Origin: Actinomycetota bacterium
GTDB taxonomy: Bacteria > Actinomycetota > Actinomycetes > Streptosporangiales > Streptosporangiaceae
Length of the DNA stretch: 38,253 bases
NCBI GenBank assembly: GCA_027314595.1
Contig: DAHVAN010000339.1
Coordinates: forward strand, 1-38,253
Reading direction: 5' to 3'
The position numbers were made by a program, and so were the translations under genes. Positions 1 through 38,253 of this stretch are shown piece by piece. Under the pieces are notes generated by a model. It ran no database searches, had not been told where the DNA came from, and saw only the letters and a program-made list of their open reading frames with translations. Every line of letters begins with the position of its first letter. Within the stretch, counting starts at the first letter, position 1.

Positions 1-506
1 GTCATCAGGTTGCCGACCAGACCGACCCCCACGCTCCTGGCGGTCTCGAAGCCGAACGTCGGCGCGCCACCTGGCAGCGGCAGGTCGTTGTCGATGGTCT
101 TCGGCACGTGCGCCACGCGCAGGCCCCCTCCGGCCGCCGCGGCCAGCCGGGACGCCGAGAACGCGGTGTCGTCCCCGCCGATCGTCACCAGCGCGCCGAT
201 CCCCAGCTTCCGCAGCGACTCCAGACAGGCGTGCAGCCTCCAGTCCGGGTCGGCGGCGTCCTCGTCGCGCACCGTCGGGTTGGCCCGCGAGGTCCGGATG
301 ACCGACCCGCCCTGGACGTGGATCCTCGACACGTCCGCGATGAACAGCGGCCGCGCCTGCTCGATTTGGCCCTCGATGAGGTGCTGGAAGCCGTCCATGA
401 TGCCGAAAACGTCCCACCCGGACTTCCTGGCCTCGATCGTGGCCGCCGAGATGACCGAGTTCATCCCCGGGGCCGGACCGCCGCCGCACAAGATACCCAG
501 CTTCAC
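1..506 (-). CDS. pfkA: 6-phosphofructokinase, N-terminal part (runs off left edge)
   Basis: Phosphorylates fructose 6-phosphate in glycolysis. Read on the minus strand from a GTG start, the first 168 residues are visible and the rest lies outside the window. Family features are the glycine loop CGGGPAPGMN (residues 7-16), the phosphoryl-donor motif GGDDT (110-114) and the catalytic motif PKTIDNDLP (135-143). In classical ATP-dependent enzymes the donor motif is GGDGS. The second Asp seen here is the residue known from PPi-dependent enzymes, so this is a group of PFKs in which donor choice must be tested; I infer PPi use or a mixed clade. An upstream ATG (ATGGGGCCG) hits a stop at once, which leaves the GTG as start. 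It lies downstream of the two dehydrogenase genes and is separated from them by a strong hairpin, so it is probably its own unit. Confidence 0.9.
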   Translation of the reverse strand, partial: MKLGILCGGGPAPGMNSVISAATIEARKSGWDVFGIMDGFQHLIEGQIEQARPLFIADVSRIHVQGGSVIRTSRANPTVRDEDAADPDWRLHACLESLRKLGIGALVTIGGDDTAFSASRLAAAAGGGLRVAHVPKTIDNDLPLPGGAPTFGFETARSVGVGLVGNLM

Positions 507-571
507 GGCCCCATCGTTCCAGCAACGAGGCGGACCCGGCAACCGGGACAGCTCAACCGGCCGTTCCGGAC

Positions 572-600
572 CCCCCCGGGGCCCCCGCGGCCCCGGGGGG
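572..600 (-). terminator. GC-rich perfect hairpin, likely terminator of the alcohol dehydrogenase operon
   Basis: Twelve-base arms CCCCCCGGGGCC (572-583) and GGCCCCGGGGGG (589-600) pair perfectly around a 5-nt loop. The hairpin lies 29 nt past the stop of the dehydrogenase gene and before the phosphofructokinase start, both on the minus strand. There is no T-tract, which is common for actinobacterial terminators. Function is inferred from position and stem stability. Confidence 0.6.
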
Positions 601-628
601 CGCCCCGGGGCGTTAACGGGCGCGCCCG

Positions 629-1759
629 CTAGTGCTCGTGGATGATCACGCCGCGGATGTTCTTGCCGTCGTTCATGTCCTGGTAGGCCTGGTTGACCTG
701 GTCGAGGGTGTACGTGCGCGTGACAAGCTCGTCCAGTTTGAGCTGGCCCGACTTGTACAGGCTGAGCAGCTTCGGTATGTCGTACAGCAGGTTGCTGTCC
801 CCGGCCAGCGCGCCCCGGATCTGGCGCATGTAGCCGATCAGCATGCCCGCCGGCAGGTGCACGGCGCGCTCGTTGACATGGCCGACGGCGGTGATCGTCA
901 CCTTGCCGCCCTTGCCGGTCATCTGCACCGCGGCGTTCACCATCTCCTCGGTGACCACGCCGGGGGTCATGATCGCGTGGTCGGCGAGCTGGCCCCAGGT
1001 GGTCTCCCGGACGAACTCGTGCGCCTCCCCGGCGGTGGCGAACGCGCGGGTGGCGCCGAACACGGTGGTGGCCATCTCCCGCTTGAACTCCACCGGATCG
1101 ACGACGACGACGTGCTGCGCGCCGGCGTAGCGGGCGCCCTGCACCGCGTTGCTGCCGACGCCGCCGGCGCCGAAGATCACCACGGTGTCGCCGGCCCGCA
1201 CGCCGGCCGCGTGCACCGACGACCCCCAGCCGGTCGGCACGCCGCAGCCCATCAGGGACAGCACCTCCCACGGGATGTCCTGGAAGTCCTCCCGCACCGG
1301 CACGGTGGCCCACTCCGAGACGACCGCGTACTGGGAGAAGGTGCCCAGCGTGCAGAACCCGCCGATGTCCGTCTCGCCCTCGTGGAACCGCCAGGTGCCG
1401 TCCTCGAACATGCCGGTGCCGGCGTTGAGTCCCTTCACGCACATGTTCGAGTGCCCGGTCGAGCACGGCCGGCAGGCGCCGCAGGCCGGGATGTAGGAGC
1501 AGATGATCGTGTCGCCCGGCTTGACCCGCTGCACGTCGGGGCCGACGGACTCGACGATGCCGGCGCCCTCGTGCCCGCCCACGACCGGCAGCCGGATGGG
1601 GGCGTCGCCGGTGGTGATGTGGTCGTCGGAGTGACAGAGCCCGGCGGCCATCAGCTTGACCCGGACCTCGTGCGCCCTCGGCTCGTCGAGCTGCAGGCCG
1701 GCGATCTCCCAGCCGGCGTGCGGGGCCCGGGCGATCGCGGCTCGGGTGGTGATGCTCAT
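629..1759 (-). CDS. NDMA-dependent-type zinc alcohol dehydrogenase (copy 1)
   Basis: Medium-chain zinc dehydrogenase of 376 residues, in the actinobacterial NDMA-dependent alcohol dehydrogenase group. These keep NAD(H) tightly bound and oxidise alcohols with an artificial or unknown electron acceptor. Visible features are catalytic zinc ligands Cys42, His63-Glu64 and Cys172; structural zinc cysteines 93, 96, 99 and 107; and the Rossmann motif GAGGVG (197-202) with Asp221 ending the next strand. The ATG is preceded by GGGAAGGGAA about 10 nt upstream. It follows the second copy by only 28 nt on the same strand, so the two are one transcript. The two proteins share the same first eight residues, the same ligand positions and nearly the same last 14 residues, which indicates tandem duplication followed by divergence. 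The exact alcohol substrate cannot be read from the sequence. Confidence 0.9.
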   Translation of the reverse strand: MSITTRAAIARAPHAGWEIAGLQLDEPRAHEVRVKLMAAGLCHSDDHITTGDAPIRLPVVGGHEGAGIVESVGPDVQRVKPGDTIICSYIPACGACRPCSTGHSNMCVKGLNAGTGMFEDGTWRFHEGETDIGGFCTLGTFSQYAVVSEWATVPVREDFQDIPWEVLSLMGCGVPTGWGSSVHAAGVRAGDTVVIFGAGGVGSNAVQGARYAGAQHVVVVDPVEFKREMATTVFGATRAFATAGEAHEFVRETTWGQLADHAIMTPGVVTEEMVNAAVQMTGKGGKVTITAVGHVNERAVHLPAGMLIGYMRQIRGALAGDSNLLYDIPKLLSLYKSGQLKLDELVTRTYTLDQVNQAYQDMNDGKNIRGVIIHEH

Positions 1760-1787
1760 TGTCTGCGGTTCCCTTCCCGGACAGGCG

Positions 1788-2900
1788 CTAGTGCTCGTGG
1801 ACGATCACGCCGCGGATGTTCTTGCCGTCGAGCATGTCCTGATAGCCCTCATTGATCTCCTCGAGCTTGTAGCGGCGGGTGATCAGCTCGTCAAGCTTGA
1901 GCTTGCCCGCCTGGTAGAGGCCGATGAGAAGCGGCACGTCGGTCAGCGGGTTGCAGCCGCCGTAGATCGCGCCCTGGATCCGGCGCTGGTAGCCGATCAG
2001 CATGCCGGGGTTCTCATCGATCAGGCCTTTGCCGACCGCGGTGATCGTGACCTGGCCGGTCTTGCCCACGACCCGGATGGCGCTGGCGATCACCTCATCG
2101 CTCAGGATGCCCACGGTGATGATGGCGCGGTCGGCGAGCTCGCCCCAGGTGGTCTCCCGCACGAACTCGTGCGCCTCCTCGGCGGTGGCGAACGCGTGCG
2201 TGGCGCCGAACTCGGACAGGGCCATCTTCCGCTTGAACTCCACCGGGTCCACCACGACCACGTTCTTAGCCCCGGCCAGGGCCGCGCCCTGGACCGCGTT
2301 GCTGCCGACGCCGCCGGCGCCGTAGATCACCACGGTCTGCCCGGCCCGCACGTCGCCCGCGCGGACCGCCGAGCCCCAGCCGGTCGGCACGCCGCAGGCC
2401 ACCAGCGCGGCGACGTCGAAGCCGATCTCGTCACCGATCTTGATGACGGAGTACTCGTGCACCACCGCGTACTGGGAGAACGTGCCGAGCACGCACAGGC
2501 CGCCGAAATCCTCGCCGCCCTGGTGGAACCGGAACGTGCCGTCGGGGAACAACCCGGTGCCGGCGTTCTTGCCCGCGTCGCACAACTGCTGGCGGCCCGT
2601 CGCGCAGTACCGGCACTTGCCGCAGGCGGGGATGAACGAGCAGGTCACATGATCGCCGACGGCGACCCGGGTAACAGCGGGGCCCACCGCTTCCACGATG
2701 CCCGCGCCCTCGTGCCCGCCGACCACCGGCAGGCGCATCGGCGCGTCGCCCTTCTGGATGTGGTCGTCAGAGTGGCACAGCCCGGCCGCGAAGAACTTGA
2801 CCCTGATCTCGTTCGCCCTCGGCTCGTCCAGATCAAGCTCGGTGATCTCCCATGGCTGGCCGGGCACCCGACAGACCGCGGCTCGCGTGGTGATGCTCAT
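1788..2900 (-). CDS. NDMA-dependent-type zinc alcohol dehydrogenase (copy 2)
   Basis: Paralogue of the next gene downstream, 370 residues. The catalytic zinc ligands Cys42 and His63-Glu64 and the structural cysteines 93, 96, 99 and 107 are at identical positions, and a GAGGVGSNAVQGA nucleotide-binding loop follows. The frame is open upstream to 2984, but I choose the ATG at 2900: it has GAGGAAGGG just upstream and gives the same MSITTRAA start as the paralogue. This is the first gene of the pair, and the promoter should lie in the non-coding stretch 2901-3324. The role is oxidation of a primary alcohol, or formaldehyde-type chemistry as in methylotrophic actinomycetes; substrate unknown. Confidence 0.9.
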   Translation of the reverse strand: MSITTRAAVCRVPGQPWEITELDLDEPRANEIRVKFFAAGLCHSDDHIQKGDAPMRLPVVGGHEGAGIVEAVGPAVTRVAVGDHVTCSFIPACGKCRYCATGRQQLCDAGKNAGTGLFPDGTFRFHQGGEDFGGLCVLGTFSQYAVVHEYSVIKIGDEIGFDVAALVACGVPTGWGSAVRAGDVRAGQTVVIYGAGGVGSNAVQGAALAGAKNVVVVDPVEFKRKMALSEFGATHAFATAEEAHEFVRETTWGELADRAIITVGILSDEVIASAIRVVGKTGQVTITAVGKGLIDENPGMLIGYQRRIQGAIYGGCNPLTDVPLLIGLYQAGKLKLDELITRRYKLEEINEGYQDMLDGKNIRGVIVHEH

Positions 2901-3324
2901 GTGGACCCTTCCTCGGATGGCTTCAGGCGACCGCCGGCACGCGGTGCCGACTGGCGGCAGGCCCGCGGCTAATCCATAATCCACCGCTCACCGCGTTAGC
3001 GCCACCGCCCGTTTCAGCTCGTACAATTCGCGGACCGAAAATCTGTTGCCACGGCCAAGGCGCCCTGGGAGGACACCGCCAGGGACGTGACAGGAAAAGG
3101 GCTCTTCGGCCATCCGGGACGGGAACTGGGCCCCTACCCGCGGCCCGGCCGCACGTGCTGTCGTGAGGATGGGGAGCGGCGCGAGATTTCCCGGCCGGGC
3201 CGGGAGGTCATCGCCGCCGGTGGCGCGGGCTGGGTGAAGCCAGCCGGAAGGAGCTCCAGCGGGACCGGACGGCCACCACTGGGCGCACCTGAGTACCGGA
3301 CGCGGCGGGCGGCTCAGGGCCTCC
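2901..3324. other. Non-coding stretch upstream of the dehydrogenase pair
   Basis: About 420 bases without a convincing gene. The short open frames here have arginine/glycine-rich shadow composition. The part near 2985-3050 is less GC-rich than its surroundings and is the likely promoter area for the minus-strand dehydrogenase operon. The part near 3100-3324 lies after the stop of the hydrolase gene. I see no strong inverted repeat. Confidence 0.4.
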
Positions 3325-4485
3325 TCAATGCAGCTGGGCTGTCAGCCAGCCGAACGCGTCGCGCTGCATGGCCTGGTCGAACTTGTGGGGCCCGTCGTAG
3401 AACCGGCCCGTGTAGGCGTCCGGGGCGCCGGCGTCCGCGTAGTGAGCGGTGATGCGCTCGTGGGCGGCTTGCGCCCCGGCGATGGTGAAGAGCTCGTCGT
3501 CGCGGTTGTACTGGACGAGCAGCGGGGCCGGGGCCCGGCAGGCAGCCAGGTCGGGCCAGTCGGCGCGGGCGGCCAGCCCAGCCGGGAAGAGCATCCACGT
3601 GTGGTCGATGACGTTATGGTCGAGCAGGGAGTCGTAGCTGCCCATCATGCCGACCACGGCGGCCGCGGTGAGCTCGTCGCCGGTCGTCGCGCGCAGCAAG
3701 GCGGACCGGCAGCCCCCGCCGGACAAGCCGATGCTGGCCGCCTGGCCGGTGGTGTCGGGCCGTGCGCGCAGGTAGCGGAGGGCCAGCCGGTCTTCGTCAG
3801 CGATCACGGCGGCCAGGGTGGTGCCGAGCAGCGCACAGTATTTCTCGATCAGGTGCTCGTGGTGCCAGGCCGCGGCGTTGTAGCGGGCGATGTCGCCGGG
3901 CACCTCGCCGGGGAAGGTGTCGGGCGGGACCGTTCCGGCATTGAGCTCGCTCAGCCGCTGGATCAGCGGGGGCATCTCCGCCAGCGGGAAACGGCGGCTG
4001 CCCCAGCCGAAGACGTCGGGGACAAGCACCACGAAACCTAGCCGGGCCAGATCGTTAGCGAAGGCCCGGCCCTGGTAGTAGTGGCGTCGCAGGGCGGCGA
4101 TAACAGGCTGGGCCGGCTGCGGGCCGTCGGCGATCTTCTCTTTCCCGTAGTACTTGAAGCCGTCGTGGCCGTGCAGGGCGAGCACGCCCGGCAGCGGGCC
4201 GACGGCCCCGGCGGGCTTGATCACCCAGGCCCGGGTACGCGGGCCGTAGCCGACGGAGTAGGAGATTTCCTCCCCCGCGAGCCCGTCGGCGCTCCACTGC
4301 CGCTCCACCTGCACGCCGCCGGGGCCCTGCGCGCCCGCGCCGCGGCTAAGGCCGGGGGCGACCAGGGTCTGGCCGGCGAGGCGGCGGACTGCTCCGGCGG
4401 CCGGCCGGGCCGCCCGGGCCGCGGGACCGGGGGCGGCGGCGGCCCAGTCGCTGTAGACGCCCAGATGCGCGTAGCTGGCGCTCAT
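3325..4485 (-). CDS. Alpha/beta hydrolase (dienelactone hydrolase / acetyl xylan esterase-like)
   Basis: A 386-residue cytoplasmic serine hydrolase. The first 60 residues are Ala/Pro-rich and poorly conserved. The core begins with a strand and oxyanion stretch VLALHGHDGF (about residue 102), followed by a nucleophile elbow GLSGGG with Ser near residue 250, an acid in YNRDDELF (about 325) and a catalytic His in DGPHKF (about 368). This is the full triad of the family. Its ATG overlaps the stop of the small upstream ORF as ATGA, so the two are translationally coupled, and a CocE-type hydrolase lies before that. The operon therefore makes two hydrolases plus a small protein, perhaps for successive steps on one ester or amide substrate; that is inference. 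Substrate unknown. Confidence 0.82.
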   Translation of the reverse strand: MSASYAHLGVYSDWAAAAPGPAARAARPAAGAVRRLAGQTLVAPGLSRGAGAQGPGGVQVERQWSADGLAGEEISYSVGYGPRTRAWVIKPAGAVGPLPGVLALHGHDGFKYYGKEKIADGPQPAQPVIAALRRHYYQGRAFANDLARLGFVVLVPDVFGWGSRRFPLAEMPPLIQRLSELNAGTVPPDTFPGEVPGDIARYNAAAWHHEHLIEKYCALLGTTLAAVIADEDRLALRYLRARPDTTGQAASIGLSGGGCRSALLRATTGDELTAAAVVGMMGSYDSLLDHNVIDHTWMLFPAGLAARADWPDLAACRAPAPLLVQYNRDDELFTIAGAQAAHERITAHYADAGAPDAYTGRFYDGPHKFDQAMQRDAFGWLTAQLH

Positions 4486-4673
4486 GCGGATCGGTCACGT
4501 GGAGCTAAGTCGCCCTCCCATTCCTGGCCGGCGACCCGCTCCCGCCTGGTGGCCATCCCGCCCCCGGGGCGATCCGCGGCCATGTCCATGATCGCGCGGT
4601 TGACACAACGCCCGGTGGCCTTGAGGACCCTGACCAGCTTTCCCATCATGGCCTCCGCTCGACGCGCTTCCAT
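4482..4673 (-). CDS. Small basic protein coupled to the hydrolase gene, function unknown
   Basis: A 63-codon ORF beginning MEARRAEAMM, rich in Arg, Lys and Met, with no family I recognise. Support for it being real comes from context. Its TGA overlaps the ATG of the downstream hydrolase as ATGA, and it fills the gap between two co-directional genes. A GGAGG lies just before the internal ATG-ATG pair at codons 9-10, so translation may start at codon 10 and give about 54 residues. The first half (GKLVRVLKATGRCVNRAIMD) could form an amphipathic helix. The gap to the upstream CocE-like gene is 53 nt. A longer open frame extends upstream to 5558, but that part is the shadow of the CocE-like gene. 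Confidence 0.5.
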   Translation of the reverse strand: MEARRAEAMMGKLVRVLKATGRCVNRAIMDMAADRPGGGMATRRERVAGQEWEGDLAPRDRSA

Positions 4674-4726
4674 CGTACTTCGCCGCTGTGTCGCCTGATC
4701 GCCTGCGTCCACGGCAGGGGTGTGAG

Positions 4727-6400
4727 TCAATCGCCGCCGTCGCCTGCCGGGAGGACGGGGAGAACGACTCGCGACGGGTGGCCTGGACCGGTGTGGATGC
4801 GGTGCGGGCCGGCGTTGACCGTGTTCTCGTGCCGGGCATAGGTGAGCGGCTTGGGGTATCGCTTGATGTCGGTGCCCTGCACGATCAGCAGCAGCCCCTC
4901 GCCAGCCTCGAACCGGGTGCCCGAGGGGAGAATCTCGATCTCGACCTCGACGACCTGCCCGCGCGGGACCGGGAGTGCGCGGCGGTGGGCGAGGACGGGC
5001 AGGAACTCGGTGCTGAGCTCGGCGTCGCGCTCGCGGTGCGAGGCGCGCAGCCAGCCGACCGCGACCGGGCCGTCCTCGAACTGGGCGTAGTACGGGAACC
5101 CGGCGACCTCGCCGTCGCGGCCGGTCTTGAACAGCGCGGCGAACAGGTCGAGGTCGTCGGCTTCGGGAGCCTCGACGTGCAGGACCAGGCGGGAGTGCCC
5201 GACGATCTCGGCCGGCTCGCCGAAGGTCATGGTGAACCGGGCGTCGACAGGACCCGGCGCGCTGCCCAGCGAGTCGTACTCGGCCACCGAGCCGGCGGCC
5301 GGCGGGTGCGGGAGCAGCGCCGCGTCCGCAGCGTCCAGGTACCAGGACCGGTACTGCGTCTCCTCGGGCGGCCAGTCCCTGGCGGTGCGGCAGGTGCCCT
5401 GGTAGGAGCGCTCCCTCAGCTCCATCCGGACCCGTGGCCAGTCCAGGACGCCGCGGTCGGCGCCGCGCAGGAACTGATCGAAGAACGCGCGCTGGCGCTC
5501 GACGTTCGCCGGGTCGTAGTAGTAGCCCCACTTCTTCCGGCCGTGCACGTCGAGCCACTTGCGCTGCGAGGAGATCCGGCGGAAGCCCTCCAGCGTGCCG
5601 CGGGAGTGCAGGCCCTGGTCCGACCAGCTGGCCACCACGAAAGCGGGCACCCGGATCTCCTCGAGCCTGGCGGCTTTGGAGGCCCAGAACTCATCGAACC
5701 ACGGGTGCTGCGCGGTCTCGGCCTCCAGGTCCTCGATCATGCCCGTGCTGGCGCCCCACCGGTCCCAGATGTAGGGCCAGAAGGACGTCTCAGGGATGCC
5801 GCCGTGCCTGGCGACCTCGCGGTAGGTATCGGTCCAGCCCTCCCACGGGTTGATCGCCGCCAGGTGCGGAGGATTGAGCTCGGCCACCCGCCACTGCGAC
5901 GACGTCAGGTACGACACCCCGGACAGCCCGACCCGCCCGTTGCTCCACGGCCGCGTGCCGGCCCACTCGATCAGGTCCGCGTACGCCCTGGCCTCCTCGG
6001 GCGACAGGTAGGTCGCCGGACCCTGCGAGTACCAGGTGCCCGGGAGGTCGGCGATCACGATCGCGTAGCCGTGCGGCACCCAGTACTGCGGGTCGGGCGC
6101 CTCGAAAGTCGTCAGCGGCGAGTTCCACTCCGGGCGCACCCCGCTGGCGGGATAGATCTGGCCGATGGGAGCCGGGTTGTGCTTGCCGTAGGGCGACCAG
6201 CCGATGATCGGCGCCGCGGCCTCCCCGCCCGCCGGCCGGTAGACGTCCACCCACATGGTCGTGCCCGCACTTGTCGTGACCGCGACGTCACGGTCGATCA
6301 CCATGCCGGGCAAGGTCTGCGTGCGCGGCTCGGGCGGCCGCCCCGCCCGCGACTCGGGCGTGCTGCGGGGGCCGCGGAAAAGGTAGCCGCTCTCGCTCAT
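4727..6400 (-). CDS. CocE/NonD family hydrolase (X-Pro dipeptidyl-peptidase S15-like)
   Basis: A 557-residue hydrolase of the cocaine esterase / glutaryl-7-ACA acylase superfamily, which cleaves esters, amides or Xaa-Pro peptides with a Ser-His-Asp triad. Visible features are an early beta-rich region (MWVDVYRP), the strand IADLPGTWYSQG with the family's conserved Gly-Thr turn, the nucleophile elbow GLSGVSYLTS and the acid region VPAFVVASWSDQGLHSRG. A C-terminal jelly-roll domain with the typical LVLHVEAPEADDLDLFAALF strand follows. The start is placed at ATG 6400 because GTGAGGGGC sits just upstream; the open frame extends to 6556 with unlikely Arg-rich sequence. No signal peptide is visible. 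It is the first gene of a three-gene minus-strand operon. Substrate unknown. Confidence 0.88.
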   Translation of the reverse strand: MSESGYLFRGPRSTPESRAGRPPEPRTQTLPGMVIDRDVAVTTSAGTTMWVDVYRPAGGEAAAPIIGWSPYGKHNPAPIGQIYPASGVRPEWNSPLTTFEAPDPQYWVPHGYAIVIADLPGTWYSQGPATYLSPEEARAYADLIEWAGTRPWSNGRVGLSGVSYLTSSQWRVAELNPPHLAAINPWEGWTDTYREVARHGGIPETSFWPYIWDRWGASTGMIEDLEAETAQHPWFDEFWASKAARLEEIRVPAFVVASWSDQGLHSRGTLEGFRRISSQRKWLDVHGRKKWGYYYDPANVERQRAFFDQFLRGADRGVLDWPRVRMELRERSYQGTCRTARDWPPEETQYRSWYLDAADAALLPHPPAAGSVAEYDSLGSAPGPVDARFTMTFGEPAEIVGHSRLVLHVEAPEADDLDLFAALFKTGRDGEVAGFPYYAQFEDGPVAVGWLRASHRERDAELSTEFLPVLAHRRALPVPRGQVVEVEIEILPSGTRFEAGEGLLLIVQGTDIKRYPKPLTYARHENTVNAGPHRIHTGPGHPSRVVLPVLPAGDGGD

Positions 6401-6549
6401 GCTGCCCCTCACTGACCTGTCGCGGCGGGCGCGGTCGCCGCTGCCGGGTCCGCGATCGCCGGTTCCGGTACGCATCAGCCAGTATGAGCCAGGCGCGGGC
6501 CGCGGTCTTCGGCCGCGCCGCCCAACGTTCGCCGCGCGACTCCTGGTGA

Positions 6550-6740
6550 TCGGCACAACCGCGCCCGCCGCACGGGACCGCCGCCGCCAGGGGCGTACTC
6601 GGCGATGGCCGTGGCCGCCACCGCGCCGCGACTGCTGCGAAGTTGGCGCCGAAGACCCGGACCCGGGAGCCGACCTCGCTCACGAACGACAGATCCCGCC
6701 CCAGGATCGGAGCGATGACCGCGACGTTGACCTCGTCCAT
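6550..6740 (-). pseudogene. Remnant of a D-2-hydroxyacid dehydrogenase
   Basis: Starting from ATG 6740 the first 35 residues (MDEVNVAVIAPILGRDLSFV and following) look like a normal N-terminus of this NAD-dependent family. From about 6635 the frame becomes arginine-rich, while the neighbouring frame reads SSRGAVAATAIAEYA, the family's mid-protein motif that normally lies about 90-100 residues into the protein. So some 50 codons appear to be deleted, with a frame change at the junction, and no downstream NAD-binding domain or catalytic residues follow. The CocE-like gene starts shortly after. This is best read as a dead gene fragment. Confidence 0.6.
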
Positions 6741-6778
6741 GTGACCTCCGTCCCCCTCACGCGTGCCAGAGCGGCGCT

Positions 6779-7864
6779 TCAGGGCGCCGGCTCGTCCCCG
6801 CTGGCCAGGCTCGCGGCTCCGCTGCGGGTGACCTCGCGCGCCATCCTGGCCGTCGCGCCGGCCTGGCCGAGCACGTACCGGTCGAAGAAGTCCACCGTGA
6901 CCCTGGCCACCAGCCGCTCCACCGGGTTGGTTCCCGAGTACGGTTCCATGTGCGTCGCTCCGAACAGGTCGAGGTAGTACCGGGGTTCATCGCGGTCGGC
7001 GGTGTAGAGCTGCACGCTCGTCCACGGCGGGTTGATCGTGTCGGCGCTGCCCTGCACGAACAGCATGGGCGGCGCGCCATGGGTGAAGTAGCTGCCCGGC
7101 ATCGGCGGCCATTCCGCTCCGGACAGCACGGCGACAGCCTTCAGCCGGTGATCGGCACAGCACATGTTGGCCGCGAGCGCGGCCACGGTGTCACCGCCGT
7201 CGGACTGGCCGGCCCCGCCGATCTCCTGGCGGTCGATCATGCCGGAAAGCACGGTGTGCGGCCGCGCGCTCATCGCCAGCACCCTGGTCAGCGCGTAGGA
7301 CACGTCCTGCGGCTGGTTGACCAGGTCCGGCTCGTAGGCGGCGGCGCCGTCCTGGCAGCTGGTGCGCGGGAAGTTCACCGCCGCGACGACGTACCCGGCG
7401 CCCGCCCACGCCCTCAGCAGGTCCGCGTACGTGCTGCCGCACTGCAGGAAACCCGGGGCGAACATCAGCAACGGGAACGGACCGCGGGCCGCCGGTGACC
7501 CCGCTGACCGCCGGGCCGCGGGATACCAGATGTCAGTGACCAGCGTCCGCTGGCCGAGGAACTCGCCGGTCGCGCCCGTGTGCGCCGGCTCGGCGAAGAC
7601 CACCTGGCTTTCGCGCGCCTGGTAGGCGCCGAGCGCGCCCGCGGCGGCCATCGGCTCGGCGGTGCTGGCCGCGGGCCTTGGAGTGGTCCTGACTGCCGGG
7701 CTTGGCGTCACAGGCTGGGCCGACACGGCATGCGTGGCGGGCGTAGCCGCCGGCTGCCGCGCGTGCGCGGCGCTCGCCGAGCACGCGGTGACCGCGAGTC
7801 CCGGGACAAGGATGGCAGCCGGGATAACAGCTGTCAGCCTGATGCGCTTGGCAACTCGTGTCAC
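6779..7864 (-). CDS. Exported lipoprotein alpha/beta hydrolase (chlorophyllase/cutinase-like fold)
   Basis: A 361-residue protein starting with GTG, with GGGAAGGAG and GGGAG stretches upstream. The N-terminus is a basic segment, a hydrophobic helix and a lipobox VTAC with Cys28, so it is likely anchored to the outside of the membrane. A Thr/Ala/Pro-rich linker follows to about residue 75. The hydrolase domain has LLMFAPGFLQCGSTY (oxyanion region), the nucleophile elbow GQSDGG (Ser near 225), VQGSADTINPP (acid) and ATHMEPYSG (His). The order matches platelet-activating-factor acetylhydrolase / dienelactone-type hydrolases. Two Cys in the domain could form a disulfide. It is divergent from the signalling phosphatase gene, with about 130 bp between. 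Substrate unknown; an ester is most likely. Confidence 0.82.
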   Translation of the reverse strand: MTRVAKRIRLTAVIPAAILVPGLAVTACSASAAHARQPAATPATHAVSAQPVTPSPAVRTTPRPAASTAEPMAAAGALGAYQARESQVVFAEPAHTGATGEFLGQRTLVTDIWYPAARRSAGSPAARGPFPLLMFAPGFLQCGSTYADLLRAWAGAGYVVAAVNFPRTSCQDGAAAYEPDLVNQPQDVSYALTRVLAMSARPHTVLSGMIDRQEIGGAGQSDGGDTVAALAANMCCADHRLKAVAVLSGAEWPPMPGSYFTHGAPPMLFVQGSADTINPPWTSVQLYTADRDEPRYYLDLFGATHMEPYSGTNPVERLVARVTVDFFDRYVLGQAGATARMAREVTRSGAASLASGDEPAP

Positions 7865-7998
7865 AGCCAGCTCCCAGCTCCTTCCCTCTTGGGCGGTTGG
7901 TTCCCCGCAAAGCTATCCGACCGGCCGGGTGCCGCGCCCGCGCCCCCGTGAAGACGGCCGGCGCGCCGGGGCCTGCCGCCCGCCAGCGGGGACCGGCT

Positions 7999-10572
7999 AT
8001 GCTGCTAAAGGTGCGTATGAAAAGTTCTGCGTACGAAAGTGATGACATGCGCTTCCGGGGGGTGGCGGCAGGCGTGACGGGTGGAGCAGGCAGTGCGGCG
8101 GCCGGGCAGCAGAGCGTCCCGCGCGTCGCGGGAGGCGGGGCGGGCAGCCCGCAGCGGCTCTGCCAGGCGCCGCAAGAGCCGGACCAGGCGCTGGTCCCCG
8201 GCGGCAGGGCCGGCTCGTGGGCTGGCTACCGGGCAACCGGGGTGGGCGCCTGGGAGTGGCACATGGACTCGGGGCTGGTCTGCCTCGACGGGCCTGCGAT
8301 GGCCTTGCTGGGCGTCGACCCGGACACCTACGACGGACGCGTCGAAACCTGGATCAGTCACGTTCATCCCGACGACATCGCCTGGGTCACCGCCGGGGTG
8401 GGCAAGGCGGTCAGCGCGCGCGGGCCGTACCAGGCCGAGTGCAGGGTCTGCCGGCCGGACGGCAGCACCCGCTGGGTGCAGGTCCGCGCCCAGGTCGAGT
8501 CGGACGGGGACGGGAACCCGTTCCGGATGCTGGGCACGGCGTGGGACACGACGCGGGCACGCGCGGCCAGCGACGGCCTGCGCAGCGCCCTGCGGTACAT
8601 GAGCGACGGTTTCCTTTCCGTCGGCAGGGACTGGCGGGTGATCTTCGCCAACGTCGAGGCCGAGCGCCTGCTGGCCGCACAGCATGACCTGACAGGGCGG
8701 CTGCTGTGGGACCTGCTGGTGATCCGGCGGGTACCGGGCCTGGAGGCCCGCTGCCGCGAGGCGGCCGCCGGGACGACGCCGGCGAGCTTCGATGTCCGGT
8801 GGCCGGACACCGCACACTGGTACCGCTTCCGGCTCGTCCCCGTGCCTGACGGCCTGGCCTGGTACTTCACCGACATCACCGAGTCGCGCGCGCGCCAGGC
8901 CGGGCAGGAAGCGGCCGAGCGCACGGCGGCCGAGCGCGCCGCCAGGATCCAGGACCTGGCCTCCTCCCTGGCCGAGGCCGTCACCTCGCTGGACATCGTG
9001 GCCGCGGTCGCCGACCGGGTGCTGCCGCCGTTCGGGGCCTCCGGGCTGATCATCCAGGTAGTCGAGGACGGCCGGATGCGCACGGTCGGGGCGGTCGGCT
9101 ACTCCCAGCCCTTCCTGGACCTGGTCAACGGCCCGGTGCCCGATTTCACCCCGGTCGCGGATGTGCTGAGCCGCCGCCAGCCCTCGTTCATCTCGTCGGC
9201 GGACGAGTACGTGCGGCGCTACCCGGCCACGGCGGACGTGCTTGGCGTATGCGGCAAGCAGGCGTGGGCGTACCTGCCGCTGGTCGTCTCTGGGCGGGTG
9301 GTGGGCCTGTGCGTGGTCTCCTTTGCCCGGCCGCGCCTGCTGACCGGCGCCGAGCGCGCGCTGATGAGCACGCTCAGCGGCCTGATCGCGCAGGCTCTGG
9401 AGCGTGCCAGGCTCTTCGACGCCGAGCACGCCCGGTCTCAGGCGCTGCAGCGCGCCCTGCTGCCGCGGCAGCTGCCTGAGCTGCCCGCCGTCACCGCGGC
9501 GGCCAGGTATCTGCCCGCCGGACGGGGCATGGACGTGGGCGGCGACTGGTATGACGTCATCCCCCTGTCGGCCGACCGGGTTGCCCTGGTCATCGGTGAC
9601 GTCATGGGGCACGGGCTGCCAGAAGCGGTCATCATGGGGCGCGTGCGCACCGCGCTGCAGACCCTGTCCGACCTCGAGCTGCCGCCCGACGAGGTCCTGG
9701 CGCACCTCAACGACCTGGTCTACGGCCTCGGTGACGACTCGTTCGTCACGTGCCTTTACGCGATCTACGACCCGACGACCAGCAGCTGCACCGTCGCCAG
9801 GGCGGGCCACCCGCCGCCCGCTGTCGTCTGCCCGGACGGCACCGTGCAGTTCGCGCAGGCCGGCGCCGATCCGCCGCTGGGCGTGGCCGGGCCCCCGTTC
9901 GAGGTGTCGGAGCTGCCGATTCCGGACGGCGCCCTGCTCGTGCTGTACACCGACGGCCTGATCGGCTCGGCCAGCTGCGACCCGGCTGTAGGCATGGGCC
10001 GGATGGCCGGGCTGCTCCGGGCGCTTAAGGCCGAGGGCCTGGACCGGATGTGCGACAGCCTCACGCGGGCACTGCTGCCCGATGACCAGCAGCGGCCCGA
10101 CGACGCTGCCCTGCTCGTGGCCCGGGTCCGGGCCACGGCACCAGACGCCGTCGCCACCTGGCCGCTGCCCGAGGACCCGCGGGCGGCCGGCGATGCCCGC
10201 CGGCACGTGCGCGACCAGCTCGCCTCCTGGCAGCTGGAGGAGCTCACGACGACCACCGAGCTGGTCGTCAGCGAACTGGTCGCGAACGTGGTCCGGCACG
10301 CCCGCGGCCCGTACCGGCTCCGGCTGCTGCGCAGCCGGAGCCTAGTCTGCGAGGTCTTCGACGGAAGCCTGACCACGCCGCGCCCCCGCCGGGCGGCCTG
10401 GACTGACGAGGGCGGCCGCGGCCTGCAGCTGATCGCCGCGCTCTGTGACCGCTGGGGAACCCGGAACGTGACGACCGGCAAGGTCATCTGGACCGAGCAG
10501 TCCCTGCCCGCGCCTTCACCCGCCGCGGCCAGCGCCCCGGGCATCACGCAGGAGCGGGCAGTCCCCCGCTGA
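7999..10572 (+). CDS. PAS-PAS-GAF-PP2C (SpoIIE/RsbU-type) phosphatase with C-terminal HATPase kinase domain
   Basis: A large cytoplasmic signalling protein, about 857 residues from the chosen ATG. Domains in order are: PAS 1 (about 70-187, with the HVHPDD motif), PAS 2 (about 192-294, ending in a coiled linker), GAF (about 320-474), PP2C/SpoIIE phosphatase (about 477-710) and an RsbW-like HATPase_c domain (about 717-837). The phosphatase metal-binding acids are present: GGDWYDVIP, IGDVMGHG, YTDG and PDDAALL. The HATPase shows its N-box ELVVSELVANVVRHA and a G-box-like EGGRGLQLI. Such proteins reset partner-switching systems (anti-sigma factor and antagonist) in response to a PAS/GAF signal; no partner gene is adjacent. 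Start choice is uncertain: 7999 has AGCGGGGA at useful spacing, and the ATGs at 8017 and 8047 are alternatives that leave all domains intact. Confidence 0.9.
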   Translation: MLLKVRMKSSAYESDDMRFRGVAAGVTGGAGSAAAGQQSVPRVAGGGAGSPQRLCQAPQEPDQALVPGGRAGSWAGYRATGVGAWEWHMDSGLVCLDGPAMALLGVDPDTYDGRVETWISHVHPDDIAWVTAGVGKAVSARGPYQAECRVCRPDGSTRWVQVRAQVESDGDGNPFRMLGTAWDTTRARAASDGLRSALRYMSDGFLSVGRDWRVIFANVEAERLLAAQHDLTGRLLWDLLVIRRVPGLEARCREAAAGTTPASFDVRWPDTAHWYRFRLVPVPDGLAWYFTDITESRARQAGQEAAERTAAERAARIQDLASSLAEAVTSLDIVAAVADRVLPPFGASGLIIQVVEDGRMRTVGAVGYSQPFLDLVNGPVPDFTPVADVLSRRQPSFISSADEYVRRYPATADVLGVCGKQAWAYLPLVVSGRVVGLCVVSFARPRLLTGAERALMSTLSGLIAQALERARLFDAEHARSQALQRALLPRQLPELPAVTAAARYLPAGRGMDVGGDWYDVIPLSADRVALVIGDVMGHGLPEAVIMGRVRTALQTLSDLELPPDEVLAHLNDLVYGLGDDSFVTCLYAIYDPTTSSCTVARAGHPPPAVVCPDGTVQFAQAGADPPLGVAGPPFEVSELPIPDGALLVLYTDGLIGSASCDPAVGMGRMAGLLRALKAEGLDRMCDSLTRALLPDDQQRPDDAALLVARVRATAPDAVATWPLPEDPRAAGDARRHVRDQLASWQLEELTTTTELVVSELVANVVRHARGPYRLRLLRSRSLVCEVFDGSLTTPRPRRAAWTDEGGRGLQLIAALCDRWGTRNVTTGKVIWTEQSLPAPSPAAASAPGITQERAVPR

Positions 10573-10575
10573 TCA

Positions 10576-10605
10576 CACCGGCAGGGAGGAGGCCGCCAGC
10601 CGGTG
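10576..10605. terminator. Possible weak hairpin between convergent genes
   Basis: CACCGGC (10576-10582) and GCCGGTG (10599-10605) pair across a 16-nt loop just after the phosphatase stop. The gene on the other strand ends at 10775, so a shared terminator zone is expected in this 200-bp gap. No T-tract. Confidence 0.3.
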
Positions 10606-10774
10606 CTCCAGCGCAACCCGCGGGAGCGTCTTTAGATGCGAGCGCCTCGGGTGGGTCAGTGGCTCGGGTCCCATGCGGCCTCCTCGCCGCGGGCGCAGTA
10701 GTACACCCCGCCCTGCGCTGCTCGTCAACGGGAGCGCGCCGCCGCGATCCCGCCCCCCGGCAAGCTCGTGGGCG

Positions 10775-11461
10775 CTATCCAGAACCGAGCCAGTCGCCGA
10801 GTGCCTGGGTGACCAGGCTGGGCTGCTCGAGGGTGGACAGATGCCCGCTGCCAGGCACCACGACCAGCCGCGCGCCGGGTATCGCAGCGGCCATCTCGGC
10901 CGACAGTTCCGGCGGGATGTACGCGTCATGCTCTCCCACGAGCACCAAGGTCGGGCAGCGGATCGAGGGCAGGCTCGGCCGCGAGTCCGGCCTGGACATC
11001 AGCGCCAGCTGCTGCCTGATGAACGCATCCGGTCCCGTCTCCTCGGCCATGAGCTGCACGATCTCCCGCAACCGGCGGTCGCCCAGCCGCGCAGGCGCGA
11101 CCAGGATCGGCCACAGATCGCCGGGGACCTCCGTGAACCGCCCGGCCCGGGTCTTCGCGATCTGCGCCTGGCGGCGCGCCGTCTGCTCCGGCGTGTCCGG
11201 GCGCGCGGTGGTGTCAAGCAGCGCCAGTCTCGCGACGCGCCCGGCCGCCTGGCGCATGATGGCCAGCGCGATGTACCCGCCCATGGACAGGCCGGCCAGC
11301 GCGAACCTGGGTGGTGCGGCAGCCAGGATGGCGCTGGCCATCTGCCCGATCGTCTCACCCCGGGTATTGTCCGCCACCATGACAGGCCCCTGGCGCCACA
11401 GCGCCGGGAGCTGTTCGGCATACAGGCGCGGCGAGGTGAGCAGCCCGGGCACAAGCACCAC
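10775..11461 (-). CDS. Alpha/beta hydrolase fold protein
   Basis: A 228-residue cytoplasmic hydrolase. It opens directly with the first core strand VLVPGLLTS. The nucleophile elbow is GLSMGG (Ser59), the acid lies in VGEHDAYIP and the His in GSGHLSTLEQP, so the triad is complete. The family (carboxylesterase / 3-oxoadipate enol-lactonase-like) usually has 10-30 residues before the first strand. Here the only usable start is GTG 11461, without a good ribosome site. The frame stays open to a stop at 11564, reading a proline-rich stretch with no ATG or GTG, so a rare start codon or a slightly truncated N-terminus is possible. Substrate unknown. Confidence 0.75.
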   Translation of the reverse strand: MVLVPGLLTSPRLYAEQLPALWRQGPVMVADNTRGETIGQMASAILAAAPPRFALAGLSMGGYIALAIMRQAAGRVARLALLDTTARPDTPEQTARRQAQIAKTRAGRFTEVPGDLWPILVAPARLGDRRLREIVQLMAEETGPDAFIRQQLALMSRPDSRPSLPSIRCPTLVLVGEHDAYIPPELSAEMAAAIPGARLVVVPGSGHLSTLEQPSLVTQALGDWLGSG

Positions 11462-11786
11462 TGGCAGCGTCTGTGGCAGCTGGGCGCGGCCGGCAGCCGG
11501 CCCGCCCGGCGGGTCTACAGCCCCAACTGGAATGGCAAACCTCCGTGGCAGAAATCCAGGGACTCATTATTTCAGCCACGTCGCAGTTCGGCTTGCACCT
11601 GGGGCCGGCCGCTGCAGGCGGCGCCCCCGCTCGCCGCCAGTGCCGCGACCAGCCGCTCGGTCGGCGTGAGAGCCGCAGGGCCCGACCGGGCGCCGGGCCT
11701 TCACCGCCCGCACGCAGCTGCCGGTAACCGGGCAGCAGGCGCCGGGCCGTTCCCCGCCGGCCATGCGGGCAGTACCTGGGAACGGC
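11462..11786. other. Intergenic stretch between hydrolase and arsMN
   Basis: About 325 bases with no supported gene. It holds one bulged hairpin at 11717-11736 (GCTGCCGGT against ACCGGGCAGC), which sits 51 nt past the arsMN stop and may end that transcript. A less GC-rich patch near 11535-11585 may carry the promoter of the minus-strand hydrolase. Confidence 0.4.
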
Positions 11787-13019
11787 TCAGCCCGTTCCCG
11801 TCACACGGCTGCGCCGCTCGACCAGCACCGTGTCCCGCCACCGGCCGTGATGGCAGCCGACCCGCTCCCGCACGCCCACGACCCGGAACCCGGCCCGCTC
11901 GTGCAGGGCCAGGCTCGCCGTGTTCTCCGGGAATACCCCGGACTGGACTGTCCAGATCCCGGCGTCCTCCGACGACGCGATCAGCGCGCCGAGCAGCGCC
12001 CCGCCGATCCCCTTGCCGTGATGCCCGGGGTCCACGTAGACGCTGTGCTCGATGACGCCCGCGTACGCGCGCCGGCTGGACACCGGCGAGGCGGCTGTCC
12101 AGCCGAGTACCCGCCCGGTCGCGGCGCTGACGGCGACGTGGCGGTGCAGCGGCAGCTTCCCTGCGTCGAACGCCGCCCACGACGGCGCGGCGGTCTCGAA
12201 GCTGGCCTGCCCGGTGTCCAGGCCCGCCTGGTAGATGGCCAGCACCTGCCCGGCGTCGCCGGCCCGCATCGGCCGGATCAGCACGCCGGCCGGGGCGGCG
12301 GGCCGCACGGCCTGGATGACCGCCGAGGACAGGCCGCCCCAGGCATCCGCCGTCAAGGTGATGCTGACCTGGGTGAAGCCGGCCGCCAGGAGCTGGTCCC
12401 GGTACCGGGCGGCGGTCACCGTCCCGGCCGCGCAGCCGGTCCGCCGCTCAGCCTCGGCGCGCAGGACGGGATCGGCGTCCTGGTCGGCGATGACGTCGCT
12501 GATGCCCAGCCGCCCGCCGGGCCGCAGCACGCGGAACGCCTCGGCCAGCACCCGCGGCTTGTCCGCAGACAGGTTGACCACGCAGTTGGAGATCACGACG
12601 TCCACCTGCGCGTCAGGCAGCGGGACCTCCTCGATGCTCCCGGGCAGGAACTCCGTGTTGCCCGCGCCTGCGGCGGCGGCGTTCGCGCGGGCCAGGGCGA
12701 TCATCTCCGCCGAGGCGTCCAGCCCGTAGACCCGGCCCGCCGGGCCGACCCGCCGCGCCGACAGCAGCACGTCAAGGCCGCCGCCGGACCCCAGGTCCAG
12801 CACGGTCTCGCCCGGCTCCAGCGCGGCGACCGCCACCGGGTTCCCGCAGGCAAGGCTGGCCCGCAGCGCGGCCTCCGGCACCCCGCCCGCCTCACCGTAT
12901 GCGGCGGCACCGAAGCAGCCCTCCCCGTCGGTGACCTCACCCCCGGCGGCTGCCATCCGGGCCAGCCGGCTGTACCGGGCCACCACCGCGGCACGGACCT
13001 GATCAGTGTCATCGGGCAC
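11787..13019 (-). CDS. arsM: Arsenite methyltransferase (ArsM) fused to GNAT acetyltransferase (ArsN-like)
   Basis: A 410-residue two-domain protein. Residues 1-240 are an ArsM-type SAM-dependent arsenite methyltransferase. It has the SAM loop DLGSGGGLD (75-83), the ISNCVVNL motif, and four cysteines (35, 58, 146, 196) in the contexts GCFG, ACGNP, SNCV and TGCAAG, which match the four conserved Cys of characterised ArsM enzymes. Residues 246-410 are a GNAT domain of the phosphinothricin/arsinothricin acetyltransferase type: it begins IRPMRAGDA and has the acetyl-CoA loop HHGKGIGGALL (333-343) and FPENTASLALHERAGFR. Methylation turns As(III) into methylarsenicals, and ArsN-type enzymes acetylate the amino group of arsinothricin-like compounds. 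The GTG start at 13019 has GGAGGT four bases upstream. It lies 23 nt after arsR on the same strand, so it is arsenic-inducible by inference. Confidence 0.9.
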   Translation of the reverse strand: MPDDTDQVRAAVVARYSRLARMAAAGGEVTDGEGCFGAAAYGEAGGVPEAALRASLACGNPVAVAALEPGETVLDLGSGGGLDVLLSARRVGPAGRVYGLDASAEMIALARANAAAAGAGNTEFLPGSIEEVPLPDAQVDVVISNCVVNLSADKPRVLAEAFRVLRPGGRLGISDVIADQDADPVLRAEAERRTGCAAGTVTAARYRDQLLAAGFTQVSITLTADAWGGLSSAVIQAVRPAAPAGVLIRPMRAGDAGQVLAIYQAGLDTGQASFETAAPSWAAFDAGKLPLHRHVAVSAATGRVLGWTAASPVSSRRAYAGVIEHSVYVDPGHHGKGIGGALLGALIASSEDAGIWTVQSGVFPENTASLALHERAGFRVVGVRERVGCHHGRWRDTVLVERRSRVTGTG

Positions 13020-13042
13020 TGCTACCTCCACGATCGCGAGGG

Positions 13043-13378
13043 TCAGCAGGACGGGGCCGCCGGGACGGGGCGGCCCATGACGATGTCGGCGGCGGACGGG
13101 AAGCACTCCACGCACGCGTCATTGACCCGGTAGTACGCCGCCGTGCCCCGCCGCTCGGCCAGCACGAACCGGACCCCGGCCAGGACCTTCAGGTGCTCCG
13201 ACACCGTGGACTGGCCGACCCCCAGCTCGGCGGTGATCGCCCCGACCGTCATCGGCTCGCCCCGCCGGGCCAGCAGCGACACGATCTGCACCCGGGTCGC
13301 GTCGGCCAGCGCCCGGAACCACGACGCGTACTCCGCCGCCGTCACCCGGTCCAGCGGCCCGCCCTGCTCACTATTCAT
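13043..13378 (-). CDS. arsR: ArsR-family metalloregulator (first copy), controls arsMN
   Basis: A 111-residue winged-helix repressor (HTH about 20-85, with VGQSTVSEHLKVL as recognition helix). It has no CVC motif in the DNA-binding helix. Candidate As(III)/Sb(III) ligands are Cys89 and Cys92 (ACVECF) and the C-terminal Cys111, a C-terminal site unlike the E. coli type. It is first in a two-gene operon with arsMN, 23 nt apart. A perfect inverted repeat overlaps its start codon, which suggests autorepression. No ribosome site is visible before the ATG, so the message may be leaderless or nearly so. Confidence 0.87.
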   Translation of the reverse strand: MNSEQGGPLDRVTAAEYASWFRALADATRVQIVSLLARRGEPMTVGAITAELGVGQSTVSEHLKVLAGVRFVLAERRGTAAYYRVNDACVECFPSAADIVMGRPVPAAPSC

Positions 13379-13404
13379 CGTTAATCGACGATAGACGATG
13401 AATA
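13372..13404. promoter_or_regulatory. Candidate ArsR operator overlapping the arsR start codon
   Basis: TATTCATCGT (13372-13381) and ACGATGAATA (13395-13404) form a perfect 10-bp inverted repeat around a 13-nt spacer. The left arm contains the arsR ATG on the minus strand. The stretch is markedly AT-richer than its surroundings. An autoregulatory site is inferred. Confidence 0.6.
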
Positions 13405-13656
13405 CCTGGCACGCTAGCCCCAGGCTCCAGGTGAGTCCAGGACAAGCCGGGGAACCGGAGATCGTTCAGTAAAAATTGAGTCAATAAATATTGAGCAAGA
13501 CAGCGGCCTGGCGCGGCGGGCGGCGGCGCACGCGGCGCTCGCCGACCCGGCTGGCCGCAGCAGGCGCCGCCGGAAAGGCCAGCTGACATGCCGGCATCCC
13601 CGCCGCCTTGCCCCGCGCGAAGACCCACCGGGAGCACGCTGGCAGGCGCAGACGGG
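13405..13656. other. Gap between the two arsR genes
   Basis: About 250 bases with no convincing gene; the open frames have shadow composition. It holds an AT-rich island at 13465-13500, including the palindrome annotated separately, about 100 bp upstream of the arsR-arsMN start. Confidence 0.4.
13481..13494. promoter_or_regulatory. AT-rich palindrome, possible second ArsR-type site
   Basis: TCAATAAATATTGA is a perfect palindrome with 6-bp arms around AA. It sits in an AT-rich island within GC-rich DNA. TCAA/TTGA half-sites are common in ArsR/SmtB operators. Which of the two regulators would bind here is unknown. Confidence 0.4.
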
Positions 13657-14037
13657 TCAGCCCGCAGTTCCCGCAAGGGCAACCGGGGGCGCGAGCACCG
13701 CCGACATCCGCTCCATCACGCCCGGATTGACCCGGTAGTACACCCAGGTGCCGCGCCGCTCGGAGCTGATCAGGCCGGCCTCGCGCAAGATCTTCAGGTG
13801 GTAGCTGACTGACGGGGCGGTCACGTCGAACGCCCCCAGCAGGTCGCACACGCACGACTCCCCGCCGTCGTGGCAGGCGATCAGCGACAGCAGCCGCAGC
13901 CGCACCGGGTCGGCGATGGCCTTGAACAGCGGCGCCAGCTCAGCGGCGCCGGCCGGCGGCAGCGGCTCGCGCGCCAGCGGCTCGCAGCACGCAGCCGCGG
14001 TGAGGTCAATGACCGGGAGCAGCTTAGGGTTAACCAT
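13657..14037 (-). CDS. arsR: ArsR-family metalloregulator (second copy)
   Basis: A 126-residue ArsR/SmtB repressor. The winged helix spans about 35-105, with recognition helix APSVSYHLKIL. Two possible arsenic sites are visible. One is the classical Cys62-Val-Cys64 (CVC) in the metal-sensing helix. The other is an N-terminal Cys17-Cys18 pair plus Cys55, the arrangement known from Corynebacterium glutamicum ArsR1. The start is placed at ATG 14037 with AGAGGG directly in front; an in-frame ATG at 14055 is an alternative with no better site. It is divergent from the broken arsI-like ORF, with about 108 bp between, so it probably once controlled that gene. It ends 250 bp before the other arsR operon begins. 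Confidence 0.88.
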   Translation of the reverse strand: MVNPKLLPVIDLTAAACCEPLAREPLPPAGAAELAPLFKAIADPVRLRLLSLIACHDGGESCVCDLLGAFDVTAPSVSYHLKILREAGLISSERRGTWVYYRVNPGVMERMSAVLAPPVALAGTAG

Positions 14038-14145
14038 CCCTCTAATTTGACACATCTTTAAGCAGAGCGCCAAACTGAGGCCGGACTCTGGCTAGAGGAC
14101 TCTTTAATCAGCGCGTCCTGTGCCCGTCGACGAGGGAGGAACCCC

Positions 14146-14487
14146 ATGTCCCGAGTCCAGCCCGCCCTCCGCGTCGCCGACCTGGAAGGCGAGGCCGAGA
14201 CCACCGGGGAGGTCACCCCCGGCAGCGACGGCGCGAAGGCCGCGCACTGGTACCGGATGGCCGCCGAGGCCGCCGACCGGGGCGGCGACCCGCGCACGCG
14301 GGTGTGGGTGCGCGGGCGGGCCGCCATCGCGGTGGGCTATGAGGGCGCGGCGCTGCCGGTCGCGCGCATGTTTGCCTGGCGTAGCCAGCCCGGCCGCCCA
14401 GATGGTCCGTGGCGGTGCCGCCGCGCCCGTCCTGTTGACAGCCGGGAGTCGGCGGCGCTAATTTTGAGCAGGTGCATTGAGCAGTAG
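14146..14487 (+). pseudogene. Broken arsI-like gene start joined to a TPR-regulator fragment
   Basis: The ORF (113 codons) begins after an excellent ribosome site (GAGGGAGGAACCCC). Its first 15 residues, MSRVQPALRVADLEG, match how ArsI/CadI-type glyoxalase-fold C-As lyases begin. The metal-binding and Cys-rich region that should follow is absent. From about residue 28 (KAAHWYRMAAEAADRGGD, then RGRAAIAVGYEGAALPVA) it reads like the TPR repeat region of an XRE-type actinobacterial regulator, then decays. Two unrelated fragments thus share one frame after a deletion or recombination. Its position divergent from an arsR gene fits a former arsI. A functional chimeric product seems unlikely. Confidence 0.6.
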
Positions 14488-14494
14488 CTCAAAA
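14462..14494. promoter_or_regulatory. Candidate TetR operator with three TTGAGC half-sites
   Basis: TTGAGC occurs at 14464-14469 and 14477-14482, and its complement GCTCAA at 14487-14492. The last two form a perfect inverted repeat with a 4-nt spacer. The outermost pair extends to TTTTGAGC/GCTCAAAA (14462-14469, 14487-14494). It ends about 10 nt before the tetR start, fitting autorepression. Confidence 0.55.
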
Positions 14495-14504
14495 CGAGGT
14501 GTAC

Positions 14505-15161
14505 ATGGCAAAATCCGGCAAGCTGAGCAGACCCGAACCGCGCTCCTCGAAAAGCTCCGCTCATACTCGTCAGGCTCTCGTGCGGGCCGCCATCGAGACA
14601 CTCAAGACGGACGGCTTCGCCCGTACCAGTGCGCGGGTGATCGCCTGCCGCGCCGGGAGCAACCAGAGCCTGATCTTCTACCACTTCGGATCCGTCGCCA
14701 ATCTCCTGCTGGCGGCCCTGGACGAGGTCAGTGCCGATCGCCTTGAGCGCTACAGCGCGACGGCGGCGCAGATCGGCTCGCTCTCCCAACTGGTTGATGT
14801 CGCAGAGGTGATCTTCCGGGAGGATCTTGACGAAGGGCACGCGGCAGTTTTGGCGGAGCTGGTGTCCGGTGCGGCGTCAGTGCCTGGCTTCGGTACCGAG
14901 GTAGCGGCCCGGCTCCGGTCCTGGACGCAGTTCGCGCAGGACGCAGTCGAGAAGGCGGCTGATTCCTCGGTGCTTGGCCTCAGCCTGCCATCAGCGGATG
15001 TCGCCTACAGCCTCGTCGCGCTTTACCTCGGGTTGGAGATGCTCAGCCACCTTGACGGAGACCGTGACCGGGCTTTTGCCCTCTTCCATCGGGCCAAGCA
15101 GCTCGCCGCCTTGGCCGAGGTGCTTGGCTTCTCCTCCCCAGCCAAGGAGGCGTCACCGTGA
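14505..15161 (+). CDS. TetR/AcrR-family transcriptional regulator
   Basis: A 218-residue repressor. The N-terminal HTH spans about residues 20-65 (HTRQALVRAAIETL, then a GFARTSARVIACRAG helix-turn-helix and LIFYHFGS, the family signature). The helical ligand domain is about 80-215. The ATG at 14505 is preceded by GAGGTG; an in-frame GTG two codons upstream lies inside that site. It is the first gene of a three-gene plus-strand operon with the NmrA-like reductase and the membrane protein, and its own promoter carries the repeated TTGAGC sites. It probably senses a small molecule handled by the reductase. Ligand unknown. Confidence 0.88.
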   Translation: MAKSGKLSRPEPRSSKSSAHTRQALVRAAIETLKTDGFARTSARVIACRAGSNQSLIFYHFGSVANLLLAALDEVSADRLERYSATAAQIGSLSQLVDVAEVIFREDLDEGHAAVLAELVSGAASVPGFGTEVAARLRSWTQFAQDAVEKAADSSVLGLSLPSADVAYSLVALYLGLEMLSHLDGDRDRAFALFHRAKQLAALAEVLGFSSPAKEASP

Positions 15162-15229
15162 AGGCGGCACCTCGTCTTGCAGCGGCTGCCGAGGCTGCCA
15201 TGTCTGACTCGGCGATGAACCATGCCTGA
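15158..15229 (+). CDS. Possible 23-codon coupling ORF between tetR and the reductase
   Basis: A GTG overlaps the tetR stop (GTGA) and opens a 23-residue frame (MKAAPRLAAAAEAAMSDSAM and three more residues). Its TGA lies inside the first codons of the reductase gene (ATGCCTGA). No other link bridges the 60-nt gap, and the reductase ATG lacks a good ribosome site, so terminating ribosomes could reinitiate there. The peptide has no recognisable features; this is a translational-coupling hypothesis. Confidence 0.3.
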   Translation: MKAAPRLAAAAEAAMSDSAMNHA

Positions 15230-16154
15230 CACCGGCCTCGACGTGGTGACAGGAGCGTTCAGTTACTCCGGGCACGCGATCGCCAGCGAGCTGATCTCCG
15301 CGGGCCGCCGCGTCCGCACCCTCACCGGTCATCCCGGGCGGGCACCGCACGATTCGCCGGTCGATACCCGGGTCCTTGCCTTCACCGACCCCGGCGCTCT
15401 GGCCTCCGCACTGTCCGGCGCGACGACCCTTTACAACACGTACTGGGTGCGCTTCGCTCACCAGGCAGCAGATCACGATCTTGCCGTGGCCAACTCCCGG
15501 GCACTGTTCGACGCGGCCGTGCTGGCCGGCATCCAGCGAGTCGTGCACGTAAGCATTACCCACCCGAGCGCCGACTCTCCATTCCCGTACTTCCGCGGCA
15601 AGGCCCTGGTCGAGCAGCATCTCGCCGGGAGCGGGCTGTCGCACGCCATTCTGCGCCCTGCGGTCCTCTTCGGGGGAGATGGTGTGCTCATCAATAACAT
15701 CGCCTGGCTGCTGCGGCGGCTGCCGGTCTTCGCTGTCGGCGGCAGCGGCAGCTATCGAATCCGGGCCATTCACGTTGAGGATCTGGCGCGGCTGTGCGTC
15801 GCGCACGGCGCGGAGGGGCCCGACACCGTGATCGACGCCGTCGGCCCGGAGCGCCCGACGTTCCTCGAAATGATCACCGAGATCCGAGATGCCGTCCAGA
15901 GCCGCTCTCGCATCCAGCTCGTGCCGGGATGGATGGTGCCCGCGACGGCACGCCTTCTGGGCCTGGCGCTTCGCGACGTGCTGCTCACCGGCGACGAGTA
16001 CCGGGCCATGGCAGCCGGACTGGCTGACACCGACGGCCCCGCCACGGGCACGACAAGACTTTCGGCGTGGCTGGCCGACAATGCGCCGGGGCTCGGACGC
16101 GAATATGCCAATGAGCTCAACCGGCACTTCCGGAAAACGGAAGGAGTGCGCTGA
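15222..16154 (+). CDS. NmrA/SDR-like NAD(P)-binding epimerase/reductase
   Basis: A 310-residue atypical short-chain dehydrogenase. Visible features are the Rossmann start VVTGAFSYSGHAIASELISAG (about 8-28, glycine motif GAFSYSG), a GATTLYNTYW segment, HVSITHPSADSPFPYFRGKA (about 107-126) and the C-terminal substrate part. In place of the usual YxxxK there is Tyr-Phe-Arg-Gly-Lys, i.e. Y-x-x-x-K is kept as YFRGK. It therefore could be catalytic or an NmrA-like redox sensor. It is the second gene of the TetR operon, and its stop overlaps the start of the membrane protein (CTGA). Substrate unknown. Confidence 0.8.
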   Translation: MPDTGLDVVTGAFSYSGHAIASELISAGRRVRTLTGHPGRAPHDSPVDTRVLAFTDPGALASALSGATTLYNTYWVRFAHQAADHDLAVANSRALFDAAVLAGIQRVVHVSITHPSADSPFPYFRGKALVEQHLAGSGLSHAILRPAVLFGGDGVLINNIAWLLRRLPVFAVGGSGSYRIRAIHVEDLARLCVAHGAEGPDTVIDAVGPERPTFLEMITEIRDAVQSRSRIQLVPGWMVPATARLLGLALRDVLLTGDEYRAMAAGLADTDGPATGTTRLSAWLADNAPGLGREYANELNRHFRKTEGVR

Positions 16155-16615
16155 TCACGCCTGCCAGCCCGGACCCCCGTCCCCGCCGAGAGCCCGGAAC
16201 CGGGCAGCGGCCGGACCGGGTGCTGATCGGTGCCGCGATTGGCTGGGGCGCCGTGATTCTGGTTCTTTCGATCGTCATCCCTATCGAGTCGGTCGACACA
16301 GGCCGTCCCGGCGTGCAGCCCATGCACAGCCTCGTCGCCGCGCACGGCTACGGTGTGCTGTCGATCGCGGCCGTCCCGCTGCTGATCGCGATAGTCGTTG
16401 GCCTCCTTCACGCGACCAGGCCCCGCGCCCGCTGGGCCGCGGTCACCGCATGGATCCTCTCCGGGGCGCTCCTGCTGGCCAGCATCGCCGGTTTCGTGAC
16501 GTTCCTCATCGGCATCTATGTCCTGCCGGCCGGCGTGCTGCTCATCGCGGCCTTGGCTCTAACGACCAGCCGACGGCGGGGCACCGCCAGCGCACCAGCA
16601 TCGCATCAGCGGTAG
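16151..16615 (+). CDS. Small membrane protein, four predicted helices
   Basis: About 154 residues, not recognised. Hydrophobic segments are VLIGAAIGWGAVILVLSIVI (about 23-42), then about 66-83, 93-116 and 119-135, with a short basic N-terminus and C-terminus. Start: the only ATG/GTG-type start in frame is GTG 16220, which lacks a ribosome site and sits at the edge of the first helix. GGAAGGAG lies four bases before CTG 16151, which overlaps the upstream stop as CTGA, so I infer a rare CTG start. It is the last gene of the TetR-reductase operon. It could be a transporter accessory or stress membrane protein; function unknown. Confidence 0.65.
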   Translation: MITPASPDPRPRREPGTGQRPDRVLIGAAIGWGAVILVLSIVIPIESVDTGRPGVQPMHSLVAAHGYGVLSIAAVPLLIAIVVGLLHATRPRARWAAVTAWILSGALLLASIAGFVTFLIGIYVLPAGVLLIAALALTTSRRRGTASAPASHQR

Positions 16616-16669
16616 CGGTCTTGCCGCTGCTCCCGCCAGCATGCGCGGGCGGGTCGCCTGCACCCTCCG

Positions 16670-16796
16670 GGAAGGGCCACGACCTCGCCGGGCGCCGCCG
16701 TCGCCGGCCGGGAGCACGGCCGGCGGCGAGCCGCTGGCGAAGGTCATCCCGATGCCCGTCTTCGACCCGTTCGCCGAAGCGGGCAAGCGCTGGTGA
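16670..16796 (+). pseudogene. Possible C-terminal tail of a transposase
   Basis: In the frame ending at TGA 16794-16796 the translation reads PLAKVIPMPVFDPFAEAGKR plus W, which resembles the tail of the integrase-type transposase that normally precedes TniB-like ATPases. No catalytic domain is present upstream because the TetR operon occupies that space. A short relic, identified mainly from its position. Confidence 0.3.
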
Positions 16797-17253
16797 CCGC
16801 GGGCACCGCCCGGGAAGCACCCGGGACAGGCGAGGACCGCGACGGCAGGACACGGCAGCTGACCACGCTGCGGGGCTGGCGGGAGTTCGTCGCCGAGCGC
16901 CCGTCAGTCCCCCGGAACTGCTCCCTGACGCCGAGTGGAAGGCGCTGGCCGACGGCGCGCGCCTTGACTACGACGAGGCCCGGCTCGCCCATCACGCCAG
17001 GCTGGCGACCGTGGCCACCTCGACGATCCAGCAGGTGGTCACCGAGGGCCGCCGACTGCAGTACCTGAACCGGCGCGCCGACGCCGGGCGGTGCGGCCTG
17101 ATCCTGTCCGGGCCGGCCCGCACCGGGAAGACGACCTGCCTGGCCCAGCTCAGCAAGACCATCGAGTGCAGTCCGATGAGGTGCTGGGCGGTGGCGCAGT
17201 CCGCCGCGCCGGTCACCGCGATGGCGGGCATCATCGAGAGCCCGGCCCGGTAG
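16793..17253 (+). pseudogene. Frameshifted, truncated TniB-like transposition ATPase
   Basis: Begins with GTG overlapping the relic upstream stop. Frame 1 reads QLTTLRGWREFVAERPSVP. At about 16903-16915 the similarity moves to another frame: SPPELLPDAEWKAL, then HARLATVATSTIQQVVTEGR, then the Walker A loop GPARTGKTT at about 17110-17136. This order is that of AAA ATP-binding helpers of Tn5053/Tn7-like elements in actinomycetes. Similarity stops soon after KTIE (about 17165), with no Walker B or C-terminal part, so it is frameshifted and truncated. It marks an old transposon insertion. Confidence 0.6.
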
Positions 17254-17828
17254 GGGAGGAAGCGGAACCCTTCGGGGGGCATGAGGCGCGCCCGCCGGCG
17301 GGCGGCGCGGCGGCCGGGGTGGCGGCGGGGTCGCTGGTGCAGGCGGGGCGCCGTCGCGCGGCGGGCGCCGACGAGCACGAGGTCCTTCTCGATGGCCAGC
17401 AGCAGCTCCCGCCAGGCCGGTAGCGGATCTGCGCACTGATACGGGCTCGGAGCAAGGCCCGGCCGTCGACGAAGGTCCGGCGGCTTAGCGCCCTGGGATT
17501 CCGCGGTCGGCCTCGGCGGCTGGCTGGGTGTGCCGATGGTGGCGGGATAGGCGGCGTGGGCTGCGGCCAGGCCGATCGCGGTGGCCACGATCACCCCGTC
17601 GACCAGCACTATCATGCCGAATATCGCGGCGGCGCCGCGGGCGCCGGGCTGCGTGGCGTTGTGCACCTGGACGCGGCGGCGCACGGCAGGGATCATCACG
17701 CCGGTCAGCACTGCCATGACGAGCACGGCGAGCGGGATCGTGATGGCCTGCACGACCAGGTCCCCGCTGTCCCTGGCGGCGACGATCGCGGCCGCCATCA
17801 CCCACCAGTACCAGACTGGTACGAGCAC
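16992..17828 (-). CDS. Putative membrane protein with uncertain 3' end
   Basis: From GTG 17828 the first 105 or so residues look like real coding sequence with high third-position GC. There is a Trp-rich start (VPVWYWWVMAAAIV), a hydrophobic helix (about 25-48), a basic loop RRRVQVHNATQPGARG and another helix (about 70-95). After about 17510 the composition changes to Pro/Arg-rich, and from about 17255 down the frame runs antisense through the TniB relic, so the original stop is probably lost. No family recognised and no ribosome site visible. It could be the remains of a larger membrane protein cut by the transposon. Confidence 0.35.
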   Translation of the reverse strand: MLVPVWYWWVMAAAIVAARDSGDLVVQAITIPLAVLVMAVLTGVMIPAVRRRVQVHNATQPGARGAAAIFGMIVLVDGVIVATAIGLAAAHAAYPATIGTPSQPPRPTAESQGAKPPDLRRRPGLAPSPYQCADPLPAWRELLLAIEKDLVLVGARRATAPRLHQRPRRHPGRRAARRRARLMPPEGFRFLPYRAGLSMMPAIAVTGAADCATAQHLIGLHSMVLLSWARQVVFPVRAGPDRIRPHRPASARRFRYCSRRPSVTTCWIVEVATVASLA

Positions 17829-18080
17829 GGCCTTGATGACCTGTTCCTGCCGAGCGGCTGGTCATCGGCTGTGTCCTGGCGCTCGGCGCGATCGGCACCG
17901 GCGTCGCCTATGCCTGGAATGCCGCCATCGTCGCAACCTGGGGCGCGACGATCGCCGCTCACTCGCAGACCCTGGTCGGGTCCGGCCATGATGTGCCGAC
18001 CGTCTCGATGGCGGGAACGTACGGGAGCTGCGGCGGCCCGGCCCGGTGATGGCCTGAGGCGATATGCAGGTCGATCGCGT
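17829..18080. other. Degenerate stretch without a supported gene
   Basis: About 250 bases. A plus-strand frame (about 17855-18050) reads RLVIGCVLALGAIGTGVAYA and looks membrane-like but has no start codon. It may be another relic. No terminator or operator is clear. Confidence 0.35.
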
Positions 18081-18929
18081 TCAGGGCTGCCGCCTCGACC
18101 CTGACGGCCGGTTCTGGGGGTCGTTCGTCCGGCTGTCGCCGTCGAACGCGGAGTTCGCGAGCGATGCGAGCTCCGCGGCGACAGCGGCCGGGCAGGTCGT
18201 GTGCGGGAGGTGGCCGCTTTCGATGACCACCAGCCTCGATCCAGGGATCAGGTCCCGGGCCCTCTCGGCGACGCGGAGCGGCAGGACGGGGTCGTAGCGC
18301 CCCCAGACCAGCACGGTGGGGACGGCGATCTTCCCGGCCTGGGCCCGGAGGTCGTGCTCGGGGAGGGTGAAGCTGCGCCAGGTCTGGGTGACCGCCGTCA
18401 CTCCCGGGACGGTGCGCGTGATCGCGATGGCGCTGGCCCGCGCCCGGTGGTCGGCAGCGGTACGCGGGCGGGTATAGATACGGGAAAACAGAGGGTAGAT
18501 AAGGCGGACGAACCAGGGGTGGCTCATCAGCGCGCAGAACACGCGGCCGGAAACCCGGGAGCCCTCGAAGCCGCCGCCGTCGATGATCATCAGGCCCTTC
18601 ACCAGGTCGGGCCGTCTGATCGCGAGCCGGGCAGCGACGTTGCCGCCGACCGAGTTGCCGGCCAGGACCGCGCCGCCGGGCGTGAGCGATCCGAGGAGCT
18701 CCTCGACGATCCGGGCTAGCCGCAACTCGGTGGAGGGCGCCGTGCCGGCCGGGGACCGGCCGTGGCCCGGCCAGTCGATGCCGATGCTGGCGAGCCCGTC
18801 GGGGAGCAGTTCGCGGATCTCGTCGTAATCATGCTGGTCATGGCCGCCACTGGGCAGCAGGACGACCGGGTCGCCGCTGCCGCGAGAGTCGTAGGCGACC
18901 GTCCCTGCGGATGTCGACAGTGTGGGCAT
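18081..18929 (-). CDS. Alpha/beta hydrolase, TetR-controlled
   Basis: A 282-residue soluble alpha/beta hydrolase (esterase, C-C hydrolase or haloperoxidase-like). Features are a first strand VVLLPSGGHDQHDYD (oxyanion area, about 22-36), IDWPGHGRS, nucleophile elbow AGNSVGGN (Ser93), acid in VWGRYDPVLP (about 222) and His in ESGHLPHTT (about 250), so the triad is complete. The last 20 residues are basic and disordered. It is divergent from a TetR gene with an 18-bp palindrome between them. On the minus strand a TATGAT box lies only a few bases before the ATG, suggesting a leaderless transcript. Probably repressed by that TetR. Substrate unknown. Confidence 0.85.
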   Translation of the reverse strand: MPTLSTSAGTVAYDSRGSGDPVVLLPSGGHDQHDYDEIRELLPDGLASIGIDWPGHGRSPAGTAPSTELRLARIVEELLGSLTPGGAVLAGNSVGGNVAARLAIRRPDLVKGLMIIDGGGFEGSRVSGRVFCALMSHPWFVRLIYPLFSRIYTRPRTAADHRARASAIAITRTVPGVTAVTQTWRSFTLPEHDLRAQAGKIAVPTVLVWGRYDPVLPLRVAERARDLIPGSRLVVIESGHLPHTTCPAAVAAELASLANSAFDGDSRTNDPQNRPSGSRRQP

Positions 18930-18947
18930 AGACCGATCATAACATAA

Positions 18948-18965
18948 TGACCGACTGGTCGGTCA
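18948..18965. promoter_or_regulatory. Perfect 18-bp TetR-type operator
   Basis: TGACCGAC-TG-GTCGGTCA is a perfect inverted repeat, close to the known GACCGACNNGTCGGTC class of TetR operators. It lies in the 79-bp gap between the divergent hydrolase and tetR genes, positioned to block both promoters. Confidence 0.8.
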
Positions 18966-19008
18966 CCATATTCGGCTCTCCGGCAGCGGCGGGCGTATAC
19001 TCCGGGCG

Positions 19009-19563
19009 ATGGCAGAGGGAACCAGGGCAGCCGGCGCGCTGCAGACACGCGAGGCGCTACTCGACGCCGGCGCGGCGCTGGCGGAGGAGCACGGCCTCGC
19101 CGGCGTCAGCGTGAACATGGTGGTCGCGCGGGCAGGGGCCGCCAAGGGGACCTTCTACGTGCACTTCAAGGACCGTGCGGCGTTCGTCGATGCCATGCAC
19201 GCGCGCTTCCACGCCCGGGTCGAGGCCGCGGCCGGCGAGGCGGTCGCGGGACTGCCGCCCGGCGCCGAGCGGCTCTTCCGCGGCGCCGAGGCCTACCTTG
19301 ACGTCTCGCTCGCGAACAGGGGCGTCAAGGCGCTGTCGCTCGAGGCCCGCTCGGACCCGGCCGTGCAGGGCTCGATGGCGGCGCGGCGCGAGCGCCTCAC
19401 GGCCGCGGGCGTGGCCGACCTGGAGGCCATGGGCTGGGACGACGCCGAGGCGACCGCGCAGCTGCTCGCGGCCATGACCCGGGAGATCTCGGCACTGGAA
19501 TTCGACGCCGGCCGCCGGCTGCCGGCATCACGCCGCGCGCTGAAGCGGTTCCTCGGGATCTGA
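19009..19563 (+). CDS. TetR/AcrR-family regulator
   Basis: A 184-residue repressor. The N-terminal HTH (about 12-58) is REALLDAGAALAEEHGLAGV, then SVNMVVARAGAAKGTFYVHF, a textbook TetR DNA-binding signature. The C-terminal part is a short Ala/Glu-rich helical ligand domain. It is divergent from the alpha/beta hydrolase and shares the 18-bp palindrome with it, so it likely represses that gene and itself. The ATG follows directly after the promoter region without a clear ribosome site. Its 3' end (19397-19563) is overlapped antisense by the C-terminal extension of the RNA methyltransferase frame, which I regard as non-native for that protein. Confidence 0.87.
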   Translation: MAEGTRAAGALQTREALLDAGAALAEEHGLAGVSVNMVVARAGAAKGTFYVHFKDRAAFVDAMHARFHARVEAAAGEAVAGLPPGAERLFRGAEAYLDVSLANRGVKALSLEARSDPAVQGSMAARRERLTAAGVADLEAMGWDDAEATAQLLAAMTREISALEFDAGRRLPASRRALKRFLGI

Positions 19564-20545
19564 ACAGCCCCGGCAGCCCCGGGCGACGAGGCCCGCCCGC
19601 CGACGAGATCATGGTCCCGGACATGGGCGAGATAGGCCGCCAGGTTGCCGGCGTACTCTGGCGCGAACCAGTCGCGGCAGCCGGCGAGTGCCGCGACAAC
19701 CTCCCGTGCACATCCCCGCAACGCGGGCGAGACTCACGTCCGCAATACGCTAACCTTCGAGCCAGACCTCCCGCTGGTCGCCTGTTGGCGATTTCGAAGG
19801 CGACCACGGCCGCCGCCACGGCGACATTCAATGACTCCACTCCCCGGTGCATGGGGATGCTCAGGTCGGCATCCGTCGCGACTGAGACCCCGTTCGTCTC
19901 GCCGCCTAGCACGAACACCGACCGGCGCGCCAGATCGGCGCGGAACAGCGACGAGCGCGACCGGGCCGAGAGCCCGTAGATCTGGTAGCCGGCCCCCCGC
20001 AGTTCGGTGACGGCCTGGTCGGCCGAGACCGCGTTGACGATCGGGGCGCGGAACGCCACGCCGGCCGACGCCTTGATGACCAGCGGTCCCACATGCGGGG
20101 TTCCCTGCCGGGGCAAGATCACGCCGTCAAGGCCGGCGCCGGTGGCCGAGCGGATGATCATTCCGACGTTGCCCGGGTTGGTCACGCCGTCTAGCAGGAA
20201 CGCCCGGGTCGGACGCGTGCCGCGGCGCGCGATGAACTTGTGCAACGGCATCATCTGCGGGGCTCTGACGTCGGCCACGATCCCCTGATCGTGCTTTCCG
20301 TTGCCGGCAAGCAACTTGATCCGCCCTGGGGTGGCGCGCTCGACCGGAATCCCGCGCCACTCGGCGGTCCTGAGGATATCGTCCGCCGAACGGCCGTTCG
20401 CATTATCGGCGACGACCAGTTTGGCGACATCGAGAGACGGGTCGTTCAGCGCCTCGAGCACCGGCATACGGCCGTAAATGGTAATATATTGATCGCGAGG
20501 GGACACATATTCGTCATGCGATATGTATCCCCGCCCTGTCGCCAC
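19397..20545 (-). CDS. TrmH/SpoU-family RNA 2'-O-methyltransferase with aberrant C-terminal extension
   Basis: SAM-dependent 2'-O-methyltransferase of rRNA or tRNA. An N-terminal L30e-like substrate domain (about 20-100) precedes the SPOUT domain. Motif 1 is DGVTNPGNVGMIIRSATGAG (conserved Asn and Arg), motif 2 is VFVLGGETNGV and motif 3 is IPMHRGVESLNVAVAAAVVAFE. The family normally ends within about 10 residues of that point (near 19785), at 265-280 residues. Here the frame continues about 115 Arg/Pro/Ser-rich residues and runs antisense into the tetR 3' end, so the native stop appears lost by frameshift. The start is placed at GTG 20545 (GAGGTG upstream); ATG 20584 is possible but lies at the -10 box. 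Confidence 0.75.
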   Translation of the reverse strand: MATGRGYISHDEYVSPRDQYITIYGRMPVLEALNDPSLDVAKLVVADNANGRSADDILRTAEWRGIPVERATPGRIKLLAGNGKHDQGIVADVRAPQMMPLHKFIARRGTRPTRAFLLDGVTNPGNVGMIIRSATGAGLDGVILPRQGTPHVGPLVIKASAGVAFRAPIVNAVSADQAVTELRGAGYQIYGLSARSRSSLFRADLARRSVFVLGGETNGVSVATDADLSIPMHRGVESLNVAVAAAVVAFEIANRRPAGGLARRLAYCGRESRPRCGDVHGRLSRHSPAAATGSRQSTPATWRPISPMSGTMISSAGGPRRPGLPGLFRSRGTASARGVMPAAGGRRRIPVPRSPGSWPRAAARSPRRRPSPWPPGRPRPRP

Positions 20546-20572
20546 GCCGGCACCTCGCTTCCGCACCTCCTT

Positions 20573-20602
20573 ATTATCCCACATGGTATTCAGTCATCGC
20601 AA
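20573..20602 (-). promoter_or_regulatory. Promoter of the TrmH-family gene
   Basis: On the minus strand TTGCGA (20597-20602) and GATAAT (20573-20578) are separated by 18 bp, a good primary-sigma-factor promoter. Transcription would begin near AAGGAGG, about 20-25 nt before the GTG start, and this supports choosing GTG 20545. Confidence 0.5.
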
Positions 20603-20956
20603 ATCGGGAAGTCTGGCGCCAGTATTTCGTCCCTGCCGTCTTTTCTCTAGAAAAAGGCAACGACTCGCATTTCCAGGCTCGCGTTCCCGGACCGGGGCTG
20701 GCACGGCCGGGGTGATGCGGTGCGGTAACGGAGCAGTCGTGTAAGAGCCTGAATTTGCCTGACGTGGGGGCGTCGGGGTCGTGACACGCGGTGATTTCGG
20801 GTCGTTGGGCCGCGGTGTCATGGCTGCACTCTCCGTGCATCAATGTTGCGGCAGATGCAACGGGGGGCTGGCGTGGGAGCTGCGGAATTGCCGGACTGCG
20901 CGCGGCGGCTTGAGCTGGCGCAGGGGACCGTGCCGGTGCCCGCCCGCCCCCGGAGG
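20603..20956. other. Intergenic stretch, no gene seen
   Basis: About 350 bases between the TrmH-type gene start and the stop of the P-loop protein gene. Open frames here have shadow composition. Apart from the promoter at its left edge I see no repeats, RNA gene or operator. Confidence 0.4.
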
Positions 20957-21604
20957 TCAGCCTGTCCGGCTGGCATGCAGGCGGCGGACTTCGGCGGCGA
21001 CGGACGCGACGTCGACCGGCACGGTGGTGTCCACGGTGATCAGCGGGCCGATGCCGACCGGCCGGTCGTACGTGTCCATCGTGGCCAGCGTCGCCTTCTT
21101 CAGCCAGTGGACCTCGTGCCTGCGCCGGGCGTTGTAGCGGGCGACCGCGGCCTCGGCAGGGCACGCGCAGTGCACCTCGACGATGCGGTCGCCGAGGCCG
21201 CGCAGCTTGCCCAGCTCGTACTCGCTGTGCGGGTGGAAGTTGGCCTCGATCACCATGTCGCCCGCGCGGGCCGCGAGCGTCCACAGCAGCTCCATCGACG
21301 CAGCGCCCAGCCGCTGCGACCATGCCCGGTCGATCTCGCCGTCGCCCGGCACGTACAGGGTGTCGTGCAGTGCCTCCTTGACCAGGTCCTTCGTCACCAG
21401 CGAATACCCGAGCTCCGCCGCCAGCGGCGCGGCAAGGCTGCTCTTCCCCGCCCCCAGCCTCCCCGAGACGTACGCAATCCTGCTCACCCGGCCCATCCTG
21501 GCACGAGCGAGCGCCTGCTCGGTATCGCTGTCCGGCACGACGCGCGGCTGCCTCGTCAGCGGCGGGATCCGTGCCGGGGCGTACGTGGGGTCACGTGCCA
21601 GCAT
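20957..21604 (-). CDS. P-loop ATP-binding protein (kinase-like, AAA_33/zeta-toxin type)
   Basis: A 215-residue predicted nucleoside- or small-molecule kinase. The Walker A motif is GRLGAGKSS (48-56). An LVTKDLVKEAL segment follows, resembling the Asp-containing lid/substrate region of this kinase group, then DMVIEANFHP (Walker B-like strand) and an Arg-rich lid ARYNARRRH. The C-terminus VDTTVPVDVASVAAEV matches how such kinases end (a Thr/Val strand and helix). The start is at ATG 21604, because CAGGAGG lies eight bases upstream; the extra 37 N-terminal residues before the core are Pro/Arg-rich and may be dispensable (alternative ATG 21496). Phosphate acceptor unknown. Confidence 0.75.
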   Translation of the reverse strand: MLARDPTYAPARIPPLTRQPRVVPDSDTEQALARARMGRVSRIAYVSGRLGAGKSSLAAPLAAELGYSLVTKDLVKEALHDTLYVPGDGEIDRAWSQRLGAASMELLWTLAARAGDMVIEANFHPHSEYELGKLRGLGDRIVEVHCACPAEAAVARYNARRRHEVHWLKKATLATMDTYDRPVGIGPLITVDTTVPVDVASVAAEVRRLHASRTG

Positions 21605-21791
21605 CGGCGGGGCCTCCTGGTTGCAGGCTCGCACCGAGCCCGGTGTCGGCCATGATCGTGGCCACGGTCTTCGAGCGATGATTTAGCCGGTATGACCTGC
21701 TCGATTCGCTGGTGAACCTGTTCCGGGAGCCGGCCGGCGCGCCGATGCCGCCGCACGCCGTCAACCGCCGCCCTCGGCCCCGGGTTGGCTC
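21605..21791. other. Degenerate stretch with a gene relic
   Basis: A plus-strand frame near 21690-21780 reads DLLDSLVNLFREPAGAPMPP with high third-position GC and no proper start. It may be a relic of a larger gene. Nothing else is supported. Confidence 0.3.
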
Positions 21792-22040
21792 TCACGTACG
21801 GCGTCCGACGAGCAGTGCGGCTACCGGGCAGGATGAGCTGCCAGGGGGCGTAGACCGTGATGTGCGATGGGGGTACCCGGAGTTGGCCGCGTGCGGCATC
21901 GCCGATGATGCTGTGGTGCAGGTAGACCCCGGCGGGGACGGCGAGCCGGGCACCCAGCGCTGGGCGTTTGAGGACGCCTGCGGCTGAGTCGCATGGTCAT
22001 GGTCGTGATCATGGCTGGATGCCCGGTCGCTGCCGGTCAT
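21792..22040 (-). CDS. Small His/Asp-rich ORF overlapping the cobalt transporter stop
   Basis: An 82-codon ORF whose ATG overlaps the transporter stop as ATGA. It begins MTGSDRASSHDHDHDHATQP; the alternating His-Asp run is a typical metal-binding stretch of Ni/Co handling proteins. The rest (Pro/Ser-rich) has weak codon bias. A neighbouring frame over 21800-21970 has better bias and reads LAVPAGVYLHHSIIGDAARG, so a frameshift may have broken a longer protein. The link to metal handling is inferred from position and composition only. Confidence 0.35.
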   Translation of the reverse strand: MTGSDRASSHDHDHDHATQPQASSNAQRWVPGSPSPPGSTCTTASSAMPHAANSGYPHRTSRSTPPGSSSCPVAALLVGRRT

Positions 22041-23200
22041 GGCTCAGGCGCGGCTTCCGGCGGCCGGGCGGTGACGGCCGGCGCGCTTGCCATGTCGGTG
22101 GTCCACTTGTCTTCGACGTTGCCGAGGCGCCAGTAGATCAGGGCGGCCGCCCAGACGGCGATGAACAGCCCGGCGATGCAGAAGCCGGCCAAGTTGATGT
22201 TGAAGCTTGCCATCAGGTCCCAGAATGCGCCGCGCAAGTGGATCTCGGATGTGAGGACGCCGAGGATCTCGATGGTCCCGATGATGAACGCCGCTCCGAT
22301 GGACAGGGCCGTGATAACGAGGTTGTAGTAGACCTTCCGAACCGGGCGGGCGAACGCCCAGCCGTAGGCGAAGTTCATGAGGATCCCGTCCAGCGTGTCG
22401 AACAGCATCATGCCGCCGGAGAACAGGAACGGCAGCGCGAGGACGGCGAAGTACGGCAGGCTCTGCAGGGCGGCATAGGTCGTCGCGGCCAGCAGCACCA
22501 CCTCGGTGGCGGTGTCGAAACCGATGCCGAACGCCAGGCCGGCGAAGTACAGCTGCCAGGGGTGGTTGATGGACCGCATGAACCGGCCGAAGAACCGGTA
22601 CATGAGGCCGCGGGCCTGCAACTGGTCCGCTAGCTGCTGCTCATCGTAGGTGCCTGCGCGCATCTCGCGGAACACCTTGAAGATGCCGGCCAGCACGATC
22701 AGGTTGAGCAACGCGATCAGGTACAAGAACCCGGCCGACGCCGCCGTCCCGATCGCCCCGCCCGCGGTCTCGTACGCCGAGTTCGGGTCAACCATCGCGC
22801 CGAACACCGCGCGCGCCGCGAACGTGATCCCCGCGCCGACGGCCACGATGACCGTGGAGTGGCCGAAGGAGAAGAAGAACCCGGTGCCGAGCGGTCGCTT
22901 GCCGTCGGCCATCAGCTTGCGGGTCGTATTGTCGATGCAGGAGATGTGGTCGGCGTCGAACGCGTGCCGGACGCCGAGGAACCAGGCCGTGAGCGCGACG
23001 CCGATGCCGGCGCCCAGGCCGGCGCTCCCGCCCTCGCCCCTGTAGTCGAAATGGTGCGGCAGCACGTACAGCGTGAAGATTCCCCAGCCCGCGCCGTTGA
23101 GTGCCGCGATGACGGCGAACATCGCGCCGAGCCGAACGCGCTCAGCGGACGACAGCGCCGCGTGGAGGGCCCGCAGCCGAATGCCGAAAGATGCGCCCAC
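22037..23200 (-). CDS. NiCoT-family nickel/cobalt permease
   Basis: A 387-residue inner-membrane transporter of the NiCoT (HoxN/NixA/NhlF) family that imports Ni2+ or Co2+. The signature RHAFDADHI in helix II is present (about 78-86), as are FSFGHSTVI, FGIGFDTATE and GGMMLFDTLDGILM, the four motifs of the family, plus about eight hydrophobic segments. The N-terminus is cytoplasmic and basic, and a Pro/Ala-rich tail follows the last helix. It is the last recognised gene of the cobalamin operon, starting 10 nt after the cobS stop. I therefore infer cobalt uptake for corrin synthesis rather than nickel. No cobalamin riboswitch precedes it. Confidence 0.92.
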   Translation of the reverse strand: MGASFGIRLRALHAALSSAERVRLGAMFAVIAALNGAGWGIFTLYVLPHHFDYRGEGGSAGLGAGIGVALTAWFLGVRHAFDADHISCIDNTTRKLMADGKRPLGTGFFFSFGHSTVIVAVGAGITFAARAVFGAMVDPNSAYETAGGAIGTAASAGFLYLIALLNLIVLAGIFKVFREMRAGTYDEQQLADQLQARGLMYRFFGRFMRSINHPWQLYFAGLAFGIGFDTATEVVLLAATTYAALQSLPYFAVLALPFLFSGGMMLFDTLDGILMNFAYGWAFARPVRKVYYNLVITALSIGAAFIIGTIEILGVLTSEIHLRGAFWDLMASFNINLAGFCIAGLFIAVWAAALIYWRLGNVEDKWTTDMASAPAVTARPPEAAPEP

Positions 23201-23210
23201 CTGCCGTCCT

Positions 23211-24002
23211 TCAGGTGAGCACGGTCAGCGCGGTCAGCGTCGCCGTCATCGCCAGCTCGATGACCGCGCCGAAGACGTCACCGGTAAGGCCGCCAAGGCG
23301 GGACCTGGCCGCCACGCACACGGCGGTCGCGGCTAGCAGCCCCGCCGCCGCCGCGGCCAGCAGCCGGGCGGCGAGCGGAGTTCCCGCCGCCAGTTCGCCG
23401 CTGCCCGCCACCGCCGCCAAGAGCACGATGAGCGCGGTCATGCGGGCGCGGGCCGGCGTCCGGCCCGCTACCAGCGCGCCGAATCCGCCGGGGCGAGCGG
23501 GCGGGAAGGCCGGTCCTGTCGCCACTATCACCGCGGTGCGCGCGGTGACGGCACCGAGGACGAGGCCGACCACCGCGAGGCGGCACGGCAGCGCGGCGAG
23601 CGCGGTGACCTGGAGGAGCACGGCCAGCACCAGGGCAGCGACGCCGAGCGGCCCGGTGTCCCCGCGGCGCATGATCTCAAGGGCCGCGTCCGCGGGCCGC
23701 CGGGAACCAAGGCCGTCCGCGGTGTCCGCCAGGCCGTCGAGATGCAGTCCGCCGGTGAGCACGGCGAGCACCGCGACGGCGAGGACCGCGCCGAGCAGCC
23801 TGCGCAGCGGAGCGCCGCCGCCCAGGCCGACGGCGAGCAGCGCGGCCGCCGCTGGCACCGAGAGCAGCACGCCCACCGCGGGCAGCCACAGGATGGCCTT
23901 GCCCGCTACGTCTTCGTCCACCGGGCCGGACACGGGGACGGGGATGATCGTGAACATGCTCACCGCGACCTGCGCCGGCCGTGGCCGGGCGGCCTGCGTC
24001 AT
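23211..24002 (-). CDS. cobS: Adenosylcobinamide-GDP ribazoletransferase (cobalamin synthase)
   Basis: Integral membrane enzyme, 263 residues, that joins adenosylcobinamide-GDP to alpha-ribazole(-5'-phosphate), the last assembly step of the cofactor. Motifs are FTIIPVPV near the N-terminus, the metal-binding GGLHLDGLADTADG (about 84-97) and IMRRGDTGPLGVAALV (about 109-124), followed by several hydrophobic helices. This matches the family's length and order. The start overlaps the stop of the cobU fusion gene as ATGA. The neighbouring cobU and cobT domains supply both substrates. Confidence 0.93.
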   Translation of the reverse strand: MTQAARPRPAQVAVSMFTIIPVPVSGPVDEDVAGKAILWLPAVGVLLSVPAAAALLAVGLGGGAPLRRLLGAVLAVAVLAVLTGGLHLDGLADTADGLGSRRPADAALEIMRRGDTGPLGVAALVLAVLLQVTALAALPCRLAVVGLVLGAVTARTAVIVATGPAFPPARPGGFGALVAGRTPARARMTALIVLLAAVAGSGELAAGTPLAARLLAAAAAGLLAATAVCVAARSRLGGLTGDVFGAVIELAMTATLTALTVLT

Positions 24003-25075
24003 CGCAGCCGCCGGGGCAGTCCGGCGGTGCAGAACCAGACCTCGTCGCTGTCCGCCGCGACTAGGGCGTTGAGGCGGCCCAGCGCGTCACGGTAGCGGCG
24101 GCCGGACGCCGTGGCGGGCACGACGCCACAGCCCACCTCGTTGCTGACCGCGACCACGTGCCGGGAGGTGGCACGCCAGGAGCGCAGCAGCCGGTCCACC
24201 CGCGCGGTCACCTCCTCGCGGCTGTCCCCGCCCGCGGTGCCGTCACCGTCTTCTTCGCCTTGGCAGCCCTCGCCGCCGGACCAGGCGCCGCATTCGTCCA
24301 TGACGCGCGCCAGCCAGAGGGACAGGCAGTCAATGAGGACCGGCGCCGGGTCGCCGGACTTCAGCACCTGCTCAAGGTCCAGCGTCTGCGTGGTGCGCCA
24401 GTGCGGCGGCCGGCGCCGCCTGTGCTCGGCTACTCGCGCCGCCCACTCGCTGTCGCTGGCGTCGGGCGGTGCTCCGGTGGCCACGTACTCGACCTCGCCG
24501 TGGGCGGCAAGGAACCGCTCGGCGGTGGCCGACTTCCCCGACCTCGCGCCCCCGAGCACGAGCACGCGGCCACCGACCGGCGGACGGGCACGCTGGCCGG
24601 GATCCGCGCCTTTCAGCCGCAGGTCGCCCTGCCATTCACTGTGGTCACTCTCGTCGCCGGCCCGCGGCGGGGCGGCGGGTACCAGGGCCGCCGGCTCCGC
24701 GGCATCATCGGCCCTGACGCACCACAGGCGCGACCGCTCGGCGTCCGCCGCCACCATGGCGTTGACATCGGGCCGGTCCGCGCAGGCGAGCACCAGCCAG
24801 GCGCCGTCGAGGTCACAGGCCGCGTAGCTGCCCCGGCGGGTGCTGATCAGTCCCAGGGACGCCAGGCCGGCCAGCGAGGCGCTGATCTCCGGCGCGACGA
24901 CGAGCACGTCGGCGCCGGCCGCCCGCAGGCCCGCCACGCGCCGCGCCGCCACCGGCCCGCCGCCTACGACCACCGCCAGACGCCCGTCAAGCCGCAGGCT
25001 GAGCAGATACGCCGGCGTTGCCCGCGGGCCGGCCCGATTCGTCCGCATCTGCTTGGCAGCCGGCCCCTCGGACAT
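23999..25075 (-). CDS. cobU: Fusion of precorrin-2 dehydrogenase-like (SirC/Met8-type) domain and CobU kinase/guanylyltransferase
   Basis: A 358-residue two-domain protein. Residues about 20-132 are the NAD-binding domain of precorrin-2 dehydrogenase (as in CysG/SirC): AYLLSLRLDGRLAVVVGGGP, then VAARRVAGLRAAGADVLVVAP and LDGAWLVLACADRPDVN. The later catalytic/dimerisation part of SirC is missing. Residues about 168-358 are CobU: P-loop LGGARSGKS, VEYVATG, the guanylylated His in RVAEHRRRRP, LIDCLSLWL and SNEVGCGVVP. CobU phosphorylates adenosylcobinamide and makes the GDP adduct. An acidic, Gly-rich loop (GGEGCQGEEDGDGTAGG) is inserted in the CobU part. It starts 4 nt after the bluB-cobT stop and overlaps cobS. 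The dehydrogenase could supply sirohydrochlorin for CbiX, or be only structural. Confidence 0.88.
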   Translation of the reverse strand: MSEGPAAKQMRTNRAGPRATPAYLLSLRLDGRLAVVVGGGPVAARRVAGLRAAGADVLVVAPEISASLAGLASLGLISTRRGSYAACDLDGAWLVLACADRPDVNAMVAADAERSRLWCVRADDAAEPAALVPAAPPRAGDESDHSEWQGDLRLKGADPGQRARPPVGGRVLVLGGARSGKSATAERFLAAHGEVEYVATGAPPDASDSEWAARVAEHRRRRPPHWRTTQTLDLEQVLKSGDPAPVLIDCLSLWLARVMDECGAWSGGEGCQGEEDGDGTAGGDSREEVTARVDRLLRSWRATSRHVVAVSNEVGCGVVPATASGRRYRDALGRLNALVAADSDEVWFCTAGLPRRLR

Positions 25076-25079
25076 GTCC

Positions 25080-26822
25080 TCACTCCTTCGCGCCCGACAC
25101 GCCGGCGCTGTCGAAAGTCGCGACGTCGCGCAGCACGCGGGCGGCCGAGGCGACGATGGGCAGCGCCAGGACGGCCCCGGACCCCTCGCCGAGGCGCAGG
25201 TCGAGCTCGAGCAGGGGGCGCAGCCCGAGCACGGTCAGCGCCCGGCTCGCGCCGGGTTCGGTAGACCGGTGGCCGGCCACCATGTACCCGGCGGCGGCGG
25301 GCGAGAACGCGGCGGCGGCGAGTGCCGCGGCGCACGCGATCACCCCGTCGAGCACGACAGGGACACGCAGCGCCGCGGCGCCGAGCAGGTAGCCCGCCAG
25401 GGCCGCGTGCTCCAGGCCGCCCACCGCGGCGAGCACGGCGAGGGGGTCGCCGGGGTCGGGCCGGTGCCGCGCCAGGGCGCGGCGCACCACGTCCACCTTG
25501 TGCGCCCAGGTCTGGTCATCCACGCCGGTGCCCCGGCCGGTCACTTCCACCGGGTCGGCGCCGGTGAACGCCGCGATGAGCGCCGCCGAGGCGGTGGTGT
25601 TCGCGATCCCCATGTCGCCGGTGAGCAGGCAGCGGTTGCCAGCCGCGACCAGGTCCCTGGCCGTCTCGATGCCGACCTCGGCGGCCTGTCTCGCTTCTTC
25701 CACGGTCATGGCCTGGCCGCCGGTCATGTCGGCGGTGCCGCGGCGCACCTTGCGCGGCAGCAGGCCGGGGGCGGCCGGAAGATCGGCCGCGACGCCGACG
25801 TCGATCACGCAGACCTCCGCGCCGACCTGAGCGGCGATCGCGTTGACCACGGCTGTCGACGCCAGGAAGTTCGCCACCATCTGCGCGGTGACCTCCTGCG
25901 GCCAGGGGGTGACGTGCTGGGCGTGCACGCCGTGGTCCCCGGCGAACACGGCGACCGCCGCGGGCTCGGGCAGCGGCGGCGGGCACTCGCCCGCGATCCC
26001 GGACAACTGCGCCGACAGGTCTTCGAGGTACCCCAGGGACAGCGGGGGCTTGGTGAGCTGAGACTGGCGTTCGCGCGCGGCCTCGGCCGCCATGCCGTCC
26101 GGGGGGCGGATGGCGGCCAGCGTGTCCGCGAGCAGGCTGACCGGTTCCGCTCCGGGCAGTCCGCGCTGTCCCCAGCGGCCCTGGTGCACCGCCCATGCCA
26201 GGGGCCGCTGCCGCGCCCAGCCCGACAGCGCCAGCTCCGGGGCGGGCGGGAATTCCTCGACGTGCCCGACGCACAGGTAGGCCACGACCTGCACGTGGCC
26301 GGGGAGCTCGAGCGCCGCGGCGAGTTCACGCTCGTCGAAGAAGCTGACCCAGCCCACGCCGAGTCCCTCGGCGCGCGCTGCCAGCCAGAGGTTCTGCACC
26401 GCGGTCACGGCCGAGTACTGCGCGGCCTGCGGCTGCGCGTGCCGGCCGAGCACGTGCCTGCCGCCCCGCGTGGGGTCGCAGGCGACGACGACGTTGACCG
26501 GGCTTTCCAGGATCGCCTCGACCTTGAGCCTGCTGAAGGCCAGGGCCCGCGCCCACGGCAGGGTCGCCGCGTAACTGTCCCGCTGCGCCTGCGCGAGCTG
26601 ATGCACGCGCTCGCGGACCGCCCGGTCGCGCAGGATGAGGAAATCCCACGGCTGGCTGAGCCCGACGCTCGGTGCCTGGTGCGCGGCGCCGAGCACGCGG
26701 GTCAGCACGTCGTCGCCGACCGGGTCGGGCATGAAGCCGTTCCTGATGTCCCGCCGGGCGCCGGCGATCCGGTAGAAGGCTTCGGTCTCTGGCTGGCCAG
26801 GAGCGTGATCGGGTTGGGTCAT
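25080..26822 (-). CDS. cobT: BluB-CobT fusion: DMB synthase and nicotinate-nucleotide:DMB phosphoribosyltransferase
   Basis: A 580-residue bifunctional enzyme for the lower ligand. Residues about 12-215 are BluB, a flavin-destructase of the nitroreductase fold that turns FMNH2 and O2 into 5,6-dimethylbenzimidazole: YRIAGARRDIRNGFMPDPV, the HQAPSVGLSQPWDF loop, GLGVGWVSFF and YLCVGHVEEFP. After a short linker, residues about 228-575 are CobT: LPEPAAVAVFAGDHGV, LTGDMGIANTTASAAL, AAVGGLEHAALAGYLLG and DLRLGEGSGAVLALP, the last carrying the catalytic Glu. CobT then activates DMB to alpha-ribazole phosphate, so the fusion makes and uses DMB in one polypeptide. BluB needs oxygen even if the ring route is oxygen-independent. 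The gene overlaps cobC by ATGA. Confidence 0.93.
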   Translation of the reverse strand: MTQPDHAPGQPETEAFYRIAGARRDIRNGFMPDPVGDDVLTRVLGAAHQAPSVGLSQPWDFLILRDRAVRERVHQLAQAQRDSYAATLPWARALAFSRLKVEAILESPVNVVVACDPTRGGRHVLGRHAQPQAAQYSAVTAVQNLWLAARAEGLGVGWVSFFDERELAAALELPGHVQVVAYLCVGHVEEFPPAPELALSGWARQRPLAWAVHQGRWGQRGLPGAEPVSLLADTLAAIRPPDGMAAEAARERQSQLTKPPLSLGYLEDLSAQLSGIAGECPPPLPEPAAVAVFAGDHGVHAQHVTPWPQEVTAQMVANFLASTAVVNAIAAQVGAEVCVIDVGVAADLPAAPGLLPRKVRRGTADMTGGQAMTVEEARQAAEVGIETARDLVAAGNRCLLTGDMGIANTTASAALIAAFTGADPVEVTGRGTGVDDQTWAHKVDVVRRALARHRPDPGDPLAVLAAVGGLEHAALAGYLLGAAALRVPVVLDGVIACAAALAAAAFSPAAAGYMVAGHRSTEPGASRALTVLGLRPLLELDLRLGEGSGAVLALPIVASAARVLRDVATFDSAGVSGAKE

Positions 26823-27946
26823 GTCAGTTCCTCACTCAGTGCCTCGCGAAGGGAATGGGCGAACGCGTCGGACGTCGCGGTCTCGCGCACGGCGATCCGC
26901 AGCCAGTCGGGACCGAGGCCGGGGAAGGTGTCGCCGCGCCGCACGGCAAAGCCCCTGCGGCGCAGTTCGTCCCTGACTTTCAGGCCGTCAGCAACGTGAA
27001 TCAGGACGAAGGGCGCCCGCTGGTTTCCGGCCACTTCCACGCCTGGGACCGTGCGGAGCAGCCGTATCAGGTGCGCCCGGTCAGCTTCGGATGCCCGCGC
27101 CATGGCGTCGGCCTCGGCGAGGGCGGCGGGCGAGGAGCAGGCGCGGGCGGCGGCGAGCGCCGGGGTGGACACCGCCCAGAGCGGCTGCGTGCCGCGCAGC
27201 CGCTCAAGCAGGGCCGGGTCGCCAAGGAGGTAGCCGACCCTGAGGCCCGCCAGCCCCCAGGTCTTGGTCAGGCTCCGGATGACGAGCAGTCCAGGCACGT
27301 CCGCCGGTCCTGCCAGGGTCTCAGGCTCGCCGGGTACCGCGTCCATGAACGCCTCGTCGATGACAAGCACCCGCCCCGGCCGGGCAAGCCCGGCGAGGAG
27401 GGCTGCCGGATGGAGGACGGACGTGGGGTTGGTGGGGTTGCCGACGGCCACCAGGTCGGCATCCTCGGGGATGATGGCCCGCGTCAGCCGGAAGCCGTCC
27501 GCCGGGGTGAGCAGCACCCGGTGCACCGGGTGGCCCGCGGCGCGCAGCGCGGCTTCCGGCTCGGTGAACTGCGGGTGCACCACCACCGCGCGTTCCGGCC
27601 GCAGCGCCCTGGCGATGAGCACGAACGCCTCGGCGGCGCCCGCGGTCAGCAGGACCTCCTCGGCGCGCCGCCCGTGCCGCGCCGCTACTGCCCGGGCGGC
27701 CGGGGCCGGGCCGGGATAGGCGGCAAGCCCGGACAGGGTGCGGGCCAGTTCCGCGCACAGCCAGTCCGGCGGTTCCCGGCGGCGCACGTTCACGGCCAGA
27801 TCGACGAGGCCGGGGGCGAGCTCGGCGTCGCCGTGATAGGTGAGGCCGGCGGTCTCCGCGATGCTGGCGTCGGCGCCGGTCCTGGCCGTACTCGCCCTGG
27901 CCGTACTCGCCCTGGCCGTGCCGGCGTCGGCGATCTCAGCGGCCAT
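26819..27946 (-). CDS. cobC: Threonine-phosphate decarboxylase / CobC-type PLP aminotransferase-fold enzyme
   Basis: A 375-residue class I/II aminotransferase-fold protein of the cobalamin pathway. It supplies (R)-1-amino-2-propanol phosphate, the nucleotide-loop linker (named CobD in Salmonella, CobC in Pseudomonas). Visible features are LVDLAVNVRR, AAYPGPAPA (typical of the family), LLTAGAAEAF, VAVGNPTNPTSV, VIDEAFMDA and the PLP lysine in IRSLTKTWGLAGLRVGY. The first 35 residues are an Ala/Thr/Arg-rich tail containing a tandem duplication (TARAS twice) encoded by a 15-bp DNA repeat. The start may really lie downstream of it. It overlaps cbiX by 11 nt and bluB-cobT by ATGA. Confidence 0.88.
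   Translation of the reverse strand: MAAEIADAGTARASTARASTARTGADASIAETAGLTYHGDAELAPGLVDLAVNVRRREPPDWLCAELARTLSGLAAYPGPAPAARAVAARHGRRAEEVLLTAGAAEAFVLIARALRPERAVVVHPQFTEPEAALRAAGHPVHRVLLTPADGFRLTRAIIPEDADLVAVGNPTNPTSVLHPAALLAGLARPGRVLVIDEAFMDAVPGEPETLAGPADVPGLLVIRSLTKTWGLAGLRVGYLLGDPALLERLRGTQPLWAVSTPALAAARACSSPAALAEADAMARASEADRAHLIRLLRTVPGVEVAGNQRAPFVLIHVADGLKVRDELRRRGFAVRRGDTFPGLGPDWLRIAVRETATSDAFAHSLREALSEELT
27881..27919. repeat. 15-bp tandem repeat in the cobC 5' end
   Basis: The unit CCTGGCCGTACTCGC is present twice in tandem, plus nine bases of a third copy. It encodes repeated five-residue units in the non-conserved N-terminal tail of CobC, so the frame is preserved. Confidence 0.85.
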
Positions 27947-28832
27947 GACCGGCCTCGCGCAGGTGCCGGCGGTCGTCGTCCGGATGATGGTGCGGGGTCT
28001 GGGGACGGCCTGCCTTGTCGGTGAATCCGGGCATGGGGATCCGGTAGGCGCAGGTGTCGCAGTTCATCCGGATGTCGCCGCGGATCGCCTCCTGGTAGCG
28101 TTCCAGGACCAGGCCGGCGAGCTCGTCGCAGTCGCCGATGAGGCCGGCCACGCGCACGTCGATCCCCGGGTGCTCCGCCGCGAACTGGCGCGCCTGAGCG
28201 GCGACCCGGCCCGGCAGAATGCCGGGGAACAGGAAATAGGGCGCGACGACCACCCGCCCGGCGCCGAGCAGGCCGAGCTTGCGGAGCGCCGCGGGGACGG
28301 ACGGCTCGGCGAGTGAGATGAAGCAGAACTCCGCTCCCGCGTAGCCGCGTCCCTCCCACAGCAGGCGGGCGACCTTGGCGACCTCCGCGTTGGCGTCCGG
28401 GTCGGTGGAGCCCCGGCTGGCCAGCAGCACGTGGGCCGTTTCCCGCGGCTCGCCGCCGAGTGCGGCGTCGATCCGCTCCGCGACCAGGTCGAGCAGCACG
28501 GGATGCGGGCCGAGGGGCCGGCCGTAGTGCCAGCGAAGACCGGGGTGGCGCTGCCGCTCCCGCGCCAGGGAGGCCGGGATGTCCCCCTTGCCGTGGCCCG
28601 CCGCGGTGAGCACCAGGGGGACGGCCACCATGTCCTGGTGCTCGGCGACGGGCATCCGGTCGACCGCCTCCGTCACGGACGGGTGCGCCAGCTCGATGAA
28701 CCCGCCGCCGACCGCGGGCAGCCACTCCCCGGCGCGGGTGGCGACCCGCTCGACGAACCGGCAGAACTCGGCTACTCCCGCGGGGCTGCGGGTGCCGTGC
28801 CCGACGAGCACAAGCGGCGGCCCGCTGGTCAT
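27936..28832 (-). CDS. cbiX: Sirohydrochlorin cobaltochelatase, CbiX-type, with Cys motif and His-rich tail
   Basis: A 298-residue two-halved chelatase that inserts Co2+ into sirohydrochlorin, the first committed step of the early-insertion route. Metal-binding His12 (VGHGTR) and His80 (TAAGHGKGD) are present in the first half, and a second repeat half begins about residue 125. After residue 250 there is NCDTCAYRIPMPGF, a Cys-x-x-Cys site known in actinobacterial CbiX, and a His/Asp-rich tail HHHPDDDRRH that may hold cobalt. It overlaps cobH by 4 nt (ATGA). It fits the CbiG and CbiD enzymes in this operon, and the SirC-like domain in the cobU fusion would make its substrate. Confidence 0.9.
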   Translation of the reverse strand: MTSGPPLVLVGHGTRSPAGVAEFCRFVERVATRAGEWLPAVGGGFIELAHPSVTEAVDRMPVAEHQDMVAVPLVLTAAGHGKGDIPASLARERQRHPGLRWHYGRPLGPHPVLLDLVAERIDAALGGEPRETAHVLLASRGSTDPDANAEVAKVARLLWEGRGYAGAEFCFISLAEPSVPAALRKLGLLGAGRVVVAPYFLFPGILPGRVAAQARQFAAEHPGIDVRVAGLIGDCDELAGLVLERYQEAIRGDIRMNCDTCAYRIPMPGFTDKAGRPQTPHHHPDDDRRHLREAGHGR

Positions 28833-29524
28833 GAGCGGCTCGCTTCTTCGCTGTGCGGGATGTTCCTCGCGGTCCGGGCGCTTCCGCGGGGCTCACCTGG
28901 CTGGGCGGCGCAGAGCAAGGCATTGAGTGCGGCGGCGGCGACCGCGGCGCCGCCCTTCTCGCTCCGGTTGGTGACGGACGGCAGGCCGGAGGCACGCAGC
29001 GCCGCCTTGGACACGGCCGCCCCCACGAAGCCGACCGGCAGTCCGATGACAAGCGCCGGGGTCACGCCGAGGGTGAGCAGCTCCGTCAGGGCCGTGGGCG
29101 CGGTGCCGATGACCCAGACGGCGCCAGGGCCGGCTTCCGCGCAGGCCAGGCGGACCCCGGCCGCAGAGCGGGTGATGCTCTCGCGGCGCGCGAGATCCGC
29201 GGTCCGTGGGTCACCGATCCGGCAGATGACCTGGCGTGCGGTGACGCCCGCCGCGGTCATCGCCGAGTCCGCGACGACGGGCGCGCCGGCCGCCAGCGCC
29301 GCGGCGCCGGCCGCCAGCGCGTCCTCGGCGCACACCAGGTCGCCGAGGTATGCCTGGTCGGCGCTCGCGTGGATGACGCGCTCGGTCACCGCGCGGGTCA
29401 GCGGCGGAAGGCGGGAGGTGTCGAGCCGGGCCCGCAGGATCCGGTAGGACTCCCGCTCGATGGGGTGGATGACGCGGTTCACTGGCTGTCCCTTCGTCGC
29501 GGCTGCCCATGGCGGCCCTGTCAT
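28829..29524 (-). CDS. cobH: Precorrin-8X methylmutase (CobH/CbiC)
   Basis: A 231-residue enzyme that moves the C-11 methyl to C-12 to give hydrogenobyrinate or cobyrinate. Visible features are IHPIERESYRIL at the start, the catalytic His in RVIHASADQAYLGDL, VVADSAMTAAGV, VIGTAPTAL and the glycine-rich VIGLPVGFVGAAVSKAAL, all diagnostic of the family. The start is set at ATG 29524, which overlaps the ferredoxin stop as ATGA; a longer frame upstream to 29632 is the antisense-like Arg/Lys-rich shadow of the ferredoxin gene. Its own stop overlaps cbiX by ATGA. Confidence 0.92.
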   Translation of the reverse strand: MTGPPWAAATKGQPVNRVIHPIERESYRILRARLDTSRLPPLTRAVTERVIHASADQAYLGDLVCAEDALAAGAAALAAGAPVVADSAMTAAGVTARQVICRIGDPRTADLARRESITRSAAGVRLACAEAGPGAVWVIGTAPTALTELLTLGVTPALVIGLPVGFVGAAVSKAALRASGLPSVTNRSEKGGAAVAAAALNALLCAAQPGEPRGSARTARNIPHSEEASRS

Positions 29525-29751
29525 GGCGGCCCCTTTCGCGGCGGCCCCTTTCGCGGCGGCCCTGCGCGGCGGTCCCCGCCTGGCGGAACGCCATCGTCGG
29601 CGATGGCGTCGACCGGGCAGACCTCGATGCACTCGCCGCAGCCGGTGCAGCGGGCGGCGAGCACCCGCAGCGTGCCCCCGTCGGGGCGAAGCGCGTGTTC
29701 CGGGCAGGTGAGCAGGCAGGCGCCGCAGCCCTGGCAGGCGCCGATCGTCAC
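29521..29751 (-). CDS. 2x[4Fe-4S] ferredoxin of the cobalamin operon
   Basis: A 76-residue small electron carrier with two full cluster motifs, CQGCGACLLTCP and CTGCGECIEVCP, in the bacterial 8Fe ferredoxin pattern. The GTG start at 29751 overlaps the cobJ stop (GTGA); an in-frame GTG at 29763 would add four residues. The C-terminal tail (about 57-76) is basic and Pro-rich, with duplicated RKGPP from a 15-bp DNA repeat, and overlaps the cobH start (ATGA). It probably donates electrons to a step of the pathway, such as cob(II)yrinate reduction for CobO or a dehydrogenase step. The partner is not shown by the sequence. Confidence 0.87.
   Translation of the reverse strand: MTIGACQGCGACLLTCPEHALRPDGGTLRVLAARCTGCGECIEVCPVDAIADDGVPPGGDRRAGPPRKGPPRKGPP
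29525..29563. repeat. 15-bp tandem repeat at the ferredoxin 3' end
   Basis: GGCGGCCCCTTTCGC occurs twice in tandem (29525-29539, 29540-29554), with part of a third copy. It encodes the duplicated RKGPP units of the ferredoxin tail, just before the cobH start. Confidence 0.85.
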
Positions 29752-31586
29752 CGCTGCTGCCACGCGTACCCCCGCGGTGTGACCATCCGCCCGGCCACTA
29801 CCCGGGTGGTGCTCGCGCCGACGATGACGAGGCTGAGCATGTCCACGGCCCGCGGGTCGAATCCGGCCATGGTGGTGAGCATCACGCCCTGTCCGGGCCT
29901 CGAGGCGTTCCGCACGATCGCCGCCGGGGTCTGCGCCGGGCGGTGCGCGGCAAGCACCGCGAGCGCGGCACCGAGCTGCCAGGGCCTCCCCTCGCTGCGC
30001 GGGTTGTAGAAGACGGTCACGTAGTCGGCCTCCGCCGCCGCGCGCACCCGGCGCTCGATCACTGCCCAGGGCGTATGCAGGTCAGACAGGGAGATGACCG
30101 CGTGATCGTGCCCGAGCGGCGCGCCGAGCAGCGCCGCCGCCGCGAGGCTCGCCGTGATGCCGGGCACGACCACGACCTCGATGTCGCCGTCCCCGCCTGC
30201 CGGGTCCGCGCCGCCTGCCGCCGCGCCGCCTGCCGCCGTGTCGCTCCCGATGTGCAGCAGCGCGGGACTGGCCATCGCGTACACCCCGGCATCACCCGAG
30301 CAGACCAGGGCCACCGCGTGGCCCAGCCAGGCCTGCGCCACCGCGGCCGCGGCCCGCTCCTGCTCCGCGCCGAGACCGCTCTCCAGCACGTGAGTACCGG
30401 GCCTGAGCAGGTCGCGGACCTGGTCGACGTACTGGCTGAGTCCGACCACGACAGAAGCCCGGCGCAGCTCGGCCACCGCGCGGGGCGGGAGCAGGTCCCT
30501 GGCGCCCGGGCCGAGTCCGATCACGGCGAGCCGTCCCCGGGGGCGTATCCGGCCGACCGCGACGGTCGCCATGGCCGACTTCCGCTTCTGCACCGCCAGG
30601 ACATCGGCGCTCGCCAGCGCGGCCGCCTCGGCCACGCTCGGGGTGCCGACGGCGGCCAGCGCCGCCTCGCCCGGGTTCGGCACCGGGACCGCCGCCAGCC
30701 TGGCAGCGGGATAAGTGATCAGCGCCCAGCCGCGCTGCGCGGCCGCCGCCACCAGGCCGGGTTCGGCAGCCTTGGCGTCCACTGTCGCGAGCGCGGTGAC
30801 CGAGGCCGCGCTGAGCCCCGCCCGGCCGAGCGTCTCGTCGATCAGGCCGAGCACCTCGGCGGCGCCGGCATTCTTGCTGGCGCCGACCCCGATGACCAGG
30901 GACGGCGGCCGGAGCACCACCGTCCGCCCGTCCGCGGCCGTGATCCGGTCGGTGACCAGGATCCGGTACCCGCCCGGGTCGGCAGCGACCACTCCATCGG
31001 CGCTACCGGCGGCCGTCTCTGCCCCGCTTCTTCCAGGTCCGTCTGCCCCGGCGGCATCGCCCCTGGCGCTGTCTCCTGCGACGCGTCGCAGGACGGGTGT
31101 GACGGGCAGCGGGGGCAGCGGCCACGTCTCGTCGCTGTCCAGGGTGACCTGGGCGCCGTCGAGAAGCGCGCGGGTCACCGCCGCGATGGCGCCCTCCACG
31201 GGCCAGCCAAGATCGTCAAGGCCGGGCAGCCCGGCCGCGTCGGACGCGGTGGTGATCACGGCTTCGGCGCCGAGCACCTGCGCGATCCGGGAGCCGAGCG
31301 TGTTGCCGCCGCCGGCGTGCCCGCCGATCAGCGGCACCGCGAAGCGGGCGGCCTCGTCCACGCAGACCACGGCGGGATCGGCGTGCTTGCTCCCGAGCAG
31401 CGGTGCGATGAGCCTGATGACCGCGCCCGCGGCCAGGAAGCAGACGATCCCGTCGCATTCGGTCCAGGCCCGGGGCAGGGACCGCGCCGCCGGGCCGTCA
31501 TAGGAGCGGGTCTCGCCGGGCCAGCCGGCCGCCAGCCGCGCCGCGGCCACCCGGCCCGCGGCGGTGACCGCGATGAGGCCGATCAT
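29748..31586 (-). CDS. cobJ: CbiG-CobJ fusion: cobalt-precorrin-5A hydrolase and precorrin-3B C17-methyltransferase
   Basis: A 612-residue bifunctional enzyme. Residues about 1-330 are CbiG, which opens the delta-lactone of cobalt-precorrin-5A: MIGLIAVTAAGRVAAARLA, IVCFLAAGAVIRLIAPLLG, DEAARFAVPLIGGHAGG, GVGASKNAGAAEVL and a C-terminal domain. Residues about 345-612 are CobJ/CbiH, the SAM-dependent ring-contraction methyltransferase: VIGLGPGARDLLPPRAVAEL, SGDAGVYAMA, VVVPGITASLAAAALLGAPL and FYNPRSEGRPWQL. A Gly/Ala-rich linker lies between the CbiG halves, and another GGAAA repeat lies near 30208-30237. It overlaps cobL by ATGA and the ferredoxin by GTGA. The open frame upstream to 32408 is only a shadow of cobL. 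Confidence 0.93.
   Translation of the reverse strand: MIGLIAVTAAGRVAAARLAAGWPGETRSYDGPAARSLPRAWTECDGIVCFLAAGAVIRLIAPLLGSKHADPAVVCVDEAARFAVPLIGGHAGGGNTLGSRIAQVLGAEAVITTASDAAGLPGLDDLGWPVEGAIAAVTRALLDGAQVTLDSDETWPLPPLPVTPVLRRVAGDSARGDAAGADGPGRSGAETAAGSADGVVAADPGGYRILVTDRITAADGRTVVLRPPSLVIGVGASKNAGAAEVLGLIDETLGRAGLSAASVTALATVDAKAAEPGLVAAAAQRGWALITYPAARLAAVPVPNPGEAALAAVGTPSVAEAAALASADVLAVQKRKSAMATVAVGRIRPRGRLAVIGLGPGARDLLPPRAVAELRRASVVVGLSQYVDQVRDLLRPGTHVLESGLGAEQERAAAAVAQAWLGHAVALVCSGDAGVYAMASPALLHIGSDTAAGGAAAGGADPAGGDGDIEVVVVPGITASLAAAALLGAPLGHDHAVISLSDLHTPWAVIERRVRAAAEADYVTVFYNPRSEGRPWQLGAALAVLAAHRPAQTPAAIVRNASRPGQGVMLTTMAGFDPRAVDMLSLVIVGASTTRVVAGRMVTPRGYAWQQR
30208..30237. repeat. 15-bp tandem repeat within cobJ
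   Basis: GCGCCGCCTGCCGCC occurs twice in tandem and encodes GGAAAGGAA-type linker residues in a loop of the CobJ domain. It is the third exact 15-bp duplication in the operon. Confidence 0.75.
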
Positions 31587-32944
31587 CGTGCGTCCCCTGC
31601 CCGGGGGGACGGCGCTCCGGCGGGCCGGCTCGCGAGGCCGGCCCAGTCGATGGCCGCCGTCTGGCCGGTGCCGGTCACTGGGCCGGCCGAGTCCGCGACG
31701 GTGCACGGAGCCGACCCGACGCCGGCTGGCCGCCGGGTCGCCCACAGGACGAAGACCGGGTTGATGGCGTCGAGCCGGTGCACGCCGCCGGGGAGCGGGC
31801 GCAGCCTTGAGGCTTGCAGCAGGGTGCCGGCCACCGTGTAACCGGCGGCGCCGAGGACGTCGCAGGCCGGGGCGACGCGGTCGACCGCGGCGAGCGCCGC
31901 GACGATGGTGGCCGGCCGCCTGGCGGCCACGGCCTCGACGACGCTCACTCCCCCGCCGCCGATGAAGGCCGCGTCCGGGTCCGGGAGTCCGGCGAGCGCC
32001 ACGGGCGCCTCGCCTTCGACGACGCGGACGTCCACGCCGTGCCTGCGGGCGTTGTCCCTGACCAGCCCTGCCCGGTGCGGGCCGCGCTCGATGGCGATGA
32101 CCGCCGCGCCGAGGCGGCCGCATTCGACGCCGACCGAGCCGGTGCCCGCGCCGACGTCCCAGATCAGCCGGCCGGGTCCCGGTGCCAGCCGGGCCAGCGC
32201 CACGGCACGTGCCTCCGCCTTGGTGATGACGGCGTTCTCCTGGCAGAACTCGTCCTCGGGAAGCGCCCAGCCGCCTCGCGCCCCGCCGGCCTGCCGGCTG
32301 TCCGGCGGCCAGCGCCAGCCAGGGCCAGCGGCGGGCGGATGCCCGCCAAGGACCAGGACGACGTTCGGGTCCTCCCACCGCCGGCCGGCGGCCTCCGCCG
32401 GGGTGCACGTGGTGACGCGCTCGCCGCCGGGCGCGCCGAGGTGCTCGGCGACGACCAGCCGCCGCCGCCAGCCCGCCAGCGCGGCGCCGAGTTCGGCCGG
32501 GCCGCAGCCGGGGCTGGTGAGCACCGCCACCTTGGGATGTGCCCGGCAGACGTTGAGGGCGTAGCGCGGATCGCGGCCGTGGGCGCTCACCACCTGAGCG
32601 TCGTCCCAGGACAGGCCGGCCCGGGCGAAGGCGAGAGCGACCGAGGACACGGCCGGACGGACGGCGCAGTCAAGACGCCGTTCGCGCAGCGAACGCAGGA
32701 TGCCGAAGAACCCCGGGTCGCCGGAGGCCAGGACGACGGCATCGCCGTCGTGGCCGGCCAGCGCCTTCATGGCCGGGGCCAGCGGGCCGAGCTCGACCAC
32801 GGCGGAGCCCGGCGGCGGAGGCGCGGCGGCGAGCTGCCGGCGACCGCCCACCACCAGCGTGGCAGCGGCCAGCGCGGCGCTGTCGGCGGGGGCGAGCGGC
32901 GAGCCGTCGAGCCCGATGACGGTGATCACGGCTCGGTCACCCAT
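31583..32944 (-). CDS. cobL: Precorrin-6B methyltransferase, CbiE-CbiT fusion (CobL)
   Basis: A 453-residue enzyme that methylates C-5 and C-15 and decarboxylates the C-12 acetate. The N-terminal half (about 1-210) is CbiE: VITVIGLDGSPL, VVGGRRQL, VVLASGDPGFFGI and VVSAHGRDPR. The C-terminal half (about 215-430) is CbiT, with DEFCQENAVITKAEARAVAL and SAM loop DVGAGTGSVGVE, then AFIGGGG. The ATG is at 32944 and overlaps cbiD by 19 nt; its stop overlaps cobJ as ATGA. The frame upstream to 33409 is a shadow of cbiD. This fused form is common in actinomycetes. Confidence 0.93.
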   Translation of the reverse strand: MGDRAVITVIGLDGSPLAPADSAALAAATLVVGGRRQLAAAPPPPGSAVVELGPLAPAMKALAGHDGDAVVLASGDPGFFGILRSLRERRLDCAVRPAVSSVALAFARAGLSWDDAQVVSAHGRDPRYALNVCRAHPKVAVLTSPGCGPAELGAALAGWRRRLVVAEHLGAPGGERVTTCTPAEAAGRRWEDPNVVLVLGGHPPAAGPGWRWPPDSRQAGGARGGWALPEDEFCQENAVITKAEARAVALARLAPGPGRLIWDVGAGTGSVGVECGRLGAAVIAIERGPHRAGLVRDNARRHGVDVRVVEGEAPVALAGLPDPDAAFIGGGGVSVVEAVAARRPATIVAALAAVDRVAPACDVLGAAGYTVAGTLLQASRLRPLPGGVHRLDAINPVFVLWATRRPAGVGSAPCTVADSAGPVTGTGQTAAIDWAGLASRPAGAPSPRAGDAR

Positions 32945-34161
32945 TCCGGGCGGGTGGCGGCCACCACGCAGGCGCCGGTGAAGTCGACCATGGCCACGTC
33001 GGCGGTCAGCCGCCCCCGGCCTGCCCGCAGCAGGACCGAGCGCACACGGCCGCAGAGCTCGTCGCCCGCCGCGCGCAGCAGGCCGGACCGCTCCCAGAGC
33101 TCGTAGGCGTGGCGGCCCGTGTTCGCGGCGGCCACCTGCGCGGCGAGCGTGCCGGGGCCGCCCGCGGCGGTGGTCACCTCGCCAAGCAGGCCGAGGTCCA
33201 CCCTGGAGCGGGTGTAGTGGGTCATCAGCACCCCGGCGGCGAGCTTGGCGAGCTTGCCGGCCATGCCGACGAAGATCACCCGGGTCAGCCCGGCGGCCAG
33301 GGCTTGCCGCAGCGCCGCGCCGGTGAAGTCGCCCACCGCCACGAAGCACACCCCGGGCAGATCCGGCAGCAGGGTCATCGCGCCGCGTTCCGTGCGGCCC
33401 CCGGTGCACAGCACCAGGGTCCGCTGGCCCTGCGCGGCCATGACCGAGACCGCCTGTTCCACGCTCGCCCGCCAGGACGCGGTGGAGAACGGGCGGACGA
33501 TGCCTGTCGTGCCGAGGATCGAGATGCCGCCGAGAATGCCCAGGCGCGCGTTCGTGGTCTTGCGGGCCATCCGCTCGCCGTCCGGCACGGAGATCACGAC
33601 CTGGACCCCGGTTGCGGACAGGTCGACAGCGCCCGCGACCGCTTCCCCCACGGCCTGCGCGATCATGGCGCGCGGGGTGGCGGTGATCGCAGGCTCGCCG
33701 ACCTCGATGCCCAGACCCGGCCTGGTGACGACCCCCACGCCGTCACCGCCCTCCAGGCCCACCCCGGGCGCCGCCCGCCACCGCACCCGCGCGGTCAGCC
33801 GGGCGCCGTGGGTGACGTCGGGATCATCGCCGGCGTCCTTGACGACCACGGCGGCCGCCTCCCCGGCGTCGTACACGCACGACTCGACGGGGAACCTGAC
33901 GCGGCGGCCGCCCGGCAGGGCGACCTCCACCGAGTCCTGGCCCGCCTGATGGCGCAGCGCGGTCGCCGCGGCCTTGGCCGCCGCGGACGCGCAGGTTCCC
34001 GTCGTCCAGCCGGTGCGCAGGGCGCGCGGCCTGACCTTGGCCGTGCGGGGCAGGTCCGGCTCGCGCAGCGGCGGCTCCCGCCGGGTCACGGCCGTGCCCT
34101 CCGCGTCGCCGCCTCGCGCCCGGCGGCCAGGCCGGTCAGCCACGGCGGCCACGGCGGCCAC
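32926..34161 (-). CDS. cbiD: Cobalt-precorrin-5B C1-methyltransferase (CbiD)
   Basis: A 411-residue SAM-dependent methyltransferase for C-1 in the oxygen-independent route. Its signature RTGWTTGTCASAAAKAA (about 49-65) is clear. VESCVYDAGEAAAVVVKDAG, GEPAITATPRAMIAQAV, LGILGGISILGTTGIVRPFS and FVGMAGKLAKLA follow as in the family. The chosen GTG at 34161 lies one base after the cobM stop; the first 25 residues are Arg-rich, and another GTG about 25 codons later with GAGGGC upstream is an alternative. CbiD is the anaerobic-type counterpart of CobF chemistry and supports the early-cobalt route. Confidence 0.92.
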   Translation of the reverse strand: MAAVAAVADRPGRRARGGDAEGTAVTRREPPLREPDLPRTAKVRPRALRTGWTTGTCASAAAKAAATALRHQAGQDSVEVALPGGRRVRFPVESCVYDAGEAAAVVVKDAGDDPDVTHGARLTARVRWRAAPGVGLEGGDGVGVVTRPGLGIEVGEPAITATPRAMIAQAVGEAVAGAVDLSATGVQVVISVPDGERMARKTTNARLGILGGISILGTTGIVRPFSTASWRASVEQAVSVMAAQGQRTLVLCTGGRTERGAMTLLPDLPGVCFVAVGDFTGAALRQALAAGLTRVIFVGMAGKLAKLAAGVLMTHYTRSRVDLGLLGEVTTAAGGPGTLAAQVAAANTGRHAYELWERSGLLRAAGDELCGRVRSVLLRAGRGRLTADVAMVDFTGACVVAATRPEWVTEP

Positions 34162-34162
34162 A

Positions 34163-34966
34163 TCATGAGCGTGCCTTCCTCAGGTCACGGCGGGCCGCCG
34201 GGTCCGCCTTGCGGAAGCCGTGGAAGTGGCCGGGGTGGTACAGGTGCGAGCGGCCGCCGCTCGCGCCGAGGGCGGGGCCGACGAGGAACAGCGTGTGCTT
34301 CCAGAGCTTGTGCGCCCTGACGGTCTCGGCGAGGGTGGCGACCGTGCACCCGACCACGAGTTCGTCTGGCCAGGTCGCCTGGTAGGCCACGATCGCCGGG
34401 GTGCCTGGCGGATAGCCGCCGGACAGCAGTTCGGCCTGGAGCTGGCCGGAACGGGCCGCGGACAGGAAGACCGCCATGGTGGCGCCGTGGGTGGCCAGCG
34501 CGCGGAGTCCTTCCCCGGCGGGCATCGGGGTCTTGCCGCCGCCGAGCCGGGTAAGGATCACCGACTGGGCGACCCCGGGCACGGTCAGCTCCCGCCCGGC
34601 GATGGCGGCCACCGCCGTGAAGGCGCTGACCCCGGGCACGGTCTCGTGCGCGAGGCCGAGGCCGTCGCACAGCTCTCGCTGCTCCTGGACGGCGCCCCAC
34701 AGCGCCGGGTCACCGGAGTGGACGCGCGCGACCACCAGGTCTTCCGCCAGTGCCCGCTGGTACAGCGGCCGGACGCCCTCCAGCGCGAGCGCGGCGGAGT
34801 CCACGATCTCCGCGTCCGGCCTGGCGTGCCCGAGCACGTCAGGGTGGACCAGGCTGGCCGCCCAGATCACCACGTCGGCGGCGGCGATGACCCGGGCGGC
34901 GCGCAGGGTCAGCAGGTCGGCGGCGCCGGGTCCCGCGCCCACGAACCACACCTTGGCGCGGGTCAT
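34163..34966 (-). CDS. cobM: Precorrin-4 C11-methyltransferase (CobM/CbiF)
   Basis: A 267-residue SAM-dependent tetrapyrrole methylase. The glycine-rich VGAGPGAADLLTLRAARVI is at the N-terminus, then VHSGDPALWGAVQEQ, VPGVSAFTAVAAIAGREL and YQATWPDELVVGCTVATL, the CobM/CbiF pattern. The C-terminus has a His-rich segment LYHPGHFHGF, which is typical. The ATG has GGGGAGG seven bases upstream and overlaps the cobI stop as ATGA. The open frame extends to 35833, but that is a shadow of cobI. Confidence 0.93.
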   Translation of the reverse strand: MTRAKVWFVGAGPGAADLLTLRAARVIAAADVVIWAASLVHPDVLGHARPDAEIVDSAALALEGVRPLYQRALAEDLVVARVHSGDPALWGAVQEQRELCDGLGLAHETVPGVSAFTAVAAIAGRELTVPGVAQSVILTRLGGGKTPMPAGEGLRALATHGATMAVFLSAARSGQLQAELLSGGYPPGTPAIVAYQATWPDELVVGCTVATLAETVRAHKLWKHTLFLVGPALGASGGRSHLYHPGHFHGFRKADPAARRDLRKARS

Positions 34967-35694
34967 ATCTTGCCTCCCCGCCTCGTGCGCTTGCCCGGCA
35001 CGACAAGCACGGACAGGTACGGCGCGGGGCCGGTCACCTCGGCGGCCGGGCGAATGTCCTCGCCGGGCAGCCCGAGGCAGGCGCCGTGCACCGCTTCCTC
35101 GATGCGGCCCGCCTCGCGCACCGCGGTCAGCACCTCGGGCAGGTGCCGTCCGCTCTTGTAGCCGACCACGGTGTCGTGACCGGCCAGCGCGGCGCGGAAG
35201 GCGTCCAGGCCGGCGGTGAGCGGGAGCAGCGTCAGCGTCTGCCTGCCCTCGCACAGCACGGTGCCGCTGCGGGCCGCCAGGTCCTGCATGGCGGTGATGC
35301 CCGGCACCGTGGTAACCGTCAGGCCCGGCACCAGGGCGCGCACGCTCGCGGCGAGGTAGGTGAACGTGGAGTACACGTTGGGGTCGCCGATGGTGGCGAA
35401 CGCGACCGTCCCGGCGCCGGCCGCGAAAGCGGCGGCGGCCTCCGCGGCGGCGGCGTCCCAGGCGGCCTCGCGGCGTCCCCGGCCGGCCCGCCCGTTCAGC
35501 GCGAAGACCACCCGCCTGACCCGGTCGTGCCTGACGTTGGCCCGGACCGTCGCCTCCGCGCGGCCCTGCTCCGCCAGGTCGAGAACGGGGACGAGGATCA
35601 GGTCGGCCTCGCGCAGCACCCGGACCGCCTTGACCGTGACCAGCTCCGGGTCTCCGGGCCCGACCCCCACGCCCGCCAGCGTCCTCCCGCTCAT
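34963..35694 (-). CDS. cobI: Precorrin-2 C20-methyltransferase (CobI/CbiL)
   Basis: A 243-residue SAM-dependent tetrapyrrole methylase. GVGVGPGDPELVTVKAVRVL opens the protein, IGDPNVYSTFTYLA (about 100-113) is the CobI/CbiL signature, and VTTVPGITAMQDLAARSG with GQTLTLLPLTAGL-like sequence follows. It adds the methyl at C-20 of precorrin-2 or its cobalt form. ATGA overlaps exist on both sides (cobB stop and cobM start). Whether it prefers metal-free or cobalt substrate cannot be read from the sequence. Confidence 0.93.
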   Translation of the reverse strand: MSGRTLAGVGVGPGDPELVTVKAVRVLREADLILVPVLDLAEQGRAEATVRANVRHDRVRRVVFALNGRAGRGRREAAWDAAAAEAAAAFAAGAGTVAFATIGDPNVYSTFTYLAASVRALVPGLTVTTVPGITAMQDLAARSGTVLCEGRQTLTLLPLTAGLDAFRAALAGHDTVVGYKSGRHLPEVLTAVREAGRIEEAVHGACLGLPGEDIRPAAEVTGPAPYLSVLVVPGKRTRRGGKI

Positions 35695-37157
35695 GCCGCG
35701 GCCTCCCCGACCACGCGGGCGGCGATGGCCGGCTGGCCCGCCCAGTGCAGGTGCAGGTAGGAGGCGTGCACGCCGGAGCGGATGAAGCCCTCGCTCCGGG
35801 CGCCCACCGTCCACGCGGGCAGCACGGAGCCATCCGGCGGCACGGGCCCGTGCGGCGACACGGCGGTGCGGTGGAACTCGTGGCCGCGCACCGCCAGCCC
35901 GGCCGGGGCGAGCGCCGAGTCGCCGGCCGCCACCGCGTCCCGGTAGCCGAGGGTGAGGCGGCCGGTCATCCGCGCGGTGAGCGGGAGCACCCCGCACATC
36001 GGGGCGCCGCCCAGTTCGCGGGCGAGGTAGAGCAGTCCGGCGCATTCCGCGAGCACCGGCGCGCCGGACGCGGCCAGCCTGGCCACCTCGGCGCGCATCC
36101 GCTCGTTGGCCGACAGGTCGGCGGCGTGCTCCTCGGGGAAGCCGCCGCCGATCACGAGCGCGGCGGCACCCGGCGGCAGCGACTCATCGCGCAGCGGGTC
36201 GACGGTGACCACGTCCGCGCCGGCGGCGGCGAGCAGTTCGGTCGTCTCGGCGTAGCCGAAGGTGAACGCCGCGCCGCCGGCCACCGCTATCATCGGCCGC
36301 GGATCGCGGCGCGGGCGCGGCGCCGGGCTCGGGGCAGGGAGCTGGCCGCGGGCGGGGGGGCGAGCGCGGGCGGCGGGGGGCTCTGCCGCGAGCGCGGCCA
36401 GTGGTTCCCACGCCGGGCCGCGGACCGGGCCGGCGGTGCGGGCCAGCGCGACCACCGCGGTCAGGTCGACGGACCGGGCGATCTGGGCGGCGAGGCGGCG
36501 GATCGCGGCGATCGCGGCGGGCCGGCGTTCGGCGGCGGGGATCAGGCCGAGGTGACGGGACGGCGCCGCGATCGCCTCGTCGCGGCGCAGCGCGCCGAGC
36601 ACCGGGATGCCGGTGCCCGCGAGCGCGGCGCGCAGGATCTCCTCGTGCCGGCCGCTGCCCACTCGGTTGAGCACCACGCCGCCGATCCGGACCGCCGGGT
36701 CGTAGGCGGCGAAGCCGGTGACGAGCGCGGCGACCGAGCGGCCCTGGGCCGCGGCGTCCACGACCAGCAGCACAGGGGCGCCGAGCAGGGCGGCGACGTG
36801 GGCGGTCGACCCCTCACCGGTCGTGCCCCGGCCGTCGAACAGGCCCATGACACCCTCGATCACGGCGATGTCCGCGCCCGCCGCCGCGGACGCCCCCAGG
36901 CCACCACGCACAGCGCAGGCACCGTGCAGCAGCAGCGGGACCATCAGGTCTTCGCCGCACAGCACCGGGTCCAGGTTGCGTCCGGGCCTGCCGGTGGCGA
37001 GCGCGTGGTAGCCCGGATCGATGTAATCCGGTCCCACCTTGTGCCCGGACACCGTCAGGCCACGCTCCCGCAGCGCCGCCATGAGGCCGGTCGCGATCGT
37101 GGTCTTGCCGTGCCCGGACGCGGGCGCGGCCACCACCAGGCGGGGCAGGCTCACCAT
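35691..37157 (-). CDS. cobB: Cobyrinic acid a,c-diamide synthase (CobB/CbiA)
   Basis: A 488-residue ATP- and glutamine-dependent amidotransferase. The N-terminal P-loop is ASGHGKTT (13-20), GPDYIDPGYH and VIEGVMGLFDG follow, and a Pro/Arg-rich linker (about 265-290) joins it to the class I-like glutaminase domain with ECAGLLYL (catalytic Cys) and RGHEFHRT. It amidates the a and c side chains of cobyrinate or hydrogenobyrinate. The ATG 37157 overlaps the cobO stop by 7 nt; GTG 37154 (GTGA overlap) is an alternative. The frame upstream to 37577 is a shadow. Confidence 0.93.
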   Translation of the reverse strand: MVSLPRLVVAAPASGHGKTTIATGLMAALRERGLTVSGHKVGPDYIDPGYHALATGRPGRNLDPVLCGEDLMVPLLLHGACAVRGGLGASAAAGADIAVIEGVMGLFDGRGTTGEGSTAHVAALLGAPVLLVVDAAAQGRSVAALVTGFAAYDPAVRIGGVVLNRVGSGRHEEILRAALAGTGIPVLGALRRDEAIAAPSRHLGLIPAAERRPAAIAAIRRLAAQIARSVDLTAVVALARTAGPVRGPAWEPLAALAAEPPAARARPPARGQLPAPSPAPRPRRDPRPMIAVAGGAAFTFGYAETTELLAAAGADVVTVDPLRDESLPPGAAALVIGGGFPEEHAADLSANERMRAEVARLAASGAPVLAECAGLLYLARELGGAPMCGVLPLTARMTGRLTLGYRDAVAAGDSALAPAGLAVRGHEFHRTAVSPHGPVPPDGSVLPAWTVGARSEGFIRSGVHASYLHLHWAGQPAIAARVVGEAAA

Positions 37158-37765
37158 TCGATGCCTCCCTGGCCCTTCTGGCCGACGTCCATCGGGTGCT
37201 TGACCTTGGTCATGCTGACCACCAGGTCGGCGGCGTCGACCAGCCGGGGGTCGGCGTTCCGGCCGGTGATGACCACGTGCTGGGCGCCGGGCCGGCCGGC
37301 CAGGGTGGCGACCACGTCGCCGGTGTCGACCCAGCCCCACTTCATCGGGTAGGTGAACTCGTCGAGCACGTAGAAGCGGTACGCCTGCGCGGCCAGGTCC
37401 CGCTTGACCTGCGCCCAGCCTTCCCTGGCATCGGCGGCGTGGCCGGCCTCGGTGCCGGTCTTGCGGATCCACGACCAGCCTTCGCCCATCTTGTGCCAGG
37501 TGACCGGGGCGCCCTCGCCGGTCTGGTCGTGCAGCCGGCCCAGGGCGCGCAGCGCCGACTCCTCGCCGGTCCTCCACTTGGCGCTCTTGACGAACTGGTA
37601 GACCACGATCGGCCAGCCCTGGTTCCAGGCCCGCAGCGTGAGCCCGAACGCGGCGGTGGACTTGCCCTTCATCTCGCCGGTGTGCACCACGAGCAGCGGC
37701 CGCTGGCGGCGCTGCCTGGTGGTGAGCCCGTCGTCGGGCACTGCGAGCGGTTTCCCCTGGGGCAT
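37151..37765 (-). CDS. cobO: Cob(I)yrinic acid a,c-diamide adenosyltransferase (CobO/BtuR type)
   Basis: A 204-residue corrinoid adenosyltransferase that forms the Co-C bond with ATP. The unusual P-loop HTGEMKGKSTAAFG (28-41) is diagnostic. WNQGWPIVVYQFVKSAKWRTG, YVLDEFTYPMKWGW and TGRNADPRLVDAADLVVSM follow, with a C-terminal KVKHPMDVGQKGQGGIEW. The length is normal. The ATG overlaps the stop of the vWA chelatase gene by one base (TGATG). Confidence 0.95.
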   Translation of the reverse strand: MPQGKPLAVPDDGLTTRQRRQRPLLVVHTGEMKGKSTAAFGLTLRAWNQGWPIVVYQFVKSAKWRTGEESALRALGRLHDQTGEGAPVTWHKMGEGWSWIRKTGTEAGHAADAREGWAQVKRDLAAQAYRFYVLDEFTYPMKWGWVDTGDVVATLAGRPGAQHVVITGRNADPRLVDAADLVVSMTKVKHPMDVGQKGQGGIEW

Positions 37766-38253
37766 CAGGCTGCCTTCCCTCGATGACTGCCCGATGAGCG
37801 GGCGTGCTTGAGTCCCCCGAGCATGCGGACGGAGTCGGCCAGCGGGCCGGCGGCTAGTCCGGCGGGTTCGAGGACGACCCCGCCGAGAGCCGCGGCCAGC
37901 GCGGCGGCGAGGCCGATTCGCACCGGGCCGGTCTCGCAGTCCACGACCACGCTTGCCACGCGGTCGGCGGCGAGCATGGCCGCGGCCCGGAACGCGGACG
38001 CGACCGGATCCCGACCGCCGGTCGCGCGGCCGTCGGTGACGAGCACGAGCAGCGGCCGGCGGCGCGGGTCGCGCAGCCGCTCGGCGCGCAGCACCTCGCG
38101 GGCGCGCAGCAGCCCGGCGGCAAGGGGGGTGCGCCCGCCGGCCGGCAGCAGCGCGAGCCGGGCGGCGGCGGTCTCAACCGAGGACGTGGGCGGCAGCAGG
38201 AGCTGCGCGCCGCTCCCCCGGAAGGTCACCAGGCCGACCTTGTCCCTGCGCTG
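37765..38253 (-). CDS. Magnesium/cobalt chelatase ATPase-associated vWA subunit (ChlD/CobT-like), C-terminal part
   Basis: The last 162 residues of a von Willebrand A-domain protein; the start is beyond the right edge. KVGLVTFRGSGAQLLLPPTS, TPLAAGLLRAREVL and VLVTDGRATGGRDP (Thr-Asp part of a MIDAS metal site) match ChlD/BchD-type chelatase subunits, which in actinomycetes lie beside cobN. The AAA part and the DxSxS residues must be upstream. It is first in the visible operon and its stop overlaps cobO by one base. With CbiX also present, it may serve a CobN late-insertion chelatase or another metal step. Confidence 0.85.
   Translation of the reverse strand, partial: QRRDKVGLVTFRGSGAQLLLPPTSSVETAAARLALLPAGGRTPLAAGLLRAREVLRAERLRDPRRRPLLVLVTDGRATGGRDPVASAFRAAAMLAADRVASVVVDCETGPVRIGLAAALAAALGGVVLEPAGLAAGPLADSVRMLGGLKHARSSGSHRGKAA

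Follow-up and report, generated by a model that had tools for sequence, protein, structure and literature searches.

A CobU protein carrying a CysG-type Rossmann domain in an actinobacterial cobalamin operon, best read as a reduced CysG-CobU triple fusion

Within a cobalamin operon on the 38,253-nucleotide stretch of DNA analyzed here (the window), a single uninterrupted frame encodes a 358 amino acid protein that joins a PF13241 Rossmann domain to a complete CobU. We think it likely that this protein is a working CobU whose Rossmann domain is non-catalytic and was left over from a CysG-CobU triple fusion formerly in the same operon slot. What is new here is this origin: judged from domain phylogeny and the conserved operon slot, the protein is best read as a reduced triple fusion. 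The fusion links the first branch of the B12 pathway with its last steps, and related genomes present an apparent stepwise reduction from Rossmann-SUMT-CobU through Rossmann-CobU to CobU.

The fusion gene starts with an ATG 4 bases past the cobT stop (Table 1). Residues 26-134 of its product match NAD_binding_7 (PF13241; 81.7 bits against a cut-off of 22.1) and residues 171-356 match CobU (PF02283; 174.2 bits against a cut-off of 27). In comparisons with PDB sequences, residues 22-133 match SirC 3dfz and CysG 1pjq (E ~1e-8) and the second half matches CobU 1c9k/7tm8 (E ~1e-23). An AlphaFold model of residues 1-168 reaches a pLDDT of about 95-98 across residues 31-120, and the modelled Rossmann domain superposes on that of CysG at 0.7 A over 97 columns. 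Frame, Pfam, PDB matches, and model thus bear out the sequence-only reading of this gene as a precorrin-2 dehydrogenase-like domain fused to CobU. GC3 is 0.91 in the Rossmann and CobU domains alike, matching adjoining genes, and both halves therefore look coding.

Table 1. Features of the fusion gene, its neighbors, and the triple fusions of related genomes. Coordinates are those of the window unless a locus is named; residues are those of the fusion protein.
Feature	Coordinates	Strand	Basis or comment
NAD_binding_7-CobU fusion gene	23999..25075	minus	ORF, Pfam, PDB sequence matches
Ribosome-binding site AAGGAG, within the final cobT codons, 7 bases upstream of the fusion ATG	25083..25088	minus	sequence reading
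Rossmann NAD-binding domain, CysG/SirC type, residues 26-134	24674..25000	minus	PF13241; CysG fold
Asp123, aligned with catalytic Asp104 of S. enterica CysG	24707..24709	minus	by-eye assignment, motif CVRADD / CNVVDAP
Linker, residues 135-168, replacing dimerisation segment and SUMT	24572..24673	minus	model, alignment, GC3
CobU domain, residues 171-356	24008..24565	minus	PF02283; CobU fold
CobU P-loop GGARSGKS, residues 175-182	24530..24553	minus	sequence alignment
His218, aligned with His46 of S. Typhimurium CobU	24422..24424	minus	alignment to 1c9k
cobS, downstream neighbor, 4-base overlap with fusion	23211..24002	minus	ORF, Pfam
BluB-CobT fusion, upstream neighbor	25080..26822	minus	profile match
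CbiX, two CbiX stretches	27936..28832	minus	Pfam
Triple fusion, G002, 588 aa	L039:4600-6366	minus	PF13241 + PF00590 + PF02283
Triple fusion (Rossmann-SUMT-CobU), family f3	L038:1652-3397	minus	second triple-fusion genome

Between the two domains, the linker has a pLDDT mostly below 63, is neither helix nor strand, and is predicted to be disordered; the model holds no predicted structure past about residue 130. Its GC3 is 0.76 as against 0.91 in the flanking domains. Neither alignment nor the model of residues 1-168 revealed anything recognizable of the dimerisation or helical part of CysG or SirC, and the description of the domain as the NAD-binding half of SirC alone is accordingly upheld. 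We also asked whether the linker string LRLKGADP might be a relic of the SUMT motif VRLKGGDP and rejected the idea: 219 of 2000 shuffled linkers score just as well, and reversed SUMT scores 35 against 34.

A CysG-CobU triple fusion with Rossmann domain, dimerisation segment, SUMT, and CobU is present in two of the three genomes of a sister family, f3 (G002 and G004). The operon order is identical at these loci and in the window, where the genes lie on the minus strand as cobO-cobB-methylases (two tetrapyrrole methylases)-cbiD-cbiET-cbiGJ (cbiG-cobJ)-cbiC-cbiX-cobC-cobT (BluB-cobT)-[X]-cobS, with a NicO-family transporter gene following. Slot X, between cobT and cobS, holds the triple fusion in both f3 genomes and the Rossmann-CobU protein in the window. 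The two proteins thus share the slot, the Rossmann lineage, and a C-terminal CobU, but differ in the dimerisation segment and SUMT, which are kept in the triple fusions and gone from the window protein. Both triple-fusion genomes also possess a separate CysG. Among congeners of the source genome, four have CobU alone, preceded by no more than a short tail, and the CobU of another two is diverged.

Loss of SUMT is the simplest reading of this pattern, because the Rossmann domain is of the CysG type, a triple fusion sits in the same slot, and it is unlikely that this Rossmann lineage was gained independently at that one position. The ancestral state would have been Rossmann-SUMT-CobU between cobT and cobS; the window lineage would then have lost SUMT and the dimerisation segment, leaving Rossmann-CobU, and the congeners the entire CysG part, leaving CobU alone. 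Since the trees are unrooted and the two-domain form occurs in one genome only, that the change was a loss and not a gain is something we infer.

The Rossmann-CobU combination is real and rare. A search for the same domain order in other genomes, proposed in the sequence-only reading, led to the triple fusions of G002 and G004 and found no other Rossmann-CobU protein in roughly 1,000 actinobacterial genomes. No further triple fusion appeared in a phylum-wide draw of 396 genomes at a strict cut-off, and no match covering both domains was confirmed in a class-wide draw of 395 genomes; one match that spanned the whole query, in G348, proved to be a CobU with an unrelated N-terminus. Two peptide patterns retrieved neither a Rossmann-CobU nor a CysG-CobU protein from 84,980 species genomes, near relatives left out, and the phages, plasmids, and viral contigs searched contained no relative with both domains. 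In the literature searched, no description of a CysG-CobU or Rossmann-CobU fusion was found.

Two features of the operon surroundings differ between the window and f3. BluB is joined to CobT in the window, and a BluB query matched nothing at either f3 operon locus. The NicO transporter gene (window 22037-23200) follows cobS here, but in the f3 operons it is flanked by cbiC and cbiG-cobJ. Separately, congeners seem to lack a copy of the window-type operon, suggesting that the ring-synthesis operon was lost unevenly or transferred horizontally.

Phylogenetic analysis placed the window Rossmann domain, on a long branch, with the two fused f3 domains (support 99/97). Constraining it to join the CysG found in its genome (p-AU 0.0036) or all CysG of the genus (p-AU 0.031) was rejected, which discards a duplicate of that genomic CysG as the source of the domain. 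Because the domain groups with the fused f3 domains and these alternative placements fail, we conclude that it came from the triple-fusion lineage. The CobU tree instead placed the window half weakly with four congeners (89/57); its grouping with f3 has a p-AU of 0.168, which fits either shared descent with the Rossmann domain or exchange as possible histories of the CobU part.

Exchange would make the protein a recombination chimera: an f3-related fused operon entered the genome, and its CysG-CobU gene recombined with the resident cobU-cobS, so that an f3-type Rossmann domain came to precede a genus-type CobU. The contrast between the Rossmann and CobU trees favors this account, as do a CobS that also falls weakly with the genus (85/72), a CbiX with 68-70% identity to f3 and at most 44% in congeners, and a non-operon gene on the same contig with 52-61% identity in three congeners. 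Against it, the AU test does not reject a CobU that groups with f3, and vertical descent followed by loss fits the same trees. We regard such a chimera as possible, though well short of probable; it differs from the remnant of a triple fusion in history alone, the function being the same. The match of the non-operon gene to the genus also disfavors another organism as the source of the contig.

The CobU half looks fully active. His218 is invariant across 25 aligned CobU sequences, and its counterpart, His46 of S. Typhimurium CobU, is the guanylylated residue. Compared with CobU 1c9k/1cbu, the window protein has the complete domain, the P-loop (pattern GGxRSGKS), the His46 equivalent, and a place in the operon beside cobT and cobS; it differs in its N-terminus, where 168 added residues include a Rossmann domain of CysG type. 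Its score against the NCBIfam CobU model PRK05800, 159.9, is slightly below the cut-off of 161. The fusion is the sole CobU of its genome, and with P-loop and His46 equivalent intact, the CobU part should work as an adenosylcobinamide kinase / guanylyltransferase.

The Rossmann half shows no visible decay, which counts against a mere remnant and means that it may still be used. It keeps the nucleotide-binding GGG motif and 31 of the 35 columns conserved among 47 CysG Rossmann domains, its codon usage resembles that of a constrained gene, and its fold is well predicted. A retained domain of this kind might bind NAD(H) and regulate or scaffold CobU through oligomer state or a redox response. We consider this rather unlikely, as we see neither a partner nor an allosteric link, disorder is predicted for the linker, and congeners manage with CobU alone; that selection maintains the domain for regulating CobU in response to NAD(H), or for its assembly, seems similarly doubtful. 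A non-catalytic role as tether or NAD sensor, the fallback of the sequence-only reading, is a possible one. Were it true, late corrinoid activation would be tied to cell redox, and a catalytic domain would have become a regulator after losing its active-site partner. The protein is a naturally occurring case in which to test whether an NAD-binding domain that has been stripped down can take on a regulatory role.

Whether the domain could instead be a functional precorrin-2 dehydrogenase, feeding sirohydrochlorin to CbiX, depends on how much of the active site remains. An Asp of the D104 type is the catalytic residue of bifunctional precorrin-2 dehydrogenases; SirC has a serine. Asp123 of the fusion is invariant in a 22-row alignment. 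The fusion thus resembles CysG-B (1pjq, 6veb), the N-terminal module of the siroheme synthase CysG, in its closely superposing Rossmann fold and D104 equivalent, but lacks the dimerisation segment, the helical domain, and SUMT; with SirC (3dfz) it shares the Rossmann domain but not the C-terminal half that completes SirC. In S. enterica CysG, precorrin-2 lies sandwiched by one chain's Rossmann fold and the partner chain's helical domain, joined via the dimerisation domain, in which P133 makes a platform under the substrate; the D104A substitution abolishes both activities (PMC7018833).

The all-helical C-terminal domain is absent from the fusion, in which the linker and then CobU follow instead. 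Its absence alone would not settle activity, because actinobacterial CysG already seems shorter there than the enterobacterial enzyme: alignment indicates that it, too, appears without most of this domain, and the CysG of the source genome has a short Rossmann-to-SUMT segment of about 45 residues. A stronger point against activity is the loss of a segment that CysG proteins retain. The post-Rossmann segment VTVxV..GDPRRxAxxRD is present in all 14 other rows that extend beyond the Rossmann domain, both f3 CysG-CobU fusions among the proteins that keep it in alignment, and is missing from the window protein. Since this segment is absent, we expect no precorrin-2 dehydrogenase activity, and oxidation of precorrin-2 by the fusion is unlikely. 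Scores against dehydrogenase models are below cut-off (TIGR01470, cysG_Nterm, 55.0 against 62.3; PRK06719, 43 against 223).

The source genome also encodes a separate full-length CysG (426 aa, Rossmann domain plus SUMT) on contig C329. It holds the only SUMT in the genome above the family cut-off and constitutes the one further true CysG-type PF13241 match; weak PF13241 matches on C448, C283, and C480 were rejected as additional SirC copies, their translations looking like TrkA-type proteins and S-adenosylhomocysteinase. As five congeners match this CysG at 71-81% identity along most or the whole of its length, and two more match it in part, we take it to be the inherited CysG of the genus. 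With it present, the fused domain is unneeded for sirohydrochlorin supply, and the sirohydrochlorin used by CbiX is expected to come from the predicted C329 enzyme.

CbiX does lie in the same operon, as the sequence-only reading had it, and together with the CysG/SirC-type fold, the kept D104 equivalent, and the prospect that the short segment of actinobacterial CysG sets requirements below the enterobacterial ones, it speaks for a dehydrogenase. Loss of even that short segment, the weak model scores, and the separate CysG leave this role very improbable, and the proposal that a functional domain explains the sirohydrochlorin supply finds no support. The domain is most likely a curious evolutionary remnant and not an extra route to an early pathway step – a caution against reading a pathway-domain match within an operon as proof that the step is catalyzed there. 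Finally, an assembly artefact fusing two unrelated genes, conceivable in a draft genome of 488 contigs with an estimated contamination of 6.79%, is highly implausible given the single frame, the conserved operon with coupled neighbors on either side, a Rossmann domain distinct from the genome's own CysG in the AU test, and the genus-like non-operon gene on the contig.

Most CobU proteins that we examined across 201 genomes of the order have another N-terminal extension, which is metallo-beta-lactamase-like. These metallo-beta-lactamase-CobU proteins of other Actinomycetota resemble the window protein in joining CobU to an N-terminal passenger, but the passenger is unrelated. It is intact in a class relative (L124; PF12706), and L010, L012, L014, and others are also carriers. 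Shrunken forms, which bear the motif GTAGxxGWPxPxCxCASC, were missed by Pfam where tested. The metallo-beta-lactamase-like domain is thus a second CobU passenger that seems to shrink.
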